Of a stretch of 49,002 bases of DNA, positions 1 to 49,002 are shown in pieces. Numbering within the stretch: the stretch's first letter is position 1; every line of letters starts with the position of its first letter. Source of the stretch: Bacteroidota bacterium (lineage in GTDB: Bacteria > Bacteroidota > Bacteroidia > Chitinophagales > UBA10324). The stretch is from NCBI GenBank assembly GCA_014190575.1, contig BJGQ01000022.1, forward strand, positions 1 to 49,002, read 5' to 3'. The notes under the pieces were generated by a model that saw only the letters and a list, made by a program, of their open reading frames with translations, searched no databases and was not told where the DNA came from. The position numbers were made by a program, and so were the translations under genes.

Positions 1-508
1 CATAAGTGAGATTCATTTTCAATCGTGGCAACACCACTTTCGATACGAGCACTTCTTTTGTGTATCCTGCTGAGTCGCTCTCGTTCAGCATCCAGTTGGT
101 GTAAGCGCGCAGTTTGTAATAACCGCCCGGCAACGATGCCGCAATGGATAAATCGCCGGAGCAATAACCATCGCGCGAAATCAGCTTCATCGTTTGCTGC
201 ACTTTTCCGGCAGGGTTTATTAATTCGATGTGTACGATGTCGCTTTTGAGTGAGGGCTTCAGCGTGCTTCCGTTGCGCACAAAAGCGCTGAACCAGATTT
301 GTTCACCCGGCGAATAAATGGGTTGGTTGGTAGTGAGATAAATCCGGTCTTCCGGATAATCTTTTTCGCGTGCCGAAATTTTTTGCTCAAGCGTATCGAG
401 CTTCGGGTCAGTAACAACATTAATAACTCCCGTTGCCTGCAGCAAACTGAAAGCAAACAGTGTAACTGAAATCAGCAGAGGCAGAGTGTAATTGATTTTC
501 GTTTTCAT
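1..508 (-). CDS. MG2/alpha-2-macroglobulin-like secreted protein, N-terminal part (gene runs off the left edge)
   Basis: The reverse strand is open from an ATG at 506-508 to the window edge, about 169 codons with no stop, so only the N-terminus is present. The product begins with a signal peptide (MKTKINYTLPLLISVTLFAF, then more hydrophobic residues to about residue 25). Around residues 55-75 it has DRIYLTTNQPIYSPGEQIWF, the opening strand of an MG2 (macroglobulin) domain as found in large Bacteroidota cell-envelope proteins that often continue into a TonB-dependent-receptor plug. Further on, GGYYKLRAYTNWMLN fits the same domain. The family is thought to act in the periplasm or outer membrane; substrate and partners cannot be told from this fragment. 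The MG2 call is recognition from sequence pattern; whether a TonB plug follows is inference and lies outside the window. Confidence 0.8.
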   Translation of the reverse strand, partial: MKTKINYTLPLLISVTLFAFSLLQATGVINVVTDPKLDTLEQKISAREKDYPEDRIYLTTNQPIYSPGEQIWFSAFVRNGSTLKPSLKSDIVHIELINPAGKVQQTMKLISRDGYCSGDLSIAASLPGGYYKLRAYTNWMLNESDSAGYTKEVLVSKVVLPRLKMNLTY

Positions 509-629
509 AAATAATGAATTTGGATAGGAGATGCAGAAGGAAGTGGGATTCCATAAAATGAGTTTGAGAAATGTTTTTGTTGCTTGAAGAAAACAAGATA
601 TTACTTTAGTATTTCCAAAAATTCTAACA

Positions 630-1043
630 ATGAAATATTTCTTCCCTCTGATTTTAAGTTTTTTATTTTTTACTTCATCCTGTTTCTCGCAAGTCTCTTG
701 GTATATCGGAAAAAGTAGAAGCTATATTTTAGAAAAATATTCTGATGCAAAAATTAAAAGTTCGTCCCCTGAATCAATAGATTTTGAATTTTCTCCAACT
801 ACTGATGTTCGATATCATTTTGATTCGTACGGATTATGCAAATTTGTTTTAATTACAATTCAAAATGATGAAACATCTAAGAATGCTATTCTTGAAATGT
901 TAAAAGAAAATTGCACAATGAGTTTTGATAAGGATACGAACTCTGGAGTTTATACTTGTCAAAATGAATATGTATACATGAAAGATATGAGTGCAATGGG
1001 ATTTTTTTCGTTTTATATTTCCAGTGAACCACCACGAGATTAA
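630..1043 (+). CDS. Small secreted protein or lipoprotein of unknown function
   Basis: An ORF of 137 codons with an ATG start. Residues 1-20 form a hydrophobic signal peptide ending FFTSSCFSQ, which could be cut by signal peptidase I after FSQ, or be lipidated at Cys18 (TSSC resembles a lipobox). The mature part is about 117 residues, rich in Ser, Lys and aromatic residues, with two further cysteines (in ENCTMS and YTCQNE) that could form a disulfide. I do not recognise a family. The A+T-rich codon use and lone position between an oppositely oriented large gene and another orphan suggest an accessory gene. The signal peptide supports its being real. Confidence 0.6.
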   Translation: MKYFFPLILSFLFFTSSCFSQVSWYIGKSRSYILEKYSDAKIKSSSPESIDFEFSPTTDVRYHFDSYGLCKFVLITIQNDETSKNAILEMLKENCTMSFDKDTNSGVYTCQNEYVYMKDMSAMGFFSFYISSEPPRD

Positions 1044-1085
1044 CTTAAGAGCATAAATATTTGAAAATAATTTCTTATCAAGAAT

Positions 1086-1412
1086 TTAATTTAAACCTAA
1101 CGCTTCCTTTATTTTATTAATCTGAATCTCCAACTCTTCCAGAGAAGATAATTCTATGTGAGAATTAAATCCTGTTAAACTTGGATTAGAAAATGCGCCA
1201 GGAATTTTAAGACTCCATCTTTCTTCTCCATTACTATCGAAAGTATTCCAGATATTTGCATTAATTCTAATTCCACCAAACTCTGATGAAAAATCAGGAT
1301 TGAAATATTCATTCGAGTAGAGAACTGCATTGTGATTAGAATTTTCATTTCTACTTATCTCCTTAAAATTTAAAGAATTGATTTGGGTTGAAGTCAACTT
1401 TGTGGTCTGCAT
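1086..1412 (-). CDS. Hypothetical cytoplasmic protein, 108 residues
   Basis: A reverse-strand ORF with an ATG at 1410-1412. There is no signal peptide or membrane segment. The sequence is polar, Asn/Ser-rich, with a C-terminal amphipathic helix (LSSLEELEIQINKIKEALGL) likely to form a short coiled coil. I recognise no family. Its 3' end faces the 630-1043 gene with about 40 bases between the stops. It is kept because codon content looks protein-like and no competing feature lies on either strand; function is unknown. Confidence 0.5.
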   Translation of the reverse strand: MQTTKLTSTQINSLNFKEISRNENSNHNAVLYSNEYFNPDFSSEFGGIRINANIWNTFDSNGEERWSLKIPGAFSNPSLTGFNSHIELSSLEELEIQINKIKEALGLN

Positions 1413-1485
1413 AATTTTTTTTTCAAAAGTAAATCGATTTATGGTTGACTTAACTTATTGTGGAAAGATTGAAAGGTTTTGTTGA

Positions 1486-1623
1486 TTGATTTATTCATTT
1501 GATGCTGCTGAATTTGCAGATGTAAATATTTCTTTACCTGAAAATATTTTTCCATCCGGAATTTATATTCTGAGTTTAGTAAGCGCATCCGAAGCGCAGA
1601 ACTTTAAGGTTTTTGTTCCTTAG
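1486..1623 (+). pseudogene. Remnant of a T9SS type A C-terminal sorting domain
   Basis: A 45-codon stretch with no ATG, opened only by an upstream in-frame stop (1483-1485) and closed by TAG at 1621-1623. It reads DAAEFADVNISLPENIFPSG, then IYILSLVSASEAQNFKVFVP and stop. This is the last third of a T9SS type A sorting domain (SL....FPSGIYIL.L.....F.VF). The rest of the protein, including its PNP strand, is absent upstream. It is best read as the tail of a deleted secreted-protein gene. A frameshifted or reassembled gene is the alternative. Confidence 0.6.
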
Positions 1624-1719
1624 GTTTTCTTCCAAAGAATAATTTTCGGTCATAATCTTATCATAAGTTTGTTGGGTAATTAGGAAGGTTTCCTTTCAAC
1701 AACTATTTTTCAAACCTGA

Positions 1720-2301
1720 TTGGAAAAAATTCACTCCATAAATCAACTCGACGACAAAGCATTGTTGTTACAGTATCGCAACACGGCAGATAAGCAGGTG
1801 ATTGCGGTGTTGTACCAGCGATACATGCACTTGGTGTTGGGTGTGTGCATGAAGTATTTGAAAAACCGTGATGAAGCAGAGGATGCAACGATGCAGGTTT
1901 TTGAAAAATTATTAATCCAGTTGCAGCAATACGAAGTGAATGAATTCAAATTCTGGATTCATACTGTTTCTAAGAATCACTGCCTTTATATATTAAGAAA
2001 ACAGCAATCTCAATTCAGGAACCAGAAGGAAATGAATAAAGATTTTCCTGTGATTATGGAAAACGAACAATCTTCGCCTCTTGATAGTGAAAACTGGAAA
2101 AACGCAAAACTGGAAGAGATGAATGGTGCACTGATGCAATTGAAAGAAGGTCAAAAAATTTGTGTGGAGTTGTTTTACCTGGAGGAAAAATCGTATCAGG
2201 AAATAGTTGATCAAACAGGATATTCGATGCTGGAGGTAAAAAGTTTTATTCAAAACGGAAAGCGGAATTTGAAAATTATGTTGAGCCAAAACAATGAGTG
2301 A
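1720..2301 (+). CDS. ECF-type RNA polymerase sigma factor (sigma-70 family)
   Basis: This encodes 193 residues with region 2 near residues 25-95 (YQRYMHLVLGVCMKYLKNRD, EAEDATMQVFEKL, FKFWIHTVSKNHCLYILRK) and region 4 near 130-190 (ALMQLKEGQKICVELFYLEE, SYQEIVDQTGYSMLEVKSF). These direct core RNA polymerase to a small set of promoters. The start is a TTG at 1720 immediately after an in-frame TGA (1717-1719); no ATG occurs until the middle of region 2, so TTG is the only start giving a full domain. The 3' end overlaps the next gene by 8 bases, which codes for a membrane zinc-finger protein, the usual arrangement for an ECF sigma factor and its anti-sigma factor. Target genes are unknown. Confidence 0.88.
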   Translation: MEKIHSINQLDDKALLLQYRNTADKQVIAVLYQRYMHLVLGVCMKYLKNRDEAEDATMQVFEKLLIQLQQYEVNEFKFWIHTVSKNHCLYILRKQQSQFRNQKEMNKDFPVIMENEQSSPLDSENWKNAKLEEMNGALMQLKEGQKICVELFYLEEKSYQEIVDQTGYSMLEVKSFIQNGKRNLKIMLSQNNE

Positions 2302-3445
2302 GGAGTTAAAAAATATGATGCAGGAGCAAACCTGCCTGACCCGCAATGAAATGCAGGAGTACTTGGCCGACAGGCTGGCTGGCAGTCTTTTGCGCCGGGT
2401 TGAATTGCATCTGGCCGATTGCGAATTGTGTTCTGATGCTATGGATGGCTTGAAATTGTTAACTGAAGCAGAGACCAATGAAGCACTGGTTAAAATTGAT
2501 AACCGAATTGGCAGAAAATTAAAAGACACTCCTTTAATAATTGTTTTAGTGCGAAGATCCATTGCAATTGCAGCCGTATTAATTGTTGTTATTATTGGAG
2601 CATTTTACCTGAATGAATTTATGGATCAGAAGCATTTGGAAGTAGCTCAGAATATTTCAGGCAAGAATGAAGAAAATAAAAAGACAGAAACTAATAGTGT
2701 TACTAAACAAGATACACAAACAACAGGCTCTGTAAAATTTACACCTCCTGTCGAGGACCTTCAGGAAAGCGAGAAACCGGATGAACAACCGACTTTAAAT
2801 GGAAATTATTCAGGAACAATTTCTATGAATGATTTAAAGAAAAAGGAGCCAACAACTATTTCCGGGGATATGGTTATGGATGATGTTCCACCTGTTGTTG
2901 AAACAGAAAGCATTGAAAATTCGAATGAAGAAAAATATGATACAAAAAGTGTAACCACCACCACTTTAGATTTGGAAAAAGACAATATTGATATTACAGT
3001 TAGCGGATCTTCACAACAATTAACTTCGCCCAACAATTCATATTCAGCCTCACCTAGTTATTCCCCTCAAATGCAGTTAGATGAAGTGCAAATAATTTCT
3101 TCAGGTAAAAAAAACAAAAACGGAAAAGACAAAAGTTTATCGGAAGTTTATACTAAATCAGAAGATCAGGGATTGACAGATTCAGTTGATGTTGATATTC
3201 CTTCGGAGTTATTTAATCAGTCAATGCAATACAAAGCAGCAGGAGAGAAGGAAAAAGCAATTGAAGAACTCGACAAATTGATTAAGCTAAATAATGATTT
3301 AAAACCACAGGCAATGTGGGAGAAAGCATTGTTGCTAATTGAATTAAATAAAAAGGAAAAAGCGAAAACTGTATTAACAGATTTATCTAATATTAATTCT
3401 TCTTACAAACAAATGGCAATTGATAAGTTGAAAGAATTGCAATAA
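2294..3445 (+). CDS. Putative membrane anti-sigma factor with zinc finger and C-terminal TPR-like region
   Basis: The 383-residue product has three parts. Residues 1-55 hold a zinc-binding anti-sigma (ZAS-like) motif, with Cys14 and the H39-LAD-C43-EL-C46 signature. Residues about 88-107 form one membrane helix (SIAIAAVLIVVIIGAFYL). After a long Ser/Thr/Glu-rich periplasmic linker, residues about 305-383 form helical repeats like tetratricopeptides (MQYKAAGEKEKAIEELDKLI, then AMWEKALLLIELNKKEKAKT). By family knowledge the N-terminus would hold the sigma factor encoded just upstream, with an 8-base overlap supporting translational coupling. The periplasmic TPR part could sense a signal or bind an envelope protein; that is inference. 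ATG at 2294 is the only sensible start. Confidence 0.8.
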   Translation: MSEELKNMMQEQTCLTRNEMQEYLADRLAGSLLRRVELHLADCELCSDAMDGLKLLTEAETNEALVKIDNRIGRKLKDTPLIIVLVRRSIAIAAVLIVVIIGAFYLNEFMDQKHLEVAQNISGKNEENKKTETNSVTKQDTQTTGSVKFTPPVEDLQESEKPDEQPTLNGNYSGTISMNDLKKKEPTTISGDMVMDDVPPVVETESIENSNEEKYDTKSVTTTTLDLEKDNIDITVSGSSQQLTSPNNSYSASPSYSPQMQLDEVQIISSGKKNKNGKDKSLSEVYTKSEDQGLTDSVDVDIPSELFNQSMQYKAAGEKEKAIEELDKLIKLNNDLKPQAMWEKALLLIELNKKEKAKTVLTDLSNINSSYKQMAIDKLKELQ

Positions 3446-3446
3446 C

Positions 3447-4157
3447 TTATTTCAAATTATGAAACACTTGTTGCACATCATCGTCGTCTTCCAACTTGGC
3501 AACCAACTGTAACACTTGATTTGCCTGTTCTTCGCTTAAACCTTCTTTATAATTATTCGGAATTTGCTGCAACTCAGCACTCTTAGCTTCAATATTTTTC
3601 GACTCCAATCCCTTTTGCATTTTTCCGAATTCGGTATAAGGAGTGTATATTATTATATCTTCATAATCGGAATCAATTTCTTCAGCACCAAAATCAATCA
3701 GGTCTAATTCAATATCATCCAGATTCACTTTAGTTTTATCTACTTTAAAAACACCCATGCGGTCGAAGGTAAAAGCAACCGAACCTTGCGAACCAATGGT
3801 GCCACCTCCCTTACTCATTATCACACGCAGGTTTGAAATGGTGCGGGTCGGATTATCAGTGGCACATTCAATCATCAATGCAACTCCATTCGGGGCATAA
3901 CCTTCATACACCTGTTCCTCCAGATTTTTTTCATCCTTATTGAGTGCGCGCTTGATGGCTGCCTCCACTTTATCTTTTGGCATACCAACACCCTTTCCAT
4001 TTTGCATGGCGGTTCGAAGTCGAGAGTTAGTATCCGGATTTCCACCACCTGCTTTTACTGCAATGGCTATTTCTTTTCCTATTTTAGTAAACGCTTTTGA
4101 AACCCTGTCGTTACGGGCGAAAATGGTTGCCTTTCTGGTTTGAAATATTCTTCCCAT
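3447..4157 (-). CDS. yebC: YebC/PmpR-family protein
   Basis: A 236-residue protein matching the YebC (TACO1/PmpR) family along its length. The N-terminus has FTKIGKEIAIAVKAGGGNPD and RLRTAMQNGKGVGMPKDKVE, followed by YEGYAPNGVALMIECATDNP and SKGGGTIGSQGSVAFTFDR. Family length is usually 235-250. The family has long been annotated as DNA-binding regulators, but mitochondrial TACO1 and recent bacterial work point to a role at the ribosome in helping translate difficult proline stretches. The C-terminus has an acidic tail (LEDDDDVQQVFHNL). The gene stands alone and converges on the anti-sigma gene with one base between the stop codons, so the two transcripts may overlap at their 3' ends. Confidence 0.92.
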   Translation of the reverse strand: MGRIFQTRKATIFARNDRVSKAFTKIGKEIAIAVKAGGGNPDTNSRLRTAMQNGKGVGMPKDKVEAAIKRALNKDEKNLEEQVYEGYAPNGVALMIECATDNPTRTISNLRVIMSKGGGTIGSQGSVAFTFDRMGVFKVDKTKVNLDDIELDLIDFGAEEIDSDYEDIIIYTPYTEFGKMQKGLESKNIEAKSAELQQIPNNYKEGLSEEQANQVLQLVAKLEDDDDVQQVFHNLK

Positions 4158-4284
4158 TGGATTATGCTTTTTTTATCGGGGCGCTAAAATAGAAATAGAG
4201 ATTTAAGTTAACCTAACATATGTGTGTCGAATAAAGAATTTTTTTTCATGCCCGTATTTATATTCATTTGGAAAAAATATTTTC

Positions 4285-4896
4285 ATGAAAAAAGTTTCTC
4301 TGCTTCTCCTAGCTTCAATTTCAATATCTATTTCAACACTTGCGCAGGATGCAATTCAAACTTCATTAAAAACTGCGACTGAACAATACAACCAGAAAAA
4401 ATTACTGGATGCACAGTCTTCATTGAATAAAGCCGTGAATGATATAAATACTGAAATAGGATTGCAGGTAATTGCTGCTTTACCAAAAACAGCTGGCGAT
4501 TTAACTGCCGACGGCGAATCTGACACGAATGGTCAGCCGGGTTCTGATCCGTCTTGTTCCGCTGTAAATGTTACGAGAGAATATTCAAATATACAAGGAG
4601 ACCGATCCATCCTTTTAAATATTTCACAAAACTTCACCACTGCAAATAATATTAAGGGTGCAATAAATCAAACCACTACTTCAACTGAAGATGGAACTTT
4701 ACAAAAAATTGTGATGCTCGGAAATTTTAAAGCGCTGTTGGTTTGGGATATTGAAGCAAACGAAGGAGATATTCAAACCGCAAAAGGCAATGTGTTTATT
4801 ATTTTTTCATCAAATGGTTTTTCTTCAGCTGATACATTTGCTTCTGATGTTGCAAAAATTGATTTTACAAAAGCACTCGAAGTTTTCGGACAATAA
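4285..4896 (+). CDS. Secreted protein of unknown function
   Basis: The ATG at 4285 is chosen over upstream in-frame codons because it starts a clean signal peptide (MKKVSLLLLASISISISTLA, cut before QDAIQ). The mature protein of about 183 residues begins with a helix-rich segment (LKTATEQYNQKKLLDAQSSL) resembling a TPR-like hairpin, has a Gly/Asp-rich loop with one Cys in the middle, and a C-terminal mixed alpha/beta part (KIVMLGNFKALLVWDIEANE). I do not recognise a named family. It lies 28 bases upstream of a DUF4920 lipoprotein gene in the same direction, so both may be co-transcribed and act in the periplasm. It diverges from yebC across about 127 bases that must hold both promoters. Confidence 0.7.
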   Translation: MKKVSLLLLASISISISTLAQDAIQTSLKTATEQYNQKKLLDAQSSLNKAVNDINTEIGLQVIAALPKTAGDLTADGESDTNGQPGSDPSCSAVNVTREYSNIQGDRSILLNISQNFTTANNIKGAINQTTTSTEDGTLQKIVMLGNFKALLVWDIEANEGDIQTAKGNVFIIFSSNGFSSADTFASDVAKIDFTKALEVFGQ

Positions 4897-4924
4897 AAAA
4901 ATAATTTAAATCGTTTACTAAAAA

Positions 4925-5374
4925 ATGAAAAGTCATCATCAGTTATTAATTCTCTCCATTTTTATTTCAGGATTATTTTCTTCCTGCCAGTTCAGAAAAC
5001 AATTTCAATATGGTGTTACGATTGATTCCACGCAGGCCATTCCTGTTTCAAAATTAATTACTCAGACTCCGAGCGAAGATGTGACTGTGAAAGGAACAAT
5101 CAGTGCTGTTTGTAAGGGTGAAGGGTGTTGGATGAAATTAGATGCGGGCAATGGCGATAATGTTTATGTAGATTGGGATAAAAAGTTTTCGGTGCCTCGC
5201 GACATTGAAGGAAAAACAGTTTTCATTCATGGTTATTCTTATCTCGATACAACAACCATAGCAGAATTAAAACAACAACAGCGCGACAAAGGATTGGCGA
5301 ATGAAGAAATTATGAAGATAGATTCGCCCCTTATAAAAGTTGCTTTTAAAGCTGATGGGATGGAGATTAAATAA
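4925..5374 (+). CDS. DUF4920-domain lipoprotein
   Basis: This encodes 149 residues. The N-terminus is a lipoprotein signal with a lipobox ending at Cys21 (SGLFSSC). The mature part matches DUF4920: the start FQYGVTIDSTQAIPVSKLI, the core VKGTISAVCKGEGCWMKLDA with two conserved cysteines five residues apart, then FSVPRDIEGKTVFIHGYSY and a C-terminal SPLIKVAFKADGMEI. The C....C pair in an OB-like fold suggests metal or heme-related binding, but the family has no established function. The gene lies 28 bases after the secreted protein gene. Its stop codon falls inside an AT-rich hairpin that probably ends the transcript. Confidence 0.85.
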   Translation: MKSHHQLLILSIFISGLFSSCQFRKQFQYGVTIDSTQAIPVSKLITQTPSEDVTVKGTISAVCKGEGCWMKLDAGNGDNVYVDWDKKFSVPRDIEGKTVFIHGYSYLDTTTIAELKQQQRDKGLANEEIMKIDSPLIKVAFKADGMEIK

Positions 5375-5398
5375 ATCAAAAATATTTATTGATTTATT
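5370..5398. terminator. AT-rich hairpin between the DUF4920 gene and rnpB
   Basis: AATAAATCAA (5370-5379) and TTGATTTATT (5389-5398) form a perfect 10-base-pair stem around a 9-base loop. It overlaps the DUF4920 stop codon (5372-5374) and lies just past the 3' end of rnpB on the other strand. It could end both convergent transcripts. The stem is all weak pairs except one, and there is no long U-run, so the call is tentative. Confidence 0.4.
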
Positions 5399-5420
5399 AA
5401 GTTTATAAAAACATTAATAA

Positions 5421-5839
5421 AAATAACTGCTGCAGGTGCATAAGCCGGATTCTGTATTCTCCGGTTTTCACCGGAGAGTATTGTCATTTATCTGGTTTCG
5501 GTTTCGCAACCGGAATCGAGCAGCCAACCCGTCCTGCATTCTCCGGTAAACCGGAGAAATAAAAGCGAGCAACTCTTGAACAGAATTTATTTGGCCTTTC
5601 AGCCCGCAAGGTTTACCCGTGAAAGATTTTGCAACCAATCACCGTGAGCTTTTACCTCCCGTTTTCATCTTTTCTACCCAAAGAAAAACTTCAGCTAGTA
5701 GTTATTTTCTGTGGTACTTGCTATCCTTCATCAATCGCTCAATGAAGTTCCACCAGTTAGGTGGTGCGGCGCGCTATGCTGTCCGGACTTTCCTCCCCGA
5801 AATTCATCGAAGCGACAATCTTCCCCGCAGCAGTTATTT
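5421..5839 (-). ncRNA. rnpB: RNase P RNA (type A-like), catalytic RNA of tRNA 5' maturation
   Basis: Read on the reverse strand, the universal 5' P4 region GGAGGAAAGTCCGGACAGCA lies at 5777-5796 and the matching 3' P4 region ACAGAATCCGGCTTATGC at 5438-5455. The ends pair as helix P1: AAATAACTGCTGC (5827-5839) with GCAGCAGTTATTT (5421-5433), 13 pairs without mismatch, which sets the approximate limits and a length near 419. Near the 3' end is a hairpin TCTCCGGT-GAAA-ACCGGAGA (5458-5477) with a GNRA tetraloop, as expected for P18, and another GNRA hairpin, CGGTT-GCGA-AACCG (about 5498-5511). The RNA cleaves 5' leaders from pre-tRNAs with the RnpA protein. The 5' end touches the stop codon of the upstream Smr gene. 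Exact ends may be a few bases inside those given. Confidence 0.95.
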
Positions 5840-6831
5840 CAAAGATCAATGAATGTGGCACCATGCCCGTAGCGATGGTGATATTCGTTTCTATATGGCA
5901 AGAATGAATAATCCGCATCGAGAATATTGCAGACTTCATTTTTCAATTTTCCTTTTCCGTAACCATGAATCACCACCAACCGTTCGCGTTTATTTTGAAT
6001 GGCGCGCTCCAATACTTTTTTGAATGCAGTTAATTGCTTTTCTAAAATTTCTCCCGATGCCAGTGATTTTTCATTGATGCCCAATGATGCCGCATGCAAA
6101 TCAATTTCTTCAATACCTCCGGTTTTCAAATCAGCATTGTCGTAATTCTGAATTTTATTTGTTTGCATCAACACTTCCAGCTCTTCTTTTGAAATGTGAT
6201 GGCGTTCAATCTCCGATCTTCTTCCCGGCCATTCATTAAATATTTCATACACAAAAACTTCTTCGTTGAATCCTTCGAACTTCTTTTTCTTTTTAAAGTG
6301 AGCGGTTGGTCGAATGCGCAATTCAATTTCATTCTCGTCACCTTTCTGTTGCCACGCACTCAGGTAAATGTTTGGCTTGTCGTTGAGTTTATCTTCCTGA
6401 AAATAAAATAATTGTTTCTTGGTTTTAGGTGCGAGCAATCCGTTGTGCGAAAAATTTACACCATCAGAAAAATCAAGAATGATATTGTAATGCACCGCAA
6501 ACTGAAATCCGTTTTGAATGTAAACCTGGAGCGCAGGTTTTTTTTCCTGATCAATAAAAGGTTCCATGATTAGGAGCAAACCTCTTTCGTTCAGCACGAG
6601 CAAACTCACCGGAACTTTTTCTTTTGGCCGATCATCTGTTCGGGGTTTAAAATCTGGTCGCTCGGCAGGGCGGCTACCACCAATGGCCAAAGCAATGTCC
6701 TCGAGGTAAACCGGAATTTCATCTCCATCCAGATTAACATAAATCATTCCGTTGGCTATACGCGTAACAATTGCATTCTCATTCATGTGAATGAGATTTA
6801 CTTTATCTCCTTGTCTGAAATTTTGTTTCAT
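5839..6831 (-). CDS. DUF2027 and Smr-domain protein
   Basis: Starting at the ATG at 6831 (a TTG four codons earlier is less likely), the product is 330 residues. The N-terminal part (MKQNFRQGDKVNLIHMNENA) and following beta-rich region match DUF2027, found in Bacteroidota. The C-terminal 85 residues form an Smr domain, the MutS2-type nuclease/RNA-binding module, with its IDLHAASLG motif and VIHGYGKGKLKNEV loop; the LDxH-like entry here is IDLH. Smr domains nick DNA or cleave RNA in other proteins, including rescue of stalled ribosomes; which applies here is unknown. The TGA stop (5839-5841) shares a base with the 5' end of the rnpB P1 helix, so the two may be transcribed together or rnpB's promoter lies inside this gene. 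Confidence 0.88.
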   Translation of the reverse strand: MKQNFRQGDKVNLIHMNENAIVTRIANGMIYVNLDGDEIPVYLEDIALAIGGSRPAERPDFKPRTDDRPKEKVPVSLLVLNERGLLLIMEPFIDQEKKPALQVYIQNGFQFAVHYNIILDFSDGVNFSHNGLLAPKTKKQLFYFQEDKLNDKPNIYLSAWQQKGDENEIELRIRPTAHFKKKKKFEGFNEEVFVYEIFNEWPGRRSEIERHHISKEELEVLMQTNKIQNYDNADLKTGGIEEIDLHAASLGINEKSLASGEILEKQLTAFKKVLERAIQNKRERLVVIHGYGKGKLKNEVCNILDADYSFLPYRNEYHHRYGHGATFIDL

Positions 6832-6933
6832 ATACTTTCGCAAACCTAATTCAATCAGTTAAAAACTCACAACCTTTAAATATTTTTTCTCATTAATAAT
6901 TTCTTTGGAAAATAGTTGTCGATAAATTGGCAA

Positions 6934-6958
6934 AGTCTTCGACAAGCTCAGACTGACA
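6934..6958. repeat. REP-like hairpin repeat, copy 1
   Basis: AGTCT-TCGACAAGCTC-AGACT followed by GACA. The core TCGACAAGCTC and the trailing GACA recur twice at 42531-42601 with different but still complementary stems, which marks this as a dispersed hairpin repeat and not chance. It sits in the 218-base gap between the Smr gene start and the methyltransferase gene. Confidence 0.75.
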
Positions 6959-6987
6959 GAATTAAATAATGTCAATGTCACACTTAG

Positions 6988-7002
6988 TCCGCCATCGGCG
7001 GA
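6988..7002. repeat. GC-rich hairpin TCCGCC-ATC-GGCGGA
   Basis: A perfect 6-base-pair GC stem with a 3-base loop in otherwise AT-rich DNA, 30 bases from the REP-like hairpin at 6934. It has no U-run and is 60 bases before the methyltransferase start. It may be a second dispersed repeat type or part of that gene's 5' leader. Confidence 0.5.
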
Positions 7003-7061
7003 TGCTATTTCCCAAAAAAGTGCCTTGATAAAAATTATTTTTTGTTTGGAAAATACTAAGT

Positions 7062-7712
7062 ATGAAAGAAACTCTTCGTTGGAAACTGGCGCAGTATTTT
7101 GAAAAGCGATGGTGGAAAAATTATCTCAGCAATAAAACGGTTGAAGACTATCGCGTTTGGAAAAAGGATTACTGGAAGAAGTTATTAGCGGCTGGTGAAA
7201 TTTCATTAGCGAATGATAGCAAAGTTTTAGATACAGGTTGCGGACCCGCAGGAGTTTTTATTGTACTAGAAAATCAGCAAGTGACTGCCATTGATCCGTT
7301 GTTGATTGATTATGAAAAGCAATTGCAACATTTTAACAAATCAGATTATAAAAATGTGGATTTCATCCACTCTACTATTGAAAATTTTAAACGAGAAAAT
7401 TATTTTGATTTTGTTTTTTGCATGAATGCCATTAATCATGTGCAGGATTATGAAACTGCCATGAACAATTTAACTGAATCATTAAAACCATCAGGAGTTT
7501 TTATTTTGACTATTGATGCACACAATTATTCGTTCTTCAAACTTTTGTTCCGCGCAATTCCCGGAGATATTCTTCATCCGCATCAATATAATTTGAATGA
7601 ATACAAATCGCATCTTTTGAAAAGAGGTGTTGAAATTGAAAAAGAAATTTTATTGAAGAAGGAATTTTTCTTTAATCATTATATGATTATTGGGAGGAAG
7701 AATTCTAAATAA
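7062..7712 (+). CDS. Class I SAM-dependent methyltransferase
   Basis: A 216-residue protein with the SAM-binding motif I KVLDTGCGPAGVFIV near residues 56-70, an acidic end of strand 2 (VTAIDPL), and a motif IV-like FCMNAINHVQDYETAMNNL followed by LKPSGVFILTID. These belong to the Methyltransf_11/25 group, which methylates small molecules, lipids or proteins; the substrate cannot be told. The N-terminal 50 residues are basic and aromatic and may bind the substrate or membrane. The gene converges with the DUF5686 gene with only 4 bases between stops. Hairpin repeats lie upstream. Confidence 0.82.
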   Translation: MKETLRWKLAQYFEKRWWKNYLSNKTVEDYRVWKKDYWKKLLAAGEISLANDSKVLDTGCGPAGVFIVLENQQVTAIDPLLIDYEKQLQHFNKSDYKNVDFIHSTIENFKRENYFDFVFCMNAINHVQDYETAMNNLTESLKPSGVFILTIDAHNYSFFKLLFRAIPGDILHPHQYNLNEYKSHLLKRGVEIEKEILLKKEFFFNHYMIIGRKNSK

Positions 7713-7716
7713 AATT

Positions 7717-10200
7717 TTATCCGGCTATATAAAATGCAAGTTTCAAAGCAACATTATCTTTCCAATTCGGGAGTGTATAAAATCCCCAGCGGTAATAACC
7801 GCCAACACCTAACCCCAATCGCAAGGCGCCAAATAATTTTTTGCTGATCAGATTATTTATAATCAAACCTGATTCGGTGTATGGTTTTTCATGATTCACT
7901 AAAACAGTTCCATCTACCACATGCAATTCAGGGTGATTTATTTTTCCGATTCCTACACTATTCGACAACAAAACTTTCGGACGAAATTTTCCGGCTTTAA
8001 AAATCAATGATCCAAAATCCTGCTCCCAGAAAATGGCGGCGTACTGATCGTAAACAAATTCGTTGGCGCGCATGGTTTGAAAATTACTGTATGAATACAA
8101 ACCATACTTGGTGTAATTTCCTTTGCAACTGAATAACTCCGCAAGCGGCAAAGTGGAAGTGGCATATCCTGCAAATGCCTGCAGGTAAGTATATCCAAAT
8201 CGCTTGCTTGGAAATTCAAATTTTAATTTTAAATCCAGTTTCCAGTAATCAAACTGTCCGTTATAAATTTTTAATCCCTTTGTTGCATTGAACCACACAA
8301 TGGGCCACGGATTGAACACCGGAACTTTTTGTCCGAAGGTTTCAATGGTTTTTTCTTTGTAAGCATACCGTCCCGAAAATTTTATTCCTGAAAAAATAAA
8401 AGGCGACGAAATATTTTCCATCGTCTTGTCACTTACAAAATAATAATCAAACACCGGATTTTTTTGTGCTTCAAAAGCGGTGATTTTAAAATTCAGAAAA
8501 CGAAAACTCCGTCCGGTTAAAGAAATTTCATAGCGGTCAGTAAAATCAAAACGGTCAATTAATGTGTTGCGGACTTTTTGTGTGTTGCCCGATGTGTTGT
8601 CTTTGTAAAAACTAACTCCGCCAGTTTCTTCATAATCATGCGCGTATTTAAAACTGAGTGAATAATTGTATTTTTTATTCAAGTCAAATTTTAAATTTCC
8701 TCCGTACTTCAACTGCCTATCTTTAATTCCGTAACCGGCATAACCACCTAGTTTAAAAAAATTGGATACTTTTTCATTGGTGGTTAATCCCAATCCGAAC
8801 CGATAATTTTCCTTCACATTTATTTTAATAATGTTGGTGATATCAATGCTGATAAATCCAATTGGCAATTCATTTCCAAGCAACCCATTTACAATATTGA
8901 GTTTCGCATCCAAGTGCCGCTCACGACCGAGGCTATCCATGTGCTCATAAGTTTTCACTTCTTTTTCAGTGAGAGAATCGGCACGCACGCTGTTCCAGAA
9001 ATCTTCTTTTTTATTTCCTGCAAGTGGATCAATCTGTTGTGTGATACCATCAAACTGATTGAGCGGAATTACTGGATTGATTTTTACACTATCAATATAC
9101 GAGCGCCCCTGCATAAAAACTTTCAATCCCGGCTTCATAAAATTATTGTAATGAATATCGGTGTTGTACCGAACCGGAAACCAATGAATGCCATCGGGCT
9201 TGTTATAGTCCTGTTCAATTTTCACAATCATGGCCATTCCCAAAGTATCAAATGGTTCGGCGGTGATGTGTTGAATGGCATATCCATTTGCATTAATAAA
9301 CAACATGCCTTTCAGCGACCTGAAATTTTTTCCCTTCTTCGGTCGGAAGCTGATGTGAAAAATAGTATCGGTTCCCTGGTAAGAAGTGTCTTCCATTCCG
9401 AAAAAATAAAAGTTGGAACTGCCCTTACTGATGGGATTCAGGTAATCGAGATCAACGAGTGTAATGTAGTTGGTGTAAAAAGCAAACGGCTGCAATTGCG
9501 ATGAAGCCAGCGTGAACGATGGTTCTTTTAACCCGCTCACTTTTGTTGCTTTCACAAATTCTTTTTTTAAACCCGGCGCACGAAAATCAGTTTCAATCAT
9601 TGATTCCATAATCATCAGGTAATTTCCTTTCAGGTATTCGAACAGTTGTTTTGCCGAATCATTTTTCCGGTCTTTTCCCAATTTAGCATTGACGGCATCG
9701 GCGGTAAAAACATATTTATTATAAGCATTGAATGAATATGAATTCAGTTTCTCCGGATCATTTTCATCAGCATGTTTTATTGCCTCACGAATAATCCGGT
9801 GCGCCGGATTTTCGCCCGCAAAAACAGTTACATCCTGCAATTGCTGTTCTTCAGTTTGCAATAAAATATTTAGCTGCGTTTGTTTTCCCTTGGCTTCAAC
9901 ATCTAACTCCTGCACTTTGTAGCCAACATAACTGATTGTTAAATGCACTTTCGGTTCTTCAATGGTGAACGAAAATTTTCCATCCATATCGGTTCGCGTT
10001 CCGATGGTGGTGGAATGATTTAAAACGATAGTTACAAACGGAAGTGGTTCATATGAAACAGAATCCATCGCCTTTCCTGTCCAAGTGTACTGTGCAGAAC
10101 AACTAAATGACAATTGAAAAATGAAAATGAATAACCCTACTGACCTGAAAATAAATTTCAAGAATTTACTTTTTGAAAATAAAAATCTGCTGAGCACCAT
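7717..10200 (-). CDS. DUF5686 outer-membrane protein with carboxypeptidase-regulatory-like N-terminal domain
   Basis: The 827-residue product starts with a signal sequence (about residues 1-36, ending SFSCSA). A carboxypeptidase-D-like regulatory beta-sandwich follows (GKAMDSVSYEPLPFVTIVLN, TDMDGKFSFTI, ISYVGYKVQELDV), then the DUF5686 region starting near residue 130 (AHRIIREAIKHADENDPEKL, YSFNAYNKYVF). The last 400 residues are rich in alternating aromatic strands and end in a family-typical strand (VALKLAFYIAG), consistent with an outer-membrane beta-barrel. The family is common in Bacteroidota and its role is unknown, perhaps export or assembly. The gene precedes dcd in transcription order only at a distance; it lies 24 bases downstream of dcd on the same strand and may be co-transcribed. 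Confidence 0.88.
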   Translation of the reverse strand: MVLSRFLFSKSKFLKFIFRSVGLFIFIFQLSFSCSAQYTWTGKAMDSVSYEPLPFVTIVLNHSTTIGTRTDMDGKFSFTIEEPKVHLTISYVGYKVQELDVEAKGKQTQLNILLQTEEQQLQDVTVFAGENPAHRIIREAIKHADENDPEKLNSYSFNAYNKYVFTADAVNAKLGKDRKNDSAKQLFEYLKGNYLMIMESMIETDFRAPGLKKEFVKATKVSGLKEPSFTLASSQLQPFAFYTNYITLVDLDYLNPISKGSSNFYFFGMEDTSYQGTDTIFHISFRPKKGKNFRSLKGMLFINANGYAIQHITAEPFDTLGMAMIVKIEQDYNKPDGIHWFPVRYNTDIHYNNFMKPGLKVFMQGRSYIDSVKINPVIPLNQFDGITQQIDPLAGNKKEDFWNSVRADSLTEKEVKTYEHMDSLGRERHLDAKLNIVNGLLGNELPIGFISIDITNIIKINVKENYRFGLGLTTNEKVSNFFKLGGYAGYGIKDRQLKYGGNLKFDLNKKYNYSLSFKYAHDYEETGGVSFYKDNTSGNTQKVRNTLIDRFDFTDRYEISLTGRSFRFLNFKITAFEAQKNPVFDYYFVSDKTMENISSPFIFSGIKFSGRYAYKEKTIETFGQKVPVFNPWPIVWFNATKGLKIYNGQFDYWKLDLKLKFEFPSKRFGYTYLQAFAGYATSTLPLAELFSCKGNYTKYGLYSYSNFQTMRANEFVYDQYAAIFWEQDFGSLIFKAGKFRPKVLLSNSVGIGKINHPELHVVDGTVLVNHEKPYTESGLIINNLISKKLFGALRLGLGVGGYYRWGFYTLPNWKDNVALKLAFYIAG

Positions 10201-10224
10201 TTAATTTTTTTCAACCAAATGAAA

Positions 10225-10761
10225 TCAGAATTTATTCTTGTACATCATTGATTCAAGCGGCTTGATGGTTCGCTTGTTGTATTTCGCATTCGATTTTTTG
10301 TTGTACAAATTTTTTACTTCGCCCTGCACCATAAAATAAATCAGTTGACCAATGGGCATTCCTGCATAAATACGAACCGGCATTGACACAGAAATTTCCA
10401 AAGTCCAGGTGTTGCAATAACCAACATCGCCTTTTCCTGCAGTTGCATGTATGTCAATTCCCAATCGGCCAACACTTGATTTTCCCTCGAGGAACGGAAC
10501 ATGCGCATGTGTCTCAGTATATTCTTCTGTTACTCCGAGGTATAAATTCCCGGGTTGCAACACAAAACCATCTTTCGGAATTGTAAACTCTTCAATCTTG
10601 TTATGCTGCTTTGCATCGAGCACACGGTCGTTATAAGTTGCTAAATATTTTCCGAGATGGACATCGTAACTGTTTGAACCCAAACAATCCAATCGGAATG
10701 GTTCAATTAAAATATCTCCTTTGTCAATTGATTCAAGAATCGCTTTGTCGCTTAGTATCAT
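10225..10761 (-). CDS. dcd: dCTP deaminase
   Basis: A 178-residue enzyme that deaminates dCTP to dUTP, the entry to dTTP synthesis. It shows the family landmarks: the start MILSDKAILESIDKGDILIE, the nucleotide-binding stretch FLEGKSSVGRLGIDIHATAG at 90-109, and LE at 121-122, where Glu122 corresponds to the catalytic glutamate. The trimer-forming C-terminus is complete (KYNKRTIKPLESMMYK). It is somewhat shorter than the E. coli enzyme (193) but typical of this branch. No sign that it is the bifunctional form that also hydrolyses dUTP can be read with confidence. It sits upstream of the DUF5686 gene and downstream of the WD40 gene on the same strand. Confidence 0.93.
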   Translation of the reverse strand: MILSDKAILESIDKGDILIEPFRLDCLGSNSYDVHLGKYLATYNDRVLDAKQHNKIEEFTIPKDGFVLQPGNLYLGVTEEYTETHAHVPFLEGKSSVGRLGIDIHATAGKGDVGYCNTWTLEISVSMPVRIYAGMPIGQLIYFMVQGEVKNLYNKKSNAKYNKRTIKPLESMMYKNKF

Positions 10762-10799
10762 TATATTTTAGTAGTTATTCGTGAGTCTTTTGTAGTTTT

Positions 10800-11702
10800 T
10801 CAATTTGTTATTCGCCATGCAATCATGCTTCGGTCGTCGCTGACTGACAGTAAAATCTTTTGTTCGTTTAACCAGCACAATTTATTTACACTGTTTTTAT
10901 GTCCTTCAAATTTTTCCTTGTCTAAAACTTTTATCAATTTAAAATTGTCCGCATTCCAGATTTTCACATGCTTGTCACGACCTGCTGTTGCCATTAAATT
11001 TCCATTCAGCAAAACAATGTCATTGATGGTGTAAAGATGCGCAGGTAATTTTTTTAACTCATGATAATTGTTTAGCACATCCCAACAATACAACATTGCA
11101 TCTCTCCCACCGCTAAACAAATGTTCGCCACCAGCAGAATAACACAATGAGAAAATTGAATTGGCGTGAGCTTCAATCTTTTTTATCAATTTGTAATTGT
11201 CGGTTGAGAAAATATAAATAATGTTATCACTTGACCCAATTGCCATTTCATTTCTCGTTGGATGAAAAACAATTTTTCGCACTCCTCCTTCAGCAATAAA
11301 AATGGTTTGTAGAAATTGTGAAGTGGTCGCTTCCCAAATAGAAATGCTTCCATCTTTTGAAGCAATGAAAATTTTTCCATCGTTGCTCAATTGGATATCA
11401 AAAACCGAAGCGGTGTGATTTATGAAATGATGAATTTCCTTTTTAAGATTCAAATCCAACACATGAACCGCGCCTGACATGGTACCAACCCACAATTGAT
11501 TGAGGGGCTGAAATAAATAAAGTGAAAAAATTTGTCCTGATACCTTTGCAACTGCAATTGCTGAATCAGGTGATTGAATGTTCCATTTTAAAACCACGCC
11601 TTCACTTCCTGCAGTGTAAACGAACTCGTCGCTGTCACTGATGATTGAATAAATGCTGCCTGAATGTGCAGCCACCTGAAATAATTTTTCTACCTGAAGC
11701 AT
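10800..11702 (-). CDS. WD40-repeat protein
   Basis: The 300-residue product is made of about seven WD40 blades, each with a GH-like start and a W-[KRD]-type end, for example SIYSIISDSDEFVYTAGSEG, ASVFDIQLSNDGKIFIASKD, SIFSLCYSAGGEHLFSGGRD followed by AMLYCWD, and TINDIVLLNGNLMATAGRD ending VKIWNAD. There is no signal peptide, so it is probably a cytoplasmic propeller serving as a protein-binding scaffold. Stand-alone WD40 proteins of this size are common in Bacteroidota and their partners are largely unknown. It is 38 bases upstream of dcd on the same strand, which may mean co-transcription, though no functional link is known. Confidence 0.88.
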   Translation of the reverse strand: MLQVEKLFQVAAHSGSIYSIISDSDEFVYTAGSEGVVLKWNIQSPDSAIAVAKVSGQIFSLYLFQPLNQLWVGTMSGAVHVLDLNLKKEIHHFINHTASVFDIQLSNDGKIFIASKDGSISIWEATTSQFLQTIFIAEGGVRKIVFHPTRNEMAIGSSDNIIYIFSTDNYKLIKKIEAHANSIFSLCYSAGGEHLFSGGRDAMLYCWDVLNNYHELKKLPAHLYTINDIVLLNGNLMATAGRDKHVKIWNADNFKLIKVLDKEKFEGHKNSVNKLCWLNEQKILLSVSDDRSMIAWRITN

Positions 11703-11780
11703 CCTGTTTTTTGCGGAGTGCGAATATAGAAGGTGTGCTCAAAAACGAATTGAATTCTTTTTTGGGATTATTATTCGATG

Positions 11781-11810
11781 TTAATCAATAAAGAATATTA
11801 ATAATTGATT
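11781..11810. terminator. Possible AT-rich terminator hairpin downstream of the response regulator gene
   Basis: AATCAAT (11783-11789) can pair with ATTGATT (11804-11810), extended by TTA/TAA on the outside with one mismatch. It lies between the response-regulator stop and the WD40 start on the reverse strand. Only one G-C pair supports the stem, so this is weak. Confidence 0.25.
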
Positions 11811-11857
11811 TAAGAATTATGAACGGAAAAATTTCGAATTCAGAAAATCTAAAGCTT

Positions 11858-12232
11858 TTAATGCTTCACCACACTTTTTACCAAATCAAAAAGAATCGGA
11901 ATGTGAACAGGCTTTGAAAGATATTTAATTGCACCTGCATCCAGTGAACTTAATGCTAGGTAATCGTCATTAGAGGCGCTTAAAAAAATGACCGGAATAT
12001 TTTTATATCGCTCATCGGCTTTTAATAATCTGCACATTTTAATTCCACTAGTGTTCGGCATCAGGATATCTGAAACAATTATATCAGGATGAAAAATTGA
12101 AACTTCAATGATTGCCTCATTGCCATCCAGAGCCGTGTGAACTTCGTATCCCTGCTTCTTAAAATTATAACTGAGCAAGTCCAGAATATCTTGTTCATCA
12201 TCCACCAATAAAATTTTTGTTGTTGTAGTCAT
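11858..12232 (-). CDS. Receiver-only response regulator (CheY-like)
   Basis: From the ATG at 12232 (a TTG two codons earlier is possible) the product is 124 residues, a single receiver domain. It has the acidic pair in KILLVDDEQDIL (Asp11, Asp12), the phosphoacceptor Asp55 in IIVSDILMP, the switch Ser in IFLSAS and the conserved Lys in YLSKP. It has no output domain, so it would act by binding another protein when phosphorylated. No kinase gene is adjacent; the partner must be elsewhere, although a kinase lies in this window at 35135. The neighbouring genes (WD40 protein, lectin-like adhesin) give no clear clue to its pathway. Confidence 0.9.
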   Translation of the reverse strand: MTTTTKILLVDDEQDILDLLSYNFKKQGYEVHTALDGNEAIIEVSIFHPDIIVSDILMPNTSGIKMCRLLKADERYKNIPVIFLSASNDDYLALSSLDAGAIKYLSKPVHIPILFDLVKSVVKH

Positions 12233-12321
12233 CTGCAATTTATTTCAATGCAAATGTTCCTTCTTGAATGTTATGTGGGAGTTGTGTTGATGTTAGAAAA
12301 TTGTTAAATTTTGAACCGAAA

Positions 12322-15162
12322 TTATCTTTCAACAATCACTCTTTTTGTTTCCACCCTTTTCTCATCTCTGTAAATCAGAAAATAGATTCCGGCTGCTTCA
12401 TTGCTCAAATCAATATTTATTTTTCGATCCATTGCTTCACTGCTCCATATTTTCTCTCCCAAAACATTGGTAATTTCCAATGAATAATTAAATGACGGTG
12501 AAATTAATTCCACATTAATAATTCCTGTTGTTGGGTTTGGAAAGACTTCAATGTTGAATAATTCTTCATCGCCATTTTCATTTCTCATAACTGGAGTGGT
12601 GAAATTCTGAAGTGCGCTATATGCTGATGCACCACCAGTGCAAATTGCTTTTATTTTAAACTCATAAGAATTGGATGGCTGAAGATTAATGAGAGTTGCC
12701 ATTGTAGCTGTTGTTGTTTGCTGCAGCCATTGTGTGGTGCCGACTTTTCTATAAATCACCTGAAAATTATTTGACGAACACAATGCAATCCATGAAATCA
12801 AAACTGAAGTTGAGCTGATTGTTGCTACAGAAATATTCACTGGTGTTGTACATACTTTTGTTGTAGCTGCTTTTGTCATCCATCCTCCGGTTGCATTGTT
12901 TGCGCAGTAAGCCGATACCTGAAACTGAAAATTTAATGCTGAATTCAGTCCGGTAAAATCATAAAATAAATTCGAACCAACATTAACCGGAACAGACCAG
13001 GCAGTAGTTCCGGTTTGACGATAACGAACCTTGTAATAACTCATGTTCAAAACTGCACTCCAATTTAATCTTGCACTGCATGAAGTTAAATTATTAACTA
13101 AAAGGTTTTGTGGCTTTGGTAATAATGCCTGCGCAACCGTGATGGAATCTACAGCATTGCAACCATTTCCGGTTACAGTTACAACATAAATTCCGGCAGT
13201 GAGTCCGGCAATATCTTCAGTGGTGGCACCAGTATTCCATACAAAAGAATATGCACCAGTATTCATTCCAATATCAATTGCTCCGGAACCGGGGCATTGC
13301 GTGTCGGTGATGGTTGTTGTTGCAATTGCTGGTATTCCATTTACGATTACAGAAAAAAATCGGCTTGCAACACACCCATTAATATCATTTCCGGCAACTG
13401 TATAATTTGTAGTGATGGTAGGCGAAGCAACTACAGTTGCACCAAAAGTAGTGTTCAACCCTGTGCTCGGATACCAACTGTAATTGATTGAACCACTAGC
13501 TGTAATTGTAACTGATGAACCAGCACAAATTGTTGGTTGCAACGGCAAAATACTTGGAGGGGTGGTTGGCGGATAAACAGTAACAACAACCTGGTCATTC
13601 GCTGTACATCCGGTTGCATTGGTCACAATTACAGTGTAAGTTGTTGTGGCAGATGCAAAACATATCGGATTAAAAATAGTTGAAGATGATAAGCCTGTTG
13701 AAGGTGACCATGCATAACCAATTCCTCCAGTCGCATTCAAATGAGTGGAACTGTTTGAACAAATAAATAAATCGTTTCCTGCACTCGCACTTGGTGCTGC
13801 AAGTATGTGAACTGACACTGTATCACTCGCCTCACAACTGTGATCATCAGTTACTGAAACTGTAAAAGTCGTGTTCGCTGAAATTGTAGCTATTGGATTA
13901 TTGATTGTTGAATTTGTTAGTCCTAATGATGGTGACCAGGAATAAGTTAGTCCTCCACTTGCATTCAATTGAACAGAACCTCCGGTGCAAACACTTTGAC
14001 TTGCGCCTGCATTAGGATTCGGGGCTGAATAAACATTTACAACTGCAACATCACTTTCTGTACATCCAAGTGCTGAGCTTGCAACAATGGTGTATGTTGT
14101 TGTTGAATTTGGTGATGCAGTTGGAGTAAGTGATGTATTATTATTTAATCCGGTGGAAGGCGACCATAAATAAGTTGAGCCTGTTCCAGTTCCGCTTAAC
14201 ACTGTTGAAGTACCTGGACAGATAAATTTATCGGCTCCTGCATTCACCGAGGGCAATGGATTAACAGAAATTTTTACAACAGAAGTATCAGAACAACCTG
14301 TGCTGTTAGTTGCAGTCAAAGTGTAAGTAGTATTTACCGTTGGCGATGCAATTGGATTTGAAATAGTTGAATTGGATAAACCAGTTGATGGCGACCATAA
14401 ATAAGTTGTTCCGCCTGTTCCACTCAACTGCACTCCGCTTCCCTGACAAACAGATAAATTATTTCCGGCATCTGCAAAATCTATACTCACAGTCTGAATG
14501 TTGTAATATGCACCTGTTCCTCCGCCAAAACCCCAATACACATTCGGATTGCTTGCGAAATAATTTGTTATAATATTATTGTTATAGGTCAATCGTAAAA
14601 TGCCATCGAAATAAATTCTCAAACGGTTGAGTGAAGGAGTCCATTGAATTCTTCCTTTATGACAAACACAGTCTTCCACATTAGCTTGAAAAGCTGAAAT
14701 CTGAACAGGGCCTGCCTGGTTGACTGTAAGATCTCCATTTTTAATAATGGCAATGTGATCATAAGACGGGTCAGGATATCCTTCAAATGTATTTGGGTTT
14801 GTATCAAACTCTACAGCAAGAGATGGGGTAATTATAGAACTACCGGTATATCCCATTCCTGCACCAATTCCACCTAATGCCCCTGTACCAAAAGTTGAGT
14901 TTTGTAAAATGAATGCAATACCATCTGCACCTAAAACATCATAACAACCGAAGTTTATGAAAAAAGTTAAGTCGAATGGATTATTGAGATTTATCTGTGT
15001 GGTTGAAAAAAAATTTCCACCTAATAGAGTAGTAGAATCCGTGAGTCGAAAGCACCTTGGCGTCACTTGAACGCAACTTCCATTAGTTTGATAAGACTGT
15101 GCCTGACTGAAGAACGAAAATGAAAACAGAAAAACTGAAAGAGCTAAAATGATTTTCTTCAT
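12322..15162 (-). CDS. Large T9SS-secreted adhesin with L-type lectin, Ig/PKD-like, SprB-like and FN3 repeats
   Basis: This encodes 946 residues. After a signal peptide ending SFFSQA, residues about 22-230 form an L-type (legume-like) lectin domain (GGNFFSTTQINLNNPFDLTF, LGADGIAFILQN, SLAVEFDTNPNTFEGY). Then come about five repeats of roughly 75 residues sharing the pattern YLWSPSTGLSN.TI.NPIASP, TTYTLTATNSTGCSD (Ig/PKD-like). Next is an SprB-like repeat (WNTGATTEDIAGLTAGIYVV), two fibronectin type III domains, and the T9SS type A sorting domain (NIEVFPNPTTGIINVEL to GIYFLIYRDEKRVETKRVIV). It would be exported across the outer membrane and held at the surface, perhaps to bind carbohydrate, aid attachment or gliding. 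The ligand is not predictable. No operon partner is evident. Confidence 0.9.
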   Translation of the reverse strand: MKKIILALSVFLFSFSFFSQAQSYQTNGSCVQVTPRCFRLTDSTTLLGGNFFSTTQINLNNPFDLTFFINFGCYDVLGADGIAFILQNSTFGTGALGGIGAGMGYTGSSIITPSLAVEFDTNPNTFEGYPDPSYDHIAIIKNGDLTVNQAGPVQISAFQANVEDCVCHKGRIQWTPSLNRLRIYFDGILRLTYNNNIITNYFASNPNVYWGFGGGTGAYYNIQTVSIDFADAGNNLSVCQGSGVQLSGTGGTTYLWSPSTGLSNSTISNPIASPTVNTTYTLTATNSTGCSDTSVVKISVNPLPSVNAGADKFICPGTSTVLSGTGTGSTYLWSPSTGLNNNTSLTPTASPNSTTTYTIVASSALGCTESDVAVVNVYSAPNPNAGASQSVCTGGSVQLNASGGLTYSWSPSLGLTNSTINNPIATISANTTFTVSVTDDHSCEASDTVSVHILAAPSASAGNDLFICSNSSTHLNATGGIGYAWSPSTGLSSSTIFNPICFASATTTYTVIVTNATGCTANDQVVVTVYPPTTPPSILPLQPTICAGSSVTITASGSINYSWYPSTGLNTTFGATVVASPTITTNYTVAGNDINGCVASRFFSVIVNGIPAIATTTITDTQCPGSGAIDIGMNTGAYSFVWNTGATTEDIAGLTAGIYVVTVTGNGCNAVDSITVAQALLPKPQNLLVNNLTSCSARLNWSAVLNMSYYKVRYRQTGTTAWSVPVNVGSNLFYDFTGLNSALNFQFQVSAYCANNATGGWMTKAATTKVCTTPVNISVATISSTSVLISWIALCSSNNFQVIYRKVGTTQWLQQTTTATMATLINLQPSNSYEFKIKAICTGGASAYSALQNFTTPVMRNENGDEELFNIEVFPNPTTGIINVELISPSFNYSLEITNVLGEKIWSSEAMDRKINIDLSNEAAGIYFLIYRDEKRVETKRVIVER

Positions 15163-15315
15163 AAGTAAATTTTAATGGTTGGCTAAAATAATTCATTCTT
15201 ATATTGAAATGATACATACTAAATAATTTCATAAAAACTTAATCCATCCGATACGGGAGATAAATTAACACGCATTCAAAGTATGTTTATGCCATAAACA
15301 TTCTGTTACAATTCA

Positions 15316-15831
15316 ATGGAAGAATCCAATATACTTGATGAATCACTTTCGAAAGAAAATGGATTTAAATTAGATCAGGGATTTTGTTATTTCACTCCTG
15401 TGGGTTTGGATATTCGCAATAACAGGTTTTCATTTTCCACAAAACACAAAGCAAGTTTCAGGCAATGGTTCATTGGAATTATTCTTCCAGTGATTCTTGT
15501 TGTTGGAAACAGTTGGTTGGCTTATAAAGGTTTTTTGCATAACAGAAATATCAGTTTGTATGTGACCATTTGTTGCTGGGTGCTGTATGTTTTTTTTATT
15601 CGGATTGCATTGAGACCTCCGAAAATTTTTATTGAACGAAATTTAATCAGCAGTATAAAACACGCTCACGCCATTCGATTTTTTTCGAAAGGATACTTTG
15701 TGATTCGTTACTTTCAAAATGGAAAAGAAAAGAAATCCATTTTAATTCTCCCAGGAGTTTTAAATAATGATGTTACAGAAACTGAAAAAGCAATTCGGTT
15801 ACTAAAAGAAAATAATTACACAGTTGAATGA
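15316..15831 (+). CDS. Hypothetical protein with two membrane helices
   Basis: A 171-residue protein with a polar N-terminus of about 50 residues, two closely spaced membrane helices (FIGIILPVILVVGNSWLAY and YVTICCWVLYVFFIRIAL), and a basic C-terminal cytoplasmic part (FFSKGYFVIRYFQNGKEKKS). The layout recalls small PH-like or YcxB-like membrane proteins, but I cannot make a firm match. Its stop overlaps the ATG of the next gene (ATGA at 15828-15831), so the two are translationally coupled and the membrane protein may help the acyltransferase-like protein. Confidence 0.65.
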   Translation: MEESNILDESLSKENGFKLDQGFCYFTPVGLDIRNNRFSFSTKHKASFRQWFIGIILPVILVVGNSWLAYKGFLHNRNISLYVTICCWVLYVFFIRIALRPPKIFIERNLISSIKHAHAIRFFSKGYFVIRYFQNGKEKKSILILPGVLNNDVTETEKAIRLLKENNYTVE

Positions 15832-16460
15832 TAAACATACATGAATTTATAAATGGTTTCACTGAAATGTTTTCTGATGAATCAAAATTATTTCCATGGG
15901 AAATAACAGGAAATCTGAATGTGCTTTTAGAAAAATTTATTTTGAAACTGAATGCTGATTATAATATCGAAAACGGAATTGCCATTCACAAATCTGCAAC
16001 GATTGAACAGGGAGTTGTTTTAAAAGCACCAGTTATTATTTCTGAAAATTGTTTTGTTGGTGCGAATGCATACCTGCGTGCAGGAGTTTATCTCGACAAA
16101 TCTGTTACTGTTGGTCCGGGTTGCGAAATAAAATCAAGTATCATGTTCGCAAACACCACCATTGCTCATTTCAATTTTATTGGTGACAGCATCATTGGCA
16201 ACAATGTAAACTTCGAAGCCGGCGCACACACCGCCAATCATTACAACGAGCGAACCGACAAACGAATTTCTGTTTCCGTCAATGGAAAAATAATTCAAAC
16301 CAACTCTGAAAAATTCGGTGCATTAGTTGGCGACCATTCGAAGATCGGAGCGAATGCAGTTTTATCTCCGGGCACTATTCTTACTAAAAATTCAATTGTG
16401 AAACGATTAGAGTTAGTGGAACAAATAAAAAATTTAAAGCCCCACTGCAAAGAAACATGA
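15828..16460 (+). CDS. LpxA-like left-handed beta-helix transferase
   Basis: The 210-residue product has a run of hexapeptide repeats forming a left-handed beta-helix: IHKSATIEQGVVLKAPVIIS, CFVGANAYLRAGVYLDKSV, VGPGCEIKSSIMFANTTI, then FIGDSIIGNNVNFEAGAHTA and KIGANAVLSPGTILTKNSIV. Such folds serve acyltransferases, acetyltransferases and the C-terminal domain of GlmU-type enzymes. There is no nucleotidyltransferase domain, so this resembles a stand-alone GlmU C-terminal module or a sugar acetyltransferase; histidines at HFNF and HTANHYNE could be catalytic. Placement before a D-Ala-D-Ala-ligase-like gene hints at cell-envelope metabolism. The upstream overlap suggests an operon with the small membrane protein. 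Confidence 0.75.
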   Translation: MINIHEFINGFTEMFSDESKLFPWEITGNLNVLLEKFILKLNADYNIENGIAIHKSATIEQGVVLKAPVIISENCFVGANAYLRAGVYLDKSVTVGPGCEIKSSIMFANTTIAHFNFIGDSIIGNNVNFEAGAHTANHYNERTDKRISVSVNGKIIQTNSEKFGALVGDHSKIGANAVLSPGTILTKNSIVKRLELVEQIKNLKPHCKET

Positions 16461-16528
16461 GGAATATCCACACCGGAACTTGAATACACTTTTCGTGTTG
16501 TATTGTTCGTTCAGATATTTTTACTGCG

Positions 16529-19222
16529 ATGAATAAAATCAGAATCGGAATTTTTTTTGGTGGCAGCTCACGCGAGCGCGAAATATCGTTTGCCGGAGGC
16601 AGAACAGTTTACGACAATCTTAATAAATCCATTTTCGAACCTGTTCCAGTTTTTATTGACAGTTTTCATAATTTAATTCTGCTCGATTGGCAATACATTT
16701 ATAAAGGAAGCATCCGCGATTTTTATCCTTCAGTCAATTTTATTCAAACTACCACACATCCCTTCCAGGTATATATTGAATCGTTAGGGAAATTGCCTCG
16801 CGAAAAACAAGATGAAATTATTTCAACAGTAGGAAAAAAAATTCTTCCGAACGAACTCAGTTCAATTATTGATTTTGCTTTTCTTGCACTGCACGGTTCG
16901 TATGGCGAAGACGGAAGTATACAAGGCATTCTTGATTTTTATCAGATACCATATTCCGGTTCCGGCATTCTTCCTTCTGCAATCGGCATCAACAAAGCAT
17001 TTCAGAAGCGAATGATGAACGAAGGTGGTTTTACTCCCACCCGTTTCAAAACTGTTACACGCGAAGAGTGGCTGACTGCTGATAAAAATTTCCTGATAGA
17101 AAAAAGTGTTACAGCAGTCGGATTGCCGTTGGTTATTCGCCCTGCCAATCAAGGTTCGTCAATTGGAGTTTCCATTATTCACGAAAAAGATGTTGAAGCA
17201 GTTACGAAAGCAATTGATAAGGCTTTTTTCTTTTTCGAATGGAAAGCTGCTGATTGGAAAAAGAAAAATGAAGAAGAAAAAATCACTTTCTTAAATAACC
17301 TATGCGACATACGGGAGAATGTCGGTTTGCCATTGCGCATTAATGGAAAAGCCTATTTTCATCCTGAAGAATTGTTTCAGTTGTTTGAAAAATCAGTTAC
17401 AGAAAATATTTCACAATTAATTCTCGAAGCTGACGATACGGAGATTGAAATTCTGATTGAGGAATTTATTGAAGGAAAAGAATTTTCGTGTATCGTAATT
17501 GTAGATGAAAAAAATAATCCTGTTGCGCTTCCGCCCACTGAAATTGTAAAAGGAAAAGAAGTTTTTGATTACCGCTCAAAATACCTTGCTGGACTTTCGC
17601 GCAAAATCACTCCCATACAAATTCCCGACGAACAGATTGAAGCAATTCGAAAAGAGTGCGAGAAATTATTTTCATTCTTTGGCTTTCATGTGTATGCGCG
17701 CATTGATGGTTTCATTCGCCCCGATGGAAAAATTATTCTTAACGACCCGAACACTACCAGTGGAATGTTGCCGTCATCGTTCTTCTTTCATCAGGCAGCA
17801 GAGATTGGGCTAAATCCTTCGCAGTTTCTTTCGTTCATCATACATACCAGTGTTCGCGAGCGAATGCGCACCAATGTTCGCCCTGCTGTTTACGAACCAC
17901 TCTTACAACGGCTTAACAATGGAATTGATAAACTACTGCAACACGCTGAAAATAAAATACGCATTGCCGTTATTCTCGGCGGCTACTCCACCGAACGACA
18001 CATCAGCGTCGAGAGCGGAAGAAATATTTTTGAAAAGCTCGCCAGCTCCGATAAGTACCAGCCCATTCCTGTTTTCCTCACAGGAAATAATGAGCAACAC
18101 GAACTTTATCAGATTCCGATTAATCTTTTACTGAAAGATAATGCCGATGACATTCGCGAAAAGATTAAACACTTTTCGTTTCATCCGGTGATTGAAAAAA
18201 TAAAAGTGCAGTGTAAAAACATCACGCAAAAATTTTCTTCCAGCAATTATTTATTTGTTCCGAAACAACTTACCTATTCTGAATTACCCAATGAAGTGGA
18301 AGGAGTTTTTATTGCATTGCACGGTCGCCCGGGCGAAGATGGCAGTGTGCAGCAGCAGTTAGAAAAAGTGGGGCTGCCTTACAATGGCAGTGGAGTTTCT
18401 TCTTCGCAAATCACCATCAATAAATTTAACACCAACCAATTACTGTTACAGCACGGTTTTCATGAAGCACAACAATCGTTGGTTTACAAAAAGGATTGGA
18501 AGGCAAGTGAAGAAAAATTTGCCGATGCCATTCTCGTCAAACATAAATTGCCCATCATCACTAAGCCGGTGGATGATGGTTGCAGCAGCGCGGTAAAAAA
18601 AATAAAAACGCGCGACGAGTTAATTGCTTTCAGTCGCCTGATGTTTCGAGAGCAGGAAATACTGAATGCAAATGAAGTTGCTACACTTCACCTGAAACCG
18701 AAAGAAGAGTTTCCGCGCAAAGAACAATTTTTAGTGGAAGATTTAATTGCGGCGAATGGTGCAAAACATTTTTTAGAAATCACCTGCGGAATGCTCACTC
18801 ACCTGAATGATGATGGAACCATCACTTACGAAGTATTTGAACCGAGTGAAACTCTTGCCACGGCTGATGTGCTTTCACTCGAAGAAAAATTTTTAGCAGG
18901 TGAAGGGCAAAACATTACTCCTGCACGATTCGGAAAAACAAAAGAGGAATACACAAAAATTGCAACGCAGGTAAAAACAGATTTGGAAAAAGCAGCGCGA
19001 CTTTTAAATGTGCAGGGCTACTGCCGCATTGATGCGTTCGTGCGTATTGATGCAAACAACAATGCAGAAACTGTGGTGATTGAAGTTAATTCTCTCCCCG
19101 GAATGACACCTGCAACTTGTATTTTCCATCAGGCAGCAATTAATCATTACAAGCCGTATGAATTCATTGATAAAATTTTAGAATTTAGCCGCCGCAATCA
19201 AAAGCAATTTATATCAGCGTAA
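16529..19222 (+). CDS. Tandem D-alanine--D-alanine-ligase-like protein (two ATP-grasp modules)
   Basis: One uninterrupted 897-residue frame carries two full Ddl-like modules; a normal Ddl is 300-370 residues. Module 1 opens with RIGIFFGGSSREREISF, has LHGSYGEDGSIQG at about His122, and closes with LNDPNTTSGMLPSSFF at 404-419. Module 2 starts near residue 475 (RIAVILGGYSTERHISVESG), has LHGRPGEDGSVQQ at about His598, and ends with VIEVNSLPGMTPATCIF at about 850-866. The E-x-N metal-binding motif is canonical in module 2 (Glu852, Asn854) and is Asp406-Asn408 in module 1. Ddl joins two D-alanines for peptidoglycan cross-bridges in the cytoplasm. Module 1 also has a long insertion (about 220-310). 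Both may be active, or one regulatory. The PASTA gene follows after 3 bases. Confidence 0.85.
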   Translation: MNKIRIGIFFGGSSREREISFAGGRTVYDNLNKSIFEPVPVFIDSFHNLILLDWQYIYKGSIRDFYPSVNFIQTTTHPFQVYIESLGKLPREKQDEIISTVGKKILPNELSSIIDFAFLALHGSYGEDGSIQGILDFYQIPYSGSGILPSAIGINKAFQKRMMNEGGFTPTRFKTVTREEWLTADKNFLIEKSVTAVGLPLVIRPANQGSSIGVSIIHEKDVEAVTKAIDKAFFFFEWKAADWKKKNEEEKITFLNNLCDIRENVGLPLRINGKAYFHPEELFQLFEKSVTENISQLILEADDTEIEILIEEFIEGKEFSCIVIVDEKNNPVALPPTEIVKGKEVFDYRSKYLAGLSRKITPIQIPDEQIEAIRKECEKLFSFFGFHVYARIDGFIRPDGKIILNDPNTTSGMLPSSFFFHQAAEIGLNPSQFLSFIIHTSVRERMRTNVRPAVYEPLLQRLNNGIDKLLQHAENKIRIAVILGGYSTERHISVESGRNIFEKLASSDKYQPIPVFLTGNNEQHELYQIPINLLLKDNADDIREKIKHFSFHPVIEKIKVQCKNITQKFSSSNYLFVPKQLTYSELPNEVEGVFIALHGRPGEDGSVQQQLEKVGLPYNGSGVSSSQITINKFNTNQLLLQHGFHEAQQSLVYKKDWKASEEKFADAILVKHKLPIITKPVDDGCSSAVKKIKTRDELIAFSRLMFREQEILNANEVATLHLKPKEEFPRKEQFLVEDLIAANGAKHFLEITCGMLTHLNDDGTITYEVFEPSETLATADVLSLEEKFLAGEGQNITPARFGKTKEEYTKIATQVKTDLEKAARLLNVQGYCRIDAFVRIDANNNAETVVIEVNSLPGMTPATCIFHQAAINHYKPYEFIDKILEFSRRNQKQFISA

Positions 19223-19225
19223 ACC

Positions 19226-20023
19226 ATGTGGCAATTTCTTAAAAGCAGAATTTTTCTTTACAACATACTCGGAGCTATCGGTATGTTCATCATTGTGTTT
19301 TGGCTTGGCACATCAGCGTTGAACAGTTACACACGACACGGCGAAACCATTACTGTTCCAGATTTAACGGGAATGAGTTTTGAAAAAGCAAAACAAATAT
19401 TGTCAGATCGGAATTTAGAAATCGCCATTGCTGATTCTTCTTTCAACGATAAGAAACCAAAACTGGCAGTGCTGGAACAAAATCCGATTGCCAATTCAAA
19501 AGTGAAAGAAGGAAGAACCATTTACCTCACTGTAAATGCGAAAATTCCACCTCAGGTAAAAATGCCCGACCTAACTGATAACTCATTGAAGCAGGCGCAA
19601 ATGATTTTGGAAAATATTGGTTTGCGTGTCGGCCAGTTAATTTACAAACCGGACCTTGCTCAAAATGTTGTATTAGATTGGATGGTCAGAGGCCGCCACA
19701 TCACCATTGGTGATAACATAAAAAAAGGTTCAACCATTGATTTGATTTTGGGTGATGGATTGGGAAACACCGAAGTGGAAGTTCCGGATTTAATCGGTCA
19801 TACTTTGCGCGAAGTGAAATTTATTCTGGATGCTTCTTCACTTAATCTCGGAGCAGTAATAGCCGATAATACTGTTCGCGGCGATTCATTGAATGCAATT
19901 GTTTACAAACAAACTCCTTCGACATTGGATGCAGATAACAAATTGAATCTTGGTGAGGCAGTGGATGTGTACATCACTTTAGATCAATTCAAACTGGATA
20001 CACCAGAGGAAGAACCCAAGTAA
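19226..20023 (+). CDS. Membrane-anchored PASTA-domain protein
   Basis: The 265-residue product has a short cytoplasmic end and one membrane helix (FLYNILGAIGMFIIVFWLG, residues 9-27), then three PASTA domains outside: ITVPDLTGMSFEKAKQILSD, VKMPDLTDNSLKQAQMILEN and VEVPDLIGHTLREVKFILDA mark their starts. PASTA domains bind muropeptides or beta-lactam-like ligands in kinases and penicillin-binding proteins; here there is no kinase or PBP domain. The start codon is 3 bases after the stop of the double Ddl-like gene, so the two are surely in one operon. A role in sensing or positioning peptidoglycan synthesis is a reasonable inference. Confidence 0.9.
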   Translation: MWQFLKSRIFLYNILGAIGMFIIVFWLGTSALNSYTRHGETITVPDLTGMSFEKAKQILSDRNLEIAIADSSFNDKKPKLAVLEQNPIANSKVKEGRTIYLTVNAKIPPQVKMPDLTDNSLKQAQMILENIGLRVGQLIYKPDLAQNVVLDWMVRGRHITIGDNIKKGSTIDLILGDGLGNTEVEVPDLIGHTLREVKFILDASSLNLGAVIADNTVRGDSLNAIVYKQTPSTLDADNKLNLGEAVDVYITLDQFKLDTPEEEPK

Positions 20024-20128
20024 ATCATTGCTCTTTCAATCGTGGATATTTCTTTTGTTGTACAAACAATTTTTTAAACACATTTGAGTTTCATAGCTGC
20101 AAAAACTGTTGCAATAAATAAATACCGA

Positions 20129-21997
20129 ATGCAAAAATTCACCTTTCACCTTTCTCTTTTCTCATTTCTTTTATTGCTGAACTTTCATACTTCAGCTCAG
20201 GAAATAATCAGTGAATTAAAATATAACGATGCGTTGATTTTTGAAAAGCATCATTCACAGTTGCGCTCCATTGATACTGTGCAACTTCCGTTCATTGATG
20301 ATTTTTCCTATTCGCAATTAAATCCGAATCATAAATATCCCGATCAGAATTTATGGATGGATATAGATTGTTTTGTGAATACTACTTATCCTATTCTTCC
20401 GCCATCTATTGGCGTTGCAACTTTTGATGGCTTAAATGAAAAAGGAGAACCATATGACCCTTCTGCTTCAACTCAGGTTGATCTTACTTCAAGTTATCCG
20501 GCTGATAGCTTAACTTCATTGCCAATAAATATGAATTCGATTTCTGTTGCCGATTCAGTTTACCTCAGTTTTTTTTATGAGAAAATGGGAATTGGTGATT
20601 ATCCGAATGTGGGTGATAAACTTTTATTGGAATTGAAAAAAAATGACGGAACCTGGAATGAAGTATGGGAAATGGATGGTGATGGTTCTATACCTACCGT
20701 AATTAAGTTCCGCCAGATTATGATTCCCATAATTGATGCTGCTTACTTTTTTAATGGTTTTCAATTCCGCTTCAGAAACTATGCAACAACATCAGGCAAC
20801 AACGATCACTGGCACATTGATTATGTGCGATTAGATTCTTCACGAAGTTATTCTGATACATTAATTCGTGATGTGGCTGCAGTTTATACTCCCGGCACTA
20901 TTTTAAATAAATACCAATTCATGCCATGGACACAATTCAGAAATAATCAATCCACTGAGTTGGCGGCAACTTTTCCTTTTGTTGTTCACAACATGTCATC
21001 CATTGCTTTCAATGCTAATAACAAATATTCTGCATCGGAATATTTCAGTCCGTTCAGCCAGAACATTATGTTTTCAAACGGAGTAGGAAACTCTTTCAAT
21101 TTCAGTTCGGGCAGTTTTCTCACACAAAATAATTCTACCGGAAACGATACAGCATCTATTTCAGGAGATTCTGCATTGTTACTTATTAAATGTTTAATCA
21201 CATCTGATTCTACCGATAAAAATCTTCGTAACGATACGGCCTACCGTGTTCAACCTTTTTATAATTTCTATGCGCACGATGATGGTAGCGCCGAAAAAGC
21301 TTATGCATTGTATGGTGGCGGTTCGAAACTTGCTTATAAATTTTATGTTAATGTTCCCGATACTTTAAGAGCAATTCAAATTCATTTTGCTCATATTACC
21401 ACGGATGTATCTGATAAATTTTTATCAATCATGCTATGGAAATCAGTTTTGCCAATTGAACAATTACAGTATGAACAGGATTTTTTACAACCAACCTATA
21501 TTGACAGCATCAATGGATTTGCTACTTACATTTTAGATACCCCACAGGCTATATCCGATACATTTTTAGTTGGATGGTTACAAACCTATCCTGATTATTT
21601 AAATGTTGGTTTAGATAAAAATACTGACTCACATCAATATGTTTTTTATCAAACCTCAGTTAATCCAACATTCGTTCAATCAACTGCAATTGGTTCTATT
21701 ATGATAAGACCTGTAGTAGGTGCAAAACTTACTTATACTTCAGTACAAAACATTTCAGTTGAAACTATTTCAGTCAATTGTTTTCCAAATCCGGTTGATG
21801 ATATTTTGCATTTAAATGTTAAAGGAATAAATCATGCTGAGCTATTTATTACCGACCTGACCGGAAGAACCATTCAAATTTCAGAAGGCACTGATGAAAA
21901 TATTTTTGTTGGAAATCTTTCACCGGGAATGTATCTGTTGACTGTGAAAGACAAACTGAGCAAGCAATCATTCACCACGCGTTTTATAAAATTATAA
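20129..21997 (+). CDS. T9SS-secreted protein with type A sorting domain
   Basis: Starting at the ATG at 20129 (a TTG at 20084 would add 15 residues before the signal peptide), the product is 622 residues. The signal peptide MQKFTFHLSLFSFLLLLNFH ends at TSAQ. The long middle is beta-rich, without a domain I can name, with a segment like a jelly-roll or carbohydrate-binding fold (FRFRNYATTSGNNDHWHIDY, typical of MAM-like or CBM-like regions in T9SS proteins). The last 75 residues are the sorting domain (NCFPNPVDDILHLNV, ELFITDLTGRTIQIS, GMYLLTVKDK). It is exported to the surface or medium. It sits downstream of the PASTA gene with about 105 bases between, and 3 bases before the rhodanese gene. 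Confidence 0.87.
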   Translation: MQKFTFHLSLFSFLLLLNFHTSAQEIISELKYNDALIFEKHHSQLRSIDTVQLPFIDDFSYSQLNPNHKYPDQNLWMDIDCFVNTTYPILPPSIGVATFDGLNEKGEPYDPSASTQVDLTSSYPADSLTSLPINMNSISVADSVYLSFFYEKMGIGDYPNVGDKLLLELKKNDGTWNEVWEMDGDGSIPTVIKFRQIMIPIIDAAYFFNGFQFRFRNYATTSGNNDHWHIDYVRLDSSRSYSDTLIRDVAAVYTPGTILNKYQFMPWTQFRNNQSTELAATFPFVVHNMSSIAFNANNKYSASEYFSPFSQNIMFSNGVGNSFNFSSGSFLTQNNSTGNDTASISGDSALLLIKCLITSDSTDKNLRNDTAYRVQPFYNFYAHDDGSAEKAYALYGGGSKLAYKFYVNVPDTLRAIQIHFAHITTDVSDKFLSIMLWKSVLPIEQLQYEQDFLQPTYIDSINGFATYILDTPQAISDTFLVGWLQTYPDYLNVGLDKNTDSHQYVFYQTSVNPTFVQSTAIGSIMIRPVVGAKLTYTSVQNISVETISVNCFPNPVDDILHLNVKGINHAELFITDLTGRTIQISEGTDENIFVGNLSPGMYLLTVKDKLSKQSFTTRFIKL

Positions 21998-22000
21998 TTG

Positions 22001-22306
22001 ATGGCCGACATAACAATTGAAGAATTAAAAGAACGAAAAGATAAAAACGAAAATCTCATTGTGCTCGATGTTCGCGAAGAATGGGAGTTCGATGAATTTA
22101 ATATTGGTGGAAAATTAATTCCGCTTGCCACCTTGCCCGGAGCATTGGACGAATTCGCAAGTCATAAGAATGATGAAATAATTATTCATTGCAAATCAGG
22201 AAAACGGAGTGCGAATGCACAGGCTTATATGAAGCAACAGGGTTTCACCAATGTGCGCAATCTGATTGGCGGTGCCGATGCATGGAAAGCGAAGTATGGC
22301 CATTGA
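22001..22306 (+). CDS. Rhodanese-like domain protein
   Basis: A 101-residue single rhodanese domain (sulfur carrier). It has the entry VLDVREEWEFDEFNIGGKLI and the active-site loop IIHCKSGKRSANA, with the sulfur-accepting Cys64 in a six-residue C-K-S-G-K-R loop as in small GlpE-type proteins. The ATG at 22001 is preferred; a TTG lies immediately before it. It may move sulfane sulfur in cofactor or tRNA thiolation; no partner gene is next to it. It starts 3 bases after the T9SS gene and 15 bases before the DCC gene, so all three are likely read together. Confidence 0.9.
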   Translation: MADITIEELKERKDKNENLIVLDVREEWEFDEFNIGGKLIPLATLPGALDEFASHKNDEIIIHCKSGKRSANAQAYMKQQGFTNVRNLIGGADAWKAKYGH

Positions 22307-22321
22307 TTTATAAAATTCAAA

Positions 22322-22744
22322 TTGGCTATTCCTGATAATCAGTTTTCTTCCTCACCAATAATTATTTATGATGGTGTTTGTCATTTATGCAACAGCGGAG
22401 TGAATTTTATTTTGAAACGCGACCGCAAAAAAATATTCCGCTTCACTCCTTTTCAAAGTTTGTTTGCAAAAAACTTATTGAAAGAAAATGGTGAATCAGA
22501 ACATGTTGGTGATACATTTATTTTAATTCACGAGGGGAAAATATTTAATCGGGCTGATGCTGCTTTAAAAATCACTATGCTGCTCGGGGGAAAATGGAAA
22601 TTGTTTTATCCGCTTTACCTCGTTCCGAAATTTATTCGCAATGGAATTTATAATATCATTGCACGCAATCGTTACAAATGGTTTGGCAAGGAAGAATCGT
22701 GCATGATGCCATCGCCTGAAATTTCAGAACGATTTATTTTGTAA
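22322..22744 (+). CDS. DCC-family (DUF393) thiol-disulfide oxidoreductase-like protein
   Basis: A 140-residue protein with the family hallmark IIYDGVCHLCNSGVNFILKR, in which DGxCxLC resembles a thioredoxin-type CxxC, followed by FRFTPFQSLFAKNLL and FNRADAALKITMLLGGKW. The start is a TTG at 22322; the previous in-frame stop is the rhodanese stop at 22304-22306 and no ATG comes before the hallmark, so TTG (or another non-ATG codon) must be used. Function is unproven; the fold suggests redox chemistry. It lies between rhodanese and thioesterase genes, with 15 and 14 bases on either side, in a run of short household genes. Confidence 0.87.
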   Translation: MAIPDNQFSSSPIIIYDGVCHLCNSGVNFILKRDRKKIFRFTPFQSLFAKNLLKENGESEHVGDTFILIHEGKIFNRADAALKITMLLGGKWKLFYPLYLVPKFIRNGIYNIIARNRYKWFGKEESCMMPSPEISERFIL

Positions 22745-22758
22745 ACAAAAATTTAAAA

Positions 22759-23184
22759 ATGATTTGGTATAAACCCATTGATTTAAAATTGCTGAACGAC
22801 CTGCACAAAAACACCATGCAGGAATTTGTAGGAATTGAATTCATAGAAGTTGGTGACGATTATATAAAAGCTAAAATGCCTGTGAACGAACGAACCAAGC
22901 AGCCACTCGGCCTTTTACACGGAGGTGCAAATGTTGTGTTGGCCGAATCTCTTGGCAGCATTGCCTCGCTGCTTTGTTTGAATACCGATGAAAAAACATG
23001 TGTGGGTTTAGAAATAAATGCCAACCACATCAGAGCAGTGCGTGATGGGTTTGTTTATGGCATTACCAAGCCAATTCACATTGGAAGAACAACTATGATT
23101 TGGGAAATAAAAATTTATGACGATGTCGGAAAATTGACCTGCATCAGCAGAATTACCAACGCTATTCTCGATAAGAAAAAATAA
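22759..23184 (+). CDS. Hotdog-fold thioesterase (PaaI/YdiI type)
   Basis: A 141-residue single hotdog domain. The motif LGLLHGGANVVLAESLGSIA carries the conserved HGG and the likely catalytic Glu of the YdiI/EntH/PaaI group, which hydrolyse acyl-CoA thioesters such as 1,4-dihydroxy-2-naphthoyl-CoA (menaquinone synthesis), or proofread acyl carriers. The C-terminus has the usual GRTTMIWEIKIYDDVGKLTC strand pair. Which substrate it uses is not visible; a role in menaquinone synthesis is plausible since complex I genes occur in the window, but no men genes are adjacent. Last gene of the forward run; it converges on UPF0316. Confidence 0.88.
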   Translation: MIWYKPIDLKLLNDLHKNTMQEFVGIEFIEVGDDYIKAKMPVNERTKQPLGLLHGGANVVLAESLGSIASLLCLNTDEKTCVGLEINANHIRAVRDGFVYGITKPIHIGRTTMIWEIKIYDDVGKLTCISRITNAILDKKK

Positions 23185-23213
23185 AAAAAGTAGCTATATT
23201 AATTCTGCTACTT
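23183..23213 (-). terminator. Intrinsic terminator of the UPF0316 gene
   Basis: AAGTAGC (23188-23194) and GCTACTT (23207-23213) pair perfectly over a 12-base loop. Read on the reverse strand the hairpin is followed by seven Ts. The UPF0316 stop codon (TAG, 23208-23210) is part of the stem. Confidence 0.7.
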
Positions 23214-23792
23214 AATACCCAACCATCTTCCGATATAAGTTGAGTTAGTTCCATCGCGAAACACTCCTGCGTTGGCAGCTTTAATATCTTCAATTGAATA
23301 AAAAGCTGTGGAGTCGTGTTCAGAAATTAATTGCACCACCTCTTTTACCGTTTTTCTTTTTACGACCATGTATATCATTTTCACCGGGCCTTTTGCCCCG
23401 TGTGCATCAACAATGGTAACTCCATGCTTAGCAGCAACCATTGCTTTTATCAGTTCTTCTGAATGTTTGTGTGTGATGATGCGAACCACTTGCAGACCGA
23501 GTGCGATTTTGCCTTCAACTACTAACCCAATGTAAGTTCCGGCCGCAAAGCCACCTGCCCATCCAATGTAACAGGCAAAATTATTCAGGTTTTTCATTAC
23601 CTGACTTACCACAACAATCCATATCAGCACTTCAAAAAAACCAAGTATGGGAGCGAGTTTACGATAACCTTTGCCCACCATGAGGTTGCGCATGGTGCCG
23701 AGTGTTACATCACATACGCGCGAAAAAAAAATCATTAAAGGCAAACCAAGCCAACTATAAAAATCGAACCCCGCACTAATCTGCAACACCAT
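23208..23792 (-). CDS. UPF0316 membrane protein (DUF5698 and DUF2179 domains)
   Basis: A 194-residue protein. The N-terminal half (DUF5698) has three or so membrane helices (GLPLMIFFSRVCDVTLGTMR, APILGFFEVLIWIVVVSQVM, YIGWAGGFAAGTYIGLVVEG). The C-terminal half (DUF2179) is a soluble alpha/beta domain (GVTIVDAHGAKGPVKMIYMV, VVQLISEHDSTAFYSIEDI). Family members (UPF0316, YebE-like) are found widely in Firmicutes and Bacteroidota, without an established function. The DUF2179 half is shared with YitT proteins and may bind a small ligand. It stands alone between a thioesterase and a T9SS gene and has a good terminator. Confidence 0.9.
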   Translation of the reverse strand: MVLQISAGFDFYSWLGLPLMIFFSRVCDVTLGTMRNLMVGKGYRKLAPILGFFEVLIWIVVVSQVMKNLNNFACYIGWAGGFAAGTYIGLVVEGKIALGLQVVRIITHKHSEELIKAMVAAKHGVTIVDAHGAKGPVKMIYMVVKRKTVKEVVQLISEHDSTAFYSIEDIKAANAGVFRDGTNSTYIGRWLGIK

Positions 23793-23911
23793 GTTTTACT
23801 AAATTAAAAGCAAAAATAGACTTCAGCCTTACCTGATAATTTTGATAATAGGAATGGCTTTAACTATTTGTTGTGTATAGTTCAGCATTTAGTGCTGATA
23901 AAAAATATTTT

Positions 23912-25816
23912 TTAATCCTTCACAAACTTACCTACTGCTATATCTCCGTTTTTAAATTCTACTCTCAGCAAGTACATGCCGCTTGTTAAACTGCTTACAT
24001 CTATATCTGTGGTGTTAGTGTTTGTTTGAAACACTTTTCTTCCTGTAATATCCATTATCAATATTTTTTCTGCTGATTGCTTACTATTGATTGTTAATTT
24101 TTCACTTACAGGGTTTGGGTAAAGCTGTAATCTACAATTAGCAATTTTTAATTCATTTATACCGTCACCTTCACTGTAAAAGCAATCAGTAGAATCGCTA
24201 CAATTTCCATTTGAAAAAATTGCCTTGTAATTTCCCAAGGAAGATGCGATGTAAATATTGTTTGTGGCACCAATAATATATTGATGATGGTCACAATCAT
24301 ACCATTGAACATTACCATTTCCATTTGCTATTAATGTATCTCCGTTTGAAGTAATTAATGGGTTAATATTTATGACAGTTAAAATTAAAGTGACAAGAGA
24401 ATCGCAGGTGTTTAAATTATTTAAAGTATCTAAGTATGTACCTGATAGTGTTAAATAATTCCCATTAAAATAATATGTATCTCCTTCACAAATACTATGA
24501 TTAATAGAATTGTTTGAAGATAGATTAACAGTTAGATTTAAAATAATTATTGAATCTCCGCCTGAGTAAGCTGTAACTGTATCATTATAAATGCCTGATT
24601 CCGTTAAAAATTGACCATTAAAATCATATGAATTTCCCTTGCAAATCTGTGAACTTAAGTTATTATAAATAGCTGGAATTAGAGTTGGGTCAAATCTTCC
24701 AACATAACCATAATATTCACCCGGATGATTATACATATAATTAAAAACACCCCCTATATAAAGAGTATCCCTGAATTGTTCAATCGCATTTGTTTGTTGG
24801 GTAGTCCCATTTCCAGTTGAAAACCATGTTGTATCATTATAATAAACCAATGAATTTGGAAAACCAACACCATAACAATTTCCTACCCCGACATATAATT
24901 TTTCCGCTATTGAATCCATACATGATACATAAACAAAGGGACCTCCAATAGCTGGATTCCAATTATTTCCATCCCAAAAAGCAAGATCAGTATCAACACC
25001 TGAAATAAGTTCACTATTAAATAAACCACCAGCAAATAATTTTCCTTTATAAGAGCAAACCGATCTTACATCAACACTATAATCCCATTGGGATCCTAAC
25101 CCATTTCCAATCGGACTCCATTGTGCTCCATCCCACGCAGAAACATTTTTACAATAAACACCTCCAGCATATTCAAATAATCCACCGGCAACTAATCTAT
25201 CATTGTAAACACATAAATCATTGATAGCCGTACCACTCATACCACCTCCTACATCAACGAAATCAGTTCCATTCCACTTTGCAATTCCCGCTAATTGGGT
25301 AAGGTTATAAGGTGGGTCATATCTTTTGTAGTTTGTAAAATCCCCTGCAACATACAAAGAGTCATGATAAATACACATTGCATTTATATCACTATTAAAT
25401 GTACCAATTACTCTATAAGAAATACTATCTTCATCAACTTCGACCAAACGCCATCTATTATATGAAACAGATTTATCAGTTGCAAAAATCAACTTGTTAT
25501 TAAACATCTGACAAGTAGTGATTTTTGTCACCCCACCGTAATTTAAAGTATCACCACCTGAAACAACGAATTGCATCGGATGCCATATAAATCCATCATA
25601 CCAACCGATATTATTAATTGTATCACTCCCTGATGTAATGAATTTTCCAGCAGCCCATAATCTATTATGACTCGTATCAGAACAGAGTGCATTTACACCA
25701 TCGTCATACCAAACAGCCCCACCATAACCAGTAAAACCACTATCAACAGGATACCAAGACTGACAATAGGAACTTGTTGAAACAAAAAATAAAACAACAA
25801 CAAAAATTAATCTCAT
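23912..25816 (-). CDS. T9SS-secreted protein with propeller-like N-terminal region
   Basis: The ATG at 25816 is chosen because it begins the signal peptide MRLIFVVVLFFVSTSSYCQS; an upstream ATG would add 25 residues of non-signal sequence. The 634-residue product has several repeats of about 50 residues like YNDRLVAGGLFEYAGG, YKGKLFAGGLFNSE and FRDTLYIGGVFNY, each with a paired W(D/N)G...W motif, which suggests a beta-propeller. Two shorter repeats follow (ICKGNSYDFNGQFLTESGIY and ICEGDTYYFNGNYLTLSGTY), then the sorting domain (LQLYPNPVSEKLTINSK, ILIMDITGRKVFQ, GMYLLRVEFKNGDIAVGKFV). It is likely displayed on the surface; its ligand is unknown. Confidence 0.87.
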   Translation of the reverse strand: MRLIFVVVLFFVSTSSYCQSWYPVDSGFTGYGGAVWYDDGVNALCSDTSHNRLWAAGKFITSGSDTINNIGWYDGFIWHPMQFVVSGGDTLNYGGVTKITTCQMFNNKLIFATDKSVSYNRWRLVEVDEDSISYRVIGTFNSDINAMCIYHDSLYVAGDFTNYKRYDPPYNLTQLAGIAKWNGTDFVDVGGGMSGTAINDLCVYNDRLVAGGLFEYAGGVYCKNVSAWDGAQWSPIGNGLGSQWDYSVDVRSVCSYKGKLFAGGLFNSELISGVDTDLAFWDGNNWNPAIGGPFVYVSCMDSIAEKLYVGVGNCYGVGFPNSLVYYNDTTWFSTGNGTTQQTNAIEQFRDTLYIGGVFNYMYNHPGEYYGYVGRFDPTLIPAIYNNLSSQICKGNSYDFNGQFLTESGIYNDTVTAYSGGDSIIILNLTVNLSSNNSINHSICEGDTYYFNGNYLTLSGTYLDTLNNLNTCDSLVTLILTVININPLITSNGDTLIANGNGNVQWYDCDHHQYIIGATNNIYIASSLGNYKAIFSNGNCSDSTDCFYSEGDGINELKIANCRLQLYPNPVSEKLTINSKQSAEKILIMDITGRKVFQTNTNTTDIDVSSLTSGMYLLRVEFKNGDIAVGKFVKD

Positions 25817-25930
25817 TGATGTAAAGTTAGAGATAAAAAATAAAAAGCTGTTTTCTTTTCGCTCGTCATCAACAAAATAAAAAAGCATCATTCATTTCTG
25901 AACAATACTTTCAAAAAAAATATCCGTCAC

Positions 25931-25957
25931 GCAGGGTTCTGATTACAGTAACCCTGC
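25931..25957 (-). terminator. Terminator hairpin after the NtrC-type regulator gene
   Basis: GCAGGGTT (25931-25938) pairs perfectly with AACCCTGC (25950-25957) around an 11-base loop. On the reverse strand, which carries the regulator gene ending at 25975, the stem is followed ten bases later by a run of eight Ts. Confidence 0.65.
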
Positions 25958-25974
25958 TGAGACATAAAAAAAAT

Positions 25975-27342
25975 TTAACTCACACTCTCCTCTCTCTTCA
26001 AACTGTACTTTTCAATTTTGTTGTAAAGATGACTGCGTTGTATGTCTATTTCGTCAGCAGTTTTTGAAACATTCCATACATTTTTTTTCAATTTAAAATC
26101 TATGAATTGTTTTTCCATGTAATCTTTAAAATCCTGGAAGCGCTCGTACTTGTTAAAGATGGCTTCGAACGGATCGCGCACATGATGGGCTACTGCATAA
26201 GTGAGCACTTCTTCTTCTGTAATTTTTGCATCGCTTAAAATCACCAGTCGTTCCAATACATTATGCAGTTCGCGAATGTTTCCGCTCCAGTGCATGTTCT
26301 GCATTTCCTGAATGGCTTTTGGTGTAATTACTTTTTTAGGAATGCCATACTCTTCACAAATTTCCTGTACAAACTGATTGGCGAGAATCGGAATATCATC
26401 CTTGCGTTCATTCAAAGTAGGAACATGAATTAAAATAACTCCGAGGCGGTGGTATAAATCTTCGCGGAAAGTTCCTTTTGCTATTTCAGCATGAAGGTCT
26501 TTGTTGGTAGCTGCAATCACGCGCACATCAATGCTGATTTCTTTTTCGCCTCCCACTCTGGTAATTTTATTTTCCTGCAACACACGCAACACTTTTGCTT
26601 GTGCTGATAAACTCATGTCGCCGATTTCATCCATGAACAAAGTGCCGCCACTCGCCTGTTCAAATTTTCCGATGCGCTGTTTTATGGCTGATGTGAACGC
26701 ACCTTTCTCGTGACCGAATAATTCACTCTCAATTAACTCTGATGGAATGGCCGCGCAATTCACTTCCACAATTGGTCCTTCATGACGATTTGATTTTTCA
26801 TGAATCCATCTTGCTACCAATTCTTTTCCGGTTCCGTTTTCTCCTGTGATTAATACACGCGCATCGGTCGGCGCTACTTTTTCAATTTTATCATTTATCT
26901 TTTTAATGGAAGGAGATTTACCGAGTATAACTCTGGTTTTTGAAACCTTGCGTTTCAAAACTTTTGCCTCGGTAATCAGATTTGTTTTGTCGAGCGCATT
27001 GCGAACAGTAATGAGCAAGCGATTCAAATCCATTGGCTTGGCCACATAATCATACGCGCCTTTCTTCACCGCTTCCACTGCAGTTTCCAATGTGCCATGA
27101 CCACTCACCATAATCACAGGTAGGTCAGGATACAGAACACGGATTTTCTCGAGTGCCTCCATGCCATCCATCTTCGGCATTTTTATATCGAGCAGCACTA
27201 CATCATATCCATTTGCTTTCAGCAGGTTTAAACCTTCGCTGCCATCACCTGCTTCTTCAACTTTATAATTTTCGTATTCGAGAATTTCGCGCAGTGTTTT
27301 TCTTATGCTCTTCTCATCGTCAATAATTAAAATGTTTGCCAT
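25975..27342 (-). CDS. Sigma-54-dependent response regulator (NtrC family)
   Basis: A 455-residue activator with three domains. Residues 1-120 form a receiver (acidic Asp8/Asp9, phosphoacceptor Asp52 in LLDIKMP). Residues about 140-375 form the AAA+ sigma-54-interacting domain with Walker A GENGTGKELVAR, the surface loop EKGAFTSAIKQRIGKFEQAS and Walker B GGTLFMDEIGDM. The C-terminal 60 residues hold a helix-turn-helix of the Fis type (WNVSKTADEIDIQRSHLYNK). When phosphorylated it would drive open-complex formation at sigma-54 promoters. The usual GAFTGA motif is GAFTSA here, a variant I believe is common in this phylum. No histidine kinase gene is adjacent, so its sensor lies elsewhere. Confidence 0.92.
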   Translation of the reverse strand: MANILIIDDEKSIRKTLREILEYENYKVEEAGDGSEGLNLLKANGYDVVLLDIKMPKMDGMEALEKIRVLYPDLPVIMVSGHGTLETAVEAVKKGAYDYVAKPMDLNRLLITVRNALDKTNLITEAKVLKRKVSKTRVILGKSPSIKKINDKIEKVAPTDARVLITGENGTGKELVARWIHEKSNRHEGPIVEVNCAAIPSELIESELFGHEKGAFTSAIKQRIGKFEQASGGTLFMDEIGDMSLSAQAKVLRVLQENKITRVGGEKEISIDVRVIAATNKDLHAEIAKGTFREDLYHRLGVILIHVPTLNERKDDIPILANQFVQEICEEYGIPKKVITPKAIQEMQNMHWSGNIRELHNVLERLVILSDAKITEEEVLTYAVAHHVRDPFEAIFNKYERFQDFKDYMEKQFIDFKLKKNVWNVSKTADEIDIQRSHLYNKIEKYSLKREESVS

Positions 27343-27428
27343 TGTAAGTTTTTTGGTTTGGTAATTTGAAACTAAAAAATTTGGTACGGCAAAAATAAAA
27401 GCTGACTTATATAATAGTCAACAAGTAA

Positions 27429-28493
27429 TTAACGATTTACAATCAGCTTCTGAACTGAATCAAAATTTCCGTCATTAATAATCTGAACAAAATAAATCCC
27501 CTCTGAAAAACGGGTTAAATCTATTGTTGTGACTTCAGTTGATGAAACAGAAATTTCGTTCAACACTCTTCCAGTTACATCAGTAATCAACATTTTTTCG
27601 TTCTGAAATTTTCCTGAAGGCATCACAAAAGCATAATCACTTGTTGGATTTGGAAAAATATTTATTTCAGAATTATCAGCACTAATATTTTCAATGGCTG
27701 ATGGACCAAAATCCTGGTAACGGATACTGCTCACTGTTTCATTTCCTAAAATATCATTGGTGTTTATCTGCAGCATCGGAGTTCCTTTTCCAACAGCAAG
27801 CCACTTATATTCGTGTGTCAATTGCACGGGAAGATTAAATCCGGTACCGAACTGGTCAACATATATTGAATCAATATCAGTAATATCAGATTTTACTCTT
27901 AACACCTGGTAACTTCCATTGGGAAGAATTAATGTTCCCCATCCATCAACAGTAGTAGTTCGCGATCTTTGCTGACCAAAAGTTGCAATGGTTGGTAATT
28001 GAAAAACATAGGCAGAGTTGGAAGAAAAAGTGTTGTTGAAATTTAAAGGGAACTGATAAATTTCATCATTTGGATTATAAAAAACAGGAAGGGGTGTTCC
28101 CTGCACTTCGCCGCCAAATCCTGTTTGCTTGAACGAACTACTTGTGTTTTTAAAAACATTATATACATTCTGCAAGGCGAACGATAAACCCAAACTCATA
28201 CTTCCATTTGAGCGTTCAGCAAAAGTGGATGTGAAAAATGAAACAATGTAAGTGATAGGCAATTGTGAAATAGATAAAATTGTATCAGGTGAATTTGAAG
28301 CAACAGTAAGTGTGCTGAAATCCCAGGTGGTGCTTGCTCCGGTGGTTGCAAAATCAGCAGTGCCTGATGCCTGACCTGTAACGATTGGATAGATGTGCCC
28401 TGCAACGGGCATGTCGCCAGTACCAATTGTTATTTGTGCATGCAACAAAACAGGAACCATCATGATGAAGCAACTGATTAAAATTTTTTTCAT
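27429..28493 (-). CDS. T9SS-secreted protein with type A sorting domain
   Basis: The 354-residue product starts with a signal peptide (MKKILISCFIMMVPVLLHAQ). The middle region of about 240 residues is beta-rich, with alternating short strands and phrases such as GASTTWDFSTLT, FYNPNDEIYQFPLNF and GWGTLILPNGSYQVLRVKSD, a pattern seen in several T9SS cargo proteins of unknown role. Residues about 275-354 form the sorting domain (EINIFPNPTSDYAFVM, MLITDVTGRVLNEIS, GIYFVQIINDGNFDSVQKLI). It lies 86 bases upstream (in position) of the NtrC-type gene's start and 28 bases from the MORN-like gene on the same strand. Function beyond export cannot be told. Confidence 0.87.
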   Translation of the reverse strand: MKKILISCFIMMVPVLLHAQITIGTGDMPVAGHIYPIVTGQASGTADFATTGASTTWDFSTLTVASNSPDTILSISQLPITYIVSFFTSTFAERSNGSMSLGLSFALQNVYNVFKNTSSSFKQTGFGGEVQGTPLPVFYNPNDEIYQFPLNFNNTFSSNSAYVFQLPTIATFGQQRSRTTTVDGWGTLILPNGSYQVLRVKSDITDIDSIYVDQFGTGFNLPVQLTHEYKWLAVGKGTPMLQINTNDILGNETVSSIRYQDFGPSAIENISADNSEINIFPNPTSDYAFVMPSGKFQNEKMLITDVTGRVLNEISVSSTEVTTIDLTRFSEGIYFVQIINDGNFDSVQKLIVNR

Positions 28494-28521
28494 TTTTTTA
28501 TTTATATTTTTTTGAAAGGTA

Positions 28522-29325
28522 TTACTTGTTATTTGTTTTTTCCGAAATCATTGTTCCGTCTTTATACTCCTGAGTTTTCATTGGCAATCCACCTTCGTCA
28601 TACAATTTCCATGAACCTGTTTTCTTTCCGGCTAAGTAATTTCCTTCCGCTTTTATTTTTCCGGTGTCGTAATATTCTTTCCAGTATCCATCTTCATAAT
28701 TTGCTTTAAAATTTCCTTCGCCCTTTAAACTCCCATTGTCGTAATATGATTTCGATGGTCCGTAAATATCTCCTTTCAAATAAATATACTGTACCAATAA
28801 TTTTCCGTTTCCATAAAACCATTGGTTCACACTATCACGAAGTCCGGCTTTGTTAAAATATCCATTCTCCTGCACACCACCCTCGGGATAATAAGTTCTT
28901 CGCCAACCGACCTGCACTCCATTGATAAAGTTTTCTTCCATTTTTAATTTTCCATTGGCAGCATAAGTTTTAAAAAGCCCCTGCTTAATTCCCTTCACAT
29001 AATTTTCTTCCTTCATCATGTAACCGCTGCTGTTCAACATTAAACTGTAGCCTTCTTTTTCGCCGTTACGGTATTCTTCAACTGTATATAAAAAATGATT
29101 ATCGAAGTAGGTGCGCCAAATTCCATCTCTTTTTCCACTCAATAAATTTCCGGCAGCATATAAAAATTTTGCTGAGTCATATACATACTCATGAACAAGT
29201 TTTTGGTTGGAAGCATCTTTCTCATATACAGTATCTAACTTCCCAATCATGTTGGAAGTGTAGGATTGAGAAAAAGAAATAAGAGGTAGAATGAGAATTG
29301 AAATGAAAATAAAAAGCTTATTCAT
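28522..29325 (-). CDS. Exported MORN-like repeat protein (YwqK-family-like)
   Basis: Starting at the ATG at 29325, which begins the signal peptide MNKLFIFISILILPLISFSQ, the product is 267 residues. It is almost entirely a MORN-variant repeat of about 23 residues: GKRDGIWRTYFDNHFLYTVE, GEKEGYSLMLNSSG, GIKQGLFKTYAANGKLKMEE, GVQVGWRRTYYPEGGVQE, then EDGYWKEYYDTGKIKAEGNY and GKKTGSWKLYDEGGLPMKTQ. Databases often name these proteins 'toxin-antitoxin system YwqK family antitoxin', but nothing around this gene supports a toxin-antitoxin pair. It is more likely a periplasmic beta-structure binding a partner. Its neighbours are a T9SS cargo gene and a serine hydrolase on the same strand. Confidence 0.85.
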   Translation of the reverse strand: MNKLFIFISILILPLISFSQSYTSNMIGKLDTVYEKDASNQKLVHEYVYDSAKFLYAAGNLLSGKRDGIWRTYFDNHFLYTVEEYRNGEKEGYSLMLNSSGYMMKEENYVKGIKQGLFKTYAANGKLKMEENFINGVQVGWRRTYYPEGGVQENGYFNKAGLRDSVNQWFYGNGKLLVQYIYLKGDIYGPSKSYYDNGSLKGEGNFKANYEDGYWKEYYDTGKIKAEGNYLAGKKTGSWKLYDEGGLPMKTQEYKDGTMISEKTNNK

Positions 29326-29367
29326 GCAGAAAATTTTTGTCACTGCAAATGTTTTCGATTTTAGTGA

Positions 29368-30474
29368 TTAAAGCAAATGAATTAACTGACCGAACAGTTT
29401 AAAATAATTTTGATTGCGGTCGTTTTTTCCAAGCCGAACAATGATGATTTGTTTTTCAGGATAAACAAATATGCGCTGACCTAACAAACCATCGCAACTG
29501 AAATCGTGTGTACTGCTTCTGTTAATCCACCATTGGTATTTATAAAAATTCACACCGCCCTCTGTTAAAGTTGGGGTGGTGCTTTCCTTCACCCACTCCT
29601 GCGGCACAACCCGAACGCCATTCCAGTTTCCATCTTTCAAATACAATCGACCGAACTTTGCATAATCTCTTGCAGCAGCATTGAGGCAACAAAAAGTTTT
29701 TTCCAGTCCGTTATTTTTCCGGTCAGTACTCCACGACGCATCGAACTCCGCTCCTATCGGTTGCCAAATTTTTTCCTGCAAATATTCTGTTACTGTTTTT
29801 TTGGTTGCGCGTTCAATTATCAATCCAAGCAATTGCGGATTGCCGCTTTTATATTCGAACTTAGTTCCCGGTACATATTCAATTTTCATATTTTCTATTG
29901 CTGAACGAAGATTGGTTCCATAATAAAATTTAGCAGCATCGCTGAATGGATTGTAGTAGCGCTCAGTAAATTTTATTCCCGATGTCATTTGCAACAAATG
30001 TTCAATCTTCACTTTTTTGAATGCGGTATCTTTTATTTCAGGAATGTAATTGGTGATGGGTTCATCCACACTTTTTATAAATCCTTCGTGAATGGCAATT
30101 CCGATTAATGCTGATGTAAATGATTTTGCCATTGAGAAACTGGCAACCCAACTGCTGTCGGTGTATTTGTCCCAATACTTCTCATATAAAATGGTGTCGC
30201 GACGAATAATTAAAAATGCAACTGATGGTGATTGTTCCAACACATTATCAAGAGTTGCACTGTCGCCATCAAAACCTTTTACCCGCAGATTTCCCGGAGC
30301 ATTTATTTTATTGGAATAAAAAAAATAAAAAGGTTCGGTTGAATGACTGATCGAATGTTCTGTAAAAAATTTATAGTCGGTTATGTTGGCAAAATTTCGA
30401 ACGAAGAAACGATAGACTTTGCACGAAGAAAAAATGCAACAACAAATAAGAAACAGGAAGAGTGATTTTTTCAA
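29368..30474 (-). CDS. Beta-lactamase-family serine hydrolase lipoprotein
   Basis: The 368-residue product begins with a lipoprotein signal (lipobox FSSC, Cys18), so it is tethered to a membrane facing the periplasm. Residues about 75-340 form the serine beta-lactamase/class C penicillin-binding fold: nucleophile motif S114-M-A-K117 (FSMAKSFTSALIG), the second motif Tyr-x-Asn-like YKSGN, and a C-terminal CDGLLGQRIFVYPEKQIIIV where the third motif sits. The family includes esterases, D-amino-acid peptidases and beta-lactamase relatives; resistance cannot be inferred. The start is a TTG at 30474, as no upstream in-frame ATG precedes a stop. The gene diverges from nuoA, with 166 bases between. 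Confidence 0.87.
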   Translation of the reverse strand: MKKSLFLFLICCCIFSSCKVYRFFVRNFANITDYKFFTEHSISHSTEPFYFFYSNKINAPGNLRVKGFDGDSATLDNVLEQSPSVAFLIIRRDTILYEKYWDKYTDSSWVASFSMAKSFTSALIGIAIHEGFIKSVDEPITNYIPEIKDTAFKKVKIEHLLQMTSGIKFTERYYNPFSDAAKFYYGTNLRSAIENMKIEYVPGTKFEYKSGNPQLLGLIIERATKKTVTEYLQEKIWQPIGAEFDASWSTDRKNNGLEKTFCCLNAAARDYAKFGRLYLKDGNWNGVRVVPQEWVKESTTPTLTEGGVNFYKYQWWINRSSTHDFSCDGLLGQRIFVYPEKQIIIVRLGKNDRNQNYFKLFGQLIHLL

Positions 30475-30640
30475 TACTGAAAATTAGTAAAATTGAATTG
30501 CGAATGTAGAAAACAAAGTTTCGAACTTTTATGATTTATCTCTTTCAGCATCAAATAAGATTTCCGCATAAAATCACCTTGAAAAATTTTCTTAATTATA
30601 ACGACGACAGCAATTAAATTCGACCACTCAAAATAACAAC

Positions 30641-30991
30641 ATGGGAAATGTTTCATTGATATTGTTAATGGCTTGCGGAATTGGATTTTGCGGATTAGCG
30701 CAGTTGGCTTCAAAACTAATTGCACCAACATCCAAAAATTTACAAAAACTTCAGGCATACGAATGCGGTGTTCCAACCATTGGCGCATCTTGGATTCAAT
30801 TCAATGTTGGTTACTATTTATTCGCTTTGATATTTTTAGTATTCGATGTGGAACTCATGTTTTTATTTCCATGGGCAGTAGTGAATAAAGAAATGGGGAT
30901 AACTGCATTTATTGAGATCGTTGTTTTCGTTTTCATTTTGTTTCTCGGATTATTGTACGCTTGGAAAAAAGGAGCACTCAAATGGATGTAA
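30641..30991 (+). CDS. nuoA: NADH-quinone oxidoreductase subunit A
   Basis: A 116-residue integral membrane protein with three helices (near residues 5-27, 58-82, 88-110). It has the family signature [20 protein letters not shown] followed by [20 protein letters not shown]. NuoA is part of the quinone-binding membrane arm of complex I, near the Q site formed by NuoB and NuoD. It begins a four-gene operon. The next gene's ATG (30982) overlaps this gene's end by 10 bases, so translation is coupled. The 166-base gap upstream must carry the operon promoter. Confidence 0.96.
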
Positions 30992-31530
30992 AAAAATTAA
31001 GAGAATCATTTCCTGGTGAGATTCATGAAAATCCGGGCGGAGGAATTCTTACAGGCAAATTAGAAGATGTGATGAACTGGTCGCGCGCCAATTCATTGTG
31101 GCCACTCGTATTCGGCACCAGTTGCTGCGCCATTGAAATGATGCACACTGCATCAGCAAGGCATGATTGGAGTCGCTTTGGTTTTGAAGTTGCACGAGCA
31201 ACACCAAGACAAGCCGACTTAATAATCATTGCAGGAACTATTGTTTATAAAATGGCTCCTGTTTTAAAAAGATTATATGATCAAATGGCTGACCCGAAAT
31301 ATGTAATTGCAATGGGTGCATGCGCCATTTCAGGCGGTCCGTTTTTTTACAATACCTATTCTGTTGTTAAAGGTGCCGATCATGTGATACCGGTTGATGT
31401 ATATATTCCAGGTTGCCCTCCAAGACCCGAAGCTTTGTTGCATGCAATGATTTCGCTTCAGGAAAAAATAAAATCAGGAATGACTCGTGAAGCCATTAGA
31501 AGTGAAAGCCAGGCGATGTTGCAACAATAA
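30982..31530 (+). CDS. nuoB: NADH-quinone oxidoreductase subunit B
   Basis: The start is taken at the ATG at 30982, giving 182 residues; a TTG at 30961 would add seven residues inside nuoA and is less likely. The subunit carries the N2 iron-sulfur cluster of complex I, the last stop before quinone. Its cysteines are seen in [32 protein letters not shown] and [16 protein letters not shown]. The consecutive Cys-Cys pair is the family hallmark. It overlaps nuoA by 10 bases and is 9 bases from nuoC. Everything is as expected for a functional gene. Confidence 0.96.
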
Positions 31531-31539
31531 AAAATTTTT

Positions 31540-31995
31540 ATGACCAAGGAAGAACTCAAATCAACGCTCACAACTTTATTTCCGGAAGCCACTTTTGAAG
31601 AAAATGCTTTTGTGAATCTTAATATTTCTTCAACGGAAATTTTAAAAATTTGCACTGAACTGAAAGAGAATCCAATGTTCGATTTCGATTCATTGGTGTG
31701 TTTGAGTTGTGTGGATTGGAAAACTCATTTCACCATTGTGTACTTGTTGCGTTCGCGTTCGTTCAAACACGAATTAATGGTGAAAGCAAAAATTGATAAT
31801 CATGAAAATGCAGAGATAGAAACAGTGCGAAATTTATGGATGACTGCTCACTGGCACGAGCGCGAAGCATATGATTTTTTCGGAGTAAAATTTTTACATC
31901 ATCCTGATTTGCGCAGATTGTTTAACCCTGATGATTGGGATGGTTTCCCGTTGCGGAAAGATTATATGGATGAAGTTAACATTGTAGAACTGTAG
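31540..31995 (+). CDS. nuoC: NADH-quinone oxidoreductase subunit C
   Basis: A 151-residue peripheral-arm subunit. The C-terminal signature HEREAYDFFGVKFLHHPDLR followed by RLFNPDDWDGFPLRKDY is complete. Here NuoC is a separate protein, unlike the fused NuoCD of enterobacteria. It packs against NuoB and NuoD near the quinone site. It lies 9 bases after nuoB and ends 2 bases before the ATG of nuoD, so the four genes are one transcription unit. Confidence 0.95.
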   Translation: MTKEELKSTLTTLFPEATFEENAFVNLNISSTEILKICTELKENPMFDFDSLVCLSCVDWKTHFTIVYLLRSRSFKHELMVKAKIDNHENAEIETVRNLWMTAHWHEREAYDFFGVKFLHHPDLRRLFNPDDWDGFPLRKDYMDEVNIVEL

Positions 31996-31997
31996 CC

Positions 31998-33113
31998 ATG
32001 ATAGATGTTATAGAAACAAAAGATACCGGCGAATTTATTATCAATGTCGGGCCGCAACATCCGAGCACGCATGGTGTGCTGCACCTCATCATTACGCTCG
32101 ATGGTGAAATGATTAAAGATGTTGACCCGCAACTCGGATACATTCATCGCTCAATAGAAAAGATGAGTGAGAAGCTGAGTTACCGTCAGTTTATTTATGT
32201 AACGAGCCGCATGGATTATCTTTCATCGCACATAAACAATCAGGCATGTTCTCTTGCGGTTGAACAAGGTTTAGGAGTTGAACTTCCGCCTCGCGCAAAA
32301 GTGATTCGCATTATGATGGCAGAACTCACACGATTGGCATCGCATTGTTTGTGGTATGGTTCCACCGGATTGGATTTAGGTGCGGTTACTCCATTCTTCT
32401 TCGGCTTTCGAGAGCGCGATGAAATACTCGATATTTTCGAAGACACATGTGGCGCCCGACTCACTATGAATTACATTGTTCCCGGTGGAGTGATGTATGA
32501 TTTGCATCCTGATTTTCAAAAGAAGGTGAAACAGTTCATCATCAATTTCAAAAAGAATTTTCACGAGTACAACGATTTACTTTCAGGCAATATCATTTTT
32601 CAAAACAGAACAAAAGGTGTCGGATATATTTCTCCGCAAGATGTAATTGCACTCGGTTGTACCGGTCCGGTTGCTCGAGGTTCGGGTGTAAGTTGTGATA
32701 TCCGCAAATGGTATCCATACGAAGGTTATGAGAATCTGCAGTTCGATGAAATATTGGAAACCGATGGCGATTGTTTTGCGCGTTACATGGTTCGCCTTCG
32801 CGAAATGGAGCAAAGCATTCGCATACTTGAACAGTTAGTTGATGCAATTCCGGAAGGAGAATTTCAGGCGAAAACAAAAAATGTAATTAAACTTCCGAAA
32901 GGAGAATATTATCAGAAAGTAGAAACCGCCAGAGGGGAATTAGGTATTTACCTAATCAGCGATGGAACACAATATCCATATCGTGTAAAATACCGCTCAC
33001 CTAATTTCAGTAATTTATTTGCAATGAAAACAATGGCAGTTGGTCAAAAAATCGGAGACCTTGTTTCTGTTATGGCGATGTTGGATTTAGTGATTCCTGA
33101 TATTGATCGTTGA
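31998..33113 (+). CDS. nuoD: NADH-quinone oxidoreductase subunit D
   Basis: A 371-residue subunit related to the large subunit of NiFe hydrogenases and forming the quinone pocket with NuoB. The sequence shows INVGPQHPSTHGVLHLIITL (the quinone-site His region), DPQLGYIHRSIEKMSEKLSY, LGCTGPVARGSGV and the C-terminal SPNFSNLFAMKTMAVGQKIG. It ends DLVIPDIDR where most family members end D-P/I-V-x-G-E-x-D-R, so the Gly-Glu is not kept. Length is a little short of the common 400 because the N-terminus is short. nuoE is not found downstream; a T9SS gene follows after 74 bases. Confidence 0.95.
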   Translation: MIDVIETKDTGEFIINVGPQHPSTHGVLHLIITLDGEMIKDVDPQLGYIHRSIEKMSEKLSYRQFIYVTSRMDYLSSHINNQACSLAVEQGLGVELPPRAKVIRIMMAELTRLASHCLWYGSTGLDLGAVTPFFFGFRERDEILDIFEDTCGARLTMNYIVPGGVMYDLHPDFQKKVKQFIINFKKNFHEYNDLLSGNIIFQNRTKGVGYISPQDVIALGCTGPVARGSGVSCDIRKWYPYEGYENLQFDEILETDGDCFARYMVRLREMEQSIRILEQLVDAIPEGEFQAKTKNVIKLPKGEYYQKVETARGELGIYLISDGTQYPYRVKYRSPNFSNLFAMKTMAVGQKIGDLVSVMAMLDLVIPDIDR

Positions 33114-33187
33114 TAGTGAAAACTAAAATGGTTGCGTAAAAATTATTTCAATTTCAATTAAATTTAATTTCAAATAAAATTAACCCT

Positions 33188-34648
33188 ATGAAAAAAATCT
33201 ATTCAATTATTTTGTTTCTCGTTGTTTCGTTAAGTGTAACAGCGCAAACTTACAACGGACCTGAGAGCGTGGAATTCGATCCGACAGGAAACAGGTATTT
33301 TGTTTCAAATAATTCAAGCGGACAAATTCTTACGCGCGATGCAAGCGGAAACCTGAGTGTATTTGCAACCGGAATTTCACCGCAACCTTATGGTTTGGAA
33401 ATTCTTGGGGTAAATCTGTATGCCTGCTGCAGCGGTTATATTAAAGGATGGGATATGGTTACGGGAACACAAATTTTTAATTTGAATCTCAGTGCAGCAT
33501 TCCTGAATGGAATCACACACGACAACAGTGGAAATTTATATGCCACTGATTTTTCCGCGAAAAAAATTTATCGCATCAATGTGACCAATAGCACTTACAA
33601 TGTTTTTGTTCCATCCAGCCAACTTACCGCAAGTCCAAATGGAATCATTTGGGATGAGGGGCAAAACAGATTGATTTTGGTGAGTTGGGGAAGCAATGTA
33701 AAAATCAAAGCAGTTTCACTAGCTGATTCTACTGTAACAGATTTAATAACCACTTCGCTCAGCAGTTGCGATGGAATTGCAGAAGATGGTGCAGGTAATT
33801 TTTATATTTCAAATTGGGGCGCAAATAGTGTGGTCAAATACAATAATGATTTTACAAGCACTCAGGTAACTGTCATGCCCGGACTCAGCAGCCCTGCTGA
33901 TATTTATTATAACATCTTAACTGATACTCTAGCAGTTCCAAACAGTGGAAACAATACGGTTGTATTTCAAAGTTTTGCTCCTGCAACAAGCATTACAGTT
34001 TGCAATGATGTTCCACTCACAATTTTTACGGATAGCACAACATGGGGTGCTGATGATAGCTTTATTGCCGGTACTGATTCAATGATCAGAGTTGTATTTA
34101 AAAACACAAGTAATTATGGGTTTGCATATCCTCTTGTGAAATTTATTTTTCTTGACCCGTTACCAACTGGAATGAGTGTTGAAACCAGTAGCCAGCAATT
34201 TCAGGTTATAACTTCAGCATGGAATCCCGGGATACAAACTCCTGCCAAATGTTATTTTGCTGTAAATAATCCTATACCCCCCAATTACTTATTGCATTTT
34301 CTAATTAGGGCAACCAATCTATCTCCAGCAAATGTTGATTCATGCATGTTCGCTGATTCATTCCTTGTAAACCTAAATCCTCAAACTGTTTCAGTTTTTA
34401 ATATTAAGAAAAGTGATTTTTCAATTTATCCGAATCCGGTATCAGATGATTTAATTATTAATAGTTCATTCTTACAAGGCAATTCAATTTTAATTACAGA
34501 TATTTCAGGAAGAAAATTGAAAATGGAAATACTTAAATTCGATTCGCAAAAAATATCGCTCATTGATTTTGAATCTGGTACTTATTTCATTTCTGTTTTA
34601 AATTCTGAAGGGGATTTTATTCTCACCAGAAAGTTGCTTAAAGAATAA
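33188..34648 (+). CDS. T9SS-secreted beta-propeller (SMP-30/NHL-like) protein
   Basis: The 486-residue product has a signal peptide (MKKIYSIILFLVVSLSVTAQ). Residues about 20-270 form an SMP-30/NHL-type propeller: GPESVEFDPTGNRYFVSNNS, HDNSGNLYATDFSAKKIYRI, GIAEDGAGNFYISNWGANSV and ADIYYNILTDTLAVPNSGNN mark successive blades. A beta-sandwich region follows, then the sorting domain (FSIYPNPVSDDLIINS, ILITDISGRKLKME, GTYFISVLNSEGDFILTRKL). It is exported and perhaps binds a sugar lactone-like ligand or a protein; the enzyme residues of SMP-30 cannot be confirmed. It follows nuoD by 74 bases but is probably unrelated to respiration. Confidence 0.87.
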   Translation: MKKIYSIILFLVVSLSVTAQTYNGPESVEFDPTGNRYFVSNNSSGQILTRDASGNLSVFATGISPQPYGLEILGVNLYACCSGYIKGWDMVTGTQIFNLNLSAAFLNGITHDNSGNLYATDFSAKKIYRINVTNSTYNVFVPSSQLTASPNGIIWDEGQNRLILVSWGSNVKIKAVSLADSTVTDLITTSLSSCDGIAEDGAGNFYISNWGANSVVKYNNDFTSTQVTVMPGLSSPADIYYNILTDTLAVPNSGNNTVVFQSFAPATSITVCNDVPLTIFTDSTTWGADDSFIAGTDSMIRVVFKNTSNYGFAYPLVKFIFLDPLPTGMSVETSSQQFQVITSAWNPGIQTPAKCYFAVNNPIPPNYLLHFLIRATNLSPANVDSCMFADSFLVNLNPQTVSVFNIKKSDFSIYPNPVSDDLIINSSFLQGNSILITDISGRKLKMEILKFDSQKISLIDFESGTYFISVLNSEGDFILTRKLLKE

Positions 34649-35134
34649 TTTTTTAATTGAGTTTGGGTGATATTAAAAATAAAAACCCGGATTAAATTCC
34701 TTAACATGTTGTTTCAGGTCGGAAAAAACTATCTAGGTAAAACCGCTGTTGCTTTTTTAAAAATATTCCAATTACTTAAATTTAACACCATTCAAATTTA
34801 CCAGCTTGGAAAATTTTAATTGAAGAAATGGAAATGATATCAGCTTTCACTATTGAAATTTCAATTGATGATATAGCAATTGAAAAATCAAAATCAGTAC
34901 TTATTACTGTGGCTGAAAAGATGAAAGTTTTTGCCGATATGCTAAAATAGATTTACTAAATAACTTCAATTTTACTAAATGGGTTCCAATTTTAGTTTGA
35001 TATGAACGAATAGAGCAGATTTTATCATATTAATTAAATCTACTTAAATAAAATATTTTGAAAGATTTTCTTTTAGTTAATTATTCCTTATAAATTTCGT
35101 TCGTGAATTATTAAGAAAAGAGCAAAAACATTAA
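34649..35134 (+). other. 486-base intergenic region with one possible 40-residue ORF
   Basis: This long AT-rich gap lies between the T9SS propeller gene and the sensor kinase gene. The only coding-like element is ATG 34828 to TAG 34950, 40 residues (MEMISAFTIEISIDDIAIEK, then a basic helix ending KVFADMLK), which matches no family I know and may be a fragment or chance. I see no strong hairpin, repeat or RNA signature. The kinase promoter is probably within the last 100 bases. Confidence 0.3.
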
Positions 35135-36439
35135 ATGAGCGGCAAAATTTCTATTGATTTTTTAATAAAAGTTTTAAGAAAGGTTTTCCTTTTTCAAAAC
35201 CTGCCTGATCATTTAGTCAAGCAACTTTCCCAAAGTATTAAAACTCAGACATTCCAATCTGATAAAGTTATTATTGAAAAAGGTGATGAAGGAAATGCCA
35301 TGTTTGTTATTATATCAGGCAAAGTAAAAATTCACGATGGAAACGAAGTAGTAGCTGAAATAAATGAAGGTAATTTTTTCGGTGAGATGGCACTGTTGGA
35401 TGGCGAGCCCCGTTCAATGTCAGTTACTACCATTGAACCAACTGTGGTTGCCATAATTACAAGAAATGATTTTTTTAATGTGCTGAATGATTTTCCCGCT
35501 ATTTCAAAAAACATTATTACTCAATTAACCCGTCACTTACGGGCGCAAAATGATGTATTGATTACGCAATGGCGAAGCAAGGAAAAAGAATTAAATGATC
35601 TGGTAGAAAAGCGCACCGAAGAACTGGCAAATAAAAATTCTGAATTGATGCTTGTGCTCGATAATTTAAAACTTTCGCAACAGCAATTAATTCAGCAGGA
35701 AAAACTGGCCTCCCTCGGACAACTTACTGCCGGTATTGCACACGAGATAAAAAATCCGCTCAATTTTGTAAATAATTTTTCATCACTCTCATTAGAACTG
35801 CTTGAAGAATTTAAAGAGATAACTGATGAAACGGAACAAAATGAAATTTTAAAGGATCTAAAAAATAATCTAGAAAAAATAAATAATCACGGCAAACGGG
35901 CTGACAGCATTGTTAAAAATATGCTCAATCACAGCCGAACCCGTAACGACGATAAAATGCCGGCAGATATAAACAAGTTAGCAGAGGAATTTTTGCACTT
36001 GGCTTATCATGGCATGTTCGCAAACAATCCGGATTTCTCCTGTTTTCTGAAAACAAGTTTTGCGAGTGATTTACCAAAAGTTAATATTTTCTCCCAGGAT
36101 ATTTCACGGGTGCTGCTCAATCTTTTTAATAATGCGATGTATGCGGTTAATAAAAGAAAACAATTAGGCCAATCAGGTTATGAACCTTCAGTTTCAGTAA
36201 CCACTTATGCTTCAAACGGATCAGTCTTTGTTGAAGTGAAAGATAACGGAACTGGAATTCCTTCCGATGTAAAAAATAAAATTTTCGAACCTTTCTTCAC
36301 AACCAAACCTACGGGTGAAGGAACCGGATTAGGTCTTTCACTCAGTTATGACATCATTATTCAAAGTCATAACGGAAAATTATCAGTAGAATCCGTTGAA
36401 GGTGAGTACACTTCTTTTATCATTCAAATTCCATTTTAA
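35135..36439 (+). CDS. Sensor histidine kinase with N-terminal cyclic-nucleotide-binding domain
   Basis: The 434-residue product is soluble. Residues about 10-125 form a CRP/CNMP-type domain, including [20 protein letters not shown] and [19 protein letters not shown], with the phosphate-binding Arg retained. A coiled coil follows ([20 protein letters not shown]), then HisKA with the phospho-acceptor His203 in [12 protein letters not shown] and an ATPase with [11 protein letters not shown] (N box), VKDNGTGIP (G1) and [20 protein letters not shown] (F/G2). It would autophosphorylate in response to a bound nucleotide and pass phosphate to the receiver protein encoded 6 bases downstream. The ligand is presumably cAMP or similar, which is inference. 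Confidence 0.9.
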
Positions 36440-36445
36440 ATAAAA

Positions 36446-36817
36446 ATGAAAGTATTAATTGTAGATGACGAATTGGATGTTGAACAACTATATCGTCAAC
36501 GATTCAGAAAAGAAATAAAAGCAGGTGAATTGCAAATGATGTTTGCATTTTCAGCAAACGAAGCAATGAGTTTTCTAGCCGAGCTTGCACCAATGGATAT
36601 TGTACTTGTTCTTTCTGATATTAACATGCCGGGCCTTACAGGTTTCGATTTGTTAAAATTCACGAAAGAAAAATATCCGCACTTAAATGTTGTAATGGTT
36701 TCTGCTTACGGCGATGCTGATAATATGAATAAAGCTTCAGCACTTGGCGCATCAGGTTTTCTGGTTAAACCTATTGATTTTGCTTTACTTAAGGAGAAAA
36801 TATTTTCGGGTGGTTAA
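36446..36817 (+). CDS. Receiver-only response regulator, partner of the upstream kinase
   Basis: A 123-residue single receiver domain with Asp7/Asp8 in VLIVDDELDVE, phosphoacceptor Asp58 in LVLSDINMPGL, a Ser in VMVSAYGDAD and Lys in FLVKPID. It is 6 bases after the kinase gene, so it is almost surely the kinase's phosphorylation target. Like the regulator at 11858 it has no output domain and must act by protein contact. About 225 bases of apparently non-coding DNA follow before the next gene. Confidence 0.92.
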   Translation: MKVLIVDDELDVEQLYRQRFRKEIKAGELQMMFAFSANEAMSFLAELAPMDIVLVLSDINMPGLTGFDLLKFTKEKYPHLNVVMVSAYGDADNMNKASALGASGFLVKPIDFALLKEKIFSGG

Positions 36818-37042
36818 TATGAAAGAATATTTTTGACCCTCCAAGTCGATAACCCGTTTTTTATTATCAGAAAAATATTTATTTCAGTACTACAACTTTT
36901 ATATAAAGGCAAGATTCTTGTATAATTATGCGCTCAAAGTTTTTAGGTTACAAAACATTGAATCAGCTTTGTTCTTAACCTTTAGATTTTTCACAACTAC
37001 TACTTGCTTACATTCGCTCACAATAAAATTCATTCAACAACA

Positions 37043-38458
37043 ATGAAGAAATTTACAGCTGTTTTAATCTTACTTGCTTTTTCAATTTCAGGTTTTGCCA
37101 ATGGCGGAAAACCCGGATACCAGATAAAAGGAAACATTAAAGGAATAACAAATGCGGATGTTTACTTGGCCAATTATTATGGCGATAAACAATACCTCAA
37201 AGACACCGCTCATGCTGATGCAACGGGTAATTTTATATTTGAAGGTAAGCCGCTCTTGCCAGGTGGAATTTATTTAGTGGTTACACCTCGAAAAACATAT
37301 TTTGAAATTATTATAGATAAGGAACAAAATTTTTCTTTTGAAACTGATTCACTTGATTTTATTAAAAACATGAAAACTAAAGGATCGATTGATAATGAAT
37401 TATTTTATGGTTATTTAAGAGAAGGAATTATTGTTCAACAGAAAATGGATTCATTAACAAAATCCTTATCCAGTGCAAAAACCAAGCATGATACAACTGC
37501 CATTTATGATAACATGAAAACATGGAATCAACATATAAATGAATATCGAAACCAGTTTATCAAAGATCATCCTGAAACATTTTTAGCAAAACTTTTTAAA
37601 AGCATTCCAGATCCAGAAGTTCCTAAAGCACCAATATTACCAAATGGACGACCTGATTCTATTTGGTCTTATTACTACTATCGAAATCACTATTTAGATA
37701 ATATTGATTTTGGCGATAATCGCATGTTACGCACACCTGTTTTTCATCAAAAATTAGAAAAATTTATCACACAAACAGTTCCTCAAATTCCAGATACAAT
37801 AATTTTTGAAGCTGATAAAATAATTGAACGAGCACGAAAAGATTCGGAGATGTTTAAATATGTTATCTGGTGGGTTACCTATCATTATGAAACCAGTAAG
37901 ATAATGGGATTGGATGCTGTGTTTGTTCACATGGTTGAAAAATATGTTCAAACCGGACAAACCTGGTGGTACGATTCCACTCAAACTGCTAAACTAATTG
38001 ACCGTGCAAAAAAGATTTCGCCAAATTTAATTGGCAATAAAGCGCCGAACCTGAAAATGCTCGACATGTACATGAATCCCATTGACATGAACGAAATAAA
38101 ATCAGACTGGCTCATTATTGTTTTTTGGGATCCAACTTGTGGCCATTGCAAAAAAGAAATACCGAAATTAGATTCCCTATATAAAGAATTGTTACGAGCC
38201 AATGGAGTTGAAGTCTGGGGTGTAAATTTAGAAGGTGATCAAAAAGAATGGATGGATTATGTAAACGAACATCACCTGGAATGGATAAATGTTTGGGATC
38301 CTTACAATCAAAGTAATTTCAGAAAACTTTATGACATCTATTCCACTCCTGTAATTTATATTTTGGATAAAGATCGAAACATTCGTTACAAGAGAATTGA
38401 TGTGGATCAAACCAGAGAATTATTTGAAAAAATTATTTCAGATAAAAAGAAAAAGTAA
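37043..38458 (+). CDS. TlpA-like thioredoxin-fold protein with DUF4369-type N-terminus
   Basis: The ATG at 37043 is chosen since it starts the signal peptide MKKFTAVLILLAFSISGFAN. The 471-residue product has a DUF4369-like beta domain at about 22-120 (YQIKGNIKGITNADVYLANY, FIFEGKPLLPGGIYLVV), a helical middle (DUF5106-like, about 120-320), and a C-terminal TlpA/AhpC-TSA domain of about 140 residues. The redox motif is Cys366-Gly-His-Cys369 in FWDPTCGHCKKEIPKL, and the fold ends with STPVIYILDKDRNIRYKRID with the cis-Pro. It would handle disulfides in the periplasm. Large proteins of this type are frequent in Bacteroidota. It stands apart from its neighbours. Confidence 0.9.
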   Translation: MKKFTAVLILLAFSISGFANGGKPGYQIKGNIKGITNADVYLANYYGDKQYLKDTAHADATGNFIFEGKPLLPGGIYLVVTPRKTYFEIIIDKEQNFSFETDSLDFIKNMKTKGSIDNELFYGYLREGIIVQQKMDSLTKSLSSAKTKHDTTAIYDNMKTWNQHINEYRNQFIKDHPETFLAKLFKSIPDPEVPKAPILPNGRPDSIWSYYYYRNHYLDNIDFGDNRMLRTPVFHQKLEKFITQTVPQIPDTIIFEADKIIERARKDSEMFKYVIWWVTYHYETSKIMGLDAVFVHMVEKYVQTGQTWWYDSTQTAKLIDRAKKISPNLIGNKAPNLKMLDMYMNPIDMNEIKSDWLIIVFWDPTCGHCKKEIPKLDSLYKELLRANGVEVWGVNLEGDQKEWMDYVNEHHLEWINVWDPYNQSNFRKLYDIYSTPVIYILDKDRNIRYKRIDVDQTRELFEKIISDKKKK

Positions 38459-38505
38459 AGCAGTAGCCCTTCTGATTATTTTAGCACCCTCAAAAAAATA
38501 AATTG

Positions 38506-39024
38506 ATGAAACCAAACAATCGAATACTGATTATTGTGCTGATGATAATTGGTGCTGCTGCTTGTCGCTTAATTACTAATTACTTGCACCTTTGGAACTT
38601 CACTCCTATTGCTGCCATTGGTTTATTTGCCGGTGCAACTTTAAAGGATAAAAAACTTTCGTTCCTTGTTCCATTAGTTGCCATGTTTTTAACTGATATT
38701 ATTCTTGGTTTACACAGTGGCTTATTTATTATTTATTTCTGCATGGCACTGATAACAATTATTGGAATTTGGCTGGAGAAAAGACAAACTGTATTAAACA
38801 TTCTTAGAGCTTCGCTTTTATCTTCAGTTTTATTTTACATTCTCACTAACTTTTTTGTTTGGTTTCAGAACCCCTTACATGCACAAAACATTCAAGGATT
38901 AATTTCTTGTTATACAATCGCCATTCCTTTCTTTGGAAATACTGTTGCCGGCGATTTATTTTTCAGTGGAGCATTATTTGGTGGATATGCTTTAATCAAA
39001 AGCAGAAATACTATTACATCTTAA
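38506..39024 (+). CDS. DUF6580 integral membrane protein, possible small-molecule transporter
   Basis: The ATG at 38506 is used (a TTG precedes it). The 172-residue product is nearly all membrane: about five helices, including ILIIVLMIIGAAACRLITNY, FTPIAAIGLFAGATL, FLVPLVAMFLTDIILGLHSG and TVAGDLFFSGALFGGYALI. The NFTP and FLTDIILGLH motifs are hallmarks of the DUF6580 family, which resembles ECF-transporter substrate-binding (S) components. A vitamin- or metal-uptake role is therefore guessed; no energising ATPase genes are next to it. A strong terminator follows. Confidence 0.83.
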   Translation: MKPNNRILIIVLMIIGAAACRLITNYLHLWNFTPIAAIGLFAGATLKDKKLSFLVPLVAMFLTDIILGLHSGLFIIYFCMALITIIGIWLEKRQTVLNILRASLLSSVLFYILTNFFVWFQNPLHAQNIQGLISCYTIAIPFFGNTVAGDLFFSGALFGGYALIKSRNTITS

Positions 39025-39047
39025 ACTCATAAATTGAAAATTCCATC

Positions 39048-39081
39048 AGCCATGTTCACCTTTGAACATGGCTTTTTTTTT
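39048..39081 (+). terminator. Strong intrinsic terminator
   Basis: AGCCATGTTCA (39048-39058) pairs perfectly with TGAACATGGCT (39063-39073) and is followed by eight Ts. It ends the DUF6580 transcript and separates it from the aspartate kinase gene. The A-rich and T-rich flanks may let it work both ways. Confidence 0.92.
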
Positions 39082-39154
39082 AATTTTTATTGTAAAAAAA
39101 TAGTAGCGTAAATCATTATGATGAAAACTATTTTCGCCTTCATTAAAAGAAGAA

Positions 39155-40417
39155 ATGAAAGTATTTAAATTCGGTGGTGCAAGCATAAAAGATGCGGATG
39201 GTTTCAGAAATGTGAAACGGATATTGGAATTTTATAAGCAGGATGAATTAGTGTTAATTGTTTCTGCACTCGGAAAAACTACAAATGCACTCGAACAAAT
39301 TGCAAAAGCCTACATCAATAAAACCGGTGATGCAATCGGATTGCTGAATAAACTTCGTGCGCATCATTTTGAAATTTTGTCTTCACTCGTTCCTAAAAAT
39401 CATTCTGCTTTTGATGAACTGAATAATTCGTTTTTGGAGATTGACTGGATACTGGAAGATGAACCTTCTGATAGTTACGATTATGTATATGACCAGATAG
39501 TTTCGATTGGTGAAATGGCGAGTACAAAAATGCTCGCAGCTTTCTTAAATGAAAACGGATTGAAAGTTCAGTGGAAGGATGCACGCGACTTTATAAAAAC
39601 AGATAACAATTACAGAGAAGGAAAAATTGATTGGGATAAAACAGAAAGCAACTGCACAGAAAAAATTCCCGCCATTTTAAAGCAAGAATGGATGCTTACG
39701 CAGGGTTTTATTGGAGGCACTTCAGAAAACCTGACCACCACTCTCGGGCGTGAAGGTTCTGATTACTCGGCTGCTGTGATTGCTTATTGCACGAATGCAG
39801 AAAGTGTTACGATTTGGAAGGATGTGCCCGGCGTATTAAATGCCGACCCTCGATATTTTACTGACCCGAAAAAAATTGATGAACTCTCGTACAAGGAAGC
39901 CATTGAAATGACCTTTTATGGTGCCACGGTTATTCACCCGAAAACCATGAAGCCATTACAGAATAAAAATATTCCGTTGTATGTAAAATCATTTTTATAT
40001 CCTGAACTGGAAGGAACAGTTATCAGAGAAAATGTGATGAGTGAAAATGTAATTCCTGTTTTGGTTTTAAAGACGGACCAAATTTTGATTTCAGTTTCGC
40101 CGAAAGATTTTTCGTTTATGGATGAAGAAAATCTTGAAAACATTTTCAACCTGATGGTGAAGCACCGGGTGCATTTTAACATGATGCAGAATGCTGCCAT
40201 CAGTTTTTCATTCTGTGCCGATCATATTCCGCAGCGCATAAATCCGTTTCTCGAAGAGCTTTCTTCTCAGTATAAAATATTAACCAACGATGGATTGCAA
40301 TTGCTAACCATTCGCCATTACAACGATGAGGTTGTGCAACAGCAAACTGCTAACCGCAAAATATTATTGGAGCAGAAAACGAGGCAGACTATTCAGATGG
40401 TAATTGAAATTATATAA
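39155..40417 (+). CDS. lysC: Aspartate kinase
   Basis: A 420-residue enzyme phosphorylating aspartate at the head of the lysine, threonine and methionine pathways. It starts with VFKFGGASIKDADGFRNVKR (the K-F-G-G-[AT]-S motif), has LIVSALGKTTNALEQIAKAY, a substrate-binding GFIGGTSENLTTTLGREGSD, the ATP-site VTIWKDVPGVLNADPRYFTD and YGATVIHPKTMKPLQNKNIP. The C-terminal 120 residues are ACT-like (VLVLKTDQILISVSPKDFSF), probably the allosteric site. The length is slightly short of the usual 440. It is monofunctional, not fused to homoserine dehydrogenase. It stands alone between a terminator and the converging ribBA gene. Confidence 0.93.
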   Translation: MKVFKFGGASIKDADGFRNVKRILEFYKQDELVLIVSALGKTTNALEQIAKAYINKTGDAIGLLNKLRAHHFEILSSLVPKNHSAFDELNNSFLEIDWILEDEPSDSYDYVYDQIVSIGEMASTKMLAAFLNENGLKVQWKDARDFIKTDNNYREGKIDWDKTESNCTEKIPAILKQEWMLTQGFIGGTSENLTTTLGREGSDYSAAVIAYCTNAESVTIWKDVPGVLNADPRYFTDPKKIDELSYKEAIEMTFYGATVIHPKTMKPLQNKNIPLYVKSFLYPELEGTVIRENVMSENVIPVLVLKTDQILISVSPKDFSFMDEENLENIFNLMVKHRVHFNMMQNAAISFSFCADHIPQRINPFLEELSSQYKILTNDGLQLLTIRHYNDEVVQQQTANRKILLEQKTRQTIQMVIEII

Positions 40418-40463
40418 TCATAAATAGAAAATGAAAAGGATTAGAATTGCAAATTCAGAATAA

Positions 40464-41663
40464 TCACATAGCGAAATCGTGTCCCATTTTATCGCGCTTG
40501 GTTTTTAAGTAGCGCTCGTTGTGCGGATTTATATGCATGCGGATAGGAACATTTTCTACAATCTCTAATCCATAACCTTTCAGTCCCGCGCGTTTCTTCG
40601 GGTTGTTGGTCATGAGTTTTATTTTTTGCACGCCGAGGTCGCGCAATATCTGCGCACCAATTCCATAATCGCGGGCATCCATATCAAAACCCAATTCCAG
40701 ATTTGCTTCCACTGTATCCATTCCTTCTTCCTGCAGTTTGTATGCTTTCAGTTTATTCAGCAACCCAATTCCTCTGCCTTCCTGATTCATGTACAACACC
40801 ACACCGCTTCCTTCTTCTTCCACCATCTGCATGGCATCGTGTAGCTGACCACCGCAATCGCAACGACTCGAACCAAACACATCGCCCGTTAAACAACACG
40901 AATGCACACGCACCAAAACAGGCTGGTTCTTTTTCCACTCTCCTTTTACCAATGCGAGATGCACCTGCGATGAATCGGTTTGTGAGTAAGCATGCAGTTT
41001 AAAATTTCCCCATTCAGTTGGCATGTCAACCTCCACTTCACGGCGAATCATGCTATCGTTTTTCAACCGGTACTCAATCAAATCTTTTATTGTAATGAGT
41101 TTAAGGTCGTGCTCTTTTGCCACTTTTATTAATTGAGGCAGGCGCGCCATTGTTCCATCGTCGTTCATGATTTCGACAAGAACAGCTGCTTCTTCAAAAC
41201 CTGAAAGTCGTGCAAGATCAATGCAAGCTTCAGTATGACCGGCTCTGCGCAACACGCCACCGTTGCGTGCTTTGAGCGGGAAAATATGTCCGGGCCTTCC
41301 GAGTTCTTCGGGTTTTGTATTTGGATTGATGAATGATAAAACTGTTTTGCTTCTGTCGTGCGCGCTGATTCCGGTGGTGCAACCATGTCCTAGTAAATCA
41401 ACCGATACAGTAAATGGAGTTTGATGCAGCGCCGTGTTATCGCTCACCATCATTTTTAAATTCAGTTCTTCGCAACGAGCTTCAGTCAATGGTGCGCATA
41501 TTAATCCGCGACCAAACTTCGACATGAAATTTATTATTTCAGGTGTTGCATTCCGTGCTGCAGTTACAAAGTCGCCTTCGTTTTCGCGGTCTTCATCGTC
41601 CACGACAATTACTAATTTTCCATTGCGGATATCTTGGAGTGCTTCTTCTATTTTATTAAACAT
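40464..41663 (-). CDS. ribBA: Bifunctional DHBP synthase / GTP cyclohydrolase II
   Basis: A 399-residue enzyme for two early steps of riboflavin synthesis. Residues 1-200 are 3,4-dihydroxy-2-butanone-4-phosphate synthase ([26 protein letters not shown]-like [44 protein letters not shown]). Residues about 205-399 are GTP cyclohydrolase II, with zinc ligands in [20 protein letters not shown], and [21 protein letters not shown] Cys replaces the common Glu before the first zinc Cys (HSCCLTGD), a mild variation. It is 4 bases from the glycosyltransferase gene on the same strand, so co-transcription is likely. No riboflavin (FMN) riboswitch was recognised upstream. Confidence 0.96.
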
Positions 41664-41667
41664 CGTT

Positions 41668-42900
41668 TTATCTTTTTGTTGGAGTCCAAGCTCCTGATTT
41701 TATTCCTTTTATGAATCTGAACCAACCAGTAAGCAAGGCAAAATTCATGGCGTAAAAATAGGCGATGAACTTCCAACCTGAATTTTTAAAACCCGATTTT
41801 TCCAATCCCAATTCAATTAATGGTGAAAGCAAAAAAAGTGATTGTATCACGACTAAAATTTTATAAAGAATAGTTCCATTTAAAATTACCAATGGAAAAG
41901 TAAACAGAAACGCAAGTACTATAAAAAAAGGTCCAAGCCATCTCAATACTTTGTGAGAGAAAAAACAAAATGAAGTTGAGTTGAACCGCAACAATAAATT
42001 TTCGAAATGAATGAGATTTTGAAAATTGCCTGCTGAAATTCGCGCTTTGCGTTTGTACTCCTGTTTCCAGTCTTCGGAAACTTCTTCGTACGCAATGGCA
42101 TCGGGGTCGGCAATGGATTTAAAATTTTGTTTTAACACATTCATGCAGATAAAAAAATCATCCACCAGAAAATTTTCAGGAATTAGTTGATACAGGTTTT
42201 TCCGTAAAGCATAAAAACCACCAAAAGGACCAATCATACTCCCGAAATTTTTTCCTTCCAGAAATTTTATTCTGTTCTCGCGACTGATGTATGTTTTTTC
42301 CTGAATGGAAATTCCTTTGCCACTTGCTTTATTAATGATGTTGCCACCAACCAAACCAATTGTTGAATCGTTGAAGTGAGCAACCAATTTTTTTATTGCA
42401 TCCTTTTCAAATAAAATATTTGCATCAGTGAGCAGAATGATTTCGCCTGTTGCTTCTTTCACTAAATCATTTAACACGGCAGGTTTGCCGCGGCGGGCTT
42501 CAAAATTTCGGGTTTTGAATTCAAAGCGCTTGTCATCCTGAGCTTGTCGAAGGATGTTGGCATCAACGGGAATCACACTCTTCGACAAGCTCAGAGTGAC
42601 AGCATTTATTATTCCGCTTGTTGAATCGGAAGAACAATCGTTTCCAATAATTATTTCCAGTTTGTTTTTTGGATAATCACATTCGAAAATATTTTTAATT
42701 TTTTCTTCAATAACTTTTTCTTCGTTGAAAACCGATATAAGAATACTGACAGTTGGATATTGAATACTTGAAGTTGTAAATTGTTTACTTTTTCTATTTG
42801 TTGAAATGACTTCCAAAATCAATGGATATAAAACATACGAATAAAAAAGCAGCCCAACCGGAATCCAGAATATAAGTTGGAAGAATTGGTAACTACTCAT
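41668..42900 (-). CDS. Membrane glycosyltransferase, family 2, carrying a repeat insertion
   Basis: A 410-residue enzyme with an N-terminal membrane helix ([19 protein letters not shown]), a GT-A catalytic domain ([60 protein letters not shown]) and C-terminal helices. Residues about 100-123 ([20 protein letters not shown], then QDD) come from the hairpin repeat at 42531-42601 and interrupt the loop between the GNDCSSD strand and RRGK. The frame is kept, so the protein is probably still made. It adds sugars to a lipid or polymer at the inner membrane; donor and acceptor are unknown. Its ATG overlaps the next gene's stop (ATGA, 42897-42900). Confidence 0.87.
42531..42601. repeat. Paired REP-like hairpin repeats inside a glycosyltransferase gene
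   Basis: Two 26-base arms lie head to head. Arm 1 (42531-42556) contains CATCCT-GAGCTTGTCGA-AGGATG; arm 2 (42576-42601) contains CACTCT-TCGACAAGCTC-AGAGTG. Each is itself a hairpin, and they are near-reverse complements of each other. Stem bases differ between arms but stay complementary. The same element is at 6934. The arms read as LSLSK and RQAQDDK in the protein, a known signature of such repeats. Confidence 0.85.
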
Positions 42901-44108
42901 GCTTTTACAATTTCAGCATAAAAATTTAATAACTCTCCAACCAAAACACGGTAATCAAATTTTTGTTCAGCCAATTTTCTTGCTTCTGTTTCAAAACTAT
43001 TTCTCAGTTCTGCATTTGATAATAATTGAATCACATAGTTGGAAAACTCAGCAGCTTCATCAGCTATAAAAATATTCTTCCCGTTCTCAACCGGTAAACC
43101 TTCTGCACCTATTGTAGTTGAAACAATCGCCTTTCCGAACGACATACCTTCCATCAGCTTCACTCTTATTCCGCTACCAACATGCAAAGGGCAAATCATT
43201 ACCTGCTTCGATTGAATAAAAGAGGAGGCATTTTCCACCTCTCCGATCATCACTACCTTTTTTATTTTCTTCTGTTTCCATTCATCCGGAAAATTTCTTC
43301 CCGCCAAATACAATTTTGCTTCAGGAATTTCTTTTTGAATTGTTGGCCAACAGTTTTCAATAAACCATTCCAACCCCAAAATATTTGGTCGCCAATCCAT
43401 GCTGCCGATGTGAAAAACAGAATAAGCCTCACCCCTATTCCCTCTCCCAAGGATAGGGGAATTGTCGCTACCGATTTCGACACCATGTTCACAGGTGTGA
43501 ACAGGAATTTTGCAACCAAGATTCTTAAATGTTTCTGCATCGCGATTGCTAACAGGAACAATTGCATCATACTGATTGAGCATATTCAACTCAAATTGTT
43601 TCATGCGCTTTGCCATCAAAAGCAAATATTTTTTCTTCAGCCATGAACCTGATTTTGCTTCGCGCTCCCATATTTCATGTTCAACATTTTGAGTGCGCAA
43701 TACAATTTTAGCGTTCGAATATTTGCGAATAACCGGTACATACTGCGAAAGGTAAACACCTTCCAATTGCACCAAATCAAAATTTTGTTTTTGCAACAAT
43801 TGAATCAATTGATTTTCATATTCAACAGAATAAAAACGCTCGATGTTGTAACACCTTTTGCTAAATAGGTTAAGAAACATTTTTCCAAAGTGAACATTCG
43901 TATTTACATCAACACTTTTTATATCAGCAACATTTTTCCAATCATTCGGTACTAACGCCGGATGGCTGAAATGTTTGCGTGTGTTCATTGCAAGAATAGT
44001 CACCTGATGGTGGTGATAATGAAACCCTTTTGAATACATCCATATTCCAATCACCTCGCCATCTTTCGGCGGGTAAGGAAACTTTTTACAGAGTTGTAGG
44101 ATGTTCAT
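42897..44108 (-). CDS. Glycosyltransferase, GT-B fold (family 1/4-like), carrying a repeat insertion
   Basis: The ATG at 44108 (MNILQLCKKFPYPPKDGEVI) is the true start, giving 403 residues; longer readings add 116 residues of unrelated frame that overlaps the divergent gene. The N-terminal Rossmann half is followed by DLVQLEGVYLSQYVPVIRKY and RTQNVEHEIWEREAKSG. The C-terminal half has VFHIGSMDWRPNILGLEWFI, GEVENASSFIQSKQVMICPL and HVGSGIRVKLMEGMSFGKAI, the donor-binding EGM...G motif. Between GVEIG and VFHIG the segment SDNSPILGRGNRGEAYS is encoded partly by a second kind of hairpin repeat (43428-43460). It shares an ATGA overlap with the GT2 gene, so they act together in building a glycan. 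Confidence 0.87.
   Translation of the reverse strand: MNILQLCKKFPYPPKDGEVIGIWMYSKGFHYHHHQVTILAMNTRKHFSHPALVPNDWKNVADIKSVDVNTNVHFGKMFLNLFSKRCYNIERFYSVEYENQLIQLLQKQNFDLVQLEGVYLSQYVPVIRKYSNAKIVLRTQNVEHEIWEREAKSGSWLKKKYLLLMAKRMKQFELNMLNQYDAIVPVSNRDAETFKNLGCKIPVHTCEHGVEIGSDNSPILGRGNRGEAYSVFHIGSMDWRPNILGLEWFIENCWPTIQKEIPEAKLYLAGRNFPDEWKQKKIKKVVMIGEVENASSFIQSKQVMICPLHVGSGIRVKLMEGMSFGKAIVSTTIGAEGLPVENGKNIFIADEAAEFSNYVIQLLSNAELRNSFETEARKLAEQKFDYRVLVGELLNFYAEIVKA
43428..43460. repeat. GC-rich hairpin repeat inside a glycosyltransferase gene
   Basis: CCCCTAT (43432-43438) pairs perfectly with ATAGGGG (43453-43459) around TCCCTCTCCCAAGG, giving the sequence CCTCACCCCTATTCCCTCTC and onward. This matches the general form of dispersed 'CTCTCCC...GGGTGAGG' repeats known in many bacterial genomes. 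It encodes ILGRGNRGEA in the protein, atypical for the family. Confidence 0.65.
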
Positions 44109-44120
44109 TCGACGGCGAAT

Positions 44121-44152
44121 GTAATTTGATGATTTGGTAATTTGATGATTTG
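44121..44152. repeat. 16-base tandem repeat in the divergent promoter region
   Basis: GTAATTTGATGATTTG occurs twice in direct succession (44121-44136, 44137-44152), then a third, decayed unit ATAATTTGAAGATGAA. It fills the 66-base gap between the GT-B gene start (44108) and the GT2 gene start (44175). It could hold promoters or be a slipping element that changes spacing. Confidence 0.75.
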
Positions 44153-44174
44153 ATAATTTGAAGATGAAATACAA

Positions 44175-44918
44175 ATGATAAAAAATAAAAAAGTTGTTGT
44201 GGTGCTTCCGGCATACAATGCGGCTGCTACATTGGAAAAAACATATCGCGAAATTGATTTCAATATTGTGGATGAAGTGGTGTTGGTTGATGATGCCAGT
44301 AAGGATAACACTGCGGAAGTTGGTCGCAAGCTTGGAATCAAACACATCATTGTACATGAAAAAAATAAAGGCTATGGTGGCAACCAGAAAAGTTGTTACA
44401 ACAAAGCCCTTGAAATAGGTGCCGACATAGTAATCATGCTGCATCCCGATTATCAATATACTCCGTTACTTATTCCTGCAATGGCAAGCATTATAGCCAA
44501 TGATTTATATCCGGTGGTTTTGGGTTCACGAATTTTAGGCAAGGGTGCCTTGAAAGGTGGAATGCCGATGTATAAATATATTTTCAATCGCTTTTTAACC
44601 TTCTCACAAAATTTATTAATCGGTCAGAAACTTTCAGAATATCATACTGGTTATCGTTCATTCTCGAAAGAAGTTTTAACCAATATTAATTACATGGCGA
44701 ACAACAATGATTTTGTTTTCGACAATGAAATGCTCTCTCAAATTTTTATGGCCGGTTTTGAAATTGCTGAAGTCACTTGCCCGACAAAATATTTTGAAGA
44801 AGCAAGTTCAATAAATTTCTCGCGAAGTTTAAAGTATGGTCGCGGAGTGCTGCGTGTTTCGCTCCAACATTTTTTTCATAAGAAAGGAATTGTGAAGAAT
44901 AAGATTTATAGCATGTAG
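44175..44918 (+). CDS. Glycosyltransferase family 2 (dolichyl-phosphate-mannose-synthase-like)
   Basis: A 247-residue GT-A enzyme. It has VVVVLPAYNAAATLEKTYRE, the strand VDEVVLVDDASKDNTAEVGR with the DD metal-side acids, GYGGNQKSCYNKALEIGADI and VIMLHPDYQYTPLLIPAMAS, where DYQY stands for the D-x-D-like site. Downstream GSRILGKGALKGGMPMYKYI and LSEYHTGYRSFSKEVL are typical of the dolichol/polyprenyl-phosphate sugar transferase group. No membrane helix is seen, so it is cytoplasmic and acts at the inner face. It is divergent from the other two glycosyltransferase genes, and all three probably belong to one surface-glycan pathway. Confidence 0.9.
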   Translation: MIKNKKVVVVLPAYNAAATLEKTYREIDFNIVDEVVLVDDASKDNTAEVGRKLGIKHIIVHEKNKGYGGNQKSCYNKALEIGADIVIMLHPDYQYTPLLIPAMASIIANDLYPVVLGSRILGKGALKGGMPMYKYIFNRFLTFSQNLLIGQKLSEYHTGYRSFSKEVLTNINYMANNNDFVFDNEMLSQIFMAGFEIAEVTCPTKYFEEASSINFSRSLKYGRGVLRVSLQHFFHKKGIVKNKIYSM

Positions 44919-44952
44919 CTTGAACAATTTATAACTTGAACAAAAAGCAGAG

Positions 44953-44982
44953 GTGTTTTGAAAAATATTTTTCAAAGAACAC
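44953..44982. terminator. Long AT-rich palindrome after the glycosyltransferase gene
   Basis: TTTGAAAAATATTTTTCAAA (44957-44976) is a perfect 20-base palindrome, flanked by GTGT and ACAC that extend the stem with a two-base bulge. It lies 34 bases past the stop and 180 bases before the EF-G2-like gene. It may terminate transcription, though it lacks a U-run, or be a protein-binding site. Confidence 0.45.
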
Positions 44983-45165
44983 TTATGGCTTATAATTTTT
45001 TAATGAACAGCTTCTAATAGAATTATTCAGTTCATTAACTTTTCAATCAAGTATTTAATCATTTTATCAATTTATCATAAATTTTATGAGATAAACTCTT
45101 TGCGCCTAAAAATATTTCGCTTACTTTTCAGAAAACCAAAATTCACTTTTTAAAATTTTTCGCCT

Positions 45166-47307
45166 ATGAAAGTTTACGATGACAAGCACATCAAGAACAT
45201 AGTGCTCTTGGGTGCAACGAAAAGCGGTAAGACCACCCTTGCCGAAACAATGATGTTTGAAGCTAAATTGATAAACCGTCGTGGAACGGTTGAAGAAGGA
45301 TCAACAGTTTCAGATTATCATGAAATAGAAATTGCCAGAGGCAATTCAGTGTACGCTACTCTTATGCATACCGAGTGGCGCGATTTTAAAATTAACATTA
45401 TTGACACGCCGGGATTAGATGATTTCATAGGTGAAGTAATTTCTGCATTGCGTGTCGCAGACACTGGGGTTATGTTATTGAATGCGCAACATGGAGTTGA
45501 AGTTGGCACTGAACTGATTTGGAATTATGCTGAAGATTTTCAAAAGCCAATGATGTTTGCCATTAATCAACTCGATCATGAAAAAGCAAACTGGGATGAA
45601 TCAATTGAATCTGCTAAAAAAAGATTCGGATCGAAACTGGTGTTAATGCAATATCCGTTAAACACAGGAAAAGATTTTGATTCAATAATTGATTTGCTGA
45701 AAATGGTGTTATATAAATTTCCTGCAACTGGAGGCAAGCCTGATAAACTTCCGATACCCGATTCAGAAAAAGAAAGAGCAACTGAACTTCACAATGTGTT
45801 AGTAGAAAAAGCAGCGGAGAATGATGAGAAATTAATGGAGTTGTATTTTGAAAAAGGAACATTGGATGAAGATGAATTGCGCATGGGAATTAAGAAAGGA
45901 ATGATGAAGCACGATTTATTTCCGGTGTTTTGTTTATCAGCAAAGAATGACATGGGCAGCGGCCGAATGATGGGGTTTATTGACAATGTGGTTCCATGTG
46001 CTGTTGAAATGCCAACTGAAGAAACTGCAGATGGAAAATTAATTCATTGCGATGCAACTAAACCCACTGCGCTTTTCACCTTTAAATCATTGGTTGAGCC
46101 ACATCTTGGTAATCTTACTTTGTTTAAAGTTGTAAGCGGTGAAGTTTCAGTTGGAACAGAATTATACAATGAAGCAAACGGAACCGTTGAGCGGATAAAT
46201 CAACTGTTTATTATGGATGGAAAAAACAGAAACACCATCAACAAACTTTCAGCAGGTGATATCGGTGCAACACTGAAATTAAAAAACACACAAACAAATC
46301 AAACCTTGCATACAAAAGGGTTTGATGTGGCTATAAAACCTATAGAATTTCCATCAACAAGAATTCAGGTTGCCATAGTTGCATTGAATAAACACGATGA
46401 TGAAAAATTAGGTGAGGTGTTGCAGGAAATTCATCGTGAAGACCCAACGCTCACAATTGAATATTCAAGAGAACTGCGACAGATTATTCTGGGTGCTCAA
46501 GGCGAATTGCATTTAGCCGCGACAAAGTGGAGACTAGAAAATATTTACAAACTTGCCATTGAGTTTGAGAAAACAAAAATTCCATACAGAGAAACAATAC
46601 GCAAAGAATCGAAATCAAATTACCGTCATAAAAAACAAAGCGGTGGGTCAGGTCAGTTTGGTGAAGTGTATATGCACATTGAACCGTGGTTTGAAGGATA
46701 CATTCCACGCAAAGAATTTAACATTCGAGGAACTGAAGTTGTTGATTTGGACTGGGGTGGCAAATTGGTTTACTTCAATTGTATTGTTGGTGGTGCCATT
46801 GATCAGCGTTTTATGCCATCAATATTAAAAGGTGTGATGGATCGAATGACAAACGGACCAATCACAGGTTCATATGTTCGTGACATAGCTGTTTATGTGT
46901 ATGATGGAAAAATGCACGCAGTTGATTCCAATGATATGGCTTTTAAAATTGCAGGCATGATGGCTTTTAAAGAAGCATTTCAAAATGCAGAACCAAAATT
47001 ATTAGAACCGATTTTTGATTTAGAAGTTTTGGTTCCGGAAGATGATATGGGAAGTGTGATGGGAGATTTACAAACCCGTCGTGCCATAATTCTTGGAATG
47101 GATTCACAAAATAATTTTCAGGTTATTAAGGCAAGAGTTCCACAATCTGAACTCGATAAATATTCAACTACACTTCGTTCACTATCTCAAGGTCGTGCAA
47201 GTTTCCGTTCAAAGTTAGCGGACTATGCAATTGTGCCGGGTGAAATTCAAAAGAAATTACATGAAGAATATGAAAAAGTTGATCATCATGAAATGGCATC
47301 TCATTGA
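45166..47307 (+). CDS. EF-G2-like translation elongation factor paralogue
   Basis: The 713-residue product has the five-domain layout of elongation factor G. The GTPase domain differs from canonical EF-G: the P-loop reads GATKSGKTTLAE (residues 16-27) in place of AHIDAGKTT, G3 is DTPGLDDF with Leu84 where EF-G has the catalytic His of DTPGH, and G4 is NQLD (134-137) in place of NKMD. Domains III-V are well kept (GGSGQFGEVYMHIEPWFEGY; ending LADYAIVPGEIQKKLHEEYE). Bacteroides has an alternative EF-G2 with these features that sustains slow translation without hydrolysing GTP when carbon is scarce; this gene looks like its counterpart. The normal fusA lies outside the window. About 247 bases of AT-rich leader precede it. 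Confidence 0.9.
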   Translation: MKVYDDKHIKNIVLLGATKSGKTTLAETMMFEAKLINRRGTVEEGSTVSDYHEIEIARGNSVYATLMHTEWRDFKINIIDTPGLDDFIGEVISALRVADTGVMLLNAQHGVEVGTELIWNYAEDFQKPMMFAINQLDHEKANWDESIESAKKRFGSKLVLMQYPLNTGKDFDSIIDLLKMVLYKFPATGGKPDKLPIPDSEKERATELHNVLVEKAAENDEKLMELYFEKGTLDEDELRMGIKKGMMKHDLFPVFCLSAKNDMGSGRMMGFIDNVVPCAVEMPTEETADGKLIHCDATKPTALFTFKSLVEPHLGNLTLFKVVSGEVSVGTELYNEANGTVERINQLFIMDGKNRNTINKLSAGDIGATLKLKNTQTNQTLHTKGFDVAIKPIEFPSTRIQVAIVALNKHDDEKLGEVLQEIHREDPTLTIEYSRELRQIILGAQGELHLAATKWRLENIYKLAIEFEKTKIPYRETIRKESKSNYRHKKQSGGSGQFGEVYMHIEPWFEGYIPRKEFNIRGTEVVDLDWGGKLVYFNCIVGGAIDQRFMPSILKGVMDRMTNGPITGSYVRDIAVYVYDGKMHAVDSNDMAFKIAGMMAFKEAFQNAEPKLLEPIFDLEVLVPEDDMGSVMGDLQTRRAIILGMDSQNNFQVIKARVPQSELDKYSTTLRSLSQGRASFRSKLADYAIVPGEIQKKLHEEYEKVDHHEMASH

Positions 47308-47332
47308 TTTTTTTTAAAATACATTAAAATTG

Positions 47333-47362
47333 CAAATGCGGTTCAACCTTGAACCGCATTTG
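47333..47362 (+). terminator. Intrinsic terminator after the EF-G2-like gene
   Basis: CAAATGCGGTTCAA (47333-47346) pairs perfectly with TTGAACCGCATTTG (47349-47362) over a two-base loop, followed by TTATTTATGC. It lies 25 bases after the stop codon. The strong stem makes it a confident terminator, even with an interrupted T-run. Confidence 0.85.
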
Positions 47363-47446
47363 TTATTTATGCTTTTGAATTCGTATTCTGACTTTGTTTA
47401 TTTCTATATTTCTGACTATAAAATATTTAATGCGAATTTTTTAATA

Positions 47447-48448
47447 CTAAAAAAAGTTTTTCAGTTTTGATTTTATTTTAAATGAAATTGTATCAGCAAT
47501 TTGATTCATACTGGTAATACTTACCGGAAGTTTTGGCATTTCCGGAATTGTAAATTTACTTTTCTGAATAAACTCATAAGCCTTTGATGTAACAGGAGCC
47601 GCCTTTTTTACCATGTAATCCATATCGTAAGTCCAACCGAGAGGACCATATTTATCTACTGCAAAATTCATAATAGCACTGGTATTTGAACAATGAATTA
47701 AAAAACAACCGAGCAATGGGCAAGCAGTAAATAAATCAAATGGATTTAGTTCTCCTCCTCTCGCTAAAATTTTATTTGCTTCCTTAACTTCTTTATAATC
47801 ACTAATCAGCAAGCTGATTTTTATTACAAGTTTGGAGAAAATGCTTGCAGCTTTTGTTATTGGGCCAGATAATACTCCGGCATCTAAAAACACTCCTCCT
47901 GTTTGAATTGCAGCTGCAGATAAATCAACAGCTGCTACTGCGGCAGTTCTGTTTGCTTCGCGTTCCATTAAAGCAATGACAGCTTTGAATGCATCTTTAG
48001 CGCCGGTAGGTGCAAAATTATTAGCATTATCCCTTGATACTGCATAAGATTTATATCTCTGATATATGGCCTTTCCATATCCACTAAATGCTTTTGTTGC
48101 AGATTTTTCTGCCACGATAAATGGAATGGCATCTGAAAACAATCCTAGTAATTCCAGTTTTATATCTGCAATTAAATCAGGAATAAAATCCATGGCAATT
48201 TGAAAATCTATATCCCCAAAAATATCTTTCAATGCAAAATCAATATCGGGCATACTTGGCAAATTAAAACTTGGTATTGATGGCATACTTGGTAATCCGG
48301 GCATTGAAATTCCCAATCCTGACATAAAATCAAGATTAATATCTGGAAATTTTATTTTTAAAAATTTAGCTAAATCAGGCAAAACAATTATAGGCAGATT
48401 TAACATTTTTAAATTCTTAAAAAAATCAGGCAAATTAAAATTAGGCAT
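47447..48448 (-). CDS. Leu-Pro-rich hydrophobic protein of unknown function
   Basis: The 333-residue product is unlike any family I know. Residues 1-75 are dominated by short Pro-hydrophobic repeats (MPNFNLPDFFKNLKMLNLPI, SMPGLPSMPSIPSFNLPSMP) without a classical signal peptide. Residues about 90-250 hold long Ala/Ile-rich hydrophobic helices (AVDLSAAAIQTGGVFLDAGV, ASIFSKLVIKISLLISDY), and a Cys-containing stretch LFTACPLLGCFLIHCSNTSA. The end returns to the Pro motif (FTIPEMPKLPVSITSM). The pattern suggests a membrane-inserting or filament-like protein, perhaps part of a secretion or contractile system; that is a guess. It follows an overlapping 30-codon ORF starting in the same way (MPN) and a larger partial gene, all on one strand. 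Confidence 0.65.
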   Translation of the reverse strand: MPNFNLPDFFKNLKMLNLPIIVLPDLAKFLKIKFPDINLDFMSGLGISMPGLPSMPSIPSFNLPSMPDIDFALKDIFGDIDFQIAMDFIPDLIADIKLELLGLFSDAIPFIVAEKSATKAFSGYGKAIYQRYKSYAVSRDNANNFAPTGAKDAFKAVIALMEREANRTAAVAAVDLSAAAIQTGGVFLDAGVLSGPITKAASIFSKLVIKISLLISDYKEVKEANKILARGGELNPFDLFTACPLLGCFLIHCSNTSAIMNFAVDKYGPLGWTYDMDYMVKKAAPVTSKAYEFIQKSKFTIPEMPKLPVSITSMNQIADTISFKIKSKLKNFF

Positions 48449-48454
48449 GTTTAT

Positions 48455-48547
48455 TCAACCGGTTATTTTTGGTAGATTGATATTTATTCCAGGGATTTTT
48501 TTAAACCAGTCAATTAAAATCTGCTTAATGTTTGGAAGGTTCGGCAT
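48455..48547 (-). CDS. Possible 30-residue Leu-Pro-rich peptide overlapping the upstream gene
   Basis: ATG at 48545-48547 to TGA at 48455-48457, reading MPNLPNIKQILIDWFKKIPG then ININLPKITG. It shares the MPN start and the Pro-hydrophobic character with the 333-residue protein that begins 6 bases after its stop, and overlaps the end of the preceding gene by 34 bases in another frame. It may be a real small peptide, the end of the upstream protein reached by frameshift, or a decayed copy of the downstream N-terminus. Its likeness to the neighbour argues against chance. Confidence 0.4.
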   Translation of the reverse strand: MPNLPNIKQILIDWFKKIPGININLPKITG

Positions 48548-49002
48548 ATTAAATTTACATCAGGCAACCCTTTCAGTTCCTTTCTTGTAGCCTTCAAATC
48601 ATTTTTAATGGAATCATAAACCTCTTTAACAGCTGATTTTTTTATTTCCATTTTCTTACCGGCAAAAATGGTTTGAAAGTTTTTTGCATTGTAATCACTT
48701 ACCATTTTAATTGCCTCTAACATCTCTTTTGAACTATCAATATTTGTAGCCGCTCCAAAAAGATGTTGATGCAATCTTTCAACTGTTTTTTTACTATTCC
48801 TTTTGCTCTTTTTGCAATCTTCAAGAATAAAAGAACCATCAGGTTGGGTTGACAAATAAGTCGTAGACATTTCCCAATGCGATAATGTTGATTTTAAAAT
48901 ATTTAATTTTTGCGGATTCTGTTGCTTCAGGTATTCATCATTTACCTTTTCAATTTTATCAATTTGGTTTGTGTCCGGTGAATAATGAACCTCAACAAAA
49001 AA
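48514..49002 (-). CDS. Unknown protein, C-terminal part (gene runs off the right edge)
   Basis: On the reverse strand the frame is open from the window edge to TAA at 48514-48516, 162 codons without an internal stop. An internal ATG at 48870 would give 118 residues, but the 44 codons before it (FFVEVHYSPDTNQIDKIEKV, then NDEYLKQQNPQKLNIL) read as normal protein, so the gene probably starts outside the window. The visible part is charged and helical (SSKEMLEAIKMVSDYNAKNF, IKKSAVKEVYDSIKNDLKAT) with two cysteines and no membrane helix. I do not recognise it. It lies just upstream of the MPN small ORF and the Leu-Pro-rich gene in the same direction, probably in one operon. Confidence 0.6.
   Translation of the reverse strand, partial: FFVEVHYSPDTNQIDKIEKVNDEYLKQQNPQKLNILKSTLSHWEMSTTYLSTQPDGSFILEDCKKSKRNSKKTVERLHQHLFGAATNIDSSKEMLEAIKMVSDYNAKNFQTIFAGKKMEIKKSAVKEVYDSIKNDLKATRKELKGLPDVNLICRTFQTLSRF

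Follow-up and report, generated by a model that had tools for sequence, protein, structure and literature searches.

REP sequences with a GTAG tag have RAYTs (HUH tyrosine transposases, TnpA-REP) as partners (PMC2817692, PMC8266576). The CGTC REPs of Bacteroidetes, Chlorobi, and alpha-proteobacteria sometimes lie inside genes, do not flank tyrosine transposases, and "apparently lack a dedicated transposase"; their stems of 8-9 bp start with A-T, their loops are 4-5 nt long, and they carry a CCA tail (Di Nocera et al. 2013, PMC3733652). In-frame palindromes have been described in Rickettsia and among intragenic REPs (PMC10969869, PMC3733652). In the accounts that later papers give of them, the Rickettsia palindromic elements (RPEs) are selfish sequences of about 150 bp that lie in frame in protein genes (Ogata et al. 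2000, 2002; cited in PMC10969869, PMC3733652), and Di Nocera placed two of them, RPE-4 and RPE-6, in the CGTC class (PMC3733652).

The window (the whole stretch of DNA that we analyzed, 49,002 nt) is contig C22 of a 3.19 Mb Bacteroidota assembly (91 contigs, 98% complete) whose nearest named relatives are metagenome assemblies labeled Chitinophagaceae, Chitinophaga pinensis, and Bacteroidetes bacterium. A minus-strand gene at 41668..42900, identified by its domain matches (PF00535, PF13632) as a GT2-family glycosyltransferase of 410 aa, contains a pair of hairpins: the left one (TGTCATCCTGAGCTTGTCGAAGGATG; 42531..42556, plus strand) is read within the glycosyltransferase gene and points its TGTC tag outward, and the right one (CACTCTTCGACAAGCTCAGAGTGACA; 42576..42601, plus strand), read by the gene as VTLSLSK, has an outward TGACA tag, with a spacer at 42557..42575 separating the two. 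As an inverted repeat (42531-42557 / 42575-42601) the arms measure 27 nt, are 85% complementary, and leave a gap of 17 nt; each is itself a hairpin, with stems CATCCT/AGGATG and CACTCT/AGAGTG around the core TCGACAAGCTC. TGTCA forms the outer end of both arms, so that by the TGTC-end tag convention the pair stands tail to tail with tags outward, a correction to the head-to-head pair of the initial annotation; most other hairpin pairs of this genome have their tags inward. A third, intergenic copy (AGTCTTCGACAAGCTCAGACTGACA; 6934..6958, plus strand; stem AGTCT/AGACT) has an inverted but degenerate partner after it, near 6976-6989, and its dimer type recurs at two other loci (L009, L015). The inverted hairpin pair and third copy reported in the initial annotation, which was made from the sequence alone, are thus real.

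These hairpins resemble CGTC REPs in being short palindromes with a CGTC/TGTC tag at one end, a stem beginning with A-T, and dimers of opposite orientation, as well as in having no association with tyrosine transposases (hairpins at 2/31 Y1 loci). They differ in their stem of about 5-6 bp, their core of 11-12 nt (TCG..CTC), and the lack of a CCA tail, and a GIY-YIG gene is associated with them, whereas no dedicated enzyme was found for CGTC REPs. Because stem and loop size fall outside the published class, we call the family a TGTC-tagged relative; a CGTC-specific hairpin finder with 6-bp stems failed to detect the family itself. Like REP/BIME elements with their RAYTs, they are non-autonomous hairpins that gather near one small gene and may be mobilized by its product, but that partner is a GIY-YIG nuclease, the tag is TGTC instead of GTAG, and copies of the repeat surround neither Y1 transposase gene of this genome and occur at only 2 of the 31 Y1 loci. 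With RPEs they share in-frame insertion in coding genes, absence from homologues, and the addition of peptide segments at tolerated sites; unlike the rickettsial elements of about 150 bp, their units are 26-84 nt long, occur in free-living Bacteroidota, recur at signal-peptide and sorting-domain sites, and have a partner nuclease. Since RPE-4 and RPE-6 belong to the CGTC class, a link between RPEs and these hairpins is possible. The nuclease belongs by sequence to the same family (PF01541) as GIY-YIG homing endonucleases and UPF0213/YazA.

The core TCGACAAGCTC, allowing up to one mismatch, occurs three times in the window against 0.55 expected. Across the whole genome it was found 21 times, and its reversed pattern never; the 15-mer CTTCGACAAGCTCAG, searched with as many as three mismatches, gave 94 matches and its control 41. 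These genome counts reject a chance match as the origin of the family and uphold the annotation's view of a REP-like repeat with further copies (21 exact cores against 0; about 50 copies in all), although two untagged copies at L001, encoding ASTSSAG in a repeated surface-protein motif, are probably due to chance. Many copies are intergenic, and most copies in this genome, whatever their position, have TGAC downstream. Sister genomes contain 120 (G002), 53 (G004), and 44 (G005) hairpin copies, where the controls give 1, 2, and 2; the family is patchy, being present in 45 of 99 relatives. In a set of 50 distinct genome copies with at most two mismatches, the two core-adjacent stem pairs show Watson-Crick pairing in 45 and 44 copies; shuffling gave means of 13.1 and 20.0, and 0 of 5000 shuffles reached such values. 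The third pair shows no covariation (28/50 copies), so the covarying stems of the initial annotation hold for the two inner pairs and not for the third.

Comparison with relatives places the inserted stretch approximately at 42528..42601 (minus strand), or V101-K124 of the glycosyltransferase. This is a real insertion: it is missing from five relatives (G001, G003, G004, G005, and G010), all of which have the same loop shorter by 20 residues, and it is common to G002, whose insert at the same site is identical to that of the window in 65 of 74 bases. New protein sequence was therefore added, and in frame, as had been claimed; the element itself encodes about 24 residues, the gain originally given, but the net gain relative to relatives without the repeat is 20 residues (60 nt). 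The 71 nt of the core do not divide by three, so the frame was kept only together with a small change in the flank. The comparison of glycosyltransferase genes yielded no clean target-site duplication; the flank is of low complexity and varies between relatives. Being common to the window's genome and G002 and missing in five others, the insert either entered before the split of these two or was lost elsewhere. The structure model has a mean pLDDT of 76, with most of the surrounding fold at about 80-90; residues 108-123, between helix 92-107 and strand 127-133, form its lowest-confidence loop (pLDDT <50). The left hairpin of G002 is degraded in both core and stem, with the reading frame still open. 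Because that copy has lost pairing on one side, selection on the hairpin structure, one of the two options given by the annotation, is not supported at this locus.

In-frame insertion recurs within the genus. Six copies in the window's own genome (L016, L044, L097, L101, L105, and L106, the last exemplified by MKKIFSLLLVTLSLSKGYAQ) lie in frame at signal-peptide ends, where they read VTLSLSK followed by a putative AQ cleavage site. A crude filter flags further putative signal-peptide copies in G002 (7), G005 (2), and G004 (4), with L285 doubtful; the sister-species cases include L321, L327, L335, and L279, and several signal-peptide copies occur in the same gene across two to four species. Another six copies, in G002 and G005, are read in frame within the C-terminal region of different surface proteins (L345, L348, L313, L324, L369, and L389); all five of these proteins that were tested proved to have the T9SS sorting domain TIGR04183. 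The neighboring glycosyltransferase gene (42897..44456, minus strand), which adjoins the host gene, carries the hairpin in frame in the same loop in G002 (in one frame) and in G004 and G005 (on the other strand); in the window that loop is occupied in frame by a palindrome of another family, CCCCTATCCTTGGGAGAGGGAATAGGGGTGAGG (CCCCTATCCTTGGGAGAGGG), at 43427..43459 (minus strand). In G021 and G060, genomes of two different families, a whole nuclease cassette is in frame inside HsdR, a type I restriction R subunit, at the same helicase-domain place, between the ResIII and SWI2/SNF2 matches (L121, 278-2800; L216, 1-2715). At two other loci (L204 and L259), GIY-YIG reading frames continue in frame into a downstream PurK or PLP-dependent enzyme.

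In relatives, dense hairpin clusters flank small GIY-YIG genes (PF01541, E 2e-19) of a UPF0213-like subfamily marked by the motif QAIAxEKQIKGWSRKKKEAL. A search with the G002 protein found subfamily matches in 44 of 298 genomes of the order. On contig C351 of G002 (L172, L193), nine hairpin copies surround the nuclease gene, which encodes 100 aa, some with arms identical to those of the window; the right-arm sequence CACTCTTCGACAAGCTCAGAGTGACA is among those found unchanged around the G002 gene. We scored loci for hairpins defined as TCG-N-CTC with at least four further paired bases, using the reversed sequence as control. By this definition, 28 of 30 subfamily loci in the order hold 105 hairpins (control, two hairpins at two loci), and the remaining two, L200 and L201, have hairpins with mismatched stems. 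A phylum sample gave 112 hairpins at 23 of 30 loci against one in the control, and at the other seven, inspection showed longer-looped sister elements, either GTTCGAG..TCGAGAAC or the L255 variant. The two samples combined contain 217 hairpins, and their reversed controls 3. The same definition picked out only 1 of 19 other GIY-YIG loci, and the exact core type is found at 8/30 GIY-YIG loci vs 1/31 Y1 loci. The association of the hairpin family with this nuclease gene is specific and strong. The window's own genome has no match to the subfamily nuclease at E 1e-12, so its copies are orphans; its PF01541 matches comprise two long ORFs, of 609 and 459 aa, and one broken gene near tRNA-like sequence. 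A different GIY-YIG group (L160, L164, L165, L167, L169, L171, and L173) adjoins tRNA-like sequence and is bordered on each side by repeated pieces of tRNA, a pattern that would fit insertion at tRNA genes.

At 45 of 61 loci a hairpin stands on both sides of the nuclease gene within 450 nt, with median gene-hairpin distances of 65 and 60 nt, and in 24 of these the tags point outward, which is the orientation of the window pair. The catalytic residues Y10, Y20, G22, R30, and H34 are present in 63-64 of 64 nuclease proteins and E68 in 63 of 63; the solved homologues are the UPF0213 proteins BH0048 (1zg2) and EF2693 (1ywl). Core length type changes 11 times on the nuclease tree against about 16 times in shuffles, a clustering that partly reflects host phylogeny on a tree short of columns. 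At the QueF-UvrA locus, the hairpin-gene-hairpin DNA of G048 and G081 is 93% identical, and at the same place G097 (L268) lacks the gene and has two hairpins separated by 192 nt, with both ends inverted relative to the L267 cassette, as a miniature derivative of the cassette would be expected to look. G035, which is not syntenic at the QueF locus, provided no empty site for the whole cassette. Six plasmid-borne homologues were inspected. In Sphingomonas (L229), TTCGACTTCGCTCAG elements of the same core type lie on both sides of the nuclease, and in Methylobacterium (L230, L231), inverted look-alike elements (TTCGAGG..CCTCAGGATGAGG) do so; Spirosoma (L233, Bacteroidota) has TGTCATCC-type palindromes, and the UPF0213 homologues of Planktothrix (L232) and Legionella (L234) have none of such hairpins at these loci.

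We propose that the glycosyltransferase insert is a miniature, non-autonomous copy of a TGTC-tagged hairpin element whose autonomous partner is a small GIY-YIG nuclease, inserted where a loop tolerates it, and we regard this account as probable. The full unit would consist of a tagged hairpin, about 60 nt, the nuclease gene, about 60 nt, and a second tagged hairpin, and the window copy would be the same outward-facing pair minus the gene. The nuclease may recognize the hairpin and cut or nick DNA, and so spread the hairpin, either through cleavage of the target followed by copying during repair, or by peel-and-paste. Because the window's genome is without the nuclease gene, its copies would have been made by a lost or foreign enzyme. 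The element may have entered the glycosyltransferase before this species and its sister G002 diverged, and the insert may have been retained because its open reading frames merely lengthen a flexible enzyme loop. That the nuclease mobilizes the hairpins appears the most economical reading. Weighing against it are the several UPF0213 homologues without such hairpins, the missing nuclease gene of the window's genome, and the lack of a clean target-site duplication; the nuclease might also be a passenger, or a homing gene for which hairpins serve as landing sites. The strongest rival, which we judge unlikely, is of the latter kind: GIY-YIG enzymes are known homing endonucleases, and a free-standing one might have landed in or between existing hairpins that spread otherwise. 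This agrees with the other GIY-YIG group of these genomes, adjoining tRNA-like pieces, and with the common occurrence of hairpin genomes without the nuclease gene, the window's included; however, the nuclease is flanked by whole hairpins, with tags outward in the largest class of loci, core type changes with nuclease clade, and there is a derivative that has both cassette ends and no gene. Nor did any other gene turn up with the hairpins, in systematic tests that covered Y1 and GIY-YIG genes.

The initial annotation had named RAYTs as the mobilizing enzymes, and a classic REP/BIME moved by a Y1 transposase would account for the hairpin shape, the opposite-orientation dimers, and the genome-wide copies. 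The genome check that it suggested did reveal two Y1 transposase genes (L022, L023), but palindromes of other kinds (TTCGTCCCGTAGGGACGAA; CAACCACTTCGTGGTTG and similar) flank both, and these probably represent separate REP families. Only 2 of 31 Y1 loci carry the hairpins, against the 28 of 30 GIY-YIG loci, and three genomes with hairpin copies (G001, G014, and G015) yield no Y1 match at E <= 0.001. We therefore reject a RAYT as the partner; this rival is largely refuted and hardly credible. Scarcely more plausible is a host process, in which template switching, gene conversion, or DNA uptake copied the hairpins and a host role such as transcription termination or mRNA end protection kept them, with the nuclease incidental or regulated by the hairpins. 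Hairpins can stabilize RNA and many copies are intergenic, in keeping with such a process, which nevertheless leaves unexplained both the tie to one nuclease subfamily across many families of the phylum and the repeated in-frame insertions in coding sequences.

The proposed way in which these repeats spread and add protein sequence is probably previously undescribed. In the literature searched, whose scope excluded most subscription journals and all bioRxiv preprints, we found no paper that linked GIY-YIG genes to such repeats, tied UPF0213 proteins to palindromic repeats, or combined GIY-YIG with "repetitive extragenic palindromic"; RepRanger 2025 does not mention GIY. The sequence CTTCGACAAGCTCAG appears in no paper of that literature, and the six matches for other fragments were unrelated by title. 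In its broadest form, which we hold to be about evenly balanced between right and wrong, our proposal is that a separate class of GIY-YIG-driven mobile palindromes exists in many Bacteroidota families and in alpha-proteobacteria, that its nuclease is the missing enzyme of the CGTC REPs and perhaps that of the RPEs, and that the class is a recurrent source of new in-frame residues in signal peptides, T9SS sorting domains, and loops of enzymes.

With a GIY-YIG gene flanked by hairpins at nearly every locus examined, the question of the missing CGTC-REP transposase becomes directly testable. If the nuclease mobilizes the hairpins, a homing-type nuclease would do for them what RAYTs do for GTAG REPs. 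The repeated use of the hairpins in frame, at signal-peptide ends, in sorting domains, and in one glycosyltransferase loop, provides a countable model of selfish DNA that adds protein sequence, and extends to free-living bacteria a process so far best known from Rickettsia.
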